Shown here piece by piece: positions 1 through 64,000 of a stretch of DNA of 64,000 nucleotides. Within the stretch, counting starts at the first letter, position 1. Every line of letters begins with the position of its first letter. Position numbers and translations under genes: made by a program. Under the pieces are notes generated by a model. The model saw only the letters and a program-made list of their open reading frames with translations, was not told the DNA's origin and did not search any database. This DNA comes from Acarospora socialis. Its lineage: Eukaryota; Ascomycota; Lecanoromycetes; Acarosporales; Acarosporaceae. The DNA lies in assembly GCA_025617375.2 (NCBI GenBank), contig JAMYGW020000014.1, positions 434,001-498,000 on the forward strand, read 5' to 3'.

Positions 1-566
1 ACTATCACATTACACACTCTGTGAAGCTAGCTAGATAACTGTATGCCAAGAGCGTTGAAATGGAACATCCTCTCGCGTCGGAGTGCCAAGGGCTACTATC
101 TGCGTATTGTCGTGCAAGATGAAGATAATTGTATATCTCCCACAACCCCGGTTCAAATTATCAAGGTATCTGTGCGCACCCGTTATTTCCAATCAGGGTA
201 CTTGTATGGTCAAGCTTCATTGGTATCTTGACTCGTTTGCTCACTCTGACCGCTCAGTACATCTCGAACATACATGACTGGCGCGTCTGGCCCAAGTACT
301 CATCCCAATTTGGCCATTGTGTAACTTTCCTCCACTTATGAGGCGTTCCTGTTTAACTGAGAGCATTAGATTTCCTGCCTGCACGACAGAGACATTACCA
401 ATTGGTGTACCCATGTCGCAATGACCGAGTCTGATATAGCTTAGCTTAATTGAAAAGGTTGCCTTCCGCCTCTTCATTGATTCTGTTGTGAAGCACCTTA
501 CTCATATGCTCAGGCGCCGTTAGTCTCCTCAGCTGCCTTATTCTTGACACACTCAAAGCCACGATA
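1..566. other. no supported gene
   Basis: Only short open frames occur here. One at 43-231 (+) includes the stretch YYLRIVVQDEDN. It is faintly like a short stretch near 53,530-53,580 (+), FNVVVQDKEGN, but the match is too short to support a gene. Confidence 0.3.
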
Positions 567-962
567 ATGAGCAATATCTTGGATCGTCCTTACCCAGTGG
601 GTCGCCGCCGTCCACGCCATCAATACCCTCACAACAACTCCGTTACCCTTACACCAGAAGCGCGACTGTTGGTGGAGCTGGCCACCTTTTCTTCCAAGTT
701 CTACATCAACTGGGACAGCCTTGCCCTAGGCGAAGGCTTCACCACCGAACAACGTCCACAACTCTTCGAATCCCTTCAGAATCACGTTGATCGTGTTCAG
801 TTTCTATGTACTCTTTGTGCCCGGGACTCGGCCAACACTAGTGTTATCAAGGCGATTTATAATAACGAAATTAACAAGATTGCGGATGAATTCTGTGCGC
901 CTGGTGAGCCCGATCTGTTGGGGTATGTGCGATCTTGCCCACTCCGTCGGGATGATGGCTGA
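567..962 (+). CDS. hypothetical protein, 131 aa, single exon
   Basis: An uninterrupted frame from an ATG at 567 to a TGA. I do not recognise the family. The N-terminus is basic and arginine-rich (GRRRPRHQ), followed by a mixed helical-looking region from about residue 25 with a pair of cysteines (CTLC, near residue 80) and two more towards the C-terminus. No signal peptide or membrane segment is seen. Composition is protein-like and not low-complexity, which is why it is kept. It stands alone with no recognisable neighbour within 2 kb. It could also be an exon of a larger lost gene. Confidence 0.4.
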   Translation: MSNILDRPYPVGRRRPRHQYPHNNSVTLTPEARLLVELATFSSKFYINWDSLALGEGFTTEQRPQLFESLQNHVDRVQFLCTLCARDSANTSVIKAIYNNEINKIADEFCAPGEPDLLGYVRSCPLRRDDG

Positions 963-1880
963 TTAAGGGAACGCAGCTCAGTTGAAAAATCGCCGTCCCT
1001 TCAATCTCAGCTCCTGACGAGGTTGCGAGATCTACTCTGATTTGGCAGGTTACGGCCAGGAACTCAAGGGCGGCGAGCCGCATGCGCTTGCGTGGAGAGA
1101 AGCTTATTGTTTGTCATTGGCGGGTCCGAACCAGCAACACCCCTTTGAGAGGCACTATGATTTTGTTGTAAGAGCTCGGGGACTATAGGATGAGAGCGAG
1201 CAAGTGTGTAATAAGTCTCAATCGCCGAAAAATGGTCACTGTCGGGTCTGGAGGTACACTGTTGGCAGGACAAGTTTCGTTCATGTGTCTGGTCACGCCT
1301 TACTGTTTGATTCCGGGATATATTTATTCTTATCGAACTTCTAGAGAACAACAACTTCTTATTAGCACGACCTGCTGTACGGCTCATGGCTCTTTGATCC
1401 CCTTTACAATACGACGGTTTCGCCGAACCAAGCCGTATGCCTTGTGGGTTATCTGGCGTTAATGATCTCGGACGAACACACGGTTGAGACTTAACCAAAT
1501 GTCGCTGGGTCAAAACATTCGGGCAGGACCTTCTAGCTAACGTCGTTGCCGATGATGCAGAAACGACGAGGAAGTGAAAAGCTAACCAGTTCAGGCAGTT
1601 TTCAAGGTCATTCTAAGTCAGAAACTGCCTGGTTGAATATTCGCCGTCTGGTCTTTTTCCGTTTACCCCGGAACGTTCAATCGTGCACAGCTTTTATACT
1701 AGTGCAGGAGGCTGTGATTAGCAGGGGCATGCAATTGGCTATGTTTCTTGTCCAGTTACTACAGTGAAATTACGTATAACTAACACGCAATCAGTTCCAT
1801 CCCGAAAAGTAGCCGCAAACCATCCCTCCTTCGCCTTCCTCTTTTCCTTCCTCGACCTTGCTGTCTCCTCCGCTTCCTTC
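963..1880. other. no supported gene
   Basis: Open frames here, such as 1064-1513 (-), show no recognisable domain and overlap one another on both strands. I see no convincing gene or repeat. Confidence 0.3.
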
Positions 1881-1922
1881 GCCCTCGCTGTCGCTGCCCT
1901 CGCTGTCGCTGCCCTCGCTGCC
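1881..1922 (+). repeat. 15-bp tandem repeat, about 2.7 units
   Basis: The unit GCCCTCGCTGTCGCT is repeated head to tail. It makes Ala/Val/Leu-rich and Arg/Glu-rich open frames on both strands between 1739 and 2160, which are best explained by the low-complexity DNA and not by genes. Confidence 0.7.
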
Positions 1923-2585
1923 TTCTTGCCCGCGCCTCCTCTCCCGTCTTCTTCTTGGCCGAGGGACTCCATGCGCGCCAAGAGAATCGAGTCGTGCTTG
2001 TTGGAGGGCCTTTGGGTGTGGTGGAGGGTACATTTGAGGGGATGGAGGGCACAATTGATGGGGTGTGGGAGCTGGAGCAGAAGGTGGGCGAGAGATGCTG
2101 CGGGTTACCTGTGCATAAGAGGAAACAGAAGAACAAGGAAGGCACATCAAGACTGATTTGATATATACTCTGTATAGTGAATTGATTGATTGGTGCTACA
2201 ACTTTCCATATGCTCTATGCTGTATTTATACATTTTCTTTTCCATGCGTGCCCTACCTCCACAGGAGTGGTGAGTTGGACATTCATTGATCCACCTTCCA
2301 CGAAAGGCTAGCCACTAGCCCCCAGCCTACCTGGTAGCTGTTTTGTTACAAGGCACCCACATTAGGTAGGGCAGTAATGAAACAATTTCCAATATGGGAT
2401 ATATACACGTGGGATGCATTGTATCAGGTACCGCATCTTGCCCTTGAAGTACTTCAGTTAAGGTCTGCTTACCTGCTCGTCGGAGATCGAGCAATACGCC
2501 AACTTATTCCGGCAGCAAACAGGAATTGTAGGGAACGCACAAACTCAAGACTTTGTGGTTTAGGACCTGATCCGGCTCGCTTTCC

Positions 2586-2700
2586 ACTTCCTTGTCTCAT
2601 TCGCTTCAATGTCGAAGACAACACTTGGTGATTGTTAAGAAAAAGGGGGGCTGTTAATACTCTGTCAACGTTATCTGACCTCCCACTGCAAACAGTGTGA
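2586..2700 (+). mobile_element. Ty3/Gypsy-like 3' end: short tail, polypurine tract and LTR edge (fragment)
   Basis: A tail beginning CTTGTCTCATTCGCTTC is followed by a purine run (AAGAAAAAGGGGGG, about 2638-2651) and then TGTTAATACTCTG. This order (pol tail, polypurine tract, LTR start with TGTTA) is usual for fungal Ty3/Gypsy elements. A related tail lies at about 6945-6985. No coding part of the element is visible upstream, so this is an old fragment. The far end of the LTR is not defined. Assignment is by pattern only. Confidence 0.4.
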
Positions 2701-3336
2701 GCAAGAAAGATGCTGGTTCTTATTCCCGATTTTATACTTTCCTGCACAATCTGCTCATGTGCTCGGATGCTGGCTCCCACATCCTCTTGTATCTTCGCCC
2801 TTTGCTAGTGCTCTTCGTCCTTCTGGAATAGAGTGTTTGTGGGCGCTAGAGTCGGACGTATCCTTGTTATAGGTCTTGAGCTTCCGCCAGTTTCTCGGGT
2901 TCTTGGTCGCTTTTTATAACCGTCCCGCAGAACGTCTATTTTTTTGCGCAGTTCGTCCCTTTATTAGCGACGTTCCCCGCTTTGAACATTGCAACCGCTT
3001 GGGTCTGGGGACAACCTCCTCAGAAAATCAGGCTACGACAAGGGCCTGCATGCTTGATGACTAACGAAGGACGACAAGTACACAAAGGCCTAGAGCCGAC
3101 GGAGGAGACTTGAGAGGTCACAGGTAAAATTTTGTTATATACAGTGCTTGAGATTCGGTAGTTGGATGGTAGATTAGGTCATAGCCCCCCTTAGTAGTGC
3201 TATGTTGCATCTAATCAACCGAAACACGTCGGGTAGGAGTGGCGCGTTAGGGTTCGACTCCCTATCCGAGCGGCCAATCTGGGGCATTATAACCGCTTGG
3301 GCTACCTTCCCCAGATCCAGCTCTTGTTCCGCAACT
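2701..3336. other. no supported gene
   Basis: Possible continuation of the LTR fragment at the left. A tRNA T-arm-like stem-loop occurs at 3248-3264 but without the rest of a tRNA. Nothing else is recognised. Confidence 0.3.
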
Positions 3337-4002
3337 TCAACGCTCCATTTTCCAACTCAGCGCATTCTTGACTGGTTCTTTCTTAATGACCACCTTTCCC
3401 GCTATCCTGGGCGATATGGTCTTGGAGACCCGTCTTGACAGTCGGTCGCAATTCATGTCGCTAATCTCCAATCCTCCCGGCTTGGTGACTGGCGATATGA
3501 ATTTACCTATCTCTTCATCACGTATATCTTTGTTTGCTTTTGGTGCTCGTTGGCGGAGTCGTCCTTTGGAGTAGAAGATGTTAGGGTACTTCTGATATAA
3601 CTCTGGTGCTGGTGGCGAGTCCAGTAGCCGTCTCTTGTCTTTTTCGGTGATTCTTGATGTCCCATGGTTGCCCTGCAACAATACGACGGTAATCCTTATA
3701 CGGCAATCCTCTATAGTCGAAGCATAGGGCGCAGCACCATGTTGCTCATAGTACATGGGATTCCTCGCAATCCTCAAGTTTGCGATCAGATAGTCTGTCT
3801 TCCATGAGTACTTTCCAGTCCAGCCGAGGCTTCTTCTCTTGAAATTCTTAGTCAAAGCTCGCTTCTTCTTTCTAACCTGTTGACCTCCGGCTCTTGACTT
3901 CTCGTCGTCACCATCCTGGTCACTTGTTGACGTTGCCGATGAGTCGCGCTCCTTTCGTTTGCTGATCGCCGTTCCAACATTGAGTTCCACTTGCTTCGCC
4001 AT
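3337..4002 (-). CDS. hypothetical basic protein, 221 aa
   Basis: Open from an ATG at 4002 to a stop at 3337. I do not recognise the family. Residues about 15-55 are highly charged (KRKERD, then an acidic DQDGDDEK, then RKKKRALTKNFKRRS), which could serve as a nuclear localisation signal. A more globular middle follows (SWKTDYLIANLRIARNPMYY), then a basic C-terminus. The same frame stays open a short way upstream of the ATG, so the true start may lie further up or in another exon. A second long frame overlaps upstream at 3852-4373 and may mark where an intron or frame change sits. Predicted from open frame and composition only. Confidence 0.45.
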   Translation of the reverse strand: MAKQVELNVGTAISKRKERDSSATSTSDQDGDDEKSRAGGQQVRKKKRALTKNFKRRSLGWTGKYSWKTDYLIANLRIARNPMYYEQHGAAPYASTIEDCRIRITVVLLQGNHGTSRITEKDKRRLLDSPPAPELYQKYPNIFYSKGRLRQRAPKANKDIRDEEIGKFISPVTKPGGLEISDMNCDRLSRRVSKTISPRIAGKVVIKKEPVKNALSWKMER

Positions 4003-5274
4003 TTCTGCTGCGAATGCAGTCCTCCCTGAAATACTTTTCCCGTTGCCGCTGGAAGCGCTGACTTATCTAATTGGTTGTTCGTTTCCCCACCTCCGTCCGC
4101 TTTGGACTGCCTCGTACTTTCCCAGCGTATCTGCAGCTCCTTCGTCGTCGTCTCCGGTTCACCCTCAGCTCCCCCTGCCATAGCAGTGTTGGCGTTCTCA
4201 ACAGTATCCAAGATTCCCTCGGCTGGACGGGTTGCTTTCAGCCGCGCTCGTATTGCCGTCAAAGTCTCCTCCCATAACGCTAACTCCGTAGTATGAGGCT
4301 TCGTTGCCGGCCAACATGGTGAGCTAAAGATGATATACGACTGTACTCGTGGTAGGGTGGATTGGCTTCGCAACGTGAGTTGAGAAGTGATGTGACGATG
4401 AGCTCCTCAAGGTATGATCGTTGAACTGATAGCTCGAGTGCTGTTGTGGTAATGCTGGCCGTTGCTAAAATACAGCGTCCGCGTACTAGATCTTACCGGA
4501 TATATAATAAAGCACTGAAGTATGATATCAACTTATTAGGCTTTGAGCTTGCTCAACTTGCGTTATCGTGACGTTATAGAAGGATGGAGGAAATTCTTGG
4601 TAGAAGTCATCTTAAAGCTTGTGATAGTCTCGTTTCAGATTTCTTCTTTTGTTGCATGGGTCCTGAATGCTGGTGTGATCCTGCCCTTGCCCTATGCTTA
4701 GCCCTTTGGGACAGACTAATTAGGGCAGGAGTAAAGGGAGATAAAACGTTGAGTGCGGCAAGACCCGAGCATGCGGAGGTCCAATGAGAGTCTGCCACAG
4801 CGTTTAACCTGCGTGCATAGAATGAAGAACAAACCGACCAACCAACCAACCAACAAACTTATTAATCCATCAACGACAACCACAGCCGAAAGCAGAGCGC
4901 TGAGCAAGTGCGCAAAGCAGAGAATACCCAAGATGTAGTGGATGAATCTCACCAGAGGCGCTATTTTAGGACCACTTGATTTTATTTGTTTGCGTTAATG
5001 GAGGCCCTCGCAGCAGCACGTAGCAGACTGTTCCCTAAGATTGGACCGCAGGTTTTCTATCACATGAATCTCTTGTACTTTGGTCGTCGGGGCAGCTTTG
5101 CAATTCTTTGTTGGAGACTACTTGCAACCTAGACGGCAGGATTTCCTAGCGCTTCTCTCAGCAAGCGTGCGCTTGTCTTGACTGTCTTCAGTATATAAGA
5201 TGGTACGATGTTCTCTCCAGAAGCAGGCGGATTAAGCCAGCGCATCACATACAGCGAGTTTATAACGCTTCTCG
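4003..5274. other. no supported gene
   Basis: An open frame at 3852-4373 (-) reads into the upstream part of the hypothetical gene at 3337-4002 and may be part of it. An AACC microsatellite lies at about 4833-4855. The rest shows nothing I can name. Confidence 0.3.
4833..4855 (+). repeat. AACC microsatellite
   Basis: About five head-to-tail copies of ACCA/AACC with one imperfect unit at the left. Confidence 0.7.
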
Positions 5275-6780
5275 TTGAGAGTCTTATTGAGGCACGGCCA
5301 TTTGCTCACAAGACTTCCATTGATTGGTGTCTTGCTTCTCACCTTACTCTCTTCCTACGATAAACTCTCCATCGACACCAGCCTGAGACGCCATAATGGC
5401 TTTCCTTACATTATCCGCTGCCGATCGCCATCGAAATCAACCGTCCAACTTTCTCTATCAACATCCTCCTATATGACCAACGAAGGCTTCAGTCTATCCC
5501 TCGGCCACGTTGGCGTCCAAATCTAAAAGCACCTTCGTTCCCCAATCCAATTCTTCCTCGCCCTGAACTCCACAAGGCAGATCTACTCCCCGTAAGCTTA
5601 ACCAAAACAGATAACCTCTATACCTCTACCTCCTCACTTCTCTCCTGCAGACCCTCCGGTATATTGATCACATCCATACCTCATCGCTCAGCACCGGAAA
5701 CAGCTCGCTCTCGCTGAGACGCTCTCGCTGAGCATGCCGATCACGCCCCGTCTATATGCTGCTCAGGCGGAGTGGCTAGTAGCTCCACGTCGATGGCTCG
5801 CATCAGATCGCGAACAGCTCGAGTGTGCTGGGGATGTATCATGGCTTGGGAGTTCGATGTGTGACGAGCGATTACGAGAGCAATTCAAGTTGGGTAGATG
5901 GCGAGAAGAGTATCTGCGAGGGATAATGGGAATGGGAGTTACCGGGGTACAGAGTTCGGTCCAAATATTGCTACGCGGCGCAGACAACCTCCTCTCGTCA
6001 GCACGGCTGCATCTCTGAAGCTCAACGGGCTCCTCTTTTTGTGGATGGGGCCCAAAAAAGATGTGGCGGGGATCCTTGCACATGTACTACAACTTTCACA
6101 CGGGATGATTGATGAACCCCACACCAGCCATGCCGCTCAACCAAAAGCTCTCTCCATTCCGGAAGCTGTGGTATTCTTCTCCCACTCTTCGGGGTACGTG
6201 GTATGTCCCAGGTCCGCCCTCGTACCCGCTACCCTCCATACCCTCCTACCCGTCTGATTGCACACTGTACCTAGCTACTAAGGAGCTGACCGCTCTGCTT
6301 CCACCCTCAGCTACGAAGCACTTTCCAATGTCTTGCTCGTTCCGGCGACGTCCTCGAGCTGCTAAAATCACACGGTGGCCTCATTATGATTCTTTCCTTG
6401 ATCTCATTGGTCGGCAAAGACTGCCCCACAAGGCCGAGCATGGCCGATGTGGCGGATCACATTGTTTATGCCGGGAGAAGATTGGATACGCCCATGTGGG
6501 TAGACTTTGATGAAGAGCTGGATGGGCGTCGGGTTGGACTATGTGAAAAGACTTCTACAGGCTGCTACTAGAGTGCTAGCGCAGAGAGGTGGCGGAGGAG
6601 GATGTGGGGCAACTCGTGTGGCGGGAAGTTGATTGTGCACGAGGACGTGAAACTCACAGCGCGCAGACTTGAGGGAATAGATGGAGGTGCTGTGTGCGGA
6701 TATTGAGAAGGTGTGATAGAAGGAACGGAGTGAGATATTCCAGCAGGGGGCCGCGGCGGAGCGCAAGGTTGTGGATTGGA
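5275..6780 (+). pseudogene. possible decayed coding tract, unidentified
   Basis: Protein-like stretches appear in all three plus frames. Examples are 5734-6018 and 6386-6571, the latter containing ADVADHIVYAGRRLDTPMW and an acidic DFDEELDG. No single frame runs through, and the pieces do not match a family I know. A 14-bp tandem duplication (GCTCTCGCTGAGAC) sits at about 5707-5732. The tract may be a broken gene or chance open frame. Confidence 0.2.
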
Positions 6781-6944
6781 GTACTATTCGAGAGGAGTAT
6801 GGTTGAGTCCTAGCAAAAAGCCCATTACCTCACTGGTTGTATCGCATTCACATAGACCCCTGGCACTCCCTCTCATTTTCAGGGAAACAAAAGTGATAAA
6901 GGTCTATTCGGTACAAAGTAGACTGCTAGTATGCATTTGTCCCC

Positions 6945-6985
6945 CATTATATCCTTATCTCATTCGCTTTAACGTCGAAATAAAT
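6945..6985 (+). mobile_element. second Ty3/Gypsy-like 3' tail scrap
   Basis: TTATCTCATTCGCTTTAACG is nearly the same as the tail at 2594-2620. No polypurine tract or LTR edge can be seen after it. It is a short, old fragment. Confidence 0.3.
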
Positions 6986-7034
6986 CCCTCTTCATATCAC
7001 GCTCACAACATCCACCTCTATTCTCCTGCCAGCC

Positions 7035-7466
7035 TCATCCGAACCGCCTCGTATCAATAGCCTCCACCCACGGCTGCAACAGAGCCACCTCCGGAACCAT
7101 GACCCAATCCAGATCGCACTCCGAGGCCAGCAACATGTTCCTACCGGGGGGAGCCGTGAACTCGCACGTGAGCTTGAACCTGCTCCTCCCGCTCCACGGG
7201 ATACATAGTTCGAAGTTGGTGGTGTGCGATGATGACGGATCGTCGTACAGCCGGCTGTCCTGAAAGGGAAAAATGACGTATGAGAGCGGGTGAGTCGCGT
7301 AGTTGTTGCTCGCAACCAGGCGGCTAGGATCTGGTGCCATATCAAGCGTGTGCGAGCGCCGCTTTGGTGGAATCGCGCACAGACTAGAGAAAGACGATGG
7401 TGAGCCTGTACTCCGATTCTGCTCCTTTTTTCTAATCCTGAATCTGCTCCAGTACACCAGGGTCAT
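7035..7466 (-). CDS. hypothetical protein, 143 aa (possible terminal exon)
   Basis: Open from an ATG at 7466 to a stop at 7035, with an internal ATG (MAPDPSRL) at residue 43. The C-terminal two thirds look globular, with FELCIPWSGRSRFKLTCEF near residue 86 and LLASECDLDWVMVPEV near residue 112. I do not recognise the family. The first 40 residues look unlike protein and may lie outside the gene, which suggests that the ORF is the last exon of a gene whose 5' part is lost or spliced from upstream. Confidence 0.35.
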   Translation of the reverse strand: MTLVYWSRFRIRKKEQNRSTGSPSSFSSLCAIPPKRRSHTLDMAPDPSRLVASNNYATHPLSYVIFPFQDSRLYDDPSSSHTTNFELCIPWSGRSRFKLTCEFTAPPGRNMLLASECDLDWVMVPEVALLQPWVEAIDTRRFG

Positions 7467-8495
7467 ACTTGACGCAGATAGGCAGAGGCTGGAGGAACGA
7501 GTCTACGGTCTCGAGAGCCTCCTCGAGAGTCGCGGTTCATATACGCCGTACCGAACCTGACGTCGTTGCGATGCTCATTAGGCTGCTACAAGACACTAGG
7601 CTACGGCGCCGGTCACGAGGCCGGAGCGTGAAGCTGGTGGAGATCGCACAGGAGAGGGTATCAGCAACGGGAGCAGAAGCGAACTGAGAAACAACTCACG
7701 TGCCATAGTAGCTGTTGCGTCTTGTCTTGCGACCGAAGAGTGCTGGCGATTCCCCTTGGCCATCCAGACCCTTGATCCATCCAACGCTACAAGTGGCACG
7801 GCTCGGGAGTTTCTTTGCTGCGTAGCGTGTTTATATAGTCGTTATGCACCAAAGGGAGCTCTAGGCCAATGTACAGAAGTTGACACTTTCTTGAGAAGGG
7901 TCCTAAGGTTTGTGTGGCCAACAACTATAGAGCTAAAGACGAGCTTATTTCGGCGATGTGGATAAGAAAGGGCTCGTAGGGTTGAGTTGGAAAGGTCGGT
8001 TGAGTTACGTTCACCGGTAGAATCCATTGTCCGATGAACCAGAGGAGCGTGTCTGAGTATACATGTTGTGGTGCCTTGGGCCGTAACGGAGTGACAACTC
8101 GAGAGGGCGTGTCGCACCCGTACTGTCCTCCAAGCACCCGCTGGTTTGGTCGGCCGACTCATGCAAACACCCAAAGTGCTAGCAAAGAAGCCAATGAAGT
8201 AAGAGGAGCTAGCGTCATATTGGTATCGAATCAGCCAGTCTTTCTCGGGGGAGAGAGGTTTTAAATTATTCAACGGATGCATGCGAGTGACAAAGAGGGG
8301 TTTGTAAGGTATGTACGACATGACTTTCACAGGATATCAACAGAAGCCACATGCTCAAATTGAGAAAGGAACGACCTACCAACTGAAGAATGTCCGCCAA
8401 GCATGACCGGTTAGGATCACTAGAAGATTCCCGGATGCTTTATCAAGGGACAATACCATCTAAATAATATGAAGTTGTTTGTATTCTGAATAGAT
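7467..8495. other. no supported gene
   Basis: Overlapping open frames on both strands (for example 7842-8330 on -) carry no recognisable motif. I see no repeat or RNA gene. Confidence 0.3.
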
Positions 8496-8813
8496 ATGAC
8501 GAACGAGGAAAAGAATGGGAAAGCGATAGCAACAGCTAATGAAAAGCTGAGAAGACCTCTAGCAACACGAAAGAAAACACGAGTTTCCGAGGAACTTGAT
8601 GAAAAACAAGAAGCGGAGAACTTTATCAATCTACAGCCATTACCTCCTGACTGGATGAATGGGCCCGGATATCCAATTGGATACAGTAACGTGTCATGGA
8701 TCTATCAAGAGGCCGTACCGTCGTTCTCAGGAGATCTCCCAATGAGAAAAGCAGTTGACTCTATAGCGGAAGAAAGGAGAATGCCAGGAGGGCGGTCCTC
8801 AAGCAAACGATGA
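8496..8813 (+). CDS. hypothetical charged protein, 105 aa
   Basis: ATG at 8496, TGA at 8811-8813. The first 50 residues are Lys/Glu-rich and predicted helical (EEKNGKA, LATRKKTRVSEELDEKQEAE). The rest is more mixed and contains a Pro/Gly/Tyr segment (LPPDWMNGPGYPIGYSN). The family is unknown to me. The stop is followed after one base by the ATG of the next open frame, so the two could be parts of one interrupted gene. Confidence 0.3.
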   Translation: MTNEEKNGKAIATANEKLRRPLATRKKTRVSEELDEKQEAENFINLQPLPPDWMNGPGYPIGYSNVSWIYQEAVPSFSGDLPMRKAVDSIAEERRMPGGRSSSKR

Positions 8814-8814
8814 A

Positions 8815-9144
8815 ATGAGATGTCAGAGGTGCATTAGACGCACCTGCCATAGCGTCTGCACAGCTAGCCAGTTGAGTGAATGGAGGTTGGGACGACATGT
8901 TAAGAGGTGTTATAGAAACGCAAGGCGACTATCAGTCTGCATTCATGGAATAACGATATCCGCGATCACAGTTCCTGTTACAACCGACGAAGACGAAGAT
9001 ATGCCGTGGGCCAGTAACATCGTTGAGTACGGACTTATATCTTTTCAAAAAGATAGAACTAAGGGGGCACCTGCCATACACTTGAAACTACCAGGCACTC
9101 ACATTACAATCCGGGACGATCAGACTACAGCAACTATGAGTTAA
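8815..9144 (+). CDS. hypothetical protein with N-terminal Cys cluster, 109 aa
   Basis: ATG at 8815, one base after the stop of the upstream ORF. Residues 3-15 carry four cysteines (C-x2-C-x5-C-x3-C), followed by an Arg-rich stretch with one His and another Cys, reminiscent of a small zinc-binding module. The spacing does not fit a standard Zn2Cys6 or MYND domain. An acidic TTDEDEDMPW stretch follows. Function cannot be assigned. It may be a downstream piece of the gene that begins at 8496. Confidence 0.25.
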   Translation: MRCQRCIRRTCHSVCTASQLSEWRLGRHVKRCYRNARRLSVCIHGITISAITVPVTTDEDEDMPWASNIVEYGLISFQKDRTKGAPAIHLKLPGTHITIRDDQTTATMS

Positions 9145-9652
9145 TTCTATACGGAAACACAAGCATTTGAACGGAACTCGAGCATTTCCAAAGAAGAAAC
9201 CACGGTAGACCTCTCATCCCGACAACTCGATCAAAGAACACCCAGGTGGGAGAATATGACACCAGGGTTATATACTTGAAACAATGCCATCGACGATTTT
9301 AGGGCACAGCTCCTACCGAGATAAGACTTCATTCCAAATTAGACACTCGACAACTTGATGTAAGGCCACTTGGAGCTTGGCACGTCTGTAATCTTTAACT
9401 TCACACCCCAGTCACCCATTACTTCTGCGCGACAACCAGTGGGAAGTACTCATTTAGGCAGTTTACTGTTCCATTACGCAAGCTTCAACGCAGCCTCAAC
9501 CTCAACAACGCGTGACCCAACAACTAGCGTTACCGGTGGTCACCAGGGGGCCAGCAATATCACGGCAATCACAGTTACCGAGTGAATCTTCCCCTCAAGC
9601 ATACCTCACCATTTCAGCCGGCGAGGAAGTCTCGCACAACGGAGATAGTGTT

Positions 9653-10138
9653 ATGGATGAAGACTTCGGCAATGCTGATATGAGTTCAGTTGGATTAGCC
9701 CGACCTGCGGCGAATATCATGGATACCATGGAAGGTGGTGATACCGCTACAGCGGAAGGAGGCGGAGAACCAACAGAAGATCGCGGGGACCACGAAATAA
9801 ATCCGGGGGTTGTGGACGACGACAAAGGAGATGTGAGTATGGAAGGAGCAAGCGCAGGCGCAAGGGGCGCAGATAGGAACAAGAAGGGGTGGGGACCGGG
9901 GAAACGGCACGGTGAAGTAGTTCAACCGGGATACGGTGCGAAAGCCCCGGCGGCGAAACACAGACGGATGGAACAGAAATCGCCAAGCGACGCGAGTGAC
10001 GAGGGAGAGTCCTCAACGATAAGGAAGACGGTCAAGAAGAGGAGACCCAAACTGGGGAAACCGCGCGTGGGAAGAGCTGGATATGCTGCGAAGGCCGCGA
10101 CGGAATTAGGCGTTGACGTCGCGAAGCCTGAAGCATGA
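9653..10138 (+). CDS. hypothetical disordered protein with Gly/Ala/Lys repeats, 161 aa
   Basis: The frame is open from 9512 without an ATG until 9653, which I take as the earliest possible start; an upstream exon is also possible. The first half is acidic (VMDEDFGNADM, EGGGEPTEDRGDHE). The second half is Gly/Arg/Lys-rich (KKGWGPGKRHG, RKTVKKRRPKLGKP) and looks disordered. The segment GYGAKAPAAKHRRMEQKS is partly repeated downstream as GYAAKAATELG and then, in another frame past the stop, as RMERKSSGDASDEE. The stop therefore falls inside a duplicated unit. The family is unknown; charged tails of this kind occur in many nuclear proteins. Confidence 0.35.
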   Translation: MDEDFGNADMSSVGLARPAANIMDTMEGGDTATAEGGGEPTEDRGDHEINPGVVDDDKGDVSMEGASAGARGADRNKKGWGPGKRHGEVVQPGYGAKAPAAKHRRMEQKSPSDASDEGESSTIRKTVKKRRPKLGKPRVGRAGYAAKAATELGVDVAKPEA

Positions 10139-10215
10139 ACGCATGGAGCGGAAATCCTCGGGCGATGCGAGTGACGAGGAAATGTTCACAACCGCAAGCA
10201 AGCTGGTCAGAAGAA
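9928..10215 (+). repeat. degenerate tandem duplication, unit about 150-175 bp
   Basis: GGATACGGTGCGAAAGCC at about 9929 recurs as GGATATGCTGCGAAGGCC at about 10078. The following GCGACGCGAGTGACGAGG recurs as GCGATGCGAGTGACGAGG. The two units have drifted by indels, so the second runs in a different frame. Confidence 0.6.
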
Positions 10216-10500
10216 GAAACGACCTTCGGCAAAGGAGCAGCAACAGGATAAGCCCAAACTGGTTTGCTAGACGCCGACGGAAGACCGTCTAGTAGACGCG
10301 GAACTCTTAGAGATCGCGGGGGAAAGAAATCCTCACGATAGGTACTGCGCCGCGGTACGTCGCAAGACCCGGAGAGTGTGAAACCGGCAGTGGCATCGCC
10401 GACAGGAATGAAGGATAGATTCACGGAGCCCGCATGCTCCAGTCGCCGCGGGAAACCCTATTTCGCGAAGACTAGTTCGGAGGGTACGGCATGGGACGAC

Positions 10501-10546
10501 GTTATGAGCGATATGACCGTTATGAGCGATATGAGCGATATGACCA
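10501..10546 (+). repeat. 9-10 bp tandem repeat (TATGAGCGA/TATGACCGT)
   Basis: Five imperfect units of ATGAGCGAT or ATGACCGTT lie head to tail. A separate 15-bp duplication (GCCATTGCTTATGGT) is at 10642-10671. Confidence 0.65.
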
Positions 10547-10671
10547 TACAGTTTTCGCTGGATACCTTCCGAGGGTCGGCAGCAAGGTTTGATATTGTCC
10601 ACCTGTTATATCCATACCGGAGTGTGTGTGCTCTGGATGGGGCCATTGCTTATGGTGCCGTTGCTTATGGC

Positions 10672-13230
10672 GCTGAGACAAATCTAGTCTTAGAAAGCGT
10701 TGTTTTGTTGTGACTGCTTTTGTTTCCTCGGGGTGGAGGAGGGGTGGGTTGTTAGGACGCTACTAGCTGATACACAATGTAGCTTGCTTCGTCTCTGCAG
10801 ACATTTCTTTGAAATCTAATCTACACCTTTACACCGTTCGCAATTCGTTCTCATGCTTACATTTTAACAACCAGGTCGACAACGAGGTCAGAGTTGATGC
10901 TCAGACAGGCGGAGACTGCAACATCAAGAAGATGATGAGAGGAGAGAGGACGATAAGCGTGCTTACGGTGTAGAGGCAGTCATGTCCCGCACGCATGAAA
11001 CAAGAACATCATACTTTACTCCAGCCCTTAACTACTGCCACTACACATCGGCCAGTATGACCCAGGAATAGATTAGATTGGAATGGCATCTACAAGTTAC
11101 CCAAATCTGTAGTTTCGGTAGATTTGGCGTTGAGTATATACACCTTGAGCACTGCTCAATGCATCCCCACACTATAACACTTGAGCTCGATATGGCACAA
11201 GACCTGATAGACGACAGGAGACAGAACAGACCAAGCTCCCGCCCGGTAACAAATAACCCTGAGACTAATATCTAACCCTTGAAGCGCGGGAGGCCAAGTT
11301 TGCGGAAAGGCCCGAGTGGTCCGGCTTTCGAGATTCCTCGGCTTTCTCATCAGCATCTTAGCTTTAGTTTATAGGTGAAAGAAGGGTTGAGGAACCAAGT
11401 GTTGATCGGTGCACCGATCGGGTTGCGTCGTCAGGAAGAAGAGAACTGAACCAAAGTCCAGACGGTTGGAACATGGCACGGTGATGGGGCTATTGCCCAT
11501 TGAGCACGATGACCCTCATGACTGACGGACAGGGAGAGAAGCCCCAGCACATAAGCATCAGTATGCTCTCTAGTATGGTTGCTCTAGATTCTTCGAATAG
11601 CTGGGTTGACAAGCGTGAGCTTTGGGGACGACGACTTCATGTCCTGGAATAACGTCTAATTTGGGGGCCGAGAGCTCTGGGACGAGGGTTGGCAACATTC
11701 ATCCCCGTTACGGTATACCCATCGCCAGGTGATTGACTCCAAATGTTATTCGTTATCCGTCATAGCCGAAGCTGAATTCGACGTCGAGGTGTTTGACAAG
11801 CGGAAGCGAGGTGTGGCCGGTATAGCCGAACGTTGAATGCGGCCAATAAGTTGAAGAAGCACATTGATTGAGAGCACATGACCTGAAGGAAACAGCCCTG
11901 TCATGAAACCGGAAGGTGCGAATGACAGGACTGCATCGACACCCTGGCGGTTGAGTGAATAAACCAATGCGTGAAGTAATGCCAGAAGTCCTTTCCCGCC
12001 CATACGAGGTGCTTTACCAGTATTGATCCGAGAGACTCTGGCCATCAGATGGAGACGACGATGCATCTGCTTTGCGCGATTAGTCTTGATAGACCGTTGT
12101 AATCCATCCGTGCTTGAGCATGACCGGGTGCCTGCCTCAAGTATACATCGTTGCCTCTGGCTCTCCATGCCGTTGCTTCAATATTGCTTGCCGCTGATCG
12201 GCAGGGCTATGTTGTACCCGAGCTCGCAGGCTTCTGGCTGAGCTGCGGAGTCCTTGTCTAGCTTAGCGGGTGGTATTGGAATTCACCCTGGAGCAATCGG
12301 AGACGTTGCAATACAGCTACCCAAGTCCGGAGGCTCTAGCGGAACCGCTGAAGTCTGATGCTGTGAGATGGGCCGATTCACGCTGAAAGAGGTCCGAGCT
12401 ATTTATTGGCTTCCTGTCTAACTCTCCTCGCAAGCGACGGCGACGCAAGAAAAATCCAGTCAGGGAGTAGGGTTAGACTCGTAGTTGTGTACTAGTGTAC
12501 TAGTCTGGGACATAATATTCACATCACTGCCGGAATGGCCGTCGTTGGAAGAAGACGGTAGTCGGAGAGATGACAGGACGAACCCTCAGATAAGTCAGAA
12601 GGATAATCCGGCGATGCTCAGTGGGCCAAGTGTACGGCGGAAGGATGTCTAAACAATGACAGTGCGTCTCACAGAGATTGCGCAAGGCCGCGTACAGAGG
12701 GAAGAGGAAAACGAGCTTGTTGTTGTAGTTCTTGCGACCCCCACCAAGGCAGTGAACCTCGCTTTGATCCATTGCATAAGATGTATCAAGTGAAGCTCAA
12801 GTTCAGAAGAACAAGGTGGCCCTTTTGTACGGGCGGACAAGTTTGAAGTGTCAGGATATTGCATGAGATGATACAGAGGTATCTTGTGGTCGGCATAGAG
12901 AGCGCCATTTACAGTGGAAGGTCATACATATGCACCATCACCCTATGACTACCTACCTTATACCAATACGCGTCATCCCCCTCAACGTAGCACTTTGCCT
13001 TAGATTGCAAGCCGGCACATAAGGTATGTAACGAACGATTTGGCAGGCAGTTGTAGTAGTGACGTCATCGGATATGATCTTTTGACGCAGACGGCTCTTC
13101 CATTTGATAGCTATGGGCATTCGATATTCGTTACGCCCCATCGTATGTAGCTCCATCCTCTGAGCCTCGTCATGCGTCACAATCCAAAGCAAACGGCCCC
13201 AGCGATGCAGATCGGCGACTCCTGAAATTT
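10672..13230. other. no supported gene
   Basis: Open frames at 11746-12168 (-), 12524-12864 (-) and 12953-13192 (-) look faintly protein-like. The last contains LRQKIISDDVTTTTACQIV. None shows a domain, and no consistent frame links them. They could be remnants of one minus-strand gene. Confidence 0.25.
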
Positions 13231-16200
13231 GAAGAGTCTAGGAGGTGATGGCTCCGAGATGGTTCGCAGACTTCGACCACCTTACTGATAGAGGCTGTCG
13301 GTGCTCTCATTGACCGACCACAGGTCCTTTACCTATCAGATCCTGTGAGCTTAAGTGGCCGCTAACTTGCCAGTAGTACTCGATTGCAAGCAAGCCAAAC
13401 TTAGGAAGCTGATGGGCGCACCGGGAAACCCCGTTGTATGTCTTTGCTGTGGATGAGATGTAGTTGGGCGTAGTCGGGCGCAAGCGGCCAAAATTCGGCC
13501 TCCGCCTAGTATGTCGTAATAATCAATAATCCGCAGACACAGTGACGGCGGTGCCAGCGCTTTGGATTGTGTTGCATGCTATTCTGCTCTGCTCTTGGTG
13601 GGAATGAAAATCAATAATTGCGCTACGGACCAAACTAAAGCTACCGGCCCACGACAATCTCATTCACTACAACAGAACATCGCTCATGTCAAAGAAGTGC
13701 TGCTCAACCAACTGTCGCTACTACAAGTTTTCACGAATCAGCATCATAAGGTATGTCAAGTGAACAGAGACAGCTTTGCCACCAATCAGCATGGCGCACG
13801 CAATGAAAGGCGGTCATGCATCTCTGTAACCTTGGACTTCAAATCAAGTCGCAAAAGGTGATCCGTAGGTAGGTAAGACGTAGGCTCGAGTGCAGACCAG
13901 AGATGAAAGAATCTACAACTCCCATCTTACGTGTGACGGGTGTCCAAGGATATTCGTACCTTATCTTCCCAAACCCCGCATTTCCTTATTGGAAGCTTGC
14001 GGAAATTAATTGTGCGCTAGGTCCGAACCTACGCTGCGCATCCACGCTAAGTTAGTGTAGCCCTACCCGTACAAAGATCTAGCAAACCGCGTAAGGTACT
14101 GTTGCTCTCCACGAAAAGAATAGTGCCCTAGGTACCTTACCTTACCGGAAGTGCTAAACATAGACTTGTACTTATACAGAGCAACATTTGCCGTGAGAGC
14201 CAAATCCTGTTCATTTCTCAACTTGGGTATGTATAAGATACACCGGCAATACCTTCTCTGGTCTGCAGCAGGTCAAAGGAAAGATGGACAGTTGAGCTTG
14301 GGACACGAATCAACACCCCTTGCGCGATCGACTCCATTTCCTTCCCACCTCCCCTTCTCCTCTCGCCCACTGCTCGAATCTTGAAGCCAGTCTGCTGCTG
14401 CTGGAGTTAGGTGAGTGTTGTCGACACAGACTTTTCTGCACGAAATCCAAGCCGTGCCTCATGATCCTATCCGGAAACCCGTGCGGCCCTTGCTCTTCGC
14501 CTGACCTCTCGGCAGACGTCTTCGTTGGTGGAAGGACGAGTTGCGCAAGAGGTACCGTCTGTTGCGCTTGTCTCTTGAAGCCATTCCAAGTTGTTCTACT
14601 TTCCCGTAGACAATCCACTGACATCGGACGGCGCATCTGTGTTCAAGGGGGTTTCGGTTTCCCTTCCATGCCAGCTTGGGTTTTTGCCGACATCTTCGAA
14701 ATCCCTGCCACGTCTGCTAAGGCACCTCGTCAGGTTGAAGCTTCTAACGACTCGAATGGATCGGCCGAGCCACCGCTCACGGAGCTTAGCCTCACCCGGT
14801 CGTTGATCTCCGATACGGTAGAGAAACTCAAATGGATCTGGACGCTGGGAAATCCACTCTCCTAAACGTCCAACGGTTCGGATACCTTACTCCGAAGACG
14901 ACAGACAACAAAGGACCGCCTGGGCTGTTGCATCGCTCTCGGAAACATCCATCATCGTCTCCTTCTGCTCACCAGACGCTTGGCGTGGCTTGATCTCACA
15001 ATCCCTGGGCGGCCGGAATAGTAAGTCTGTTGAATGACGGAACGAGAGTGGTAACAGGCATTATCGGGATGTACGTCGCTGGTCGTCTTAGAGAATCTCT
15101 ACCAACGAGGTGCGCAAACGGGTTGTTGCTGTGGAGTCTCGACGCATCGATCGCTGAGGTCAACGGTTTCGATGACCATCCCGCGGCGGCCACATCATCA
15201 CAGTCATTCCAAGTCCTCAACGTACAATCCCGAGAGGCCACCGGAACACAGTAGCGACGGTGTAGGGTGCTGCGATGCCTATCCATCCGGCAAAGCCGCA
15301 CCTCCATGGTGATTGACGTTCCACATAGGAGTGTGCTTCCCTCCGGCAGAGATGATATCATTTCGAATGTACCGCGACGGGGATGTTGTTCCGTGATGCT
15401 GGTGTTTGGGGTGACGTTCTTTGGCCCCATTGCAACCCTCTCATATCATATACTCTCAACCTCGTTCTGCAAGCGACAGTGACGCGGTAATTCGTACGGT
15501 TAAGAAAGCTGGATGCGACGCCCGTCTTGCGGGCGTATGTTTGAACTTGCGGTCAGCGTGGCACCCTGTTGGCCTTACTAGCACCCGACGTCCCGCACTA
15601 TTCAGGTATGCTATTGGGCGGCCGGCCTGTGCATCCCCGATCAACCCATACTGATAACTTTGTGGCCTAGTAGGGGATTGCTGGAACGATCGAGCTTCCG
15701 AGTTCTCATGAGCAACAGAATCCGCGAGGTCTCTTACGCGGGAGCACGATCTGCAGTCATCTCGTCCTGGACTAGCGTGGAAGTTTTCATCAGCCTGCAC
15801 CGGATTTTTGAGACGAACTGGGGTTAGCTTGTTTTGTCCACAGTCTCTTTGGTGTGTTGGATGATACACTACTCGAGCGGACAAGAGGCTGACTGCAGAA
15901 GTGGCGATGAGAGCTTTATGTTTGGGATGTTGTGGGGAAATTGGAGCAGTCGGTGGACCCCTCGTCGATCAACTCCAGCTAAAGATCTCATTATATTATA
16001 TGACGCGCCATGATAACGATGGTACGTCATACTCATTGTTGGGCACTATTTGTACGTTGCATCGCAGCTCTAGCACTCATCAAGGTGAAAGTCATCTACC
16101 AGGTAAAGGCACCGCTGCGGCCCTACTGCAAACTCTCGCAGTCTGTAATACTAACCTCGTCAAGTCATAGAGAATGCCGACATGTCCCGTGGACAGCAAC

Positions 16201-18753
16201 ATAGACACATCACGTACTTTCCACTAGCCATGTACATGCTGCTGAAGAATCCGTCTCAACATTGACAAATATCAGCATCGAACCGCACCGATGTCACGTT
16301 GGTGGATGTCCTGCTCCTCATGCTCTTGCTCTTGAATGAAGGTGACTGATGCCTATTCCCCATCACTCAACCCCCTTGTTTCTGATATACCGGCATAAAG
16401 ATTTAGTGTCGATTTCAACAGCCACTGTAATAGGACAACTCATTTAATCCAGCTGACGGCGATACGTGGATCATCCATCACTGGACTTGACCCCAATTCT
16501 TGACAACTCCAGCCCTGTAAGACATGGACGCCCGATTTTGCGGGCTTACTCTCTTGCCTAAGACGACAATGAAATTATCGTTGGCCATTCCACTAAGCAT
16601 GAAGCATCGCAAACCAACGCATCTACGCATGTGTACGGATCGAGATCAGTTATCCCGAAGCCTTCAATCCCCGAAGACACCACCCCTTTGGACATTTTTC
16701 AGCACAACCAAAACTTTGACAGCGAACCGAGCACGCAGTCCTTCACAATAGCGTCGTGGACCGGTGCCACGCTCTCGCCAAAGGCTGCGGTCGCCCGGGC
16801 GTTGGAACCAAATTGACCTTGAACTAAGTGTAATTACTCGAATACCAGCCATCCGAGCTGCGTGCTTGCCATCGGCCCGCGCCATTCCGTGTTACGAGAC
16901 GTGTGTCTATGTGAGCCTGGGCCTAGGCTGTTGGGGTGTACCGGCTTCACTCAACACAGTCAGACCGTCAACCGAATCTTAAACCCCACCATTTGACCGC
17001 GAGAAAGAGTTCGCAACTCTCCTTCGGACGGGTTCTCGCCTGTACTTCGACGGCGATGCTTTCGTCAGCCGCGCCCTCTGAATTTCTTGCGTTCTTGTCG
17101 CCTTGGCAGTTATCCGACAGTACTATGTCGGCGCTGGTACCAGCGAGATCCTCGTTGATGTTGGGGAGTCCTGAATCTACACACTCCGTCCCGGCACCCA
17201 AACTCCCGGGCCTCCTCGATTCAAGCTTTCTCCAAGCGATACGCAATGCAGCAGATACTCGGCCCATGTCAACCTGGTGTCTGCGCGTGCCGGAATAACA
17301 ACATATTCTCGTGGCAGGATTCTCGATGATGTCGTCCATGCTCCGCAGCCTTGAAGTTTCCGCCACTCCGAGTCTGATCTCGACGCAAAAGTTGTAGCCC
17401 CATCCTGGCTTGCTTGGGCATGTCGTGGAGCTGCAAGGCACCGTGCATTCAATATCATAAGTGCCAGTCTTTGGGTGCCCGTTCTGGCTATGATTGACTT
17501 ACATTGTATGGGAGACTGGACTGGAACGGATAATGTGCATACGATTTGTTAAGGAGGCGAAATTATACTCTGACATAAGTATCAGTGCCAAGAAGCAGCT
17601 ACTGATTACATCTGTCATCTTGTCCTGAAGCGTTGATCCAAGGGACTTCTTGGATGCGCTATATCTGACATGCCCTTATACTATCTTGGTTGATATCGAT
17701 TGCGGAACTATACAGGTTCGTCGGCGTCTGTAGCTAATTTCTTCAGTTCTCGCTCTAGGAAGAGCATGTACAAACTTACGGGATTCAGGGACGATACTAT
17801 CATTGAAGCACTCGTAATGCGACCATCCAGGGTTATATGCGTGCATTTGTGGCAGTAGCTGGGTCAAATCCCCGAGGTAGCTGCTAATCCATTCGACATA
17901 CTCACTCGCACGTTGCCGTCATTTCTTTGAGCGGCTCTCTCTCTGAAGACAAAAATGACCCAATACAGGCGGCAGCAATAAGTTACTGCACGAAGTGGGG
18001 AAGGAGCGTTGGCGGGAACCGCTGTCCCAGCGTTGTTGGGTGTTGGGCGAACCAGTGGCGAGCTCATCGGGAGGAAGACGAGGACAAGATTGAGGAGGTC
18101 GAAGTCTTCGGTCCTATCATGTCTGGCATCTGGCAAGAGGACGCGTTGGGGTAGATCATCATTTTACATTTTACTGCCGGTTGTGGGCAGGTCCGTATAG
18201 ATCCACTTGTTGTACGCAGGAGGAAAAGAAGAAGACTGGGGATACCAGATTACGAGCGGTCACACAAAAACTTCGCCGCCACCCACCAAAACCCTTGTGA
18301 AAATCATCTGTTCAAACCATGTCCGCAAATCCCCATGGGCTTCGGTTTACCAGTCCGAACTTCCACCCCCCACCATTTTCCTTCCTCCCAAACAACCTTC
18401 CGCCTCATTCCAGCTCCAAAGCCACGAATAAACGTCTTTGGGGATGTTTAGAAACATCCTCCCGGTAGCAATTGACACCATGATTACGCAAAGCGAGCAA
18501 CGGAGCTCTCAACAGGCTATATTTTGTAAATGGGGGGCAAGGACGATCAGTTCCCCGTCGGCCCGGGCATCCCGCGTATCAGAGACCTCTCCTGCGCCGT
18601 AGAAGGATGTAATTGGCAACGCAGGCTCTCCACTTGATAACTTTTATTTACTTGACGATGCCTAGCTCCCGAAGGTAGCCTTCTGGCAACTGTTAGGAGC
18701 AAGACACTCCGCGCGGTGGCGCTGAGAGGAAGGAACCGAACCCGCCAAGCACC
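13231..18753. other. 5.5 kb without a supported gene
   Basis: Many medium open frames occur on both strands (13562-13861 +, 14320-14865 +, 14996-15430 -, 15456-15884 -, 16968-17441 -), and none carries a recognisable domain. Between about 15,660 and 16,000 (+) one frame gives SNRIREVSYAGARSAVISS and, after a break, a hydrophobic LVLSTVSLVCWMIHY, which could be a membrane-protein relic. The ACC/GGTAC-rich stretch at 13,860-14,150 is low-complexity. Confidence 0.25.
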
Positions 18754-18777
18754 TCCGCCAAGCGATCGCTTGGCGGA
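18754..18777. promoter_or_regulatory. perfect 24-bp palindrome
   Basis: The half-site TCCGCCAAGCGA is followed directly by its exact reverse complement with no spacer. A partial direct copy of the half-site (CCGCCAAGC) lies just upstream at 18742-18750. Outer CCG/CGG triplets resemble binding sites of dimeric Zn2Cys6 regulators, but the assignment as a regulatory site is inference. No gene start can be tied to it. Confidence 0.4.
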
Positions 18778-20309
18778 ACTTCCGCCCCCATCAACCTCGT
18801 GATAAACGGCTAATTGCTCTTGACCCGTCCCCTCTTGAAAGCTTGTGGAAGTCCCTGTCTAGATTATGTGTACAGGGTAGTTGCCGAACTCAGTTTTTTG
18901 GGAGAAAGTTGGCGCGCTGCTCAAGAGATCCAACACCCCGCCATCGTGTGTGAGGTTGCGACAGGAATATGGACTTGCCTTCTCATTTCTTCTTCCTGGT
19001 GTCTTTATTTGTGACTTGCTCTCATTCGACACCATCTCTGCCTATCTCGTCTGAGCAAGCAGCTGTAGCAGCCTTTTTGTCAGTTCCGCAACGCCCTGGG
19101 CGGGTAAGTGGATGCGGGTTGGCGGATGCACATATCAGATCCAAGTCTGGCGAATCTATACCCAATCGCTCTTCATGACTCTGGTGCCTGCATATTGAGC
19201 CGAAGCCATAGCAGTCGGTAACGTCCCAGTAGCCATCTGGTCGGATACTAAGGCTGCAAGCTTACAATTGGGTCTCTCATACTTTATCGCTGTGATAGGT
19301 GTATTGTTTACACTATGTGCACTTTAGACACCAATACATTTGGAGCTGGAGCAACGCGGCTACGGTATTTCCAACTGCTTTCCCAGCTGGGGTGGCAGGT
19401 GATGGCCACCAGGGAGGAGATCTGTGTGTTTTCATCATCCATTCGGGTGAGACCATACGGTATTTGAACAGCCGCGGCGTCAGCATAACGGAACTCCCTA
19501 AACATTTGTTCATCTCACTTCCACTCATACCCAGTGTGCCCAGTCTTCCGGGACCGTCGAGCGCAGGCGCCACGCGCCTATTCATGAGCGGCTCGAACGG
19601 TGCTGTCGCCCCGCCTTCCTTCCCACGAACCCAACTCCTCCTATTCAAGGACTATTTCCTCACCTAAACCGACTCCCTCACCCTCACCAGCAGCATCAGC
19701 TACCGTCGCCTCTCGTCCTGTTCCTCTTTCCCTCCTATCATCAAGCCCTCGTTCCCCTCGAGCACTTCCGCTCGGTCCTCCAACCCCATCAACGCCTACA
19801 TCACCAACATGCAATACACATCTCCTCCTATATTCGTTCCAACGCAGCACGGGTTCGGACGCGCTGCGGTTTCTGCAAGGTCTGAGGGACGTCGAGGATA
19901 GGAGTCTTAGCGGCAACGAAACTAGGACATCAGGGGCGGGGACTTTCAATGTCGGGGCCGGGAGAAGAGGGGGGTGGCGCGCGAGGCGGGAATGGGGAAA
20001 AGAGAATGAGGTCCAGGCGAACAAAGAGGGGATTGATGAGTGATAGTGTGTGTTGAGTAGTGTTGACGGGTAAGGAGAGGGTGGGACGGCAATAGGTCAT
20101 AAGCGTGGCGCGAAAGTGTTCGGTTGATAGAGTATGTCTTGTACGTGCAGCCGCCATTGATGCTCATTGAGTAGGGGAGAAAGTGGTAGAGGATATTGTG
20201 AACGGGATAGAGAACGTGGTGAACAATGTTGAATGATTGAATGTCAAGGATGGGCGTGGTGGATGCTGAGTCCATGGTTTGAGATGGAGGAGGGATCGTG
20301 ACGGCCGGT
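18778..20309. other. no supported gene
   Basis: The open frames at 19299-19667 (+), 19600-20043 (+) and 19641-20024 (-) are mirror images in a Pro/Ser/Arg-biased stretch and cannot be separated by eye. No domain is recognised. Confidence 0.25.
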
Positions 20310-20601
20310 TTAGAGGGGAGGATTGGGGGGCGGTCGATCACGGAGAATCCTGAAGAACAGGAATGCTGGGACTATGGGGACAAGGACGATGTACAGCAAC
20401 AGTTCATAAGTATCTATTGACCCTAGAGGACTTACTATCGGTGAACACTTCCTCACTAGTCTGTATGTTCGTGACAGTGTGACGGGATTCAAGGACCTGA
20501 TGCTGGTGGACATATGGTATGCATGACAGATGAGCTGTTGCAGTGCAGGCAAAGGTCTGGGAGAGGGCTGGCGTGCAGTCTAGGTGGGTTGTGAGAAGCA
20601 T
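20310..20601 (-). CDS. possible small membrane protein, two exons
   Basis: From an ATG at 20601 the frame runs to a candidate 43-base intron (GTGAGG ... AATAG, about 20456-20414). Joining across it adds a strongly hydrophobic segment, YELLLYIVLVPIVPAFLFF, followed by a basic and Pro-rich tail and a stop at 20310. The first part holds several Cys (CTPALSQTFACTATAHLSC). This could be a small membrane-anchored protein. The intron is short for the group, no branch site is clear and the family is unknown, so the call is weak. Confidence 0.2.
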
Positions 20602-22773
20602 GAGCGCACTGGGCAGGGCGATTAAGGGCACGAAGTGAGATGGGTTCGAGAGAGAAGGGTCTTTGGTGGGGAGGGACGTTGGGGGATCTTATCAGAGTGC
20701 CGTTAAATCGTAGTCTGTCGTAACAGAAACTCGGCCATCATATAACACATTTGTCCAACTCTATCCACACCGTACCTTGTCTTTTATCCGGATCTTAAGT
20801 TCGATATGATGCTTATCCCTATGAGAGCTGCAACTTCCTCGGCTTGCCGACGATGAGTGCTCCCCCACTCGAGGTCGAAGTTGTTGGCTTCCAGCATGCC
20901 ATGACCGGCAAGTTTTCGTCTACTACGGCTAGCAGCTTGCGTTCACGATGACAAGCCAAAGTGCAACAATCGAGCTCAATCTGTTCCCGCTACCCGTAGC
21001 CACCAACATATAGGCGCTGCTTGTATTGTGTTTATTAGGGCCGCCAACCACCTGGTTGCTCGCACCACTGCTTTGTCCGAGAGCAACCCATTATTGAACA
21101 CGTTCCCCATCAGTTAATAAACCACCTGGATGGCTGAAGCGGAGGCGGGTGCATCAAATAGTATAGACAGCGTGTCTTGCTGATATTTCAGAAGTGACTA
21201 TCACGTAACCCGTTATTTTCAATGGACAAGCTGGGTGAGCGTGAGCTGTTAACAAAGATTCCGTCAGTGCAGGGAGGAGCTAGTATTGTGAGATTTAAGA
21301 GCAAGCTTTCTATGCTCGAGTTCTGATATGCGTAGTACAGAACCTCATTCTGGACAGGACGGGGGGGAAGACCTGCTAACCACTAAGACATAGAGAATAA
21401 CTTTGTGCCGGGCCAGTCCTTTTGTTGGCAAGCTGACAAACTAATTCAATTCCATGAATATTCGACTAGTCACTACCGCGGAGGTAGCGCTTGGGAGGAA
21501 ACGAATACGACTACAGGCCCAGAGTTTACTTATCAGTTTATAGGCAACAGTCTTCTTGACGATATGAACTAAATACTAAGGGGTTCAGAACATACCTTGA
21601 TATCCTGCACTTGCCCTGAAGTGGTGGCAAAGATCCAAACCAATACCATCATAGTCGTAGTCCCCCGCTCTCTTTTTATCTCCCCACCCCTTTCTTTATT
21701 GACCCGTCGACATCGCCTTCCCGCCTCCTTCCACCGCCGCTTCCTCCTCCTCATCTTTCCTCCTATGCGGGGATACCCATAGCGTCTCTCATCCTGCCTC
21801 ACCCAGCCCCACTCTCCGGGTTCTACCCCTCACTGCGGAAGTATCTCCACCTGCTCCGGCAAGCACGAATCAACCTCCCGGGTGTACGCCGAGACCCTCC
21901 GCCAAGAAGAGAGCGAGCGAGGAAGCAAGGGGAGAGACACTTCTGATGGTCGTGGCTGCGTCAATCTCGTTTGACGGCGGCGGCGGAGCTATTCGCATGG
22001 ACGGGGAAAGGTATGTCGGACAGCAGACCCGAGGAGCCATTCGTCATGCCCACCCAGACGCAGTATCTAGTCTTTGCTCCTTTTCCAGAGCCACAGAATG
22101 CAGTCGAACTCTAGCCGCCAGCTCTCCTGCTCAAAGCGTTCGCCGATTGAGTAGGCGAGTGTATCCGACTGTGCCCTGCGGAAGATCCAAAAAGCGGATC
22201 TTAGCAACGTAGTTGCTAAAGGTTTGAGCTTGTTTGCCTGTGATGTATGTCAAGTACATTCTCTGGGGGGCCAGGTTAGGCTGTGAGGCAGCTGCGGCGA
22301 AGGCGAATAAGGGTTACGAAGGATGCAAAAAGTGGAAGTGGGGGCAGCGGCAGCAAGTGGGGGAAGAGCGGATAACGGGAGCCACAGCGATTCCTTGACC
22401 GGCGGCGAATTGAGGTCGAGAGCACTGGGGTTATCGCGGGTCATGGAAGATGGGAGAACGGTTGACAGCTGGGTACGGGCTGTACATGTGATTTCGTGTA
22501 AGCTAACTAGCTACCTTACTCAATTGAAAACTTTTTGAAGACTTTGAAATCAACACCCATACTAGCCGCAAACCTCTGTCATGGGCGGCACCATGTCTGA
22601 GTAGCCATCTAAGGTAGTGGGTTCTGTCTCAATGTGTTGACTGGGAAGAGCTGCGGTAAAGTCCCTCGCCGCAGCGAAATTACCATCTATTCCTTTGTTA
22701 CCGGAGGCTCCGAGTTCCCCTCTTGCTGGCTTGATGCCCGCAAATGATGTGGTGATACCGGTAGCCTGGCTCT
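20602..22773. other. no supported gene
   Basis: No open frame with a recognisable domain. Pyrimidine-rich low-complexity sequence lies at about 21,660-21,770. The rest is unremarkable. Confidence 0.3.
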
Positions 22774-23733
22774 CTATTCCAGGCCTAAGAGATGATGCTT
22801 GTCCTCTTCCTGATGGGGTGCGTCGCTGGTCTGTTGCAGACTAGGAAGTTGGCGCAAGAGCAAATGGTATTTGCGCAAGACCACGTGGTATCGGTCCAGT
22901 AGGCTGAGATACCGACTGTTCGACTCGTTATAGCGGTCTGCTGCGCGCTTGAGCTGTCGTTCCATTTCACTGTTCCGAGCCCGCAGTGCATCCCTTTCCT
23001 TAAGAGTGCCTCCAGCTGTAATCTTGATCAATGCATTTTCCAACTTGCCAACTTCTACTTCTCGTGCCGCAATCCGTAGTGCCCCTTTGTCGACCCCCGA
23101 CCGCTGTTGACTCGTCATCTCCTTCGGAGCTAGGTTCGCCCTCTCCTCTTCGTACTTGGACTCCCCTTGGATTGTCTCAATTGCTTTGTCAAGACTGTAA
23201 TCCGTCTTTCCTAAGGTACCGGTGACCACCTTCTTTAGGATCTGGTCCGCGAGTCCATCGATCAATTGATCTGCAACCTCTCGATCCCATTCTTTCTGGT
23301 CTCCCAAGCGCCGTAAGATATCTCTCCCAACCTCACAGTAATCACTCAATGAACGTTTACCCTGCTGAAGGACCGAAAACTCCCTGATAGCTTGACGCTT
23401 ATTGTCCTTTTGTGTCTGTTGCGGAAACCTTTGCTGCAGCCCTTCCGTAAGCTTCACCCAATCACCACTAATCGTGTCGTCGAGGCTGAGAATCCATTTC
23501 CTGGCTTCGCCCGTGGTGTTGGAGATAATGGTGGTGATCCTCGCATCATCAAAATCTCCAGGGCTGTCGTCGAACAAGTGCTTTCGACCAGTGAAAGCAT
23601 ATTTGACTTGCTTCACAAAAAGCTTCACATCTTCACCTGGTGTTCCAGAGAAGGTCTCGATACGACTGGCCGCCATTGGGTATTCGTTCATGGCAAGTGA
23701 TTCCAAATTCTCGACACCGGTAGACGATCTCAT
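22774..23733 (-). mobile_element. solo Gag-like ORF (Retrotrans_gag type), 319 aa; looks whole
   Basis: The frame is open from an ATG at 23733 to a stop at 22774. Residues about 20-170 have the layout of the Retrotrans_gag domain of Ty3/Gypsy-like elements: RIETFSGTPGEDVKLFVKQV at the front, then ARKWILSLDD, then W...L...L..RFPQ, then the helical DYCEVGRDILRRLGD. No CCHC zinc knuckle is seen. The C-terminal part (about 215-300) is predicted coiled coil (LENALIKITAGGTLKERDAL). I see no protease, reverse transcriptase, integrase or LTR within several kilobases on this strand. It is therefore either a stranded Gag fossil or a Gag-derived host gene. The Gag ORF itself appears whole; age cannot be judged. 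Confidence 0.65.
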
Positions 23734-24684
23734 GAACTGATGGATGTTCAAGATGTCTTTCAACGATGTATCGATGATGGCGATGTTACCAGCTGTGGTA
23801 GGTCGGGATGCTGTTACGGCAATGATCGATTGATTTGGACGGTAGAAGGGTTAACGATGGACTCTTGTATGCCGTATGGTTCGAGTAAAGACGTTGCCGT
23901 AAGCACCCTCAAGTTCCGGTGAGTTGAAGTTATTTGACGGCAACCTATCCCGTTGAAAGATCAGCGACGTTGGTCTCGTCCTGACCCCGTCCTGACCCCC
24001 TCCGAGTCTTGTCCCTGATCCGTGACAATCTCTTACCAGACGCCACTAGGTCTGTGTATGTTATACTGTTATGGCAAGGTATACCTCTTCGGAGTGTCCC
24101 TTGGTGATGGTGGTGACTAGGTAGAGGTGTGCTTAGGCAACGATGGCATGGCGAATGGTGATGACCACTTGACCCATCGGTTGACAATGAGCTGAGATGA
24201 GATGTCCCGTGCCCTTGTGCCGTGTGGCTTTTTCATTGTAGGTGTAACGCATTCCTTCCTCCTGATGAGAGGTGTTCCTTCTTAACCTGAAAGGAGTTTC
24301 TTGTCGAGTAAACATGAAACTTTTGGTGGGTGACGAGGTGGTTCGTCGATGGAGGTTGAGGGGTGAAAATTTCCCGTCCTTCCTTCCCCGATCTTCCCAC
24401 CTCTCTTTCTCACAAACACTCCCACAACCTCACTCGAACATCACAAACTACGCCGTACCGACAGGGTCATATTTCAACATCGAGAAGGCCAATGTGAGCG
24501 CGGTCGCACTAGTGTCTTGTGATACCTGTCATGGCCATCAAGATGAATCGCATGGGTGTCATGCAAGGTTTGGTTGTGGGTTGGATACATTGGCTGATTG
24601 ATGTCCTTCAAAAGGCTGGGGAGGGTTGGGAGGCAGACCCGAAAACCTACTTTAAGGCAAAGTGCAATACAGCAGTCACCAGCT
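23734..24684. other. no supported gene
   Basis: Open frames at 24272-24601 and 24519-24710 (+) are partly protein-like (GLVVGWIHWLIDVLQKAGE) but share no recognisable domain. A 10-bp direct duplication (GTCCTGACCC) occurs at about 23977-24000. Confidence 0.25.
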
Positions 24685-24820
24685 ACATACTCTCGCCCGG
24701 CTCGATATAATTCACGTCACATGTGGGGATATGGTACGCTTACCTTTTTCAGAAGTGACTAAGGTAAGCGTATCATATCCCCACACGTGACGTGAATTAT
24801 ATCGAGCGGCGCGAGTACGT
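24685..24820. repeat. 136-bp foldback (palindromic) element, copy 1
   Basis: The left arm begins ACATACTCTCGCCCGG and continues CTCGATATAATTCACG. The right arm is its reverse complement, with only two mismatches in the inner 46 bases and a few differences at the outer end. The centre is a loop of about 14 bases, flanked by GTACGCTTACC and GGTAAGCGTA. A second copy is at 56741-56873. The shape suits a MITE-like or foldback repeat. No coding capacity and no clear target-site duplication are visible. Confidence 0.85.
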
Positions 24821-25011
24821 CCACTTATGTATAAGGCAATCCTGAGCATTTGGTACAGATCTGCAATTAAGGTGCGGCTCTGCGGGAGCACCCGGCGCTA
24901 GTGACCGAGGGAAGTGATGAGCTGATTCCCAACCTGAATCCTGGAAACCGCGTTGGTAATCCCGCTGGTGGGAGCGATGATGCCGCCGGTCAACACGCTG
25001 TTGAAGCCAAT
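24821..25011. other. no supported gene
   Basis: A short plus-strand frame here reads DELIPNLNPGNRVGNPAGGS and ends within the adjacent tandem duplication. It is too short to call. Confidence 0.2.
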
Positions 25012-25092
25012 GGTGACGATGAGATCCCGATTTATGAGGTGTTGCATATGTAGGTGACGATGGGATCTCGATTATGAGGTGTTGCATATGTA
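25012..25092 (+). repeat. 40/41-bp tandem duplication
   Basis: Two adjacent units begin GGTGACGATG and end GTTGCATATGTA. They differ by two transitions and one single-base indel, which points to a fairly recent duplication. It lies about 190 bases from the foldback element. Confidence 0.85.
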
Positions 25093-25394
25093 CCCAGCGT
25101 AAACATCGTCATCATGCTTTGTCAATTTCGGAGTGAAAGACATCCTGGTTGGTCACGTTGAGGAAACATTGAGGAAAAGTTTACTGTTACTCTTCATAAA
25201 CCGTGACAAACTGTCAGGAAACTATACTGTAACTTTGTAGTAACCAACTGAACAAACCATGTGATGGGAACAGTAGAGCGAAATGTTATCCGGGTACACC
25301 CAGTGGTAGATTAGAGATACATATGTGCTTGTCTGGTTATGTGGTTCTAGTTAATAATGCAATGAAGCAATACCGTACAGGCAATTCGTCCCAC
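25093..25394. other. intergenic, downstream of the PDDEXK gene
   Basis: AT-richer spacer of 300 bases with short direct repeats (GAGGAAACATTGAGGAAAAG at about 25159-25178). No gene is seen. Confidence 0.35.
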
Positions 25395-26984
25395 TTATGT
25401 CGGCCTCTCTTGGCTCCCTAAACAGGTATCCCACCACTTCTTGAAATCTGTCCCAACCCATCTACCCAGGCATTCCAAAGCGGCAAGAATGGTAAAGCAA
25501 CCAAGTACGGTTGCTGTTGTGCCTATGTTGATCTCCCGAAAAATGGTGACTGAGCATGTAGGGTTAAAGAGGGCGTTGGTGGTCTGGGGATTCGGGTTGC
25601 AATAGGCGATAAGGAATTTCCAATTATGACCCTGAATAACGACCAGGGGGAGAATTGGTAGAGGGCATGGTTGAGATGGTTGATGGGTGGATAAAGCGAT
25701 GATTTGACGCAGTTTAGCAAAGTGTGCTGTGACCCACAGGGAGAGTTGTACGTGTGCGTTGTCTTCATCGATTGCAGCGCATTTGCTTTCCATGCCCACT
25801 GCTATTGGGCTGAAGCGAAGAGATTGTGGGTCAATCGGGTTGATGCTTGGTCTCGAATTTGAAGGGTAGGCTTGTTTCAAGAAACCCAGGATATTCGCTC
25901 TTAAGTTGGGATCGGGCTCGAGCATCATCACAAAATCTACCGATTTGCTGGGCATTTTTGAGTACGGTTGAGTGCCAGACCCGAATCTGGTTGGTAGCAG
26001 GGAAGTGTCATGTATGTGGTCGGTGGTGATATTTTGATACCATACATTTGAGCTGGCGCGGCAGGATCCGAGGGCGAGGCGCAGGATGCGGCTGTGAACT
26101 TCACCGTTCCATTCTGGTTCCGACAATCCTCGATTGTGACATTCTCTTGCTGCCGTGTTCGCTTCCAGGAGTTTGTGCCAGAAGAGTGCTGACCTTTTGC
26201 ATCCATGCAATTCTCCGACCAGATCATATCTTCTGCCCTCAATATGCTCATAATTGCTCTCTTGAATCAACTTCGCTTTATCTAATTCGCGCATCTCATC
26301 TTGAAACACTCTCGGGATAACACCCAACCCTGCGCTTATTCGGCACATTTCTTCATACAGTGCCGTGGCTACTTCTGGTACTGGGTAACCCGTTGTATCA
26401 AAGTCCTTCAATTCCACTTGAACGTCGGTTAGCTGGAAATCGGCTATGCTCTTTGTTGGGCTCCCACTCCTCGACCCAATGCTTGCGGAGGAGGTTGACG
26501 ATGCCTTTGACTGCCGTCCGCTTGCGACAAATCCAGAGTGTGGGACCTCGAAAAGCATCGTTCTGGTGATGGCTGCCGGTCTGGGTGTTTGTTCTTTGTC
26601 CAGTAACGAGGCGTGTTGGTCTGGGTTAGGAGTTGAGGGTGGGACTGGTGTTGCCGTGTTGTCTGTTATCATTAGACTTGTATCTTCGCTGGGTGATCGT
26701 TTGCGTTTCCGTTTGGGGGTGAGTTGTGACAATGGTCGTCTCAACTTCTCCTGTTCACTCATTGCGTTTACTGTGATCTCTTTAAGTCGTGGGCGCTTAT
26801 TGGACGATATTGAACTTTGTTCAACTGCGTGAAGCAATATTTCTTTGTGATTCCTCTCCAGATCTCCACCACAATGCACAGCTTCGTATTCTGTTGGAAC
26901 AACGGGGTGATCTTGAAGCCAAGAGGTAATGCTGGTTGTGCTGCCACTATCTGACCATAGTTGCTTGTTATTGTATTCGGGCAT
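25395..26984 (-). CDS. PD-(D/E)XK nuclease-like protein (PDDEXK_12 type), 529 aa, intact
   Basis: The frame is open further upstream to 27095 without an ATG, and the first ATG is at 26984. The N-terminal 200 residues look disordered, with a basic cluster (PKRKRKRSPSED) and a Ser-rich tract, typical of this fungal family. The conserved C-terminal half follows. EPEWNGEVHSRILRLAL lies near residue 289 and VDFVMMLEPD at about 349. SINPIDPQSLRFSPIAVGMESK then ends in the E-x-K pair (E399, K401), with D350 as the likely third catalytic residue. LSLWVTAHFAKLRQI and a Gly/Leu-rich tail follow. No frame break is seen and the catalytic residues are present, so the protein may be active. The biological role of these fungal proteins is not known to me. 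A decayed relative lies at 45.6-46.4 kb. Confidence 0.75.
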   Translation of the reverse strand: MPEYNNKQLWSDSGSTTSITSWLQDHPVVPTEYEAVHCGGDLERNHKEILLHAVEQSSISSNKRPRLKEITVNAMSEQEKLRRPLSQLTPKRKRKRSPSEDTSLMITDNTATPVPPSTPNPDQHASLLDKEQTPRPAAITRTMLFEVPHSGFVASGRQSKASSTSSASIGSRSGSPTKSIADFQLTDVQVELKDFDTTGYPVPEVATALYEEMCRISAGLGVIPRVFQDEMRELDKAKLIQESNYEHIEGRRYDLVGELHGCKRSALFWHKLLEANTAARECHNRGLSEPEWNGEVHSRILRLALGSCRASSNVWYQNITTDHIHDTSLLPTRFGSGTQPYSKMPSKSVDFVMMLEPDPNLRANILGFLKQAYPSNSRPSINPIDPQSLRFSPIAVGMESKCAAIDEDNAHVQLSLWVTAHFAKLRQIIALSTHQPSQPCPLPILPLVVIQGHNWKFLIAYCNPNPQTTNALFNPTCSVTIFREINIGTTATVLGCFTILAALECLGRWVGTDFKKWWDTCLGSQERPT

Positions 26985-28381
26985 GAAAGTAACTAAGCTG
27001 TACAACCTTCCAGCGCGGATGAGTAAGGTATGCTCAAAGTAAATTGTGTCTTCAATTTTACATCCTACAAGTACAAGCGGCTTGACTCGGGACAATCCAC
27101 GGCTAAAAGAGGAGGCTTATGACTAGCAAAGGGCAATGCAGTTGCTACGAGTAAATTTTAACACCTAATTATGCATTTATTGTGAACTACGAATAGCTAA
27201 TACGAAATCCTCAGCATACCCCCTCCACACGCCCCTGCAATCCTTCCTAGGCCTCAATGGAAGACCCCCGCCTCCGCAATCATCTTCAAGCCTCGACGGT
27301 GCCGCAGCCCCCGCAGTCCTCCCAGAAACCCCCGACGGAACCCTACAAAGGCACATCCCTACTTTCCACCCCGGGGCCCCTTTCTCCTCTGCACGTGCGA
27401 ACCCCACCCCGAATGGCCAACATCCCAAGTTGTGTAGAGATCATCCTCAACCTCCATACCCAGCGAATCTGATACTGTGCTGAGGACCCTCAGCCACAAG
27501 TTGAGCGCAGTGCTCATTGGCTGCATCGCAAGTGGGGTTGTAGCGATCATGGACAGAGAGGGGGTCCTCTGGACAGTCATAATAGTCGCGGACGGCCCTG
27601 TGCTTGGTTAACTCGAGACTTGTCATCCTCGCAATTACACATTCAGATTCCGGTCCTGGAAGCTCTTGGCTGCCTCAAGAGACACTTGCTCGGCGTCTCA
27701 TCGACGACGACGAGGGTGTAGTACCACCGGCGCGTGCCGTGGAGGATACTGGTTTGATACTGTCTCGTCTATAGACCGGGAGCACTGGAGCAATGATCAC
27801 GGTGCTTTGATGGCGACGATGGTGTCACCAATTGAACTGTTTGAAGACAGTACAAGCACGGCACTGACGAAGTGGGGAGGATCTCCATATCTCCGAAGAA
27901 CCTGGAGCTCGACGAAACCGTGGCGGCCGCGGGAGCGGTTCGAGAGGGTATCGGTTCAGCTCCAGAAGTAATCGACGAAACTCAACAGCATACGTTGCCG
28001 CGGCTGAAAGTGCGTTGATCACGTCACAGGAGTATGCTAAGCTGGAGCAGGGCAGACGAAGGGTGCCAAGTGACTTCAGAAAGGGCGCCATGTCTTTAAG
28101 CGGAGGCCATCTAGGCAAAAACAACGCTTCCCGAAATCACGTCTGCCTCCAACAGGGAAGATCTCCAGCCCGCACAAGAGACCGCTCAAAGAGCAGGGAG
28201 CAACGCGAAACCGAAGATGAAGACTGGGGAAGGTCCGGATGAGGGGATGGCAAAGGCTTTGGGTCGTTGTGGTTTATATGGTGCACCTTTGAGTGATTGA
28301 GGGTCGAGCCCCTGTATTCCGTAAGTCAGGAACTATTAGCGGTGAATTGGGAGCAAGTACAAAGACCCTTACAATGACACA
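26985..28381 (+). pseudogene. possible decayed gene, unidentified
   Basis: A plus-strand frame at about 27,270-27,610 gives AVLPETPDGTLQRHIPTFHP and LSHKLSAVLIGCIASGVVA, interrupted once by a stop. Further protein-like pieces follow in changing frames up to about 28,300 (for example SPKNLELDETVAAAG). No family is recognised. It may be a broken gene of about 1 kb. Confidence 0.25.
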
Positions 28382-28432
28382 GTGTTCCCCCTCAATCCTA
28401 ACTCGCCAGTAACCCACTTCTGTCCGTACGCA

Positions 28433-29062
28433 ATGGACATGCAGAGCATACGGACCTTTGATCAGCGGCGAACCAAGTCACGCTGGCGCTGTCGCTGGCG
28501 CTGGCGCGGGAGTGGTGGACATGGATGGGAGGAGAGTTGGCATGAAGCGACATCTGCTCGGGGTGTGCGGGGGTGTGGGGATGTGGGGGTGCGGGAATGT
28601 GGGGATGTGGGGATGCGGGGATGCGGGGATGCAGGTATGTGGGGGTGTGGGCTTGGGGGGGCTGCTATCTCTTTGTATGGAAAAGGGATCAGGCGGGGCT
28701 CGCCAAGGCTCCACAGACAGGGTGGGTTGGGCAAGGATTATCAGGGCTTCACAAGAGGCAAACCTTCACAGACTTCCAAGCCTGAAGAAATTCTTGAAGA
28801 GATGCAGACACCACTGTCTAAGTGTATCAAAGGTCACCAAGAAGGGAGGGCGGAGGATTGCCCCAAGACTTCACTGAAGGGCGGACCTTCAAGAACTTCC
28901 AAGCCCGGAGGAGTGCTCAAAGAGATGCAGACATTGAAGCAGAGCCGTCAAGTGTATCAAGGTGACGGAAAAGGACTGGCGGGGGATCGCCAAGGCTTCA
29001 ATGGAGGCCGGATCGGCCAGAGGATCGCTGAGCCTTCTCGCGGAAGCAATCTTAGCAGTTGA
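28433..29062 (+). CDS. doubtful ORF over minisatellites, up to 209 aa
   Basis: The frame is open from an ATG at 28433 (an upstream GTG at 28382 also opens it). It runs through a G-rich minisatellite, encoding CGD/CGDVG-like repeats, and then through a 123-bp repeat encoding SKPEEILEEMQT and SKPGGVLKEMQT. The open frame may only reflect repeat units whose lengths are multiples of three. If real, it would be an internally repetitive protein of unknown role. Confidence 0.2.
   Translation: MDMQSIRTFDQRRTKSRWRCRWRWRGSGGHGWEESWHEATSARGVRGCGDVGVRECGDVGMRGCGDAGMWGCGLGGAAISLYGKGIRRGSPRLHRQGGLGKDYQGFTRGKPSQTSKPEEILEEMQTPLSKCIKGHQEGRAEDCPKTSLKGGPSRTSKPGGVLKEMQTLKQSRQVYQGDGKGLAGDRQGFNGGRIGQRIAEPSRGSNLSS
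28561..28660 (+). repeat. G-rich minisatellite, 8-9 bp units
   Basis: About ten imperfect units of GGGGATGTG/GGGGATGCG occur in a row. Runs of four or five G on one strand give potential for G-quadruplex formation. Confidence 0.8.
28746..29020 (+). repeat. tandem repeat with unit about 122-125 bp
   Basis: CTTCACAAGAGGCAAACCTT near 28747 recurs as CTTCACTGAAGGGCGGACCTT near 28869 and partly as CTTCAATGGAGGCCGGAT near 28994. A still earlier partial unit ends near 28715 (TCGCCAAGGCTCCAC). Confidence 0.65.
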
Positions 29063-32000
29063 ATGGGGATCAAAGACACGAAACCTACCTAAAGGCTCTA
29101 CTTAGCTCGACGTTGTGTCTGTCAATGGAACATGTGGAGTGTATGGTCCTCGTTGGGTGACGAGAGAGATTGGGTGCCAAGCGCCATGGTGAAGGGCACC
29201 ATGTCTCGTATGGAGGCGAATCAGGTGTAGAATGACAGTGAATTGCTGGGGTAGACGTCCCATTTTGGTCATGGGGCATGATCACACGGCGTGCCCACCC
29301 CACAAGTTCAATCATGACGGCATGCAGGAGGCACCGTCACATCCTGGCAGGATTGCTGCAATCACTTCCACAGAGGACGGACAATGCCCAAGGAGTAACT
29401 TGATGACTAGTGAACGAGATCAAGAAGTGCTTCTATGCACTGTCAGCAGGGGAAAACTTTCACTGAAACAAGAGGCTATCAAGTCATACCGCCAAAGGAC
29501 TCCCATACCGTCCACAACCCAGACCCTTCACATGTGTTATCCCGGTGTCAATGGACATTTCCCTCGTACGTTCCTAGCCTTGTCAACTTGACAAAGCCAT
29601 ATCTAGATGTTTACAGCACCCCCTTAACCATCTTCTGTCTCCTCAAATTCCCCCATCTTTTCTCGACTTCCTCCCTAGACCCCCTCCATCACCCGCCGTC
29701 ATCGGCGCCGCGCTCCCATTTCACCAACCCCAATCCTTACTCTCTTGGCAATACCCACCTCTCCGCCGCGAACAGACCCAATTTCCTTGCGACCTCTTGC
29801 CTGAGAACGGCAGGCTTTCAATCAGCATCCTGTACGGGCCGACGCTTTGGCAGAGGGGCCGGTGTAAGGTGGACCAAGCAAAATTCGGGGTGCAATGTAA
29901 TGGGAGGAGCGGCAGGGGTCGGCGAAGCCAAGAACATTGGGAGTGGGGTGTTGGTGGCGTTGTGGTGGTGGACGGGGAAATGGTATGCTGAGAAGGTGCG
30001 TAGGGAGATGGGAAGAACGAGAGAAGAATGATCTGAGCTTGATTTTGGGGGTAGGAGAGGGGCGGAGGAGTGGCGAGGGTGTGAAATTACGGGGAGGGGA
30101 CTGTATACGTATGGAAGAGGTGCTAATGGAGAGAGAGCTGACGGATTTGGATGAGAGATGGTGCACGAGGGAGAAAGAGAAGTGAGGTGAGGTGGATGAG
30201 ATATATCGAGTGTAAGGATAGAAAAGGAGGGAAAAGGGAAGAGAACTCCAGAAGACTCCGATAAGACAACGCAAACTCATGCTCACAAGAAAGTGAAAAG
30301 GTCAAATCTCAAGAGCGCCCCCGTCCTTGTCTCAAAAACATCCTTCAACTGCACCAAACCAGTACTTCCTTTGCATTCCCCCTCTCGTGCCCCACCTCAA
30401 TCTCAAGTTCACTTGCACCAGCAATAATAGGCGCCCCCCTCTCAGCATTCATGCTACCTTGCAACTCCATCTCCTTCCTATTTGTTCGCACAAAGCTAAC
30501 CTCCGCCTTCCTGTCACCGCGTGTCGTAGCTCCTTGACTTTCCTGTTTGCCCTTTGCTGAGCGTGCACGTAAAGCCCACGGCCCAACAGACTTTTGCGGC
30601 GGAAAAGCTGCGGAGGGTAGGTGGTGGTAGTGTTGGCGGGTGCGCTGAAAGTGCTGGTGGTGGGTATAGTGGTTGTAGCAGCAGGGGTAGGGGCGGTGGC
30701 GACGGCGGGCTTGGTGGTGCTTGTGGCAACAGATGTGGTGCATTGATGCTGAGGAGCTGGCAGTGTGCGAGCAGGTCAGAAGTAGGGGATGATGTCTGGG
30801 AGATCCTTGTCGTTGTCAGGACCTTGAACATGTCTGAGCCCGGAAAGCTCCTGGCCCGACAAAGCAACAACAAAGGAACCATATCAAAAAGTACAGGTCT
30901 CATTTTATTGCTAAGCTTGGATCTAGCTACTTACTAATATGGTACAAGTCTCAATAAAACTATTTGGAGAGCTAATGCACCTGTCAGCACTGACGAGTTC
31001 ATCGTCGCCCACGCTTTTTCACTGTGTCCTCCTAGCTCTCCGTACGCTTGTGCCAGCTTGTGCGGAATCTATGTCGGGGGAACTGCGTAGGTGATGGGAC
31101 CCTGGGGTGGAGCGAAGGCGGGCGCATTATAATAGGAATTCCGACTGATTATGTGGAGCATACTTTGGACGCTGCCCCAGGTAGTGCGCATGGGTTTGGA
31201 ATGAAGTAAGAAGCTGGCCTGTAGTGAGGGACAAGTTGGTGTTTGCCGCGGTCTGCTTCCGAATCTCCCATTTGTCCCAACGAGTGTCTACCCATCAAGG
31301 TCTACCAGTCCATAGTGTAGGGTAGGACCGCACGCGTCAAAAACAGTTTGGTGGTAGTTGCAGGCACAGAGGCAAGGTCTGGAGCAGCGGCAGGGGCAAG
31401 CGAGAACAGGAGCGGCACGAGCTCTGTGTATAGCGTGACGACCGGCGGCGGCGTGAGCGAAGAGTGCCCGAAGGGGCAGTTCCGAGATGAGCTGGAGGCG
31501 GGATATTCGCAATACATAAACAAACCAGAGAGTAGTGGGTGTCGTGTTCTACTCTTGACGGGTCAGCGTGATGGTGTAATGTTGCGACGGTGTTGTTATA
31601 AACTCATGAGGGAATAAATCGGCAAAACAATACGCATAAGCCGGAGATCACAATCATATGTGGTTGAGCCGCCTTCAAAGTATGGATCCTCGATCGACGC
31701 GAGGTGGTAGGTTGTGGTTGCTGCTGCTGAACTGGTACGCCTGCATGTTGAGGCGTCGTTGGGAGCGGTAGCAGGCTGATTGCAGCTGAGCAGTAGTAGT
31801 GAAACCAGTATTGGGCTTGGAGGAGGTCGACAAGACCGGCGCAAGGCCTGAAGGATCGCCGGGTGCTGCAGACATTTGCCACTGATCCGAGAATGGTAAC
31901 TAGCAGCTCGCCTCATCTCCAAACCCTGAGCAGAACCGACGGAGCCGAGAAACCCTCCCTGGTATCATCCTTCTCATGTGGAAAGGCATTGTAGCCTGGT

Positions 32001-32449
32001 CCAACGCCTTAGCAGTGGTGTTGGTAGTCACAGCGCCAATGCCGGAGAGAAACGGCCTTGACTTCATAGACGAGTTCGGAAATCGATATCTTCTCCTGCG
32101 CGTATAGTAGGTATACATGCGGCTGCCGCTCCACATCAACCCGCTGGCCGTTTGCTTTGCGAGTTTCCTCCTGTCTGTGGGTGAGTAATCCTGCAGCTCG
32201 AGAGCAGCGTCTGGTCCTGATACGTCCCCAGACGTGCTTTTCGGAGCACCTGCGCTGTGGCCCAGGCCAGGTTGGCCTTGTTTTTCAGGCCAGTCAGTTT
32301 GGAAAGGGTCTCTTCTGCGTGTTTCTTGACTACATGGGATGTCTCACTCTGTATACCTTTGGCCTCGACCGCCATGGCGTCAACTGTATCTTATCAGGTT
32401 CTCTCTCTCGTCGAATGTTGTGGCCATTTCTTCTTCGGTGCCTCGGAAA
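29063..32449. other. 3.4 kb without a supported gene; possible cell-wall protein relic on -
   Basis: At about 30,560-30,900 the minus strand gives a hydrophobic MVPLLLLCRARSF and, in another frame, a Thr-rich stretch (CTTSVATSTTKPAVATAPT). This is the composition of a Ser/Thr-rich surface protein, but the frame is broken and overlapping Pro/Arg frames arise from the same DNA. At 32,136-32,375 (-) a Lys/Ala-rich helical stretch (VVKKHAEETLSKLTGLKNK) may be the 3' part of the peptidase relic upstream. Nothing else is recognised. Confidence 0.25.
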
Positions 32450-33260
32450 TAGCGTTGCGGAGCTGAAGGCTGTAGTCATTTCTGGGTGCGAGAATGTTCT
32501 GGGAGATGGAGGCATCTCATCATGGCGTCGTGTTGGATCGTATATATGCCGCAGTCAGTGTTGTCCTACTTTTAGGTGCCTGTCTGGTGCTAGTCAGCAA
32601 TGCGTTGATTCTTAGTCAGAGTAAAAGAAGTGATCCCACCCTAATCTCTCGGTGTTTTCAATGCCTTAAGCTGGCCAGGAGCCAATTCATATGCCGACAA
32701 ACATAGTGCATCTCCACCTTACTTCGCTCCGTATCCTTCCAAGAGTCGACGTGTGCACTAAGGTTGATATCTGGCCACACCACCAACAAGGACCAGCTCT
32801 CAAGAGTCTTCGTATGATACGGAACCAGGATCAATGGGATTTCAGTAGTTGCATATTGTGGTTTTCCAATCCCGATCGACAGTCAAAGGGTCCAGAACAG
32901 TGCGGGAATCGCATTTCTCAAGGGCAATAACAGCCGAGTTGACATGATCGGCGATTTTGCCACGACGCTACAGTGCGGCCAGGTGCTGAGCGTTTGCAAC
33001 TGCCTAATATTCGCTGATTGCACGTGGATGCTCTCTCTTCTCCGTTCCCCACGTGACCGTCCAGGCATCCTCGCAGGGCTCTCTAACAACTTGGATCCCT
33101 GGAGTCAAGTTGGTCTCTTTGTATCTGTGGAGAGTGCTACCGCATAGATGTTTGAGTCGATTGACTGGACAGATGAGCGAAACTCGTCCGCAATGACTAT
33201 GGAGTCGGTAACGAATCCATAGCTTAGAGAGCGTTCATGGCTTCGGCCCACATCGGGGCA
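32450..33260 (-). pseudogene. relic of a ULP1-like (C48) cysteine peptidase
   Basis: The minus strand, in shifting frames, spells the core of a SUMO-protease-like fold. LILVPYHTKTLESWSLLVV at about 32,785-32,840 matches the usual 'P.H...HWSLVVV' strand. An HVDSW follows where 'HYDS' is expected. About 89 codons after the first motif, DNTDCGIYTIQHDAMM (near 32,510-32,560) matches the 'QxNGxDCG' loop that holds the catalytic Cys. The His before Trp is replaced (ESW), the motifs lie in different frames and stops intervene, so it is not functional. Such genes occur both as host genes and as cargo of mobile elements in fungi. The boundaries are approximate. Confidence 0.4.
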
Positions 33261-34817
33261 AGATTGGGACGTCCTTTTCGCTTTTTCGAAGACGTTGGAG
33301 TAACGACACTGGCGCTCGGGAGCGGCCGCCTCTTAGCAACGGTAACCGTATGCTATGGAATCAGATGTCCGGTTAAACGTGAGCGAGTCTCAGTAGAGAA
33401 ATTCATGGCGCCTTGATTTGGTCGAGTCAGTTCCGTACTAATGCGGGCGGGAGCTTGGGTTGACGTCCATTGTACGGTCCAATGGCCCTATATGGCGGCC
33501 TCAGTTTGTTGCAGGTCGGGACCGCTAATCTTGCTTGGAGACTCGCTAGGTTCTTCTATGGTGACACGTGGAAGGCTTCGTCCTGACACGCCACTGGTTC
33601 CTGACCGTCGCTGCCGAGCTTGCGATATGTTTAAGCGTGGCATGGCCGCGTTGATTCGATGGAGTGGAGGTCTTCAATCTCTAGAGTCGCTCGCAACGCC
33701 TCTAAGCTAGTCTTCCCCTATCCGACACCACCTTGCAAGTCCACGCAATTTGTTCCCTCTTAGTGTAGAGCAAGGTAAAATAAATGAGTCTTTCTCGCAC
33801 ATGAGATAGCCCAGTCCGTTGAACTCCTTGATATTAGGCGCATTGTGAAGCTTAGGTGAACACGTCCAAGAGACAGGGTCTGATGTTGCGGACGTGAAGT
33901 TGAGGCAGTACCAGTTGCTCAGGGATGGCATTTGGTATCTGGAGGGAGCGCAGCTCGATCCCTTTGAGCAAGCAAAGAGGTGAAGTAGAGAAAACGGTGT
34001 GCCTTGACATAGGTCAGTCAATAATCCTTGCCTGCCCAATATACAATCCGGGAAGGGGTAGAATCCGGCCTTTCTCATCGTGTAAGGACTGCGCTTTACC
34101 TCTCAAGGGGAATATCGCGGTCATGACTCACTTTTATTGACGGTCGGTCCCCAAACATATTCGATATTCATAGACCGCTGCTTACTAATCGTAGACCACC
34201 CCGAATCAAGTAGTGATTATGACAACCGGATGCATCTCTACCATGACCATGCGGCGAGACCGAACGGGCATCCCAGTGACGGTGACCACAAATGCAAAGG
34301 TGGCACCACTCAGAAGCGCCACTGGTTAAAGCATAGAGCTGCTATTGCCCCAAGACTTTGCTTAGCAGAGATGTCATTTTGTCGATCCAGTTCGTTTCTA
34401 CTGCATATAACCCAAGCAATGTAACGGGCAAGCGTGATTGAATACACATACACGAAAGCTTTGTGTACAGTAGGGTACAATAGGGAGGGTCTTGCTTGTT
34501 CGTCGCACCTACTCGTATTCCTACATACTTGCCTCTGTAGCTTCCATTGATCAGCTTTCATAATGTTATACCCACAAGATGGCAAGTCAGCGAGTTGCAA
34601 ATCTAGTAATCTGATATTGAGATTGACTGCATTTGACGTTCCCCACGACCAGACTTCTTCCTTGTACAGGAATTGAGGGAACATTGAGGATTAACCCGCC
34701 GAATCGATGTTTGCAGACAACACAAGCCTCATTTAACAAAGATGGGAGAATTAGTTGGGCCAATGACAAAGGTCAAACTAAGCTCTTCCTGAGCTAAGAC
34801 TACATTAGCTGACCGGC
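33261..34817. other. no supported gene
   Basis: Minus-strand frames at 33707-34078 and 34310-34684 are partly protein-like but carry no known motif. They may be further remnants or chance. Confidence 0.25.
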
Positions 34818-35332
34818 TTACAGAAGAAGGTGTATGCCTCTAGCTCTTACATTTTCCCACTTTTCCGTGCCATTCTTTATCATCTCAGCACAGGCAGCTG
34901 TCTCTTTCTGATATCTTTTGTATTCCTTTTCTAGACTCTCAAGCTTTGTCTGTCCCACGAGTTCAAGCTCCTGGTACCTGGCCAAAAAGGTGGAATTGTC
35001 CAAGTCGTGCAGAGCGGCCCTGAGGGCAGTCAAGGGTTTGCGACACACCCCAGATTTGATATTGAAGCCTACTGCCTCGAGAAATGCTTTTAACGCCTCA
35101 AAGTCCTTATTCATTTGTGCGATCAGGATGGTCAAGGCGCATTGCGATTTAGGATTCACGGGCCTAGAGAAGAAAGTAATCGTCAGCTCATGAGTTCGAG
35201 CTTTTATTGAGGAGGGTCACCTCACTTGGCTGTGGGCCAAACCCTCTTCTTGGTGATCTTCCACTTCGAAGTCTTCTCGGTGGGTGTGGATGCCTTTCGC
35301 ACACGTCGTGATTGAAAACTCGAAGGTGGCAT
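34818..35332 (-). CDS. hypothetical helical protein, two exons, 150 aa, intact
   Basis: Exon 1 runs 35332-35226, from an ATG. A 62-base intron (GTGAGG ... CTCTAG, 35225-35164) follows, and exon 2 runs 35163-34818. The junction keeps one frame (ACA GCC AA/G CCC GTG). The N-terminus is short and basic (SRRVRKAST, KWKITKKRVW), suggesting nuclear or nucleic-acid contact. Residues about 45-140 are predicted mostly helical, including KLESLEKEYKRYQKETAACA, which looks like coiled coil. I do not recognise the family. The clean open frame across a normal-sized intron argues that the gene is real. Confidence 0.6.
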
Positions 35333-38300
35333 GTTCGATCTTTGTCTGCTTGTGTATCTTAATGGTTTTGGTTGATGAGTGGGAGGGTAAGGTGGATGCG
35401 TGGACAGATGTGTTTAAGCTTAGTTACGCTTCAAGAAGTTCAAGTGGTAACTCAGGGCTGTATTTTCTAAAGGGTTTAGCAACGTTACTCATTGCAGAAA
35501 GGAACTTCAATTCTGCACGCCTACATTACCAATCAGAGATAAGTGCTTAGTCACTTTTCCCTACTCAGGAGGGATAATGTGCTAAAGAGCTGGCCATATG
35601 GAGGTGTCTCCATAGCTTAACAGCTCAATCTAGTATTTGAACCAGGTGAAAGGTCAAAACCTAGGCGTCATGACAGGCAGCACTCTCACTCTCCTGCAAG
35701 GTTATCACGAACGTCTGAATGTTAACCACAGTACGATTTTGCCCAAAATGTCCGTCAGCGACCATGTTAGATACTGAGTCTCTGGCCACAATGCCCTTGT
35801 GTTTGTCCTGCTCTTACCACAAAAGTTCATTTGAGGTTAATGCTGAGACGAGCTTCAACAACAATATGCGAAGATTCGGACGCAACGAGGGTAAAGAATC
35901 ATTGTTTTCCCCGCAACAGTCGTCAGTGCCTAGCTTTCAGCTATCAATAAAGGGAGGAGAGGAAGGAGGAGGCAGGCAAGAAGGAGGTTGTGTCAGTGTT
36001 ATTGCCTAGCTTGAAAGCAACCGGAGCATTTCAACGAACTTTTCTCATGGCAGTGTAGATCCGCCCTAAAGCGTATACCTCCTCCCTCAACTTTCATGTA
36101 GTAACTCTGAATGTGCTTACGGAGTAGTCGCTCAAATTTGTATTCGTCGCCGCACACTGAGACGATGGTGGCGTTCGGGTGCGGAGCATGTGATTATTCG
36201 TTGGCGGAGACGGCATTACTGTCGAGGTTATTATGATGCTCTTGTGTTGATGTTGGGGTATCTGCCGGGCAAGTTGCCGGCTTGAGATGTACAGTTGACA
36301 GGAGGTTTGGATCTTACAGTTGGTTGGCATGTTAAGCTGATATGCAAGCTCTCGTGCATTTAATTCTACGATGGGCCGAGGAACTGGTGGCTCTGACTTC
36401 TTCTTGATGTAGATGACACTGAGTGAGCAGCCGGGGTGTAATGGATATTGACGATCTCGCGATGTTGATAGAACTTTGTGGGGGCATTGGGAGAGTGTCA
36501 TCTAACTGTCAATGACCACAGCGATGGTAATAACTAACCATAAGGTATGTCTCCACCTTTCATAAATCAACTGCATTTAAAACTAGCATGAAATCTTCCT
36601 AGCATGCCTAAAGGTGACAAGCCTTTCCTCAGCAATCCGAAGCTGTGATTTTGATACAACTTCATTCCTTTAAACCTTCTCCATGTTCACCTCGCGCCGG
36701 CAGAATGGAAAAGTTCGGGACGATTGAGTTGTTTTCGTGGCAAAACCTCCCTATTATGATACTGAATTCAACCATCTGATGAATATTGGCTAAGCTTTGA
36801 ATACATACCTGCTAGACATACTCCTTTTCGGCTTCCAATAGCAGATGAATATGGGACTGTTCACAAGCTTTCTTCACACCCAGAGTGCAAGTTGGCTTCA
36901 GAGGGAAAGGAATCTAGTTGTCTTGATCTTGGAGATCTCTGCGACTATGTAATTCCTCCAGAAGCGGCTTAATCAATTCAATGTGATCTCAATACCTCAA
37001 TCAGCCAACTCCATTCGAGGTCCAGACTTCTACGACGTCGCCAAACGGCTGATATTTGAAGGTGAGACATCGTGGCAGGAGTCATCACTATCATTGCTGA
37101 ATCAGCGCACAGAAGCCATACACTTTCCTTGAGTGACCATCTGCTACCTGTAGCCGCTCGTTGATCGTTGATCGCTCGTTGATCACTGATCGCTCTCCGA
37201 GTCATGCGAGAGCCCCCGGCGATCCCGATATCACGGTCCATGTTGGGTGGGTCAGCTCGAAAGGAGCGTACGCCGCCGCCCCCACCGAGCTACGACGCAC
37301 AAACGGCACCCGACGATATGCCGCGAGGCGCCGGAGTAAGCAGGCCACGGTTGCGGCTCGAGGCAGCGAGTACGATACAAGCGACTGGTTGGACAAGAAG
37401 CGGCACTGCACAAGTTGGCGGCACCAGTGGAACAGAAGACCGAGGCAACCGCTACCACTAGTCTCCAAAGGCTGCCGGGCACAATGGCAACGAGGACAAG
37501 CATCGCCACCGGGAAGTATGTCCAACGCAAGAGCTAGAGCCACGAGCTCACGAGCCGAACTGGAAGCCCTTCAACGCACGGGGTAGGCGTAGGAGGATCG
37601 GCGTTGGCGGCAGGACGATGGGCTTTTGTTGAATAGGGTATCGATGGAGCAAGCAAGGGAATGAATGTCGATCTAGTACGGCGGGTCATATCCCATTCCT
37701 AATGTACAGCTAACACCGACGTGTGTTCCAGGGCGGTGTGTTTTAACCATCAAACGCAGCCACGGTCCTCGATCATGAGCAGCAGTGGTTGAGCTGAGCA
37801 ATGGGCTATGGTTCGGGTCCTACATATGTAATACACTTATGAGTTCTTGCTGTTCTATTGGCGCTGGAATCAAACGATGGTGCGATAACACAAGTGTTGG
37901 AGTAGAGGAAAGACCGTTGAGAAGCTGGAGCGTCTCTTCCTGGCAAGTAACAACAGACTCGTCAACTTCATTCCTTATTTCTATCGTCCAGGTGTCTTCC
38001 GCTCTCACAACAGTATTGCACATTCTATACAGAAACAGTCAACACTCTGACATCCGTTTCCAGATACAACTAAGCTACTGAAGCAGTCGAGGGACTCATG
38101 TCACGTACATGGGCGAATGTCGGCAGAAGCAGGCGATGCTGGTGGTCTCTGCGCAATTTGTCGCGCTCACAATAAAGGATATGAACCAGAGAGAGCGAGA
38201 GAAGTGACTATTGTAAGTAACCGATCATTGGAATGGCAGAGTCGTTGTCGATATTACCATCTTGCATCTTGAATTACCATGGTTCCCACTCATGCCGTCG

Positions 38301-41016
38301 CGACAACTATCGTCCTCCATTAAGGCCAGCCATCGAGTACCACAAAACTTAACAGGGGCTTCCCATACCAACTCCGTCTCACTTGGCTCAGCCACCACGA
38401 TAAACCCTGTGTTTGATTATACCGTGGAGAAATCAAATGATGAAGGCCCTGGCCGTATCACCGCCAATATCCGCTTGCCTGAGGCAGGCTAGCTCTCTCG
38501 CATTCTCATTTTGACAGCACCTCTCTACTCCGTTCCCTGCATGCGAATTGCCTGCGCTCATAGCAATGCTAATAGCAAGCAGCGAGTCTGTATTGTCCAA
38601 CAATATGCCAATTAAGCAGAAGCACGATTCATGCTCTCCCAGCAAAGACACCTCGAAGAAACAAATCGATGACACAAACCGTGAGCAAGCACCAACGATC
38701 CACATTGACAGGTAGAGCTCCACAACACGCACGTTGGGATGACAATGCAGCTTCAGATCTGAAAACCGGGAAAACAGTATCATGAATATAATCGTTCTAA
38801 CATTCCAAGCATGTTAGAGCCAGAGAATTCCCCGTCTTGATGCTTACACTAGAAGCACGTCTTCTCCTCGAGCTCGGCTCACCGGGCTGAGTCGCTGTCA
38901 TGATTCAGGAGAAGACACGTTATCTTATTCGTTGGCGTTATATATGATATCGATTGCGGGTCTCTCTACTATAGGGTGAAGCCCGACTTTTTCCTGTCCC
39001 ACTATGGTTGTTCGTTCTCCCTCTCTGATATGCACAGCTGGCACGAGCGGCCAAACAATCCCTCGAATGGCTTTGTGAGAAAACCTCGCAAGACACCATC
39101 GTGGAGAGACCGAGAAGACTGTTTAAAGGCAGCGCATCGAAAACATGATGCGAACAGCTTGCAGACCGATTTCCCGGTCATACACTATCGAAACTGTTGG
39201 CTATACAGCTGGTCTATGGCGACGATCCGATCCTTAGGTTGAGGCACTACTTGCAGATAACCTGAGCCAGGACCACCTCTCCCTGCTCTCCGCGAAGACC
39301 CCATGTGGACGTCTCTCACAATTCCGGACCAACTAACAACCGGATTGACATTTAAGGCAATACTGCCAATTCGCACACTGGGCTCCGATATCTGGGTAAA
39401 TCAGGCAGCGCTAAAGCCGATCGTTTTGGCAATCTAGCAGCAACGCGATCATATCACCGAATTCATCCGGTCAAGGATTGTCGTGCTCATTTGCTCGCTT
39501 GTGGTTGCGCTCGCCACGCCTTTCGAAAGCCTGATCGCTCTGCTCTCTAAATGGGCCACCACGCACTGCTCCGGTGGGTTAAGTGCTTCCGCAATCCCGT
39601 CAACGTTGTGTTCCGCCTTTGTTGCCGTGTTGACGGTCCCAGTCTTTTAACATCCCAGTCTCCGAGTTCTCTGGCAGCTGCTCAAGCTGTGATGAGCAGT
39701 GGTTCTCTATAGATGCTACGGACGGCATTCGGGTCCTAGTACAAGCCAGTTGTTCTCTCTTCCCTGCTCGTGGGGCTCGCTTTGACCTTATTAAGACTCT
39801 ATTGATTTCAATATCGGTATTGTTTTCTAGCACCTCCGCAACCTCCTGTTACGTGTCCCATGACCGATGAAGCAACGGCTCTCTCGGTGCCGGTACCAGA
39901 TCAACTTGCTCTTCCCCCCTTTATCCCTATAGCGTCAGTACACCGGCGCTCAAAATCAAGGCTTTTTCATCGTCCTCCCAGTCTCTCGCTAAGCCAAGCG
40001 TGTCCAGAAACCCAGCCTCAACAATAGACGGAGCATACTAGAGAGGCGAAACGCGCAGTGGATTGTTCGGGAAAGCAGAGGGACCTAAAGGGCAATATTT
40101 GTTTTGTATACAGACTGCATTGAGTGGTGCGGCTGTCTTTTCATCAGCTGACCATATTGCCATACCCGAGTTCTAAAAGCGCATCCAGACTACAATCATC
40201 TGGTCGGTCAGGGCTTCAGAGAAGTTTGATACCGAGGTAGCAGCTCGCTTCCTTCTTGGTCGCATCTCTTTGTTCCCCCCTATCTCATTCGCGCTTCCGT
40301 TTCGTTCGCTAGAGTTGTAGTCCCTTACGGTGCCTTGTCTTTAGCTGCTTATCGCTCCAATTTTGGTCTCTCCACCCATCTTATCTGATATTGAGGTCCA
40401 CCTACAGATTGGATGCTGCCCCGTTGGGATCGGCTTTAGCGTTGTTGGCTTTTCGAGATGTCAAAACTGTCGCTCAATGTACATGTCAATACTCTGCGAG
40501 ATCTGACTGAGTTGCTTCATGAAGCGTTTGAGAGGAAGTAGCGTAGGGTAATCAACTCGAAGGTTCGAGGTTCTAACGCTCGGAGTCGGAGTTTGACCGT
40601 GAGTTCAAGGTTCAAGATATGCGGCGTCAAGGATTATAGCCGGCCATGGGCCTAGGTCGGGAAGTCTTTCAAAGTGTGACAGTGTCTCTTATCTGGAGAT
40701 ATTGGATGGACCTTGATAAGCGCATGCGTGAAAATGGAAGGTGGCAGCACTACAAATCGGAATCGCCTCGTCTTTTGAGGTCAAGGAAGATACCGGATAG
40801 AACTGACACAAAAAGGGAGCGGCAGGGCCATATCAATACACATTCCAACTCAAAGTCCGATTGTTGACTAGAAATGAGCCTGAGTCTGCGGTACGAAGGA
40901 AGAGCGAAACACTGACGACGATAGACGCTAGTCTTGGAGAAAATATGCCTGTTTCAAAGGAGACCATGCAATCTGAACCCGGTTCATCATCACAGCTGAT
41001 GTAGGACAGTTGATCT
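35333..41016. other. 5.7 kb without a supported gene
   Basis: Scattered open frames (36094-36501 -, 37161-37586 +, 38433-38783 -, 38976-39242 +) have no recognisable domain. A short repeat of GTTGATC/CGCTCGTTGATC occurs at about 37,155-37,194. Around 37,200-37,590 a GC-rich, Pro/Arg-rich stretch is open in several frames at once, as expected of biased DNA. I see no RNA gene or mobile element. Confidence 0.3.
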
Positions 41017-42716
41017 TCACTGCCGCTCAGGAGCTGCACCTTTGTGTTGGGCCAATGTCCATGGATTAATTTCGATGCCGGCTTTGACAGATTTCGATCT
41101 CTTTGAAGGTCCTGCTTGGACCCTGCCTGTGGCTCCAGCGAGGGAGACAGGAGGGACTGTCGTCTCATCAGTATCGCAAGGTGAACTCGGCGCTGTTCGA
41201 TCCATGCCTGCTTTGAGGGTTTTAAGGAAAGCATCGAGGGCCCCTTTTTTCATACCACCTACGCTTTGCGTTTGGTCCTCCCATTTCTTGTAAGTCGAAG
41301 GTACCCCAATCCTCACGAAGGATTTAAGAACCCATAGTCTATCCAACTGTGTAGGATCATATTGTCGTGGGTGCACCTGTGTCTTTGTCCGCTGAATGGC
41401 TGGCTTTGCGAGTCATCCACAGAGTCGGACGAACTTTCTTGAGAAAGTTCAGCATTCCTCTCGAAGTTGCCACCTGCTTCTTCGAGCTCCAGATCCAGGC
41501 CGACGATAGTTGCAGGTGTATAACTCACTCTTAGTTCCGGCATATAGTCCGTCCTGGCGTGGGTTCGACGACCACAGATTGACTCAACGAGCTGAGATTC
41601 TTGATTACTGGCAGTATTGCTGTTATCACCGTCATTGAACCATCCAGCTTCACCGCTTACTCTCAGTCGATGTGTTAGCAGAGCGGGAGCAAGCCCCCTT
41701 ATGAACCGTTTTGAACCGGACAGATTGTGCCATCCAAACGCTTCAGCAACGAATCGCCTTAATCCAGTTACATCAATTTCTCGACTCCAACTCAGGTTCT
41801 GTTTCAGGGTTGAAAGCTCATCTGCGCCCGAGACAATGGGGTTTATATAATACCCCAAAGTCACTGCATCTGGAAAGTCATCGGGAATCTTCAAGGACTT
41901 GTGCTTTCGTTGGAAGTGACCGGACTCGTTGGTTCGTAGTTCGTGAACCAGCTTCTCTCGCCATTCCTAGATACCAGACATGTTACTTCGGTATAAGGCG
42001 CAGAGTTCACTGCCAAACCCGGCCTTTGCTGCTTGACAAGCGGTCTTTAGGCCACATCCAGAAATACCGGCAGTGGCATAGTCCCCACCACTCATCATGG
42101 CGATGAGTACGATTCCTTCACAGTCAAGTCCCGCCCCACTTGCCCTTAGCTTCTCTGTCTCATAAAGGTCAACATGATTTGGGCTTCCATTGCCCCAGTT
42201 CCTGATACTTCGAGTACAGCCAAACATCAACACATCAACATCTTCACTCAGTACAATATCTACTAAACCTTTCTGTTGAAGGAGGGCACACTCAGCCTCG
42301 GCTTCGCCAGGAGCAGTAAGGTGTGGGAGGCCGAAGAGTTCTAACAGCCGCTTAACCTGCACGTCAAGTGAAGTCACTGTATACGGCTGCGTGGGTTTGT
42401 TACGCTTCAATGGCGGCTTGTTTGCCCCATCGAAAACAAACACTGGCTGGATATTCAAGGTAACCAGGCGGAGCAAACGATGGTACATCGTTCGCAAAGC
42501 CGGATTGAGGCCACCCCTGCCTGCCTTTATTTGAAAGTGCCATATAGGACCATCAATCGCTATGCGCAAAGGACGACCAGTTCGCTGAAAGTGCTCGAGG
42601 GATAGCTTAGAAAGTGCAATGCTTTCACCGGGCCCTAGCTCTTGGTAGAGCCTATAGTAGACGGTCAGAGCATAGTTGGTATGTCCTAGTTATCACACTT
42701 ACCCTTTGATGCCCAT
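41017..42716 (-). pseudogene. GEN1/Yen1-type XPG-family structure-specific nuclease, disrupted
   Basis: Family members cut Holliday junctions and flaps in the nucleus. Exon 1 is tiny (42716-42703, MGIKG start), followed by a 51-base intron (GTAAGT ... TATAG, 42702-42652). Exon 2 gives the XPG N and I regions with every expected acidic residue: IAIDG (D38), FVFDG (D79), GEAEAE (E121, E123), SEDVDV (D142, D144) and SGGDY (D195). The GEN1-type core continues in the same frame through EWREKLVHELRTNESG, ICGRRTH and MPELRVSY. One TAG stop at 41969-41967 splits it. A frame change near 41,380-41,400 precedes YDPTQLDRLWVLKSFVRIGV. The end is INPWTLA near 41,045. The stop could come from CAG by a C-to-T change in a CpA context. 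An intron is unlikely there, since only a 20-base GT...AG would remove the stop. Confidence 0.75.
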
Positions 42717-45569
42717 CTTCTCTCTTCTGCGGCTGAACTTTCGACTGTATACCGCGACAGCGATGATCACTAATTGTTGTCAAACGGGCTGTAGCATCAG
42801 CTGCAGTTGGCTCTTCAGTTTGGGATTGAAGTCTTATTGCGGTTTGGTATTAGAACAACCCAGAACACGAAAAGTTGCAGATTTAATCGCCGTGCTTTAG
42901 GGCTAGGGTACATCCCTCTGTCGATCCTACTAGCCTCAAGATGGGAGAGAGAGAGACTAAGAAGGTACAGTAATGAATTCATAGTCTGGCTAATAGAGAT
43001 CTAGTATATAGGAATGGAATCTAATCTTCCTGGCCCGTCACTAGTATCTCTTTGGTCTCGTCTCCCGTTCGAAACCTTGCGTTGCTGGTACCGCTTCGGC
43101 TTCCAGGCCCTTCCACCTGGCAGCCCCCGTCGACTTGAAGCTTGGTCATAATGATCAACCTCTCAGATCTCCTTCCCCCTGGTGGGCCAACCTATCCTCC
43201 ACGTCCCTGGATTCCCCGAATTCCCCGGATTGTGATGATGTCGCATTGAAATCTACAAACTCGCCCCCACCCTTATTGGGTTCGCTAGCACCATCATATG
43301 CGAAAACCATTTCAAGCGGACCTTGCGATCAGCGACAATCACCTGCTGACAGAGCGACCCGATAGTTGTGCCCCCTAATATTGGTCAGTAAGTACCGGTG
43401 TGAGATATTTGGAGACAAGGTGCTGAAGCACTCGAGAGTGTCAGAGATGTCCGATAAATCAATGGATGTACTGAGTGAAAACATATCTGTACTGACCAGA
43501 ATTCAGGTACTCAACGACCCTTTTTCAAAGCTACCGTGTACGTCTTGATAAGAACACCTATACCATGCGTCTTCAGCAGATCGTCGCACTTGGGACGAGC
43601 CAGCTGGACTGCGGACAGCCCTAGTACCTGCCTGTTGCATTGATTGATGCAATAAGAGTAAGCGCCCACCACGAACGAAGGATGGATATTGAGTCTGAGC
43701 ATTGCCGGTATCTTGTTGACGTTCAATCTTCAGACATCCGTTCCTCTAACTCAATGATAGATCTATCATAGCTATCTGATCCTTCTCTAGTTCTTCCATG
43801 ATCGTCATTAGCCAGATGATACACCTAGTGCGCCGCACACCTTCCATCTCTCGGCGCCTCGATTGTCGTGACACTCAGTCCCAACCCGATACAGACATTG
43901 GTATTTGACCACGATCTAATTAATTTGTGCTTCACCTATATGTTGCGGGTGGCGTTTCAACTTGGTAAGGGCCGTCGCGTAATCATATCCTTGCCGGTCC
44001 AAGATTTACTCAACGACAAGCGGCAACTGCGCTTAGAGGTGCTCTAACCCTTATACCGGTATCAGCGCAGCCACGGCCATAGATACTAAAGAGAAAGGAT
44101 TCTTAGATCTCCTATTATTGCCCGACAGTCCGAGAAAGTTGTGGAACTAATCCAGTCGCGGTGCATTGAAATCGGCGGTCTTAGCGTCGTAACCTGCTCG
44201 ACAAGACATTGCTCATTCTGGACATTTTCGACATTTTCAACACGAAAGGGTCTCCACACTAATCGAATCAATCGCAGAGACAGCATCACTACGCCCACAA
44301 CGGCGTGCTCGCTTTGCACCAATTGCTGTGACGACCGCCGTCCTCCATCCAAACCGCCATTGCTTTCGACTAAGACAGTCAAAGATTTCCATGGATTAGT
44401 TAATGCGGTTATTGAGGGTGAATTGAGGTAACCTGAGTGTAACAGTATTGGCTGTGGCATGCTTTTAAAGGAGTTGTAGATGGTGGAGCGGGCGAGTTGT
44501 TCATGTAGGGCTTAGTTAATCTACTTTTCGTCGAGAGCGGAGCGAGATGTTAGGAGCTGGCAGGTGCACTGCTAGGTATCTGACGGCTACGAAGGGATGG
44601 ATCGCACAGAGAAGCGGCGTTGTGCTCGAGTTCTGACGCACCACTCGATCCCTTTCGAATCAATACCTTGAGGTGTAGAAACCTTACGACCCGTTGACAT
44701 GTAACGGGACTGCTTTAATTAACCTGGACCGAAGGCGCTAGGTACGCCGGTTGGATGCTCTCCGATTCACTCCGGGCTCGATTGGATGTCGGCTCTGACA
44801 ATAATCTCGCGCGATTCGGCGGCAATAACGAGGATTACAAAGAACTATCTGCGAGTCACGCCCCTGTAGAAGAAGGGCCGCAAGAGTCGAGTCTGGTGTT
44901 ACCGTACGAATCTCGGACCGATGGCATAACCAGGACGGGATCTTTTGGTGGATGGCGACTGGAACCGTCCGACGTCAAGCTAGCCCAGCCTACAACTACA
45001 CCACTGAACTATTGGAAGACGGAAATCGCAAGGGATTCGCGTGCACAAAAAACTTCCTGCAGAGGAGAGGTCTCACAAAATTGGAGATGGCACCAACAGG
45101 GGATGGCACTCGAAAACGAGACGCAAAATTCGTATCCGACAACCTCAATACTCCCGGGCCTGCATGGCGGCGTACGCTGGGCACAGCAACGCAAGTGCTA
45201 CCAGAAGCACTGTTTAGTCCCACCGTTCGGACTGCAATGGCATTGCTGTTTTAACGAAGACCCGATTTTGAAAGCAAATTGGCAGGCGTAATACCATAAC
45301 AAAACACTCTACGGCCACCTCCAACAAACAAGCCTCGTCCTGTATCTCCTATTCGAGCTGCGAGTCAGATAACCGCCTCGCCGTGCGCTTTCAGAATCCC
45401 GTACTACACGGTCTCGCGCCGAACAGAGCGTCCCGGTGATCTTCAGCTCTCGGATACATGCGTGATAATGATGGCCATTGGCACACATGGGGTATTCGGT
45501 ACGCAGCGATCTGAATGTTCCAACGGACTCAAGGACTGAGCTTTAGGTGAACTTGAGGACCTTGTGGGT
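42717..45569. other. no supported gene
   Basis: An open frame at 44755-45291 (+, 178 aa) is charged and disordered-looking and lies just upstream of the decayed PDDEXK_12 gene, so it may hold the lost N-terminal part of that gene. The frames at 44086-44460 (-) and 43135-43365 (+) carry nothing I recognise. Confidence 0.3.
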
Positions 45570-46370
45570 CACTCGATTTTTGCACCATCCGGCGAACAAG
45601 CCGTCTCACAACAAGCCATTAGATGTTGATTGGACTATTATACCGTCCGGGACCGGCTTCATGAGATTCTATACGCGGGCGTTGGAGCAAGGATAAGGTG
45701 TTGGCTGAACCTTCATGGATATCTGAATTACATTCGTTACTCCTTCAACTGGCGCTGCGCGGTTGGTGGCAGTCACAAGATATATGGTCCTGCGACGTCA
45801 CAAAGCCCAAAATCCCAATGCATCCCTTCTTACCCGCGCTACCGGCGCTACAGATGCCACGATGCAATCCAACATGTTTGATTACGCGTTGGTTCTGGAA
45901 CAGCCCCTAGACATGAACATCGCAGCAATCAAAACGCTCCGTGCTGAGAAGAGACCCAGCATCAACCATACCACCAGGATGGAGGCTGTCCGGTTCTCAC
46001 CGATGGCCGCGAGCGCGCAGGCGAAGCGTGGAGTCGTCGACGAAGATACCGCGTGCGTCCAGCTGGGATGTGGGTTTTGGTGCACTTCGTCCGTTTACGG
46101 CAGTTGACTGGTGACGATGATCCCACTCAATTTCCGGAGCTCCCCTTGGTGGTTGTGCGAGGTTTCGAATGGAAATCGATGTTTCGCAGAGGAGCAAGGG
46201 CCGACGACGAGGAGAACCAGCAAACGCGATCCTTCCAGTTACCTTCGCTTCGAGAGACAAACTCGATGCTAGAGATACATCAAGTCCTAGAGACTTTGAG
46301 GAGGCTGGCCCGCGGGATGGATGAGGTATGTACGCCGCGGGTTCAAGATGCTGGTGTTGGCGATTAGTTA
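45570..46370 (+). pseudogene. decayed PDDEXK_12-type nuclease-like gene
   Basis: Pieces in at least three frames follow the order of the intact gene at 25.4-27.0 kb. AEPSWISELHSLLLQLALRG (45,701-45,760) matches EPEWNGEVHSRILRLAL. MFDYALVLEQPLD (near 45,877) matches VDFVMMLEPD. SINHTTRMEAVRFSPMAASAQAK (near 45,960) matches the catalytic strand. LPLVVVRGFEWKSMFRR (near 46,145) matches LPLVVIQGHNWKFLI. The catalytic E-x-K is lost (QAK where ESK is expected), and frames shift between pieces. It is more diverged from the intact copy than a recent duplicate would be. It converges with the gene at 46.6-47.8 kb. Confidence 0.65.
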
Positions 46371-46633
46371 TGAGTTACGACGGTTAGATGCCGAAAGTAT
46401 ATGTCGGTCCCAATGGACGAAGAAAGTATAATGTTTATAATCAGAAAAGGCTCAATACAGGCTGCAGCGAGGTCGAATAAGATTTAATCACCAGCTCCGA
46501 AATAACTACGATAATCTACCTTGGGTCATCAAAAACTTTGTACAGGCAAGAGACGCAGGCGATCCTGTCATTCCTCCTTTCCGGATTGTTGCACTCTCAC
46601 ATCTACCAACACGGGTATGCTTAGGCTCTGCTT

Positions 46634-47786
46634 TCACCCCCCTGATGAAGGTGGCCCCAAGCCTGCTGCCGCACGCATTTGATGCCTTGCTGCTCCCATG
46701 GAAGATGTCGACCAACGCAGCTCCGCCGACTCCTCTGAGGTTTGCCGATGCCCTGGCACCCTGTACTCTCTTAGAATTTCGGCCAACGTAGTTTGTGGAT
46801 GAACCCGTACATTTGGTTCAGACACGGTCGTCCTTCTCCTCATTATGGTGTGCCCGTTGTGCGTAGGTGATATTGATATCTCGGTTTCGGATCGACCTAT
46901 ATACGTGGCTCTGACCCTCCTGGACTGACTCTCATCATCTGCCTTCCGCTTCGTCCCTGATAGTCGTGCATCGTATTGAACAGGTCGTTTCAAAAGCCCG
47001 TACTCCAACCCCCACTTCAACCCTAGCGCCCGGTGGCACAATTCTGGGTGCGCTGCAACGGCGTCTTCAAGAACCTCGTATTGGGTAGCTTCATCGTTCT
47101 CCTCGTCGTAGGCTTTCCAGTCTTGCCATCCATCCACTGAATAATGCTTCGCCAACCGCTGGAGCTTTGATACTGATGTGCGTTTAATCTTTGGCTAGCC
47201 ATAAGTAGGGACACAGCTTACCATTGAAGATTAACTTCCAGAACCTCCCGAGCGTGGTAGGAAAATCGGGAGCAACCTCGTTCCGCCACTGACCCGCATC
47301 ATTAAGACTGGATGCAAATATTCTTTCAATCTGATCCTGCGGCAACTGAACCAACCGGTTTCTGGAGAAAGCCATAAGTTGATTGAAGTCCCTCTTGGCC
47401 TCGTCGAATCGCTGATTGACATCCTGTTTGAACGCCGCGAGATCTTCTTTGACCGCCTTGATGTCTTCTTTGACCGCCTTGAACTGTTTCTGGATGTACT
47501 TAAAGTTATCGTCAACCTTACTATCAACCCTATCCACCTTCGTCTCAAGCCTCTCGGTCCTATCACCCAGCTTATCAAGACGGTGGTCTAAGTAACGAGC
47601 ATCACCATGTAAGTACTCCGCTGATTCACTCAACATATGAATTGCGCCGTTGAGATATGTCTCCGAAGCGGTCTCGGAATTTGAAGGTCGCTCCGGGAGA
47701 GTCAGAGTAACGGAACTCTGAGCGGTATTGGAGAGAGCGCGTAGCTTCTCATATGAAGGATGAAAGATTGATGTTACTTCTGCCAT
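46634..47786 (-). CDS. coiled-coil protein of a fungal family, two exons, 367 aa, intact
   Basis: Exon 1 is 47786-47222 from an ATG. A 49-base intron (GTAAGC ... ATCAG, 47221-47173) follows, and exon 2 is 47172-46634. The frame is kept across the junction. Residues about 60-150 form a long coiled coil (DKLGDRTERLETKVDRV, then KQFKAVKEDIKAVKEDL, where KAVKED is duplicated by a 21-bp repeat). A conserved-looking stretch follows: RNRLVQLPQDQIERI, PDFPTTLGRFWKL and, after the intron, LAKHYSVDGWQDW. I recall related fungal proteins with this 'FP.T...FWKL ... YD..GW..W' pattern, but no function is known to me. The basic C-terminus (GTKRKADDESQSRRVR) could be a nuclear signal. Confidence 0.65.
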
Positions 47787-48848
47787 AGCACTTCAGGGTG
47801 GCAACTCAACGTTGACAGTCAAGATTCATGAAATGCGGTACTGAAGCTTGCCAACAAAGTCCTACCGCCAACGCTGATTTAAGAGAGCACTGTTGTTGGT
47901 ACGGATTAGGAATTGTTGGAACCAGTTATGTGTTATTATTATTAACCTTAAATCATTCGGTCTGACTCATTATGTGTACTCGGAGCGGCTCGGTAAGGAG
48001 TGGGCACGTGGACGTGTATGAGGTGCTACGCTTAAATAGGTAGAGTACTAAGTAAGATAGTTACTGTCAGGTTTAAAGCCAAGATGCTAGTTTCCCTAGT
48101 ACGAAGGCGGTTGACAAATTTCTTCGCCACCCCGCAACTACTTTGACCTAACTACCAGAATCGCAAGAAGAACAGCGCAATTGTGTAGCAGGGGTCTTCA
48201 AGTCATGCATGACGAGAGTCAACAATACTGGACTACCTCAGAATCAGCAGTTATACCTAGTCTCAGCTAAGAATGATGCTATTCAGCTACTTCTGTTGTT
48301 GGTGATAAAGTCTTTGGGCTGGCGAGGATTTTTGTCAGTCACCTTCGTAGATAACAGGATTTTTTCGTGTTAGATTTGACAACAACATCAACTTTCGACA
48401 GGTACTCGTACTGGTACCTCCGTTGTGTACTGTGTGGTCGGCATAGGTGTTTACTGAAACTCAGACGCGAATCCTAAGATATGCGGACCTCGCGCTTCAC
48501 GGAGCGTCGTCTTATTGCCTACCAAGCCAATGAGTCACAATCGACAAATGCGAGTTTGTTTGTTGTCGCACAATAATAATCAACCATTCGGGACAATTCA
48601 CACAGAGCATGTGGGAGAGTAATCTGAAATTGAAGCGGCAACTTCAAGCAGAGCTACAGATTGGACGGCAGATAGAACGGATAACGCGCTAAACCTCCTT
48701 CGAAACCTACCTGCAGTCTTGCCACACCAAGCTCTCCAAGCCACTTCGTGGACCCGAAGCTCGATCACTAGTTCTAGCGACGAACCATGGCCCACATGCT
48801 CAAGCCTTAGGATAATCTGCCGGAAATTCCAAAAACCCCCTTCACCAC
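47787..48848. other. no supported gene
   Basis: This is the upstream region of the coiled-coil gene (-) followed by spacer. It is AT-richer than its surroundings near 47,930-48,060. The frame at 48598-48861 (-) has no known motif. Confidence 0.35.
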
Positions 48849-50765
48849 GATATCTCGACATTTTCCATCAACGGTGAAGCACTTCACTCCTTACAAAACC
48901 TTACGGAGTCAAGCCAGCAGCTCTGCGACCGTCAACTTGAGATTGAAAAGGAACAGGAGACTTATCAGCGCCTTGCTGTCAACAAGCCGGTGACGAATAT
49001 TATTACCAAGCTTCAGGAGAACGACGCTCCTCGCGCAGAGCTTGGCCTCAAGTGGTATCATATCTGGAATGACGCGAACACGTCAAATGAGCTGAATGAA
49101 GTTCACCAAGGCCTGCAGAATCTCCGTACCTCTAAGCAGCACCCATGAAACCTAAGGTCTCGACAAGCAGACCAGATCTGCGTCTCTATAGATCCGGATG
49201 GCTCCCGGAAGCTCTGCATGATCGTTGAGTACAAGGCTGCTCACAAGCTTTCTGTGGACGATATGTTAACTGGCTTCGAGCCTGCTGATCTTGGCTCGAT
49301 GAGCTTGCTCAAGGATGTGATTTATCGTGTCACCATCCCGATCAGGGCAACGCCGAACAAGGAGGCCTCGAATCAATTATATCCTCTCTTTGTTTATCAT
49401 TCTGAATAGCTGATATGTGCCATCTTGACACAGATAAACGGTTATATGGCTGAGATCGGCCCCAAATATAGCTGCTCCACGACGGCAGAGGCGTACGTTC
49501 CACCACATGCTGAGACGACCGAACCATACACTCTCTACTATTACCCCACCAAACCCAACTTCGATACTTAAGGATGGTGTCTCTCTCTCCCACACCGCTA
49601 TAAGTCGAGCGCTCGCGATCTGTATCCTCGCGCTTAGATTAACACCGCACAGCCAACGGTGGCGACGAGATGTGTCTGCTTAGGCGGGGAAGGTGAGTAT
49701 TGATTCTGAAGAGATCCTGCGTCAAATTCCGAGAAACATACCAATCCTCCCCTTTTTGTCTGCGTTTAGGACACGTGTTGGACCGATCGATCGACGCCCG
49801 TATGTATTGAGGCCGAAGAACCCACGCAAGCCTCCTGATGGCCGTTACAACGAGATGCAGGCCTATGTCGGCAATCGAGTAGTCCGTCGAGTACGTCGGA
49901 TGACGACGGCGTAACCATGCCCAGCAAGTCGAACCCATCTCAGAGAAGTATATCTCAACCGGGAGACAATCACGCTCGCGAACGGCAGGGTATCAGACAA
50001 CCCTGAACGGAACACCCATGGCAACAAAGAATACCGCACACACCTCTCCCGGTGAGGCAATCTGCCTGGGGATCGACTAGATGCAACCTTTCCGAATGTG
50101 GCCTTGCACCGAGCCAGTTTCACCGGCACACACCATGCTCTTACTCAAACAAGATCATGTCGCGCATATGCGGCCAAGTCGAGGGAAGCCTTGACGATGC
50201 TTCCCAGCTACTTGGCAAGCAAGGCAGCCGAGGTACTATGTTCAAAATACCCCTGATGTCTCATGGATATACCTTCGTGGCGGCAAGAACGGTGGAAGGA
50301 TTCGGTAGGGAGTGTGATAACGAAGCTCATGCTTATGAGTGCTTGATGCCCCTTCAAGGAACTCACATCCCAGTGCATCCGGGTAGCGCTAACCCCGGCA
50401 GTCTGTATTATCTGGAGTTTAGAGTATATATTGTGCGTATGTTGATTTAATCTTGGGTCGGGGTGTCGTTAAAGGGGGATTTCATCTCTATGCTCAACAT
50501 ATCAGACAGACCAGCGATTGCTTTGACCGAGAAGAAACTACTGGCCTTGGGTATAATCCATCAAGATATCATAATGGCGAATGTTCTGCTCTGATATGAA
50601 GACCGGCGCGCTGATGCTCATTGACTCCGAGCGTTCAGGTGTTAATGAACCAATACGCTTGCAAAAGTCATCCGACGCCCCCCAATCGCAACCATTCCCG
50701 ATCATTGATCTGCAGGTCAAATCCAGTCTACATTTCCCCGAAGGAACAGTACACTATCTCTAGCA
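48849..50765 (+). pseudogene. relic A of a large fungal kinase-like family
   Basis: In order but in shifting frames: a helical lead (DISTFSINGEALHSLQNL, 48,849), then RQADQICVSIDPDGSRKLCM and VEYKAAHKLSVDDMLTGFEP (49,160-49,290), then a small NGYMAEIGPKYSCSTTAEAY and PYTLYYYPTKPN tract (49,440-49,560). A later kinase-like lobe reads GSRGTMFKIPLMSHGYTFV with AHAYECLMPLQGTHIPVHPG (50,230-50,400), and then LGIIHQDIIMANVLL (50,550-50,595), the place of the catalytic HxD/N loop. This order fits fungal proteins in which an EYKAPHKL module precedes a protein-kinase-like domain. Several frame shifts and stops make it non-functional. Much of the inter-domain part is missing or unrecognisable. Confidence 0.6.
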
Positions 50766-51835
50766 GCCTTGGACAAAACTGAGTAGTCTCAACCGGTGTT
50801 ATTTCTACAACTTGTATCGCCCATTGTCAGCCTTCACAAACACTATGATGTTCACGGGCTGTGTTTTCGATTTTAGCTGTGTATAGCTAAGGTAGGGTTG
50901 CCCACGGGCCGGTGCCGTGCCCGAGTGACGCGCCCACAGTAGGTAGGGTACCGTACTGTAAGTTTGAGCTTCTGCCTAAGGTACCTAAGGTGACCCGTCG
51001 GGTTATATCGGGCTAGACGTTCCTGACTGCCCCGGCCAGACCTGCGGGTACCCGGCTTGACCGGACGTACACCGTAGTCCGAAGATAAGTCTGGCGTTTA
51101 CGTGCTGCATTCGACGATTGCTCCAGATGTCATAGACAGTTTTCGGCGTATTCAAGGAGAAACGGTGAGTTGCTGCGCACTTCGTTGAACTTTTGCTCAA
51201 GTCAAAGCCCACAAGTCAGCCCGGGTTGCGGTGTACAGAACTGCACCTGCTGCGCTGATCTGACAGCCACCCTAACCGTGGCCCAGCGCCGATCTAACAC
51301 CTAACTTGGGAGTAAAATTGGCCGTAAACCCAACATTTTACGGTCTAGAGGTAGTTAGGAGCGTGGTAGAGTGGAGTGTTTTATGTATAATGTGTTTGTT
51401 GTTTTGCATGCCGTCGACGATGGTGGTGAGGAGGTGTGTATCTTGATGTGACATATCAAGTTAACAATGCAAACACGCATTTCATTTTGGGGATCCAACA
51501 GTATCCTTGTCTTGCCCACATCAATCGTGATGTCAGTGAACTGACAGACTGTCTAAAAGCGTTTGTTGCCTGTGTTGAAATCCTTCTCTCGTTTCTCTCT
51601 CTCATCGCTCCGTTTGTTCAACAGCACTCAGCTTCACAGCTGTGACGAAGCAATCAACAACCACTTTCATACCAGACTTGCATCTCACAGCTCCCACATC
51701 GCCCCGGATGGATAGCGATTCCTATGAATATGTATGGCTGGAAGGTGTGCGAAAGGCGGTGGAGCGTATTGCAATGTGACTGCCTTTCTACTGTGACGTA
51801 CCAATATGGTACCAGAGTAACATTTTCAATCCAGA
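50766..51835. other. no supported gene; GC-rich low-complexity stretch
   Basis: Between 50,890 and 51,060 the sequence is rich in GGGCC/GGCCC and GGTACC/CCTAAGG words and could be a transposon end, but no matching second end was found. An imperfect hairpin of CCTAACT and GTAAAAT words with their complements lies at about 51,301-51,360. No coding tract is recognised. Confidence 0.3.
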
Positions 51836-52735
51836 GATATTGAGTTCAACCGCAAATGGGGCTGTGTTACACAGCAGATCAATCCCACCATTGACTTGGA
51901 TGGATTTGTGTGTAGTGTTCGAGATCTCCAAGAGAATGTGGGACAATATGACCTTTCCTTGCTTTGTATTCGCATTCAGTACGCTAATTGCTCAATACCC
52001 ACTAGATTGCCCTCTCGCTATCTTCGCCGTACAGTTCAATATATCCTCTCACGAGAACCGCGTCCCTTATTGATCGAGTCTTATCACCGATGCTGGTATT
52101 CAAAGAAGCTCTCCCACACAGCGCTGCAGAGGAGCGCGAAGCAACGTCTCAAGGAACCATATTGGAGGCTTTGCGGCAACTGGAGAAACGATTCATGACT
52201 GCTCCGACTCCTTTCAATGACAATGTCCGGGCCCTCTGTGCTCTCCGGTACGAATTATATGTTGTTGGTCGATGCTGATGTGCATTAATCACTCCTCTTG
52301 TTGGATTATCTGTTATGTCAGTTATGGATGGTTGTTGGTCTTGGATCTTTCGCTTTGAGAAGCATGCCAATCGAGCATGACGCGACTTACTCGCCGTATG
52401 CCCGGCTAAAATTTCGGTGGTGCTTGGTTTGGTTCTTCTTGGGTAGTCTTCTTCAGTCGCATCTTTGCTGTCTTTCCGCACCAGAACCTACATGCCAATT
52501 TGATCACTCAACTTCCGCAGTTCAGCAGCGACTCAATACGTGCTTGAGCCCTATTGACGTACTTGAAAGCTTGGCAACTTCATATGACTGGTTACGACCA
52601 AGAACATCATGTCCTTTGATCCTCATCATACCTGCTGATAATGCTGGCGGCATGCCGCCAGACCTATTGTACCATTTGACGGAAAGTATGAAATCCCTTC
52701 TTGCTTCTACCCTAGTCCGCGCTGAATAAGATCAC
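51836..52735 (+). pseudogene. possible decayed gene, unidentified
   Basis: Protein-like pieces occur in three plus frames: 51,896-52,198 (RTVQYILSREPRPLLIESYH), 52,090-52,278 (EEREATSQGTILEALRQLEK then DNVRALCALRYELYVV) and 52,298-52,729. The middle piece looks most like real protein, with a helical amphipathic pattern. I cannot name a family. Confidence 0.25.
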
Positions 52736-53606
52736 ACTTTACACTTGAGCCTTTACAAAGGCTATAAAGCAACCGAGATATCTGCACCAAATCGATCTTT
52801 CATCGTGCAAAGCTGTCAGAGATGTGGCCATGACAGGGAGCTTCTGTATTCGGTCGAGTCAAGCACAAGAAGCACATGCTTACTCGAGTTAATGGCGGAT
52901 CACGTCGCTCCAGCTTCAACCTTATCGCCATAGACACACACAGCACCTAAAGGGTATGGCGACGGCCTAACAACAATGATGCCACGAAGGTCGTCCGAAC
53001 TTCAGCGGCGAATCAGGATGGCAGAGGGACTCGGCCACTGCAACTCTCGACGATCTCTTAGCACACGGAAGTCTGGCGATCTGAAAACCGGCTAGAGTAC
53101 CTCTTCCAATACGGAAAAGGCAACACCAATCCGACCGTATTCAGGACTCCAAACCGAGACCCCGTGGCCGCCAGTAGCTGACGGCTACAGGGTAGCTGAC
53201 GTGGTGAGGGACCCTTGTGTAGTGGATCGCACTGTGGATCAAAAAGTCTTTTTGCTGCTGGAGGCCACTGGTCGTCGTTGAACAACGACCATAACGCTGG
53301 CGCTTTACGGAAGACGCAGCACCTTGACTTCGGGCGTCAGGTGGGGAGGGGACCATGGGACCCGTTTACACTATCTGCTATCTTTAGCTCACGCAGTAGC
53401 TGGACGGCGAACTCTCATTTGATTTAGTCTTTGTCCACCCAGAATGTGTCGTGATCCTCTGCCGTGGGGCCACTTCATCGCCATGGACTCAACCTCATGC
53501 ATAAACAGGCTCGGCTGGCAACGCTTCAACGTGGTAGTGCAGGACAAGGAAGGAAACAGTAGAGTAGGTCGGTTACCTTTGCCAAGCTGATGTTGCGGAT
53601 TAGGTA
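52736..53606. other. no supported gene
   Basis: Short open frames only. One contains FIAMDSTSCINRLGWQRFNV at about 53,478-53,537, and this lies just upstream of the second kinase-like relic. Confidence 0.25.
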
Positions 53607-55800
53607 TTGGACTCTCTCAATCAGTGGACAGGAGGACCAACGCAGACAATGATGTCGCCAGCCCTGACCACGATGGAAAGGCGACTTGCCGAGTTAGAGA
53701 AGGAGGTGGCAAAGGAGAAACAATGTCGAGAAGCAGCTAGAGTGCACGCGGAACGATCTCAGTCCACAACTCTCATCGAGTATCTTGAAGCGTGCCATGA
53801 TATCTTCCTTGCTGTAAAGGTCGTCACCGATAAGACTCTGACGACAGAAGGCGATACGACCAACCCGACAGGCCGGGTTTACCCGCAGCGGATCGTGCCA
53901 TGAGACGCATCTTCCTCCTCGACAGGAGGAGCTCTGGGACAAGATTACGATCAACACATACTTTGATTCGAAACGCGTCTTTCCCTCATCGCATCAGCTA
54001 GACTATGTTCGGAAATACCTCGACCCCATCAGCTCAGAAATCGATCTTCGACACTATGCACGCGAGGCGGTCGAGAATCCAGTTCGGACCATAATCCAGT
54101 AGATTTACAGCAATGAGCAGATCCGAAAAGAGCTTCGCCTCAATGGAGAAGTGGTATTCGGAAGTCATACAAACCTGGGGCACGCGACGGACACATCAAT
54201 CAACGAGAGATGGAACAGACAATTATGACGGAACCGAACACATCAAGTGGGGGCGGCAGCGTGAAGGGCAAAGGTCATAAAGCAGATAAGGCTGACCGGA
54301 GGAGGGTTGGAAATGCAGATCAATTCTGCATATACAACTTGCATGGATGGAGGGTTCCAGTCGCCGCCATTGAATACAAGGCGCCGCACAAGTTTCCCTT
54401 GCCCGATATCATGGCCGGACTGAAAGGGGAGATCCAACCAGCTAAAGAAGTAGTCGACAGCGACGCCAACGACTTTGAGTTTCTTTCCAAATCCCTGGTA
54501 GCTGCTGTGATTACCCAAATTTCTCGTATATGGTTGGTAAAGGTGTGCTGTGGGGCTACATATTTGTCGGGAAGCAATCATTTTCCTACGCATACCGGAT
54601 GACCCTACCATTATCTACTATCATCTTTCCATACCACGCATGGACTTCCGAAACGACAATGTGAACAGATTCCATAGGACGAGTGTTGCACAGGTTCTGC
54701 CTTTGTGTTAATCGCGCTCGCTGCGGAAATGCCGGGACAGTCGTGGCATGATGCTGCCGTGGATCCAGGCACATGGGCTGTTGAATACATTGATATCTTT
54801 AAGAAAGCCCCTGAAACGGTCCGCAAAGCATCGCCTCATTCCACGTACAGGTCGAGCCGCTGGAAAGGGTTCCTCCGGTCTCCAATCCAAACACGGTCCC
54901 GCCACCCAGCTGCCGCCTGCAGACCCCCTGGGAGCGCTAAAGCTGATAGTCCTAGCGACGAAGACGATGACAACGACTTTCCTCCCACCCCAACTGGCCA
55001 TCGAACCAATTGTCAGCGCGGGTGACAAGGCAAAGTCACGAACGAACAGCGAGGGTAAAAAGTTCGCCCGAATCAAAGCAATGCAAGCAATCCCGATAGG
55101 ATGGAAGTAACGTTGAGGCCTAGATTCGAGGATCGGCCATATTGCACTCAGTGCTGTCTGCTGGAGTTGGCATATGGTGGTCCCATGGATGATCAGTGTC
55201 CCAACATCCGGGATCATCCAAGCTCACATCTAGACCAGAGCACGTTTCTCTGCCTTATCCGCACACAGCTCTCCAGGGACCGTGGATCGGATGCTGACTG
55301 CAAGCCACTTTACATCAAGGGGTCGCGGGGGCGCTCTTCAAGGTCAGACTGTCCTCACACGGGTACACCCTAGTCGCGAAAGGGATCGAGCAACTTAATC
55401 GTAAACTTCTTCTCTATGAGAGCACAATCTACGGTGAAATCCGTGGAATACAAGGCAGCTGTATCCCGTCTGCCTGGGGACAGTGGATCTTGAACTCCCG
55501 TATTACAACGACTTTGGCATCTACGTCAGCATGCCATTCCAGAGCTGGGCCGGTCGGCCAGTTTGTCAGTATCTTAATAAGGGAACAAGGAACACATTCT
55601 CAGAAAGGTTACTGCCGCTTTACAGGCCTTGCACGACCGGGCTGTGCTTCACAAGGACGTGGAACCACAAAACATGCTCTGGGACGAGCAGCATGGCAAC
55701 CTTATGCTTGTGGAAGATGGATTCAGTACTGGACGATAGTGATTTCGATGGTGAGACGCGGATTCAACAGAATGGGGCCTTCAATGTATCTGATAGGCAG
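53607..55800 (+). pseudogene. relic B of the kinase-like family
   Basis: The frame open at 53607 has its first ATG at 53649. It gives a coiled coil (MERRLAELEKEVAKEKQCRE) and LIEYLEACHDIFLAVKV, the usual N-terminus of the family. Then, in other frames, come DYVRKYLDPISSEIDLRHYA (about 53,999), FCIYNLHGWRVPVAAIEYKA (about 54,324), PYCTQCCLLELAYGGPMDDQ (55,138), SRGALFKVRLSSHGYTLVAK (about 55,322) and VLHKDVEPQNMLWDEQHGN (55,644). The last is the kinase-like catalytic loop, and EDGFS stands where the metal-binding DFE/DFG would be. At least five frame changes or stops interrupt it. More of the N-terminal half survives here than in relic A, and the two differ enough to be separate old paralogs. 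Confidence 0.65.
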
Positions 55801-56740
55801 TCTCCTGGGTGTTTCGCATGGTAGACTACGCACTTATATCAAAGTATGCCAAAACCACATGAACTATTATTGCTACATTAATGTTTGTAACTTTGGTGGC
55901 GAAGCGAGGCACGTGATTGGGAGGTGGAGCACTCGAGTCAAGCTTGACTGGCACCGAGGTGGGAACACTGAACTGATATCATCCGTCTCCTCCGGTCATC
56001 GATTCACATAAATTTTACAGCATTGGGGCGTAAGGAGAGGTTCAAGCGAAAATACCTTCCAACGATGTGAACATCGGGAGCCTCGATCCCACCACTGGTG
56101 AACTCGGAGGGATAACAGATTAAATTTATGATGCCGGTGCATGTGTGTGGAGTCGCCGACGATAGGGTTGAGCACCATCAAATCTTGCCTCTGTAATCGC
56201 AAGAGTAGTCATGCCGCGGTCGCCGGCGGGCGATGGAAATGGAATGCTGTTCATCTATCACCGTCAGTGCCAGCAGCACCGTTTCTATACATTGCTCGGT
56301 GCCTTCTTCTAGACGTCATGTACGATATCGCGAACCAGGTATCGAAGTGGGCTGGTAGCAGTGGCGGATTGGACCCGCTTGGCAACAAGATGCCAATACC
56401 ACACAAGAGTTCCCGCATTAGTACTAGCGGCCCGCCTCCTTCCCAGAATACACAGAAGGGCGCCAGTCGGACGAAGAGCTTACGGCGGTCGGATAAGCCG
56501 TTGTCCCGAACACGCTCTCGCCCAGCCGGAGCACGATGACCGGCCTCCGGTTTCTTTGAGAGCCGAACATGAGACCGACTCGCGCACAGGATGATCGAAA
56601 GCCTGTCCACACGTAGTGTTCCAAACCAAAATACTGCATGCGCAGCCTAGGGCACCGACCAAAACATCTCTCCGAAATTGCAGCGGCTCTGGCCCGCCAG
56701 GACACTCGAGTTTACCAGATTATTTTGAGACCGTAAAGAT
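55801..56740. other. no supported gene; possible 3' remnants of relic B
   Basis: A plus-strand frame at 56,141-56,539 reads VMYDIANQVSKWAGSSGGLD and a basic disordered tail (KGASRTKSLRRSDKPLSRTR). It could be the tail of the kinase-like gene or another fragment. Confidence 0.25.
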
Positions 56741-56873
56741 AGGTACTCGCGGCGCTCGAATTGATTCAGGTCACGTGTGAAGATATGGTACGCTTACCGA
56801 TCTCGGGGTGACTAAGGTAAGCGTACCATATCCCCACACATGACGTGAATCAATTCGAGCGCCGCGAGTACGT
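56741..56873. repeat. 133-bp foldback (palindromic) element, copy 2
   Basis: The left arm reads GTACTCGCGGCGCTCGAATT then GATTCAGGTCACGTGTG. The right arm is the reverse complement, with six mismatches in the inner 46 bases. The loop is about 14 bases (near ATCTCGGGGTGACT). It matches copy 1 at 24685-24820 along both arms, but the block ATTGA replaces TATAA in both arms of this copy. No target-site duplication is visible. Confidence 0.85.
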
Positions 56874-58030
56874 TGCTTCACTCATCTCGAACCAAGCAGC
56901 TGCTAAGTGATGTGCAGGGCGGCAGGTCATACTTGATACTGGCCATGACGATGGCGAGATATATGGGTCGAGCATCGGTGCTGGTTTCCAGCGGTCCGAG
57001 ATTGACAGTACCGGCCAAGACTTTGGCTCCTTCCACGTTACCTTATAGCCTGAGAACGATGTCAAACGGCAGACATCCTTGAAGAGTCACCTCGCTCGGC
57101 ACTTTGGGAGGAGCATAATGCGACACCCCTTGTCCTCAAGATCTTTCTCAACCCAGGACTGGTCAGTCACTGCATGTTCACGCCAGACAGGGTATAGGGG
57201 TAGCGGTATCTGTCTTGAAAGATGGAAAGGGCCAAGTCAATCTACCTTCAATCTCTCGGAAGACGACATTATGCACCAGAAGCAGCAACGACATCAGGTG
57301 GCCGGGGAGGGAGAAGAGCAAGGGGTGCATCATAGCGATACCGGGCCGTGACTGCAAGAGTAACGGTGGTTAAAACAAAACAAGTCAACGATGAAAGTGA
57401 AGGGTCCTTGACCAGCTAAGCGGTACCGGTCCTGTCCCTCCTGCAGCGACCCAATCTCGAAGCGCAATCACAAGCGTCGCTTTCAAGCGCCCTTTGATAG
57501 TCGCTAAAGGAGCGGTAAAGCCACACGGCACCAGTTCAATATCAACTCGAGCTACCTTCGTTCACAAGATATAATGACTGCCGCCTGACTCGGGCGAAGC
57601 CTTAACCGCTCATCGAGGTGTGACAAGCCCAAATCAACTACCATCACTCGTGCAGAAAATCAAGGATGGTCTCTACACGAAAGCTTCCAACTGGTGACGA
57701 AGGGAAATGAGATACACTTCGGGATAGATTTCAGCATTGAAGAGATTCGGAGATTGCATGCCCCTGTCGATCGACTCCGTGCGACAATGTCTGCTCTGGT
57801 CAACACTATTCAACAGGGCCTGCTGGCTCCTCGATTGGCCTCCCCGGAGCCAAGAAGACTCGATCGAATGCAATGCATGCCCGATGCACGCACGAGGGAA
57901 ATGCGAGGCTGGTCGATCCGATTAGACGAAACACTGGTCGTGGGGACGAACTTGAGAGTGCGTTCCCGGAGAGGAGTTGGGGTATGTTGCAGGTGCATTA
58001 CTCCACGAAGTTAAAGGGTCGGCCTACCGC
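56874..58030 (+). pseudogene. possible decayed gene, unidentified
   Basis: Consecutive protein-like pieces in changing plus frames: ILDTGHDDGEIYGSSIGAGF (56,936), NATPLVLKIFLNPGLVSHC (57,118), GIGVAVSVLKDGKGQVNLPS (57,197) and DFSIEEIRRLHAPVDRLRAT (57,727). They seem to belong together in order, but no family comes to mind. It abuts the foldback element on its left. Confidence 0.3.
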
Positions 58031-58730
58031 GTTTGGCAACATTGATATAGATAAAATGGACCATTGGTTACGCCGCTTCATTACATGATCGGAAAATCCA
58101 TACGACGAGCGCCCGCTACGCGCCTTAACATACGTACGATGCAGCAAATAACTAATGACAAGGTAAGATTTGTCATACTCCTCCCCTCAGATTTGTATAC
58201 GATTCCTCCGATACTGTCGAAGGTACCTGTTCAACGGTTGGTGCCTACTACCTAAGGGGCTCTGGGAATCTCTGCAGTCTAGCCAGACATGTGGCTGGAT
58301 ATGGGTGCGCGTGGGTACGGAGACGCTGTCACCAGCTCTATTACCATAGAAATTTGATAGGTAGCAATGGAGATCTTGGATCAAGTACTACGAGTACCAA
58401 TTTAAACCTTCATCATTCCTGCACTGGTGGCTCTGGGTCATTTTCTATCTGAGAATACTTGTCGTGCAGATATATCGTGCATGTTGATCGGACACAGGTA
58501 GGCCCTCGGCTCAGGTACTCAGCCTTAAGGGTGCAAGCGGCAAAACTGGCTTCTCCCGAAGGGTTTAGCGTCGGTTGTGGCCGCGTCCTAACGTTAGTTC
58601 TCGAGTGAATCCAAACATTGTTTGCGCTTTAAACAAGTGACGTACCACGTTTACTCCTTTGTTTGACAAGCATTGCATTACCAGTCTGCAATCTATCTCT
58701 CCGCCTGCGGGGGATTTTCCGTGTCTTTGA
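58031..58730. other. no supported gene
   Basis: Short open frames only. This is the upstream region of the dUTPase-like gene. Confidence 0.35.
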
Positions 58731-59327
58731 CACTTGAGCTCCTCAGATGCTACTCCCGGGCCGCTCAGTCATTCCAAGATCATCGGCAATGTACGATCCG
58801 CGAAAATCCAAGCACAACCTTGCGGTGTGGACCTGACGCTCAAACGCATCAAGACATGGACCTCTCCGGGCAGCTTTGACTTCGACAATAGTCAGCGCCT
58901 CAACGCGTCGACTGTGGAGATTCCGTTCGTTAGTCAACATGAGCAACTCCAGAACCTTACATCCCAATCCCACCTAACCCGCTCCAGAGATCCTGCTGTG
59001 CTGAGGAAGCATATGGGTGGAAGACAACACTCAGTGATGCTCGAACCAGGAGCCTACCTTGTGGAATTTAACGAGACGGTTGATATGCCTTTGTCCTTGA
59101 TGGGTCAGATCTTTGTGCGTAGCTCGTTGTTTCGTTCGGGAGCATTGCTCAGCGCCGGGGTGATGGATAGTGGGTACAAAGGGGCGGTGGGCGCTATGTT
59201 ACAGGTGTTGAATCCGCATGGCTTGCTTCTGTCTCGGGATGCGAGGCTGGCACAGATGGTCTTCCACCAGATGAGTGAGCCCGTGGAGGGATACGGCGGA
59301 GTGTATCAAGGGTCCGGGTCAATCTGA
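58731..59327 (+). CDS. dUTPase / dCTP-deaminase-fold protein, about 197 aa (5' end uncertain)
   Basis: Trimeric dUTPases cleave dUTP to dUMP and pyrophosphate. Residues (counted from 58734) show GVDLTL at 31-36 and EPGAYLVEFNETVDMPLSLM at 104-123, then RSSLFRSG at 129-136 (motif 2), GVMDSGYKGAVGAML at 142-156 (motif 3, with the catalytic Asp and the base-stacking Tyr) and RLAQMVF at 171-177 (motif 4). The end is GYGGVYQGSGSI instead of the usual Gly-rich motif 5. This YQG-type end recalls archaeal/bacterial DUT and DCD proteins more than eukaryotic housekeeping dUTPase. No in-frame ATG precedes residue 94, and a TGA lies just upstream. An ATG at 58747 in another frame (MLLPGRS) looks like a natural start, so an upstream exon or a small indel near 58,770 must be assumed. 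It converges on the phosphorylase-like gene, 201 bases apart. Confidence 0.7.
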   Translation, partial: HLSSSDATPGPLSHSKIIGNVRSAKIQAQPCGVDLTLKRIKTWTSPGSFDFDNSQRLNASTVEIPFVSQHEQLQNLTSQSHLTRSRDPAVLRKHMGGRQHSVMLEPGAYLVEFNETVDMPLSLMGQIFVRSSLFRSGALLSAGVMDSGYKGAVGAMLQVLNPHGLLLSRDARLAQMVFHQMSEPVEGYGGVYQGSGSI

Positions 59328-59528
59328 AGGCCGAGCCTCTGTATGATTATGACCGTTGACTTGCACCAATAAGGAGTCACAGCATGCATACTCGGAGTCC
59401 CTTATAGGTAGACTCTCAGCACGGGTTAATCTATATGCTGTTCGCTGCGAAGGTCGCCACGTGCAAGCTATCATCTTGAAACCGATCATGCAAGAGCCTA
59501 CCCAGCGTTGCCAGGTATGAACGGCGCG

Positions 59529-60641
59529 TTATCTCGGTGACCACTGATCCAAAAAACGTCCCAAGATATCCTGGATCTCAGAAACCAACCGCTTCCTCGC
59601 TTGAAGCACATCTGTTCGACGCCCATTCGATAAATCGTGTATATACTTCCGAGCTAGATTGTCCGATATGATGTGGAGGTATCCAAACTCCGTGCCTCCT
59701 TCCAGCGAAGCTTTCGCCATGTTTCCAATCTCCGGGTCCACGAAGTCGTACTGCTTCTCCGTCGCCAGCAGCCAATCCTTCGTTTCATCCAGCACCGATC
59801 CCAAGGTACAGTGAATCCCTTTCGCAACCTTCGAAGACTGTTGCAGCTGTGATTCGAGTGGGTTCGCCCATGTTACCAACTCACCGTGAACGACACTCTG
59901 GTAGCCCGTTGCAAGCCAACGATTGGGTACATGCTCAGCGCGTAGGCTTCCCAGCTTGCCCACGTACAGAATGCATCTTGCATTATTCAGTCTTTGTAGT
60001 GCTCGTACCATGTTTCCGGCGATGTCCCCCCAGAAACTGACTCGGCAACCCAAGAATGCGATACGGCAGCCTCGTTGGCTGGTGGCCGTCTTCCATGAGA
60101 AAATTTTGTCGCTGCTGCTGCTTTCCCATGGGCCTCGGGTCCAGCGCTCAAGGCCGTGGACGTAGCCGACGATGACAATATCAACGGCACCCATTTCGGC
60201 AAGATTAGATTCCAAAAGACGTTCCAAGCACTCTCGCTGGGAGGGTAAGGCGTACCGCACGACATCCCGTTGCCCAGTTGTTAGGGACAGGTGTGTGGCT
60301 GTTATGGCAGCGTAGTGTTGTACGTAGTCTATACCAGGAAAGCAGTGTAGCTGAAGCGTATCGGGGCCAACCGATGAGGCTGTCGGGCGCTGCCAGTTGA
60401 AGGGCTTGTCTTTTTTCTCCCTGCATGAAATGCGAACCACTGAGGGGTCCCTTTGATGTTCGCCTTTGACCAAGATTCGAGACCAGCGGCTGTTCTGGAT
60501 ACAAGGGTGAACATTCATGAGAAGATATCCGGACAGAGAGCTACCCATGGTGTGGGTTTTCACGGAAGCTACTGTGGGTTTCTGGACCGCGCTGCCTGAG
60601 CCTGTATGATAGCAACATCTCAGTGAACGAAGGCTGCTCAT
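59529..60641 (-). CDS. nucleoside-phosphorylase-like protein, 370 aa, single exon, intact
   Basis: ATG at 60641, no breaks. The C-terminal half has the pattern of the purine nucleoside phosphorylase / MTA-SAH nucleosidase superfamily. CRIAFLGCRVSFWGDIAGN (192-210) is followed by ILYVGKLGSLRAEHVPNRWL (224-243, in the place of the 'G..G.l.....p' strand), then KQYDFVDPEIGNMAKAS (296-312, in the place of the conserved acidic 'DME' strand) and FGYLHIISDN (319-328), whose ISDN is a family hallmark. The N-terminal 100 residues are less structured; there is no signal peptide. Enzymes of this fold split nucleosides at the N-glycosidic bond, but the residues here depart from the standard set, so the substrate cannot be told. 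It is convergent with the dUTPase-like gene. Confidence 0.55.
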   Translation of the reverse strand: MSSLRSLRCCYHTGSGSAVQKPTVASVKTHTMGSSLSGYLLMNVHPCIQNSRWSRILVKGEHQRDPSVVRISCREKKDKPFNWQRPTASSVGPDTLQLHCFPGIDYVQHYAAITATHLSLTTGQRDVVRYALPSQRECLERLLESNLAEMGAVDIVIVGYVHGLERWTRGPWESSSSDKIFSWKTATSQRGCRIAFLGCRVSFWGDIAGNMVRALQRLNNARCILYVGKLGSLRAEHVPNRWLATGYQSVVHGELVTWANPLESQLQQSSKVAKGIHCTLGSVLDETKDWLLATEKQYDFVDPEIGNMAKASLEGGTEFGYLHIISDNLARKYIHDLSNGRRTDVLQARKRLVSEIQDILGRFLDQWSPR

Positions 60642-61279
60642 TGTAGGCCATACCGAAGATAATTGGCGACGAACCCGTTGGAAGGAGAGTATCTGTTGCG
60701 ATAAAGTCAGGAAGAAGGATACTGTAGCTGATGAGGTGAATCTCTTCAGCCGTGAATATGCATAGTGCTGGTCAAGGCATGGGGGATCATGAGTGACTGA
60801 TAAGGAAGGAAATCAAAAGCTGGTGAATCGGGGAGAAGTGCGTGTTTGATTCGCTCACAGTCATGCCTGAGCAAGCTAGATGGCCCCGACCAGGTTCAGT
60901 GAGTCGCATGTAGGGGTTGCTTGGTCATTTCTGACTTTAAACACACTGTTGGCAAGTGAGATCAGTACTGTAGACCCGACTGTACGCGGCATCGTCATTG
61001 GAGATGAGGAGAGTGGGATGCCGAGTGTTGACTGTTCTGACGCCGATCCGCTACTCCGCGTTCATGGCTCTGGGTCCATGTCACCAATCATCCGAAGAAA
61101 ACCACTTATTTCTCTCGGTCAGAAAGGCCTTTTGAGGAGGGAAGAACACTAACTGAGGGTTGCTGCGTCTTGCCTTCAACCTTTAGGCATGATGATATCC
61201 AACTCTAAACTATACTATGACTATGGGCTCCTGGAGTCTACACGGATCTAGCTATAGATCGGTTTTCCGGTGAGTTTTC
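60642..61279. other. no supported gene
   Basis: This is the upstream region of the phosphorylase-like gene. An open frame at 60880-61152 (+, 90 aa, with an ATG) has no recognised domain and precedes the MULE relic. Confidence 0.3.
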
Positions 61280-62080
61280 CTGTCTTTTTTGCTCCATCAC
61301 TGACTACTGTTAGTAGCAACTTCGGACATTGTTTCATGTGCTCTGCACAGTCCCGTACCTTCTTCCGGTGCTGTCGTCCCTTCGTTGCCGTCGATAGCAC
61401 CTTTCTGAAAAAGCCGCTTCGTGCAGACGCTTCTGCTTGCGGCCATGATCGATACTGATGGAAGGGCCTGATTCTTGCGTGGTCAGTGGTGGAGATTGTG
61501 TCGAAATGACTCGTGGGAATACTTTCTGGAGCAACTGAAGTGTGCAGTGCCTGAGGTACAAGACTGCACGCTTATTTCTAACAGAGACAAGCGTCTTCTG
61601 CAGGCGGAAAGAGTGCTTGATCTGTGAGTGGTGACAGCGTGTTGCTTTCACCACTTGCTGGATCGTTTCATGATGAGCTTTGGAAAGATGATGAGGCGTT
61701 GCTTTTGGAAGATTGCCCGAGCTAAGTCAGTGGACCTCTTCGAGGTGGTCATGACGGAGCTAGGGGAGGTGAAACCAGCTGCGGAGGACTGGCTACGAGG
61801 CACAGTAAGTACTTCTCCTATGTAGATACTCTACTAACTGCTCCCCGGTGTACAATCTCTGTGCCTGGGCTACGGTCAAGTTCGCTGGTCGTCGGTACGG
61901 CCACGACACGTCCAACGTCGTCGAATCGGTCAACAAGACCTTGAAGCCCGATCACGACTTCCGATACTAGGGTCACTGGATGCCACATGGCATAGGATGA
62001 TGGAGGTAAGGCATGAGCGCAAGCTGGCAAGGCTGAGAAGATGTATCGGCGGGCACTGGATGGACATAAGAAGTTTAGAG
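61280..62080 (+). mobile_element. Mutator-like (MULE) DNA transposon, transposase relic
   Basis: Pieces follow the MULE transposase order. CCRPFVAVDSTFLKKPL (61,367-61,420) holds the first catalytic Asp. SWEYFLEQLKCAVPEVQDC precedes SNRDKRLLQAE (61,577-61,612), the second Asp. CCFHHLLDRFMMSFGK then RCFWKIARAKSVDLFEVVM runs at 61,637-61,750. LCAWATVKFAGRRYGHDTSN with VVESVNKTLKPDHD (61,858-61,960) holds the Glu region. At least three frame changes or stops separate the pieces, so it is inactive. No terminal inverted repeats are recognised, and the N-terminal zinc-finger part is missing. The downstream ATWHRMMEVRHERKLARLRR continues the C-terminus. Confidence 0.65.
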
Positions 62081-63700
62081 GCCCAAATCATTCAAAGTGA
62101 AGCTGATCGGTCAGAATATGAGCCGAATCCTAGATATGTGATGTTGAAACAAAATGTTGCCTTCTTTAAGCAGTTCTTTCAAGCACACAACCACGAACGT
62201 TATTTACAGGAGGGTTGCCCTTGGTATTGGTGTTGATGGATCTTCAGCTTATGATGTTTCGCTACCATAGTGATCTGACGTTGTCTGGGCTGACCCTCTC
62301 GTGTTCTGACTTTTGCGTCAGCATAGGAATGCCGGCAATCGATTCCTAGGGTCCGTTCGAGCTCATGTAAGCGGAAGCTTTTCGGCACATTAATATCTAC
62401 GATTTAGTACATATATTTCTTAAAAAGCTGTCCGGAGTCATCTGAAAGAAGGAACATCCCTTTGGAAAGTAAAGAGACCACATCGCCCCAATCATTTTGT
62501 AAAGTCATATCAAAAGAAACCGCTCAGATCGGACGGAGCTGGGTCATTTGTTGAACAAAACGGCTAATCCCCCTCAGCTCCTGGTGCTTGCCACAGATCT
62601 CGGTAGCCAGTCTCCTTGTTCTAGGTGCTTCTAAGTCTATCTCAACCACAGTAACCATATCTGGACCTCTTTTTAGGTCGCTCTCCGCAACCCTTCCAGT
62701 CATGTTACCGATGGGGGTCTCTTCAGCCTAAAGAACTACATTCAACAGTGACCGCCGATTCCTCGATGCCGTTTCCCCATATCTCTCTCGTGGCCTATCT
62801 CCACACATAATCGACAATCAGGCAAAGATGATCACAGCATAAGTTGGTCATGAACGGTGCAGTCGTCTGCAGGATTGGCATACAGCTTGCTAGATCCAGC
62901 CGTGAAGGTATACGGCCTCCGGTCAAAGCTCAGGTGCCCTCAACGGAATGGATATTTCTCGTTTAATTCCGTAGGAGTTGGGCCTGGAGAGTGAGTTGTG
63001 TGGAGACGTAAGAGCCGTGATTCCAAGGCGAGAGGCGTGGCATGTTTCGAATCAAGGTATGAAAACGGCCTGTGGCTTCCGAAGAGTCGTGGGGAGGTGA
63101 GGAACTACCTTTTTAATCACATCATTTCATAGGGAACTGGAATGTCAGAATCCACTGTCTGCATCCACAGAGATACCAGCCCCGCTCAAACAACCTTTTC
63201 CGTCGTCTGCGACTCTGACCTCAACCTCCTCCTCCTCAATTTGTGATTTGTGGAGACATCAATGTAGCTGGTCGTCCAGGCGGCAACTTTCTTCGAATAG
63301 TCTTGCTTTTTGAATATGGCCGCGACATTTCGAAATGATTGGTCAAGTTTTGCCGAATGCAGAAAGAAGGTCAAGGAGCTTCTGGGGAGAGGCCTGCTTC
63401 TTACACAAGATAGCTGGCCTCGAGGAGTGTCGCATCGTGCCCGCAGAGTTTGTAATTGCGTGCCTGCTGCTGTTGTTTCTGTCGCGTGATCATTTTACCT
63501 GCTATTGCCTCCCCATAAAGAGGCTCTTTCTTCTTGTTGGTCTGAAGACATAATGACATCCATAGCGCCAAACTCTCAAACACAGCAGAGCACAATAACG
63601 TGGATTGAAATTTGGCCAGAAGTGGAGAATAACCAGAGTGCATGTTTGTCAACGCTCGAAAGAACATACAGCTTAGGGCAGCTCCGTCTCGAGGCTGCCT
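62081..63700. other. 1.6 kb without a supported gene
   Basis: The frame at 61997-62236 (+) begins as the tail of the MULE relic and continues with a helical LEAQIIQSEADRSEYEPNPR. Between 62,400 and 63,180 there is no open frame worth noting on either strand. At 63,186-63,820 short frames overlap without a recognisable domain. Confidence 0.3.
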
Positions 63701-63742
63701 GGGTGAGTCAGAGGGTAACCAATACTTCCCTCCGACTCACCC
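63701..63742. repeat. 15-bp inverted repeat (hairpin) with 12-base loop
   Basis: GGGTGAGTCAGAGGG pairs with CCCTCCGACTCACCC, one mismatch in 15, around a loop of TAACCAATACTT. It is followed by CCCGGGTAGCCCGGG at 63,740-63,754, itself an inverted repeat. It could be a transposon end or a regulatory or cruciform site. No neighbouring gene explains it. Confidence 0.6.
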
Positions 63743-64000
63743 GGGTAGCCCGGGCTCGGGACGACATCTCTCACGTGCCAGAACAGGAGGGGAAAATCGC
63801 CAGCCGCCGTCCCCCATAACTGGTGGCCCCGTTCTCGACCATCTTGCGCTAGACGCTAGTCTCCTGATTTTGCCAAAAAGCGCATCTTTGCTTCCAAACA
63901 CCGTCGGCTTCTATTGGACCATTGGAGGGGTGGGGAACGCTTGCTTATGCTCGGGCCAGACGTGGGTGACATTTTGACGCAAGGCTGTTCCGACTACCAT
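63743..64000. other. no supported gene at window edge
   Basis: An open frame at 63642-63977 (+) runs through the hairpin and has no recognised domain. Confidence 0.3.

Follow-up and report, generated by a model that had tools for sequence, protein, structure and literature searches.

A dispersed family of TA-flanked palindromes in Acarospora socialis, with arms that probably change together while mobile and decay apart after landing

The locus

The window, that is, the whole 64,000-nucleotide stretch of DNA analysed here, covers positions 434001-498000 of contig C14 (598 kb), in a genome of 31.1 Mb and 38 contigs. Two palindromes lie in it at the places where the original prediction had put them, copy 1 at 24688-24817 (130 nt from TA to TA) and copy 2 at 56744-56870 (127 nt). 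Among the four inverted repeats in the window with arms of at least 25 nt lying no more than 2 kb apart, these palindromes are the best two (60 nt at 90% and 66 nt at 88%), the remaining ones being 26 nt at 73% and 25 nt at 72%. The parts of the two copies are as follows.

24688..24742, + strand: left arm of copy 1 with flanking TA, 55 nt, with an extra TC near the end (TACTCTCGC)
24706..24710, + strand: TATAA block in the left arm of copy 1, partner TTATA at 24797-24801 (read by eye)
24743..24764, + strand: centre or loop of copy 1, 22 nt, CCTTTTTCAGAAGTGACTAAGG
24765..24817, + strand: right arm of copy 1 with flanking TA, 53 nt
56744..56796, + strand: left arm of copy 2 with flanking TA, 53 nt
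56760..56764, + strand: ATTGA block in the left arm of copy 2, partner TCAAT at 56850-56854 (read by eye)
56797..56817, + strand: centre or loop of copy 2, 21 nt, CCGATCTCGGGGTGACTAAGG
56818..56870, + strand: right arm of copy 2 with flanking TA, 53 nt

In the centre of copy 1 the outer CCTT and AAGG are still paired, which leaves 14 nt. Across the 53 arm columns that were aligned, each window copy shows 4 mismatches between its arms. Since two of the four in copy 1 fall within the outer stretch that carries the indel, and copy 2 has two more mismatches at the loop edge (both by eye), the earlier count of 2 mismatches in copy 1 and 6 in copy 2 over the inner 46 bases is reasonable. A five-base block had also been described as TATAA in both arms of one copy and ATTGA in both arms of the other. 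These blocks are present, but they do not represent a five-base replacement: compared with TATGA in the nearest copies, TATAA amounts to one paired change on a terminal branch (G to A) and ATTGA to two adjacent paired changes (TA to AT).

With regard to the surroundings, a 566-aa frame at 25395-27095 (- strand), about 0.6 kb from copy 1, contains a PDDEXK_12 nuclease-superfamily domain (E 2.2e-55) and has no solved relative by sequence at E 0.001. A 329-aa frame with a retrotransposon gag domain lies at 22774-23763 (- strand). The window also contains a 40-bp unit present twice in tandem (25012-25092) and a minisatellite of 8/24-bp units (28566-28651).

Family size and distribution

A covariance model built from 24 of the family's copies was run on 38 sources and gave 32 distinct places at E<0.01; there are remnants in addition. 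A hand count arrives at 34 places, namely these 32 with C10:1450860 and C26:10605 added, spread over 12 contigs. The family was located in the genome with seven copies as queries and among the listed matches to a 15-base end pattern; the last two copy queries brought no new place. Contig C14 holds 7 of the 34 places where 0.65 would be expected (p 3e-6), and may be a repeat-rich or accessory region. Two further places lie on contig C26, which is 29.5 kb long.

Comparison of the fetched loci, with flanks of 200 bp to 3 kb, found no match of at least 170 bp adjoining the copies. Plain segmental duplication is thus ruled out, the flanks being unrelated at the 170-bp level, and the dispersed foldback family that had been proposed from two copies is supported. 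No named element of such a kind was recognised in a literature search, and the arm sequences were not found in the texts of papers. The exact core hairpin pattern had 0 matches in a collection of viral contigs (viral_contigs) and 0 in a prokaryotic collection (genome_contigs).

Architecture of the element

A typical copy is 125 bp long and consists of a TA, a 51-nt arm, a centre of about 20 nt, the other arm and a second TA. Lengths range from 115 to 147 nt in the 22 copies measured, a size that would leave no space for a transposase. The element ends are TACTCGCG/CGCGAGTA. TA is found at both ends of 21 of the 22 copies and is missing from one end of the other, the ends having been shifted by 1-3 bases to the nearest TA in 4 of the 22 (copy 1, C8:641510, C8:632278 and C6:1392883). 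Direct repeats of 1-6 bp beyond the TA are not above chance (1 bp in 7, 2 bp in 2 and 3 bp in 1 of the 22). A foldback element of the Mutator type was rejected, the 8-10 bp target duplication being absent and the longest direct match 3 bp, in a single copy, within the 1-6 bp counted. The hairpins predicted for five folded copies are very stable, at -94.6 to -119.7 kcal/mol.

The centre measures 19-22 nt in 19 of 25 copies and 16-36 nt across all 25. A loop motif, ACTAA, stands on one side only in 14 of the 25, on both sides in 1 and is absent from 10, with copies oriented by eye from the loop, partly via this very motif. It recurs under six arm types, sorted by eye, and since a one-sided motif persists in this way across arm types, the palindromes were probably not re-formed each time. 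Between C2:1325446 and C6:596365 the loop differs at 4 of 19 positions and the arms at 3 of 106 (p 0.01, counted by eye), so that in this one pair of copies only, the loop changes faster than the arms. Other loop-edge changes, likewise read by eye, are an insertion in C4:1734669 that creates 7 pairs (CCTTAGT/ACTAAGG) and a left loop edge in C6:1392883 that resembles the reverse complement of the right one. A run of CCTTA units lies beside the loop of C8:632278 (L009 2974-3120), the only such copy among 30 loops.

Classification and search for a partner

The copies have terminal inverted repeats, are short, contain no coding frame and are dispersed among unrelated flanks, in agreement with what defines a MITE. 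Membership of Tc1/mariner is unproven, because neither an empty site nor a partner transposase was found among the loci examined. With regard to the partner, arm-like ends were absent from the 12 of 17 DDE_1 (PF03184) matches and the 6 of 19 DDE_3 (PF13358) matches that were fetched. The nearest arm-like 15-mers at these loci have 3 mismatches, in L058 and L060; the one in L058, which we take for chance, sits a few bases inside the TTTCCCTGTTA end repeat of a DDE_1 element. Three single-end remnants, extended by 2.3-2.6 kb, showed no arm-like partner end. The empty site was sought with one flank each of C26:4373 and copy 1 and in the comparison of fetched loci. The flank of C26:4373 has partial relatives at C9 and C1, stopping 112 and 141 bp before the element, and for that of copy 1 no relative was found.

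The transposase loci themselves include a DDE_1 family, which we take to be of the Fot1/pogo type, with members L058 (C5:1087735), L060, L061, L064, L066, L067 and L068. Their identity to L058 is 64-94% in aligned pieces 0.6-1.8 kb long, and all except L058 have stops in the match, mostly TGA. The L058 ends, TTTCCCTGTTA followed by TCGAGC, are unlike those of the palindromes. Around the DDE_3 matches of L071 and L072, exact inverted repeats of 52 and 34 nt span about 1.3 kb and are possibly the ends of other transposons.

Paired change between the arms

The original prediction held that the arms share copy-specific changes, and the family as a whole supports it. In an alignment of 24 copies with 55 pairs, 92.5% of the 1274 cells pair. 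Cells in which both partners have changed number 124, against 39.4 +/- 5.5 in 500 shuffles, none of which reaches 124, and sliding the partners by 1-3 columns as a control leaves 8-27 such cells. The number of further pair types is a weaker measure (59 against 54.0, reached by 19 of 500 shuffles).

Because the shuffle control leaves relatedness in, changes were also counted on a tree. Of 30 aligned copies, five fragments (C1:484078, C1:2927850, C7:1492948, C1:3857804 and C8:935588) were dropped from the mismatch and tree counts, leaving 25; in seven truncated or indel-bearing arms, stretches were masked for the tree counts and left unmasked for the per-copy mismatch counts. The tree has 45 paired changes, an approximate figure given a neighbour-joining tree of short arms, and 15 of them lie on terminal branches, where some states recur elsewhere in the tree (e.g. 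column 14 in copy 2 and C8:939994). Two of these 15, in C5:1027744 and C8:762015, were set aside with one arm unreadable. The remaining 13, with both arms readable, compare with a mean of 2.8 and a maximum of 12 in 20,000 runs of a null in which the arms change independently at the observed rates with site heterogeneity, a simulation that leaves aside three copies devoid of one-arm changes. Of these 13, 11 fall in the 17 copies that have 4 mismatches or fewer, where the null gives a mean of 0.77 and a maximum of 5.

An instructive trio is formed by C2:1325446, C6:596365 and C14:299525. A T to C change present in both of its arms sets C2:1325446 apart from the other two, its own arms being mismatched at 1 of 53 sites. 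Perfect or near-perfect copies exist with different arm sequences, with 0 of 53 mismatches in C6:1049955 and C6:596365 and 1 of 53 in C20:65298, in addition to C2:1325446.

The distribution of paired changes along the 53 columns is uneven (variance 1.56, expected 0.83, P 0.00035), with 31 of the 45 in the 10 columns that hold two or more. The inner arm end, from column 48 on (GGATATGGTACGCTTA minus its first base), has few: 1, 2 and 1 in three columns and none in the others. Transitions and transversions stand at 25:20 among paired changes and 70:35 among one-arm changes, a comparison that gives no clear sign of a special mutation process.

Probable matching before landing and decay after it

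The copies range from 0 to 11 mismatches of 53 (25 copies), with 11 in C4:1734669 and C12:473922; C8:939994 has 13 before its indel region is masked and 9 after. Copies with more one-arm mismatches do not have more paired changes on their terminal branches (Spearman -0.19, p 0.36), and the 8 copies with at least 6 mismatches account for 2 of these changes, both in C8:939994. Since paired changes are flat with decay and found mostly in little-decayed copies, the arms appear to match mostly before insertion and to drift later. The idea that landed copies are corrected, part of the original prediction, is therefore not supported: their mismatches reach 11 of 53, the correlation is the one just given, and no excess of G-U is found among the mismatches, where 34 would wobble on a + strand RNA and 36 only on a - strand RNA (G-U against A-C). 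Independent divergence of the arms, which had been held to speak against the prediction, is found in the landed copies and is not found in the lineage.

In 10 of the 25 copies, each arm has the copy's other arm as its nearest sequence, ties included; in 9 this holds for neither arm, and in 6 the outcome is mixed. In the 9, where both arms are closer to an arm of another copy, 4 are truncated or indel-bearing. From these counts, the arms of old copies lose their match and come to lie nearest to those of copies that have decayed less.

One-arm changes are less clustered than paired ones (variance 2.74 against 1.94, P 0.028, or 0.12 without the loop-edge column). The 17 columns that are paired-variable on internal branches hold 46 of 105 one-arm changes, about 34 being expected (p 0.012); across all 24 variable columns the figure is 56 of 105 (p 0.12). 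This excess reflects either more mutable sites or changes that predate landing. In our reading, it is mainly the mobile source that is subject to constraint and matching; once landed, a copy would decay under little constraint. RIP-like decay was rejected, C to T changes favouring neither CpA nor CpG (CpG, 24 of 51 changes at 16 of 33 sites; CpA, 7 of 51 at 5 of 33).

Matching is also leaky. A 9-10 bp deletion is common to C2:3534911 and C8:762015, where it affects the same arm when the loop is taken as reference. An extra TC marks the left end, as defined by the loop, of copy 1, C8:641510 and C8:632278; at its right end, C8:632278 has an extra CTC. Two lineages have inherited one-arm indels, which shows that arms can stay unmatched through copying, and the earlier claim that each copy is made from one arm via a hairpin is too strong. 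Three sister pairs (C2:3534911/C8:762015, C14:301887/C14:423374 and C14:382176/C7:1279269) each have one identical one-arm substitution, but such coincidences occur among unrelated copies as well (over all pairs, 44 of 124 cases are identical), which makes these three weak.

Possible mechanisms

We propose, with a probability of roughly 0.58, that these are TA-flanked palindromic MITE-like elements with arms homogenised while the element is mobile and decaying apart once it has landed. The element would be a small non-autonomous DNA transposon made up almost entirely of inverted repeats, and the TA, a dinucleotide that is itself observed, would be the duplicated target, as in Tc1/mariner elements. 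During the mobile phase, a change in one arm would soon be copied to the other arm or lost. The likeliest route may be arm-to-arm template switching in replication or in excision-gap repair, processes that would give a transposing palindrome added chances to switch template. The asymmetric loop would be retained meanwhile. Successive sources with different but matched arms would give each copy its own paired changes, and a landed copy, no longer maintained, would let its arms decay apart. Template switching is described as homogenising short inverted-repeat arms in yeast genes, where it can invert the spacer (PMC8604942), and as able to maintain hairpin stems (PMC8794818). The original inference of arm-to-arm templating or selection for pairing is thereby kept for the mobile source lineage, without its in-place correction or a templating at each birth.

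Among the other readings, selection of the pairing itself in the source is possible but unlikely. Transposition, or an RNA or DNA hairpin, would favour matched arms, and only matched sources would spawn copies. The stability of the predicted hairpins and the co-variation that persists in variable columns are consistent with it, as is the processing of human Made1 hairpins to miRNAs reported in PMC1784062. It is at odds with the deletion common to C2:3534911 and C8:762015, according to which a mismatched source could spread. The 34 to 36 balance of wobbles gives no sign of RNA-pairing selection in landed copies and the window has no Rfam match at gathering score; selection on RNA structure after landing was rejected on these grounds. 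Somewhat more doubtful is a spread through a single-stranded hairpin intermediate, with one arm regularly templating the other and matching a by-product of copying. Each round could then fix a new paired change in one step, and the inherited one-arm indels would be occasional failures of templating. Hairpin copying was reportedly proposed early on for fish MITEs by Izsvak and others in 1999.

Repeated fresh formation, in which every subfamily would have started from one end of an autonomous transposon of its own, would at once yield perfect arms of differing sequence. It is nevertheless quite improbable, given that ACTAA, present in 15 of 25 loops, recurs one-sidedly beside the stem under six arm types and that an autonomous element with such ends was not found in the part searched. 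We find slightly less credible still an ongoing repair in place, in which landed palindromes would be continually corrected by template switching and their arms would co-evolve site by site. Quasipalindrome correction is documented (PMC8604942; PMC3820800) and the loop-edge changes of C4:1734669 and C6:1392883 resemble such events by eye, but old copies retain as many mismatches as those counted above and their terminal paired changes stay flat with decay. A family of introner-like or symmetrical introns is very improbable: the Hypoxylaceae sister introns do proliferate with inverted repeats of 45-55 nt (PMC8469720), yet the ends TACTCGCG/CGCGAGTA are not GT..AG, and an open frame of more than 150 aa runs through the joined flanks of 2 of the 22 copies, compared with 33.5% of control points.

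Relation to known systems

Mariner elements have TA as their target, and the fungal Tc1/mariner MITEs mimp and Vader are small, TIR-bearing, TA-flanked elements of filamentous fungi. The palindromes resemble the latter in small size, inverted repeats and TA flanks, a likeness of architecture. As in the foldback elements FB, Galileo, Tetris and Tm1, most of the element is taken up by long inverted repeats. For Tetris, homogenisation has been suggested for the repeats inside its arms (PMC4079207); it is described with 8-10 bp target duplications and internal tandem arm repeats, neither of which is seen in the palindromes.

Made1 is presented as a human palindromic MITE of the mariner-like Hsmar1, a near-perfect palindrome of 37+6+37 bp (PMC1784062). 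Both families are described by two inverted repeats with almost no interior, dispersed and non-autonomous. Unlike Made1, the present one has 51-nt arms with TA, about 32 copies and several matched arm types, with no autonomous partner found among the loci examined, and the two are likened by architecture, not sequence. Quasipalindrome correction is alike in that template switching homogenises short inverted-repeat arms (PMC8604942, PMC8794818); there it is described in yeast coding and RNA genes, whereas here matching seems confined to the mobile phase. The Hypoxylaceae sister (stw)introns are reported as proliferating fungal inverted repeats whose divergent copies lose their symmetry (PMC8469720), but as spliceosomal introns inside exons, described as lacking target duplication.

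Significance

A palindromic element of the MITE-like kind is already known (cf. Made1), and the evolutionary pattern is the point of interest. The identity of transposon inverted repeats is usually taken for granted. In comparisons of copies that all come from one genome, this family appears to split two phases, paired change while mobile and separate decay of the arms after landing. The family is a natural setting in which to weigh template switching against selection for pairing. It also carries a caution, as covariation of two arms, often taken to prove a functional RNA hairpin, can arise in mobile DNA that shows no sign of acting as RNA.
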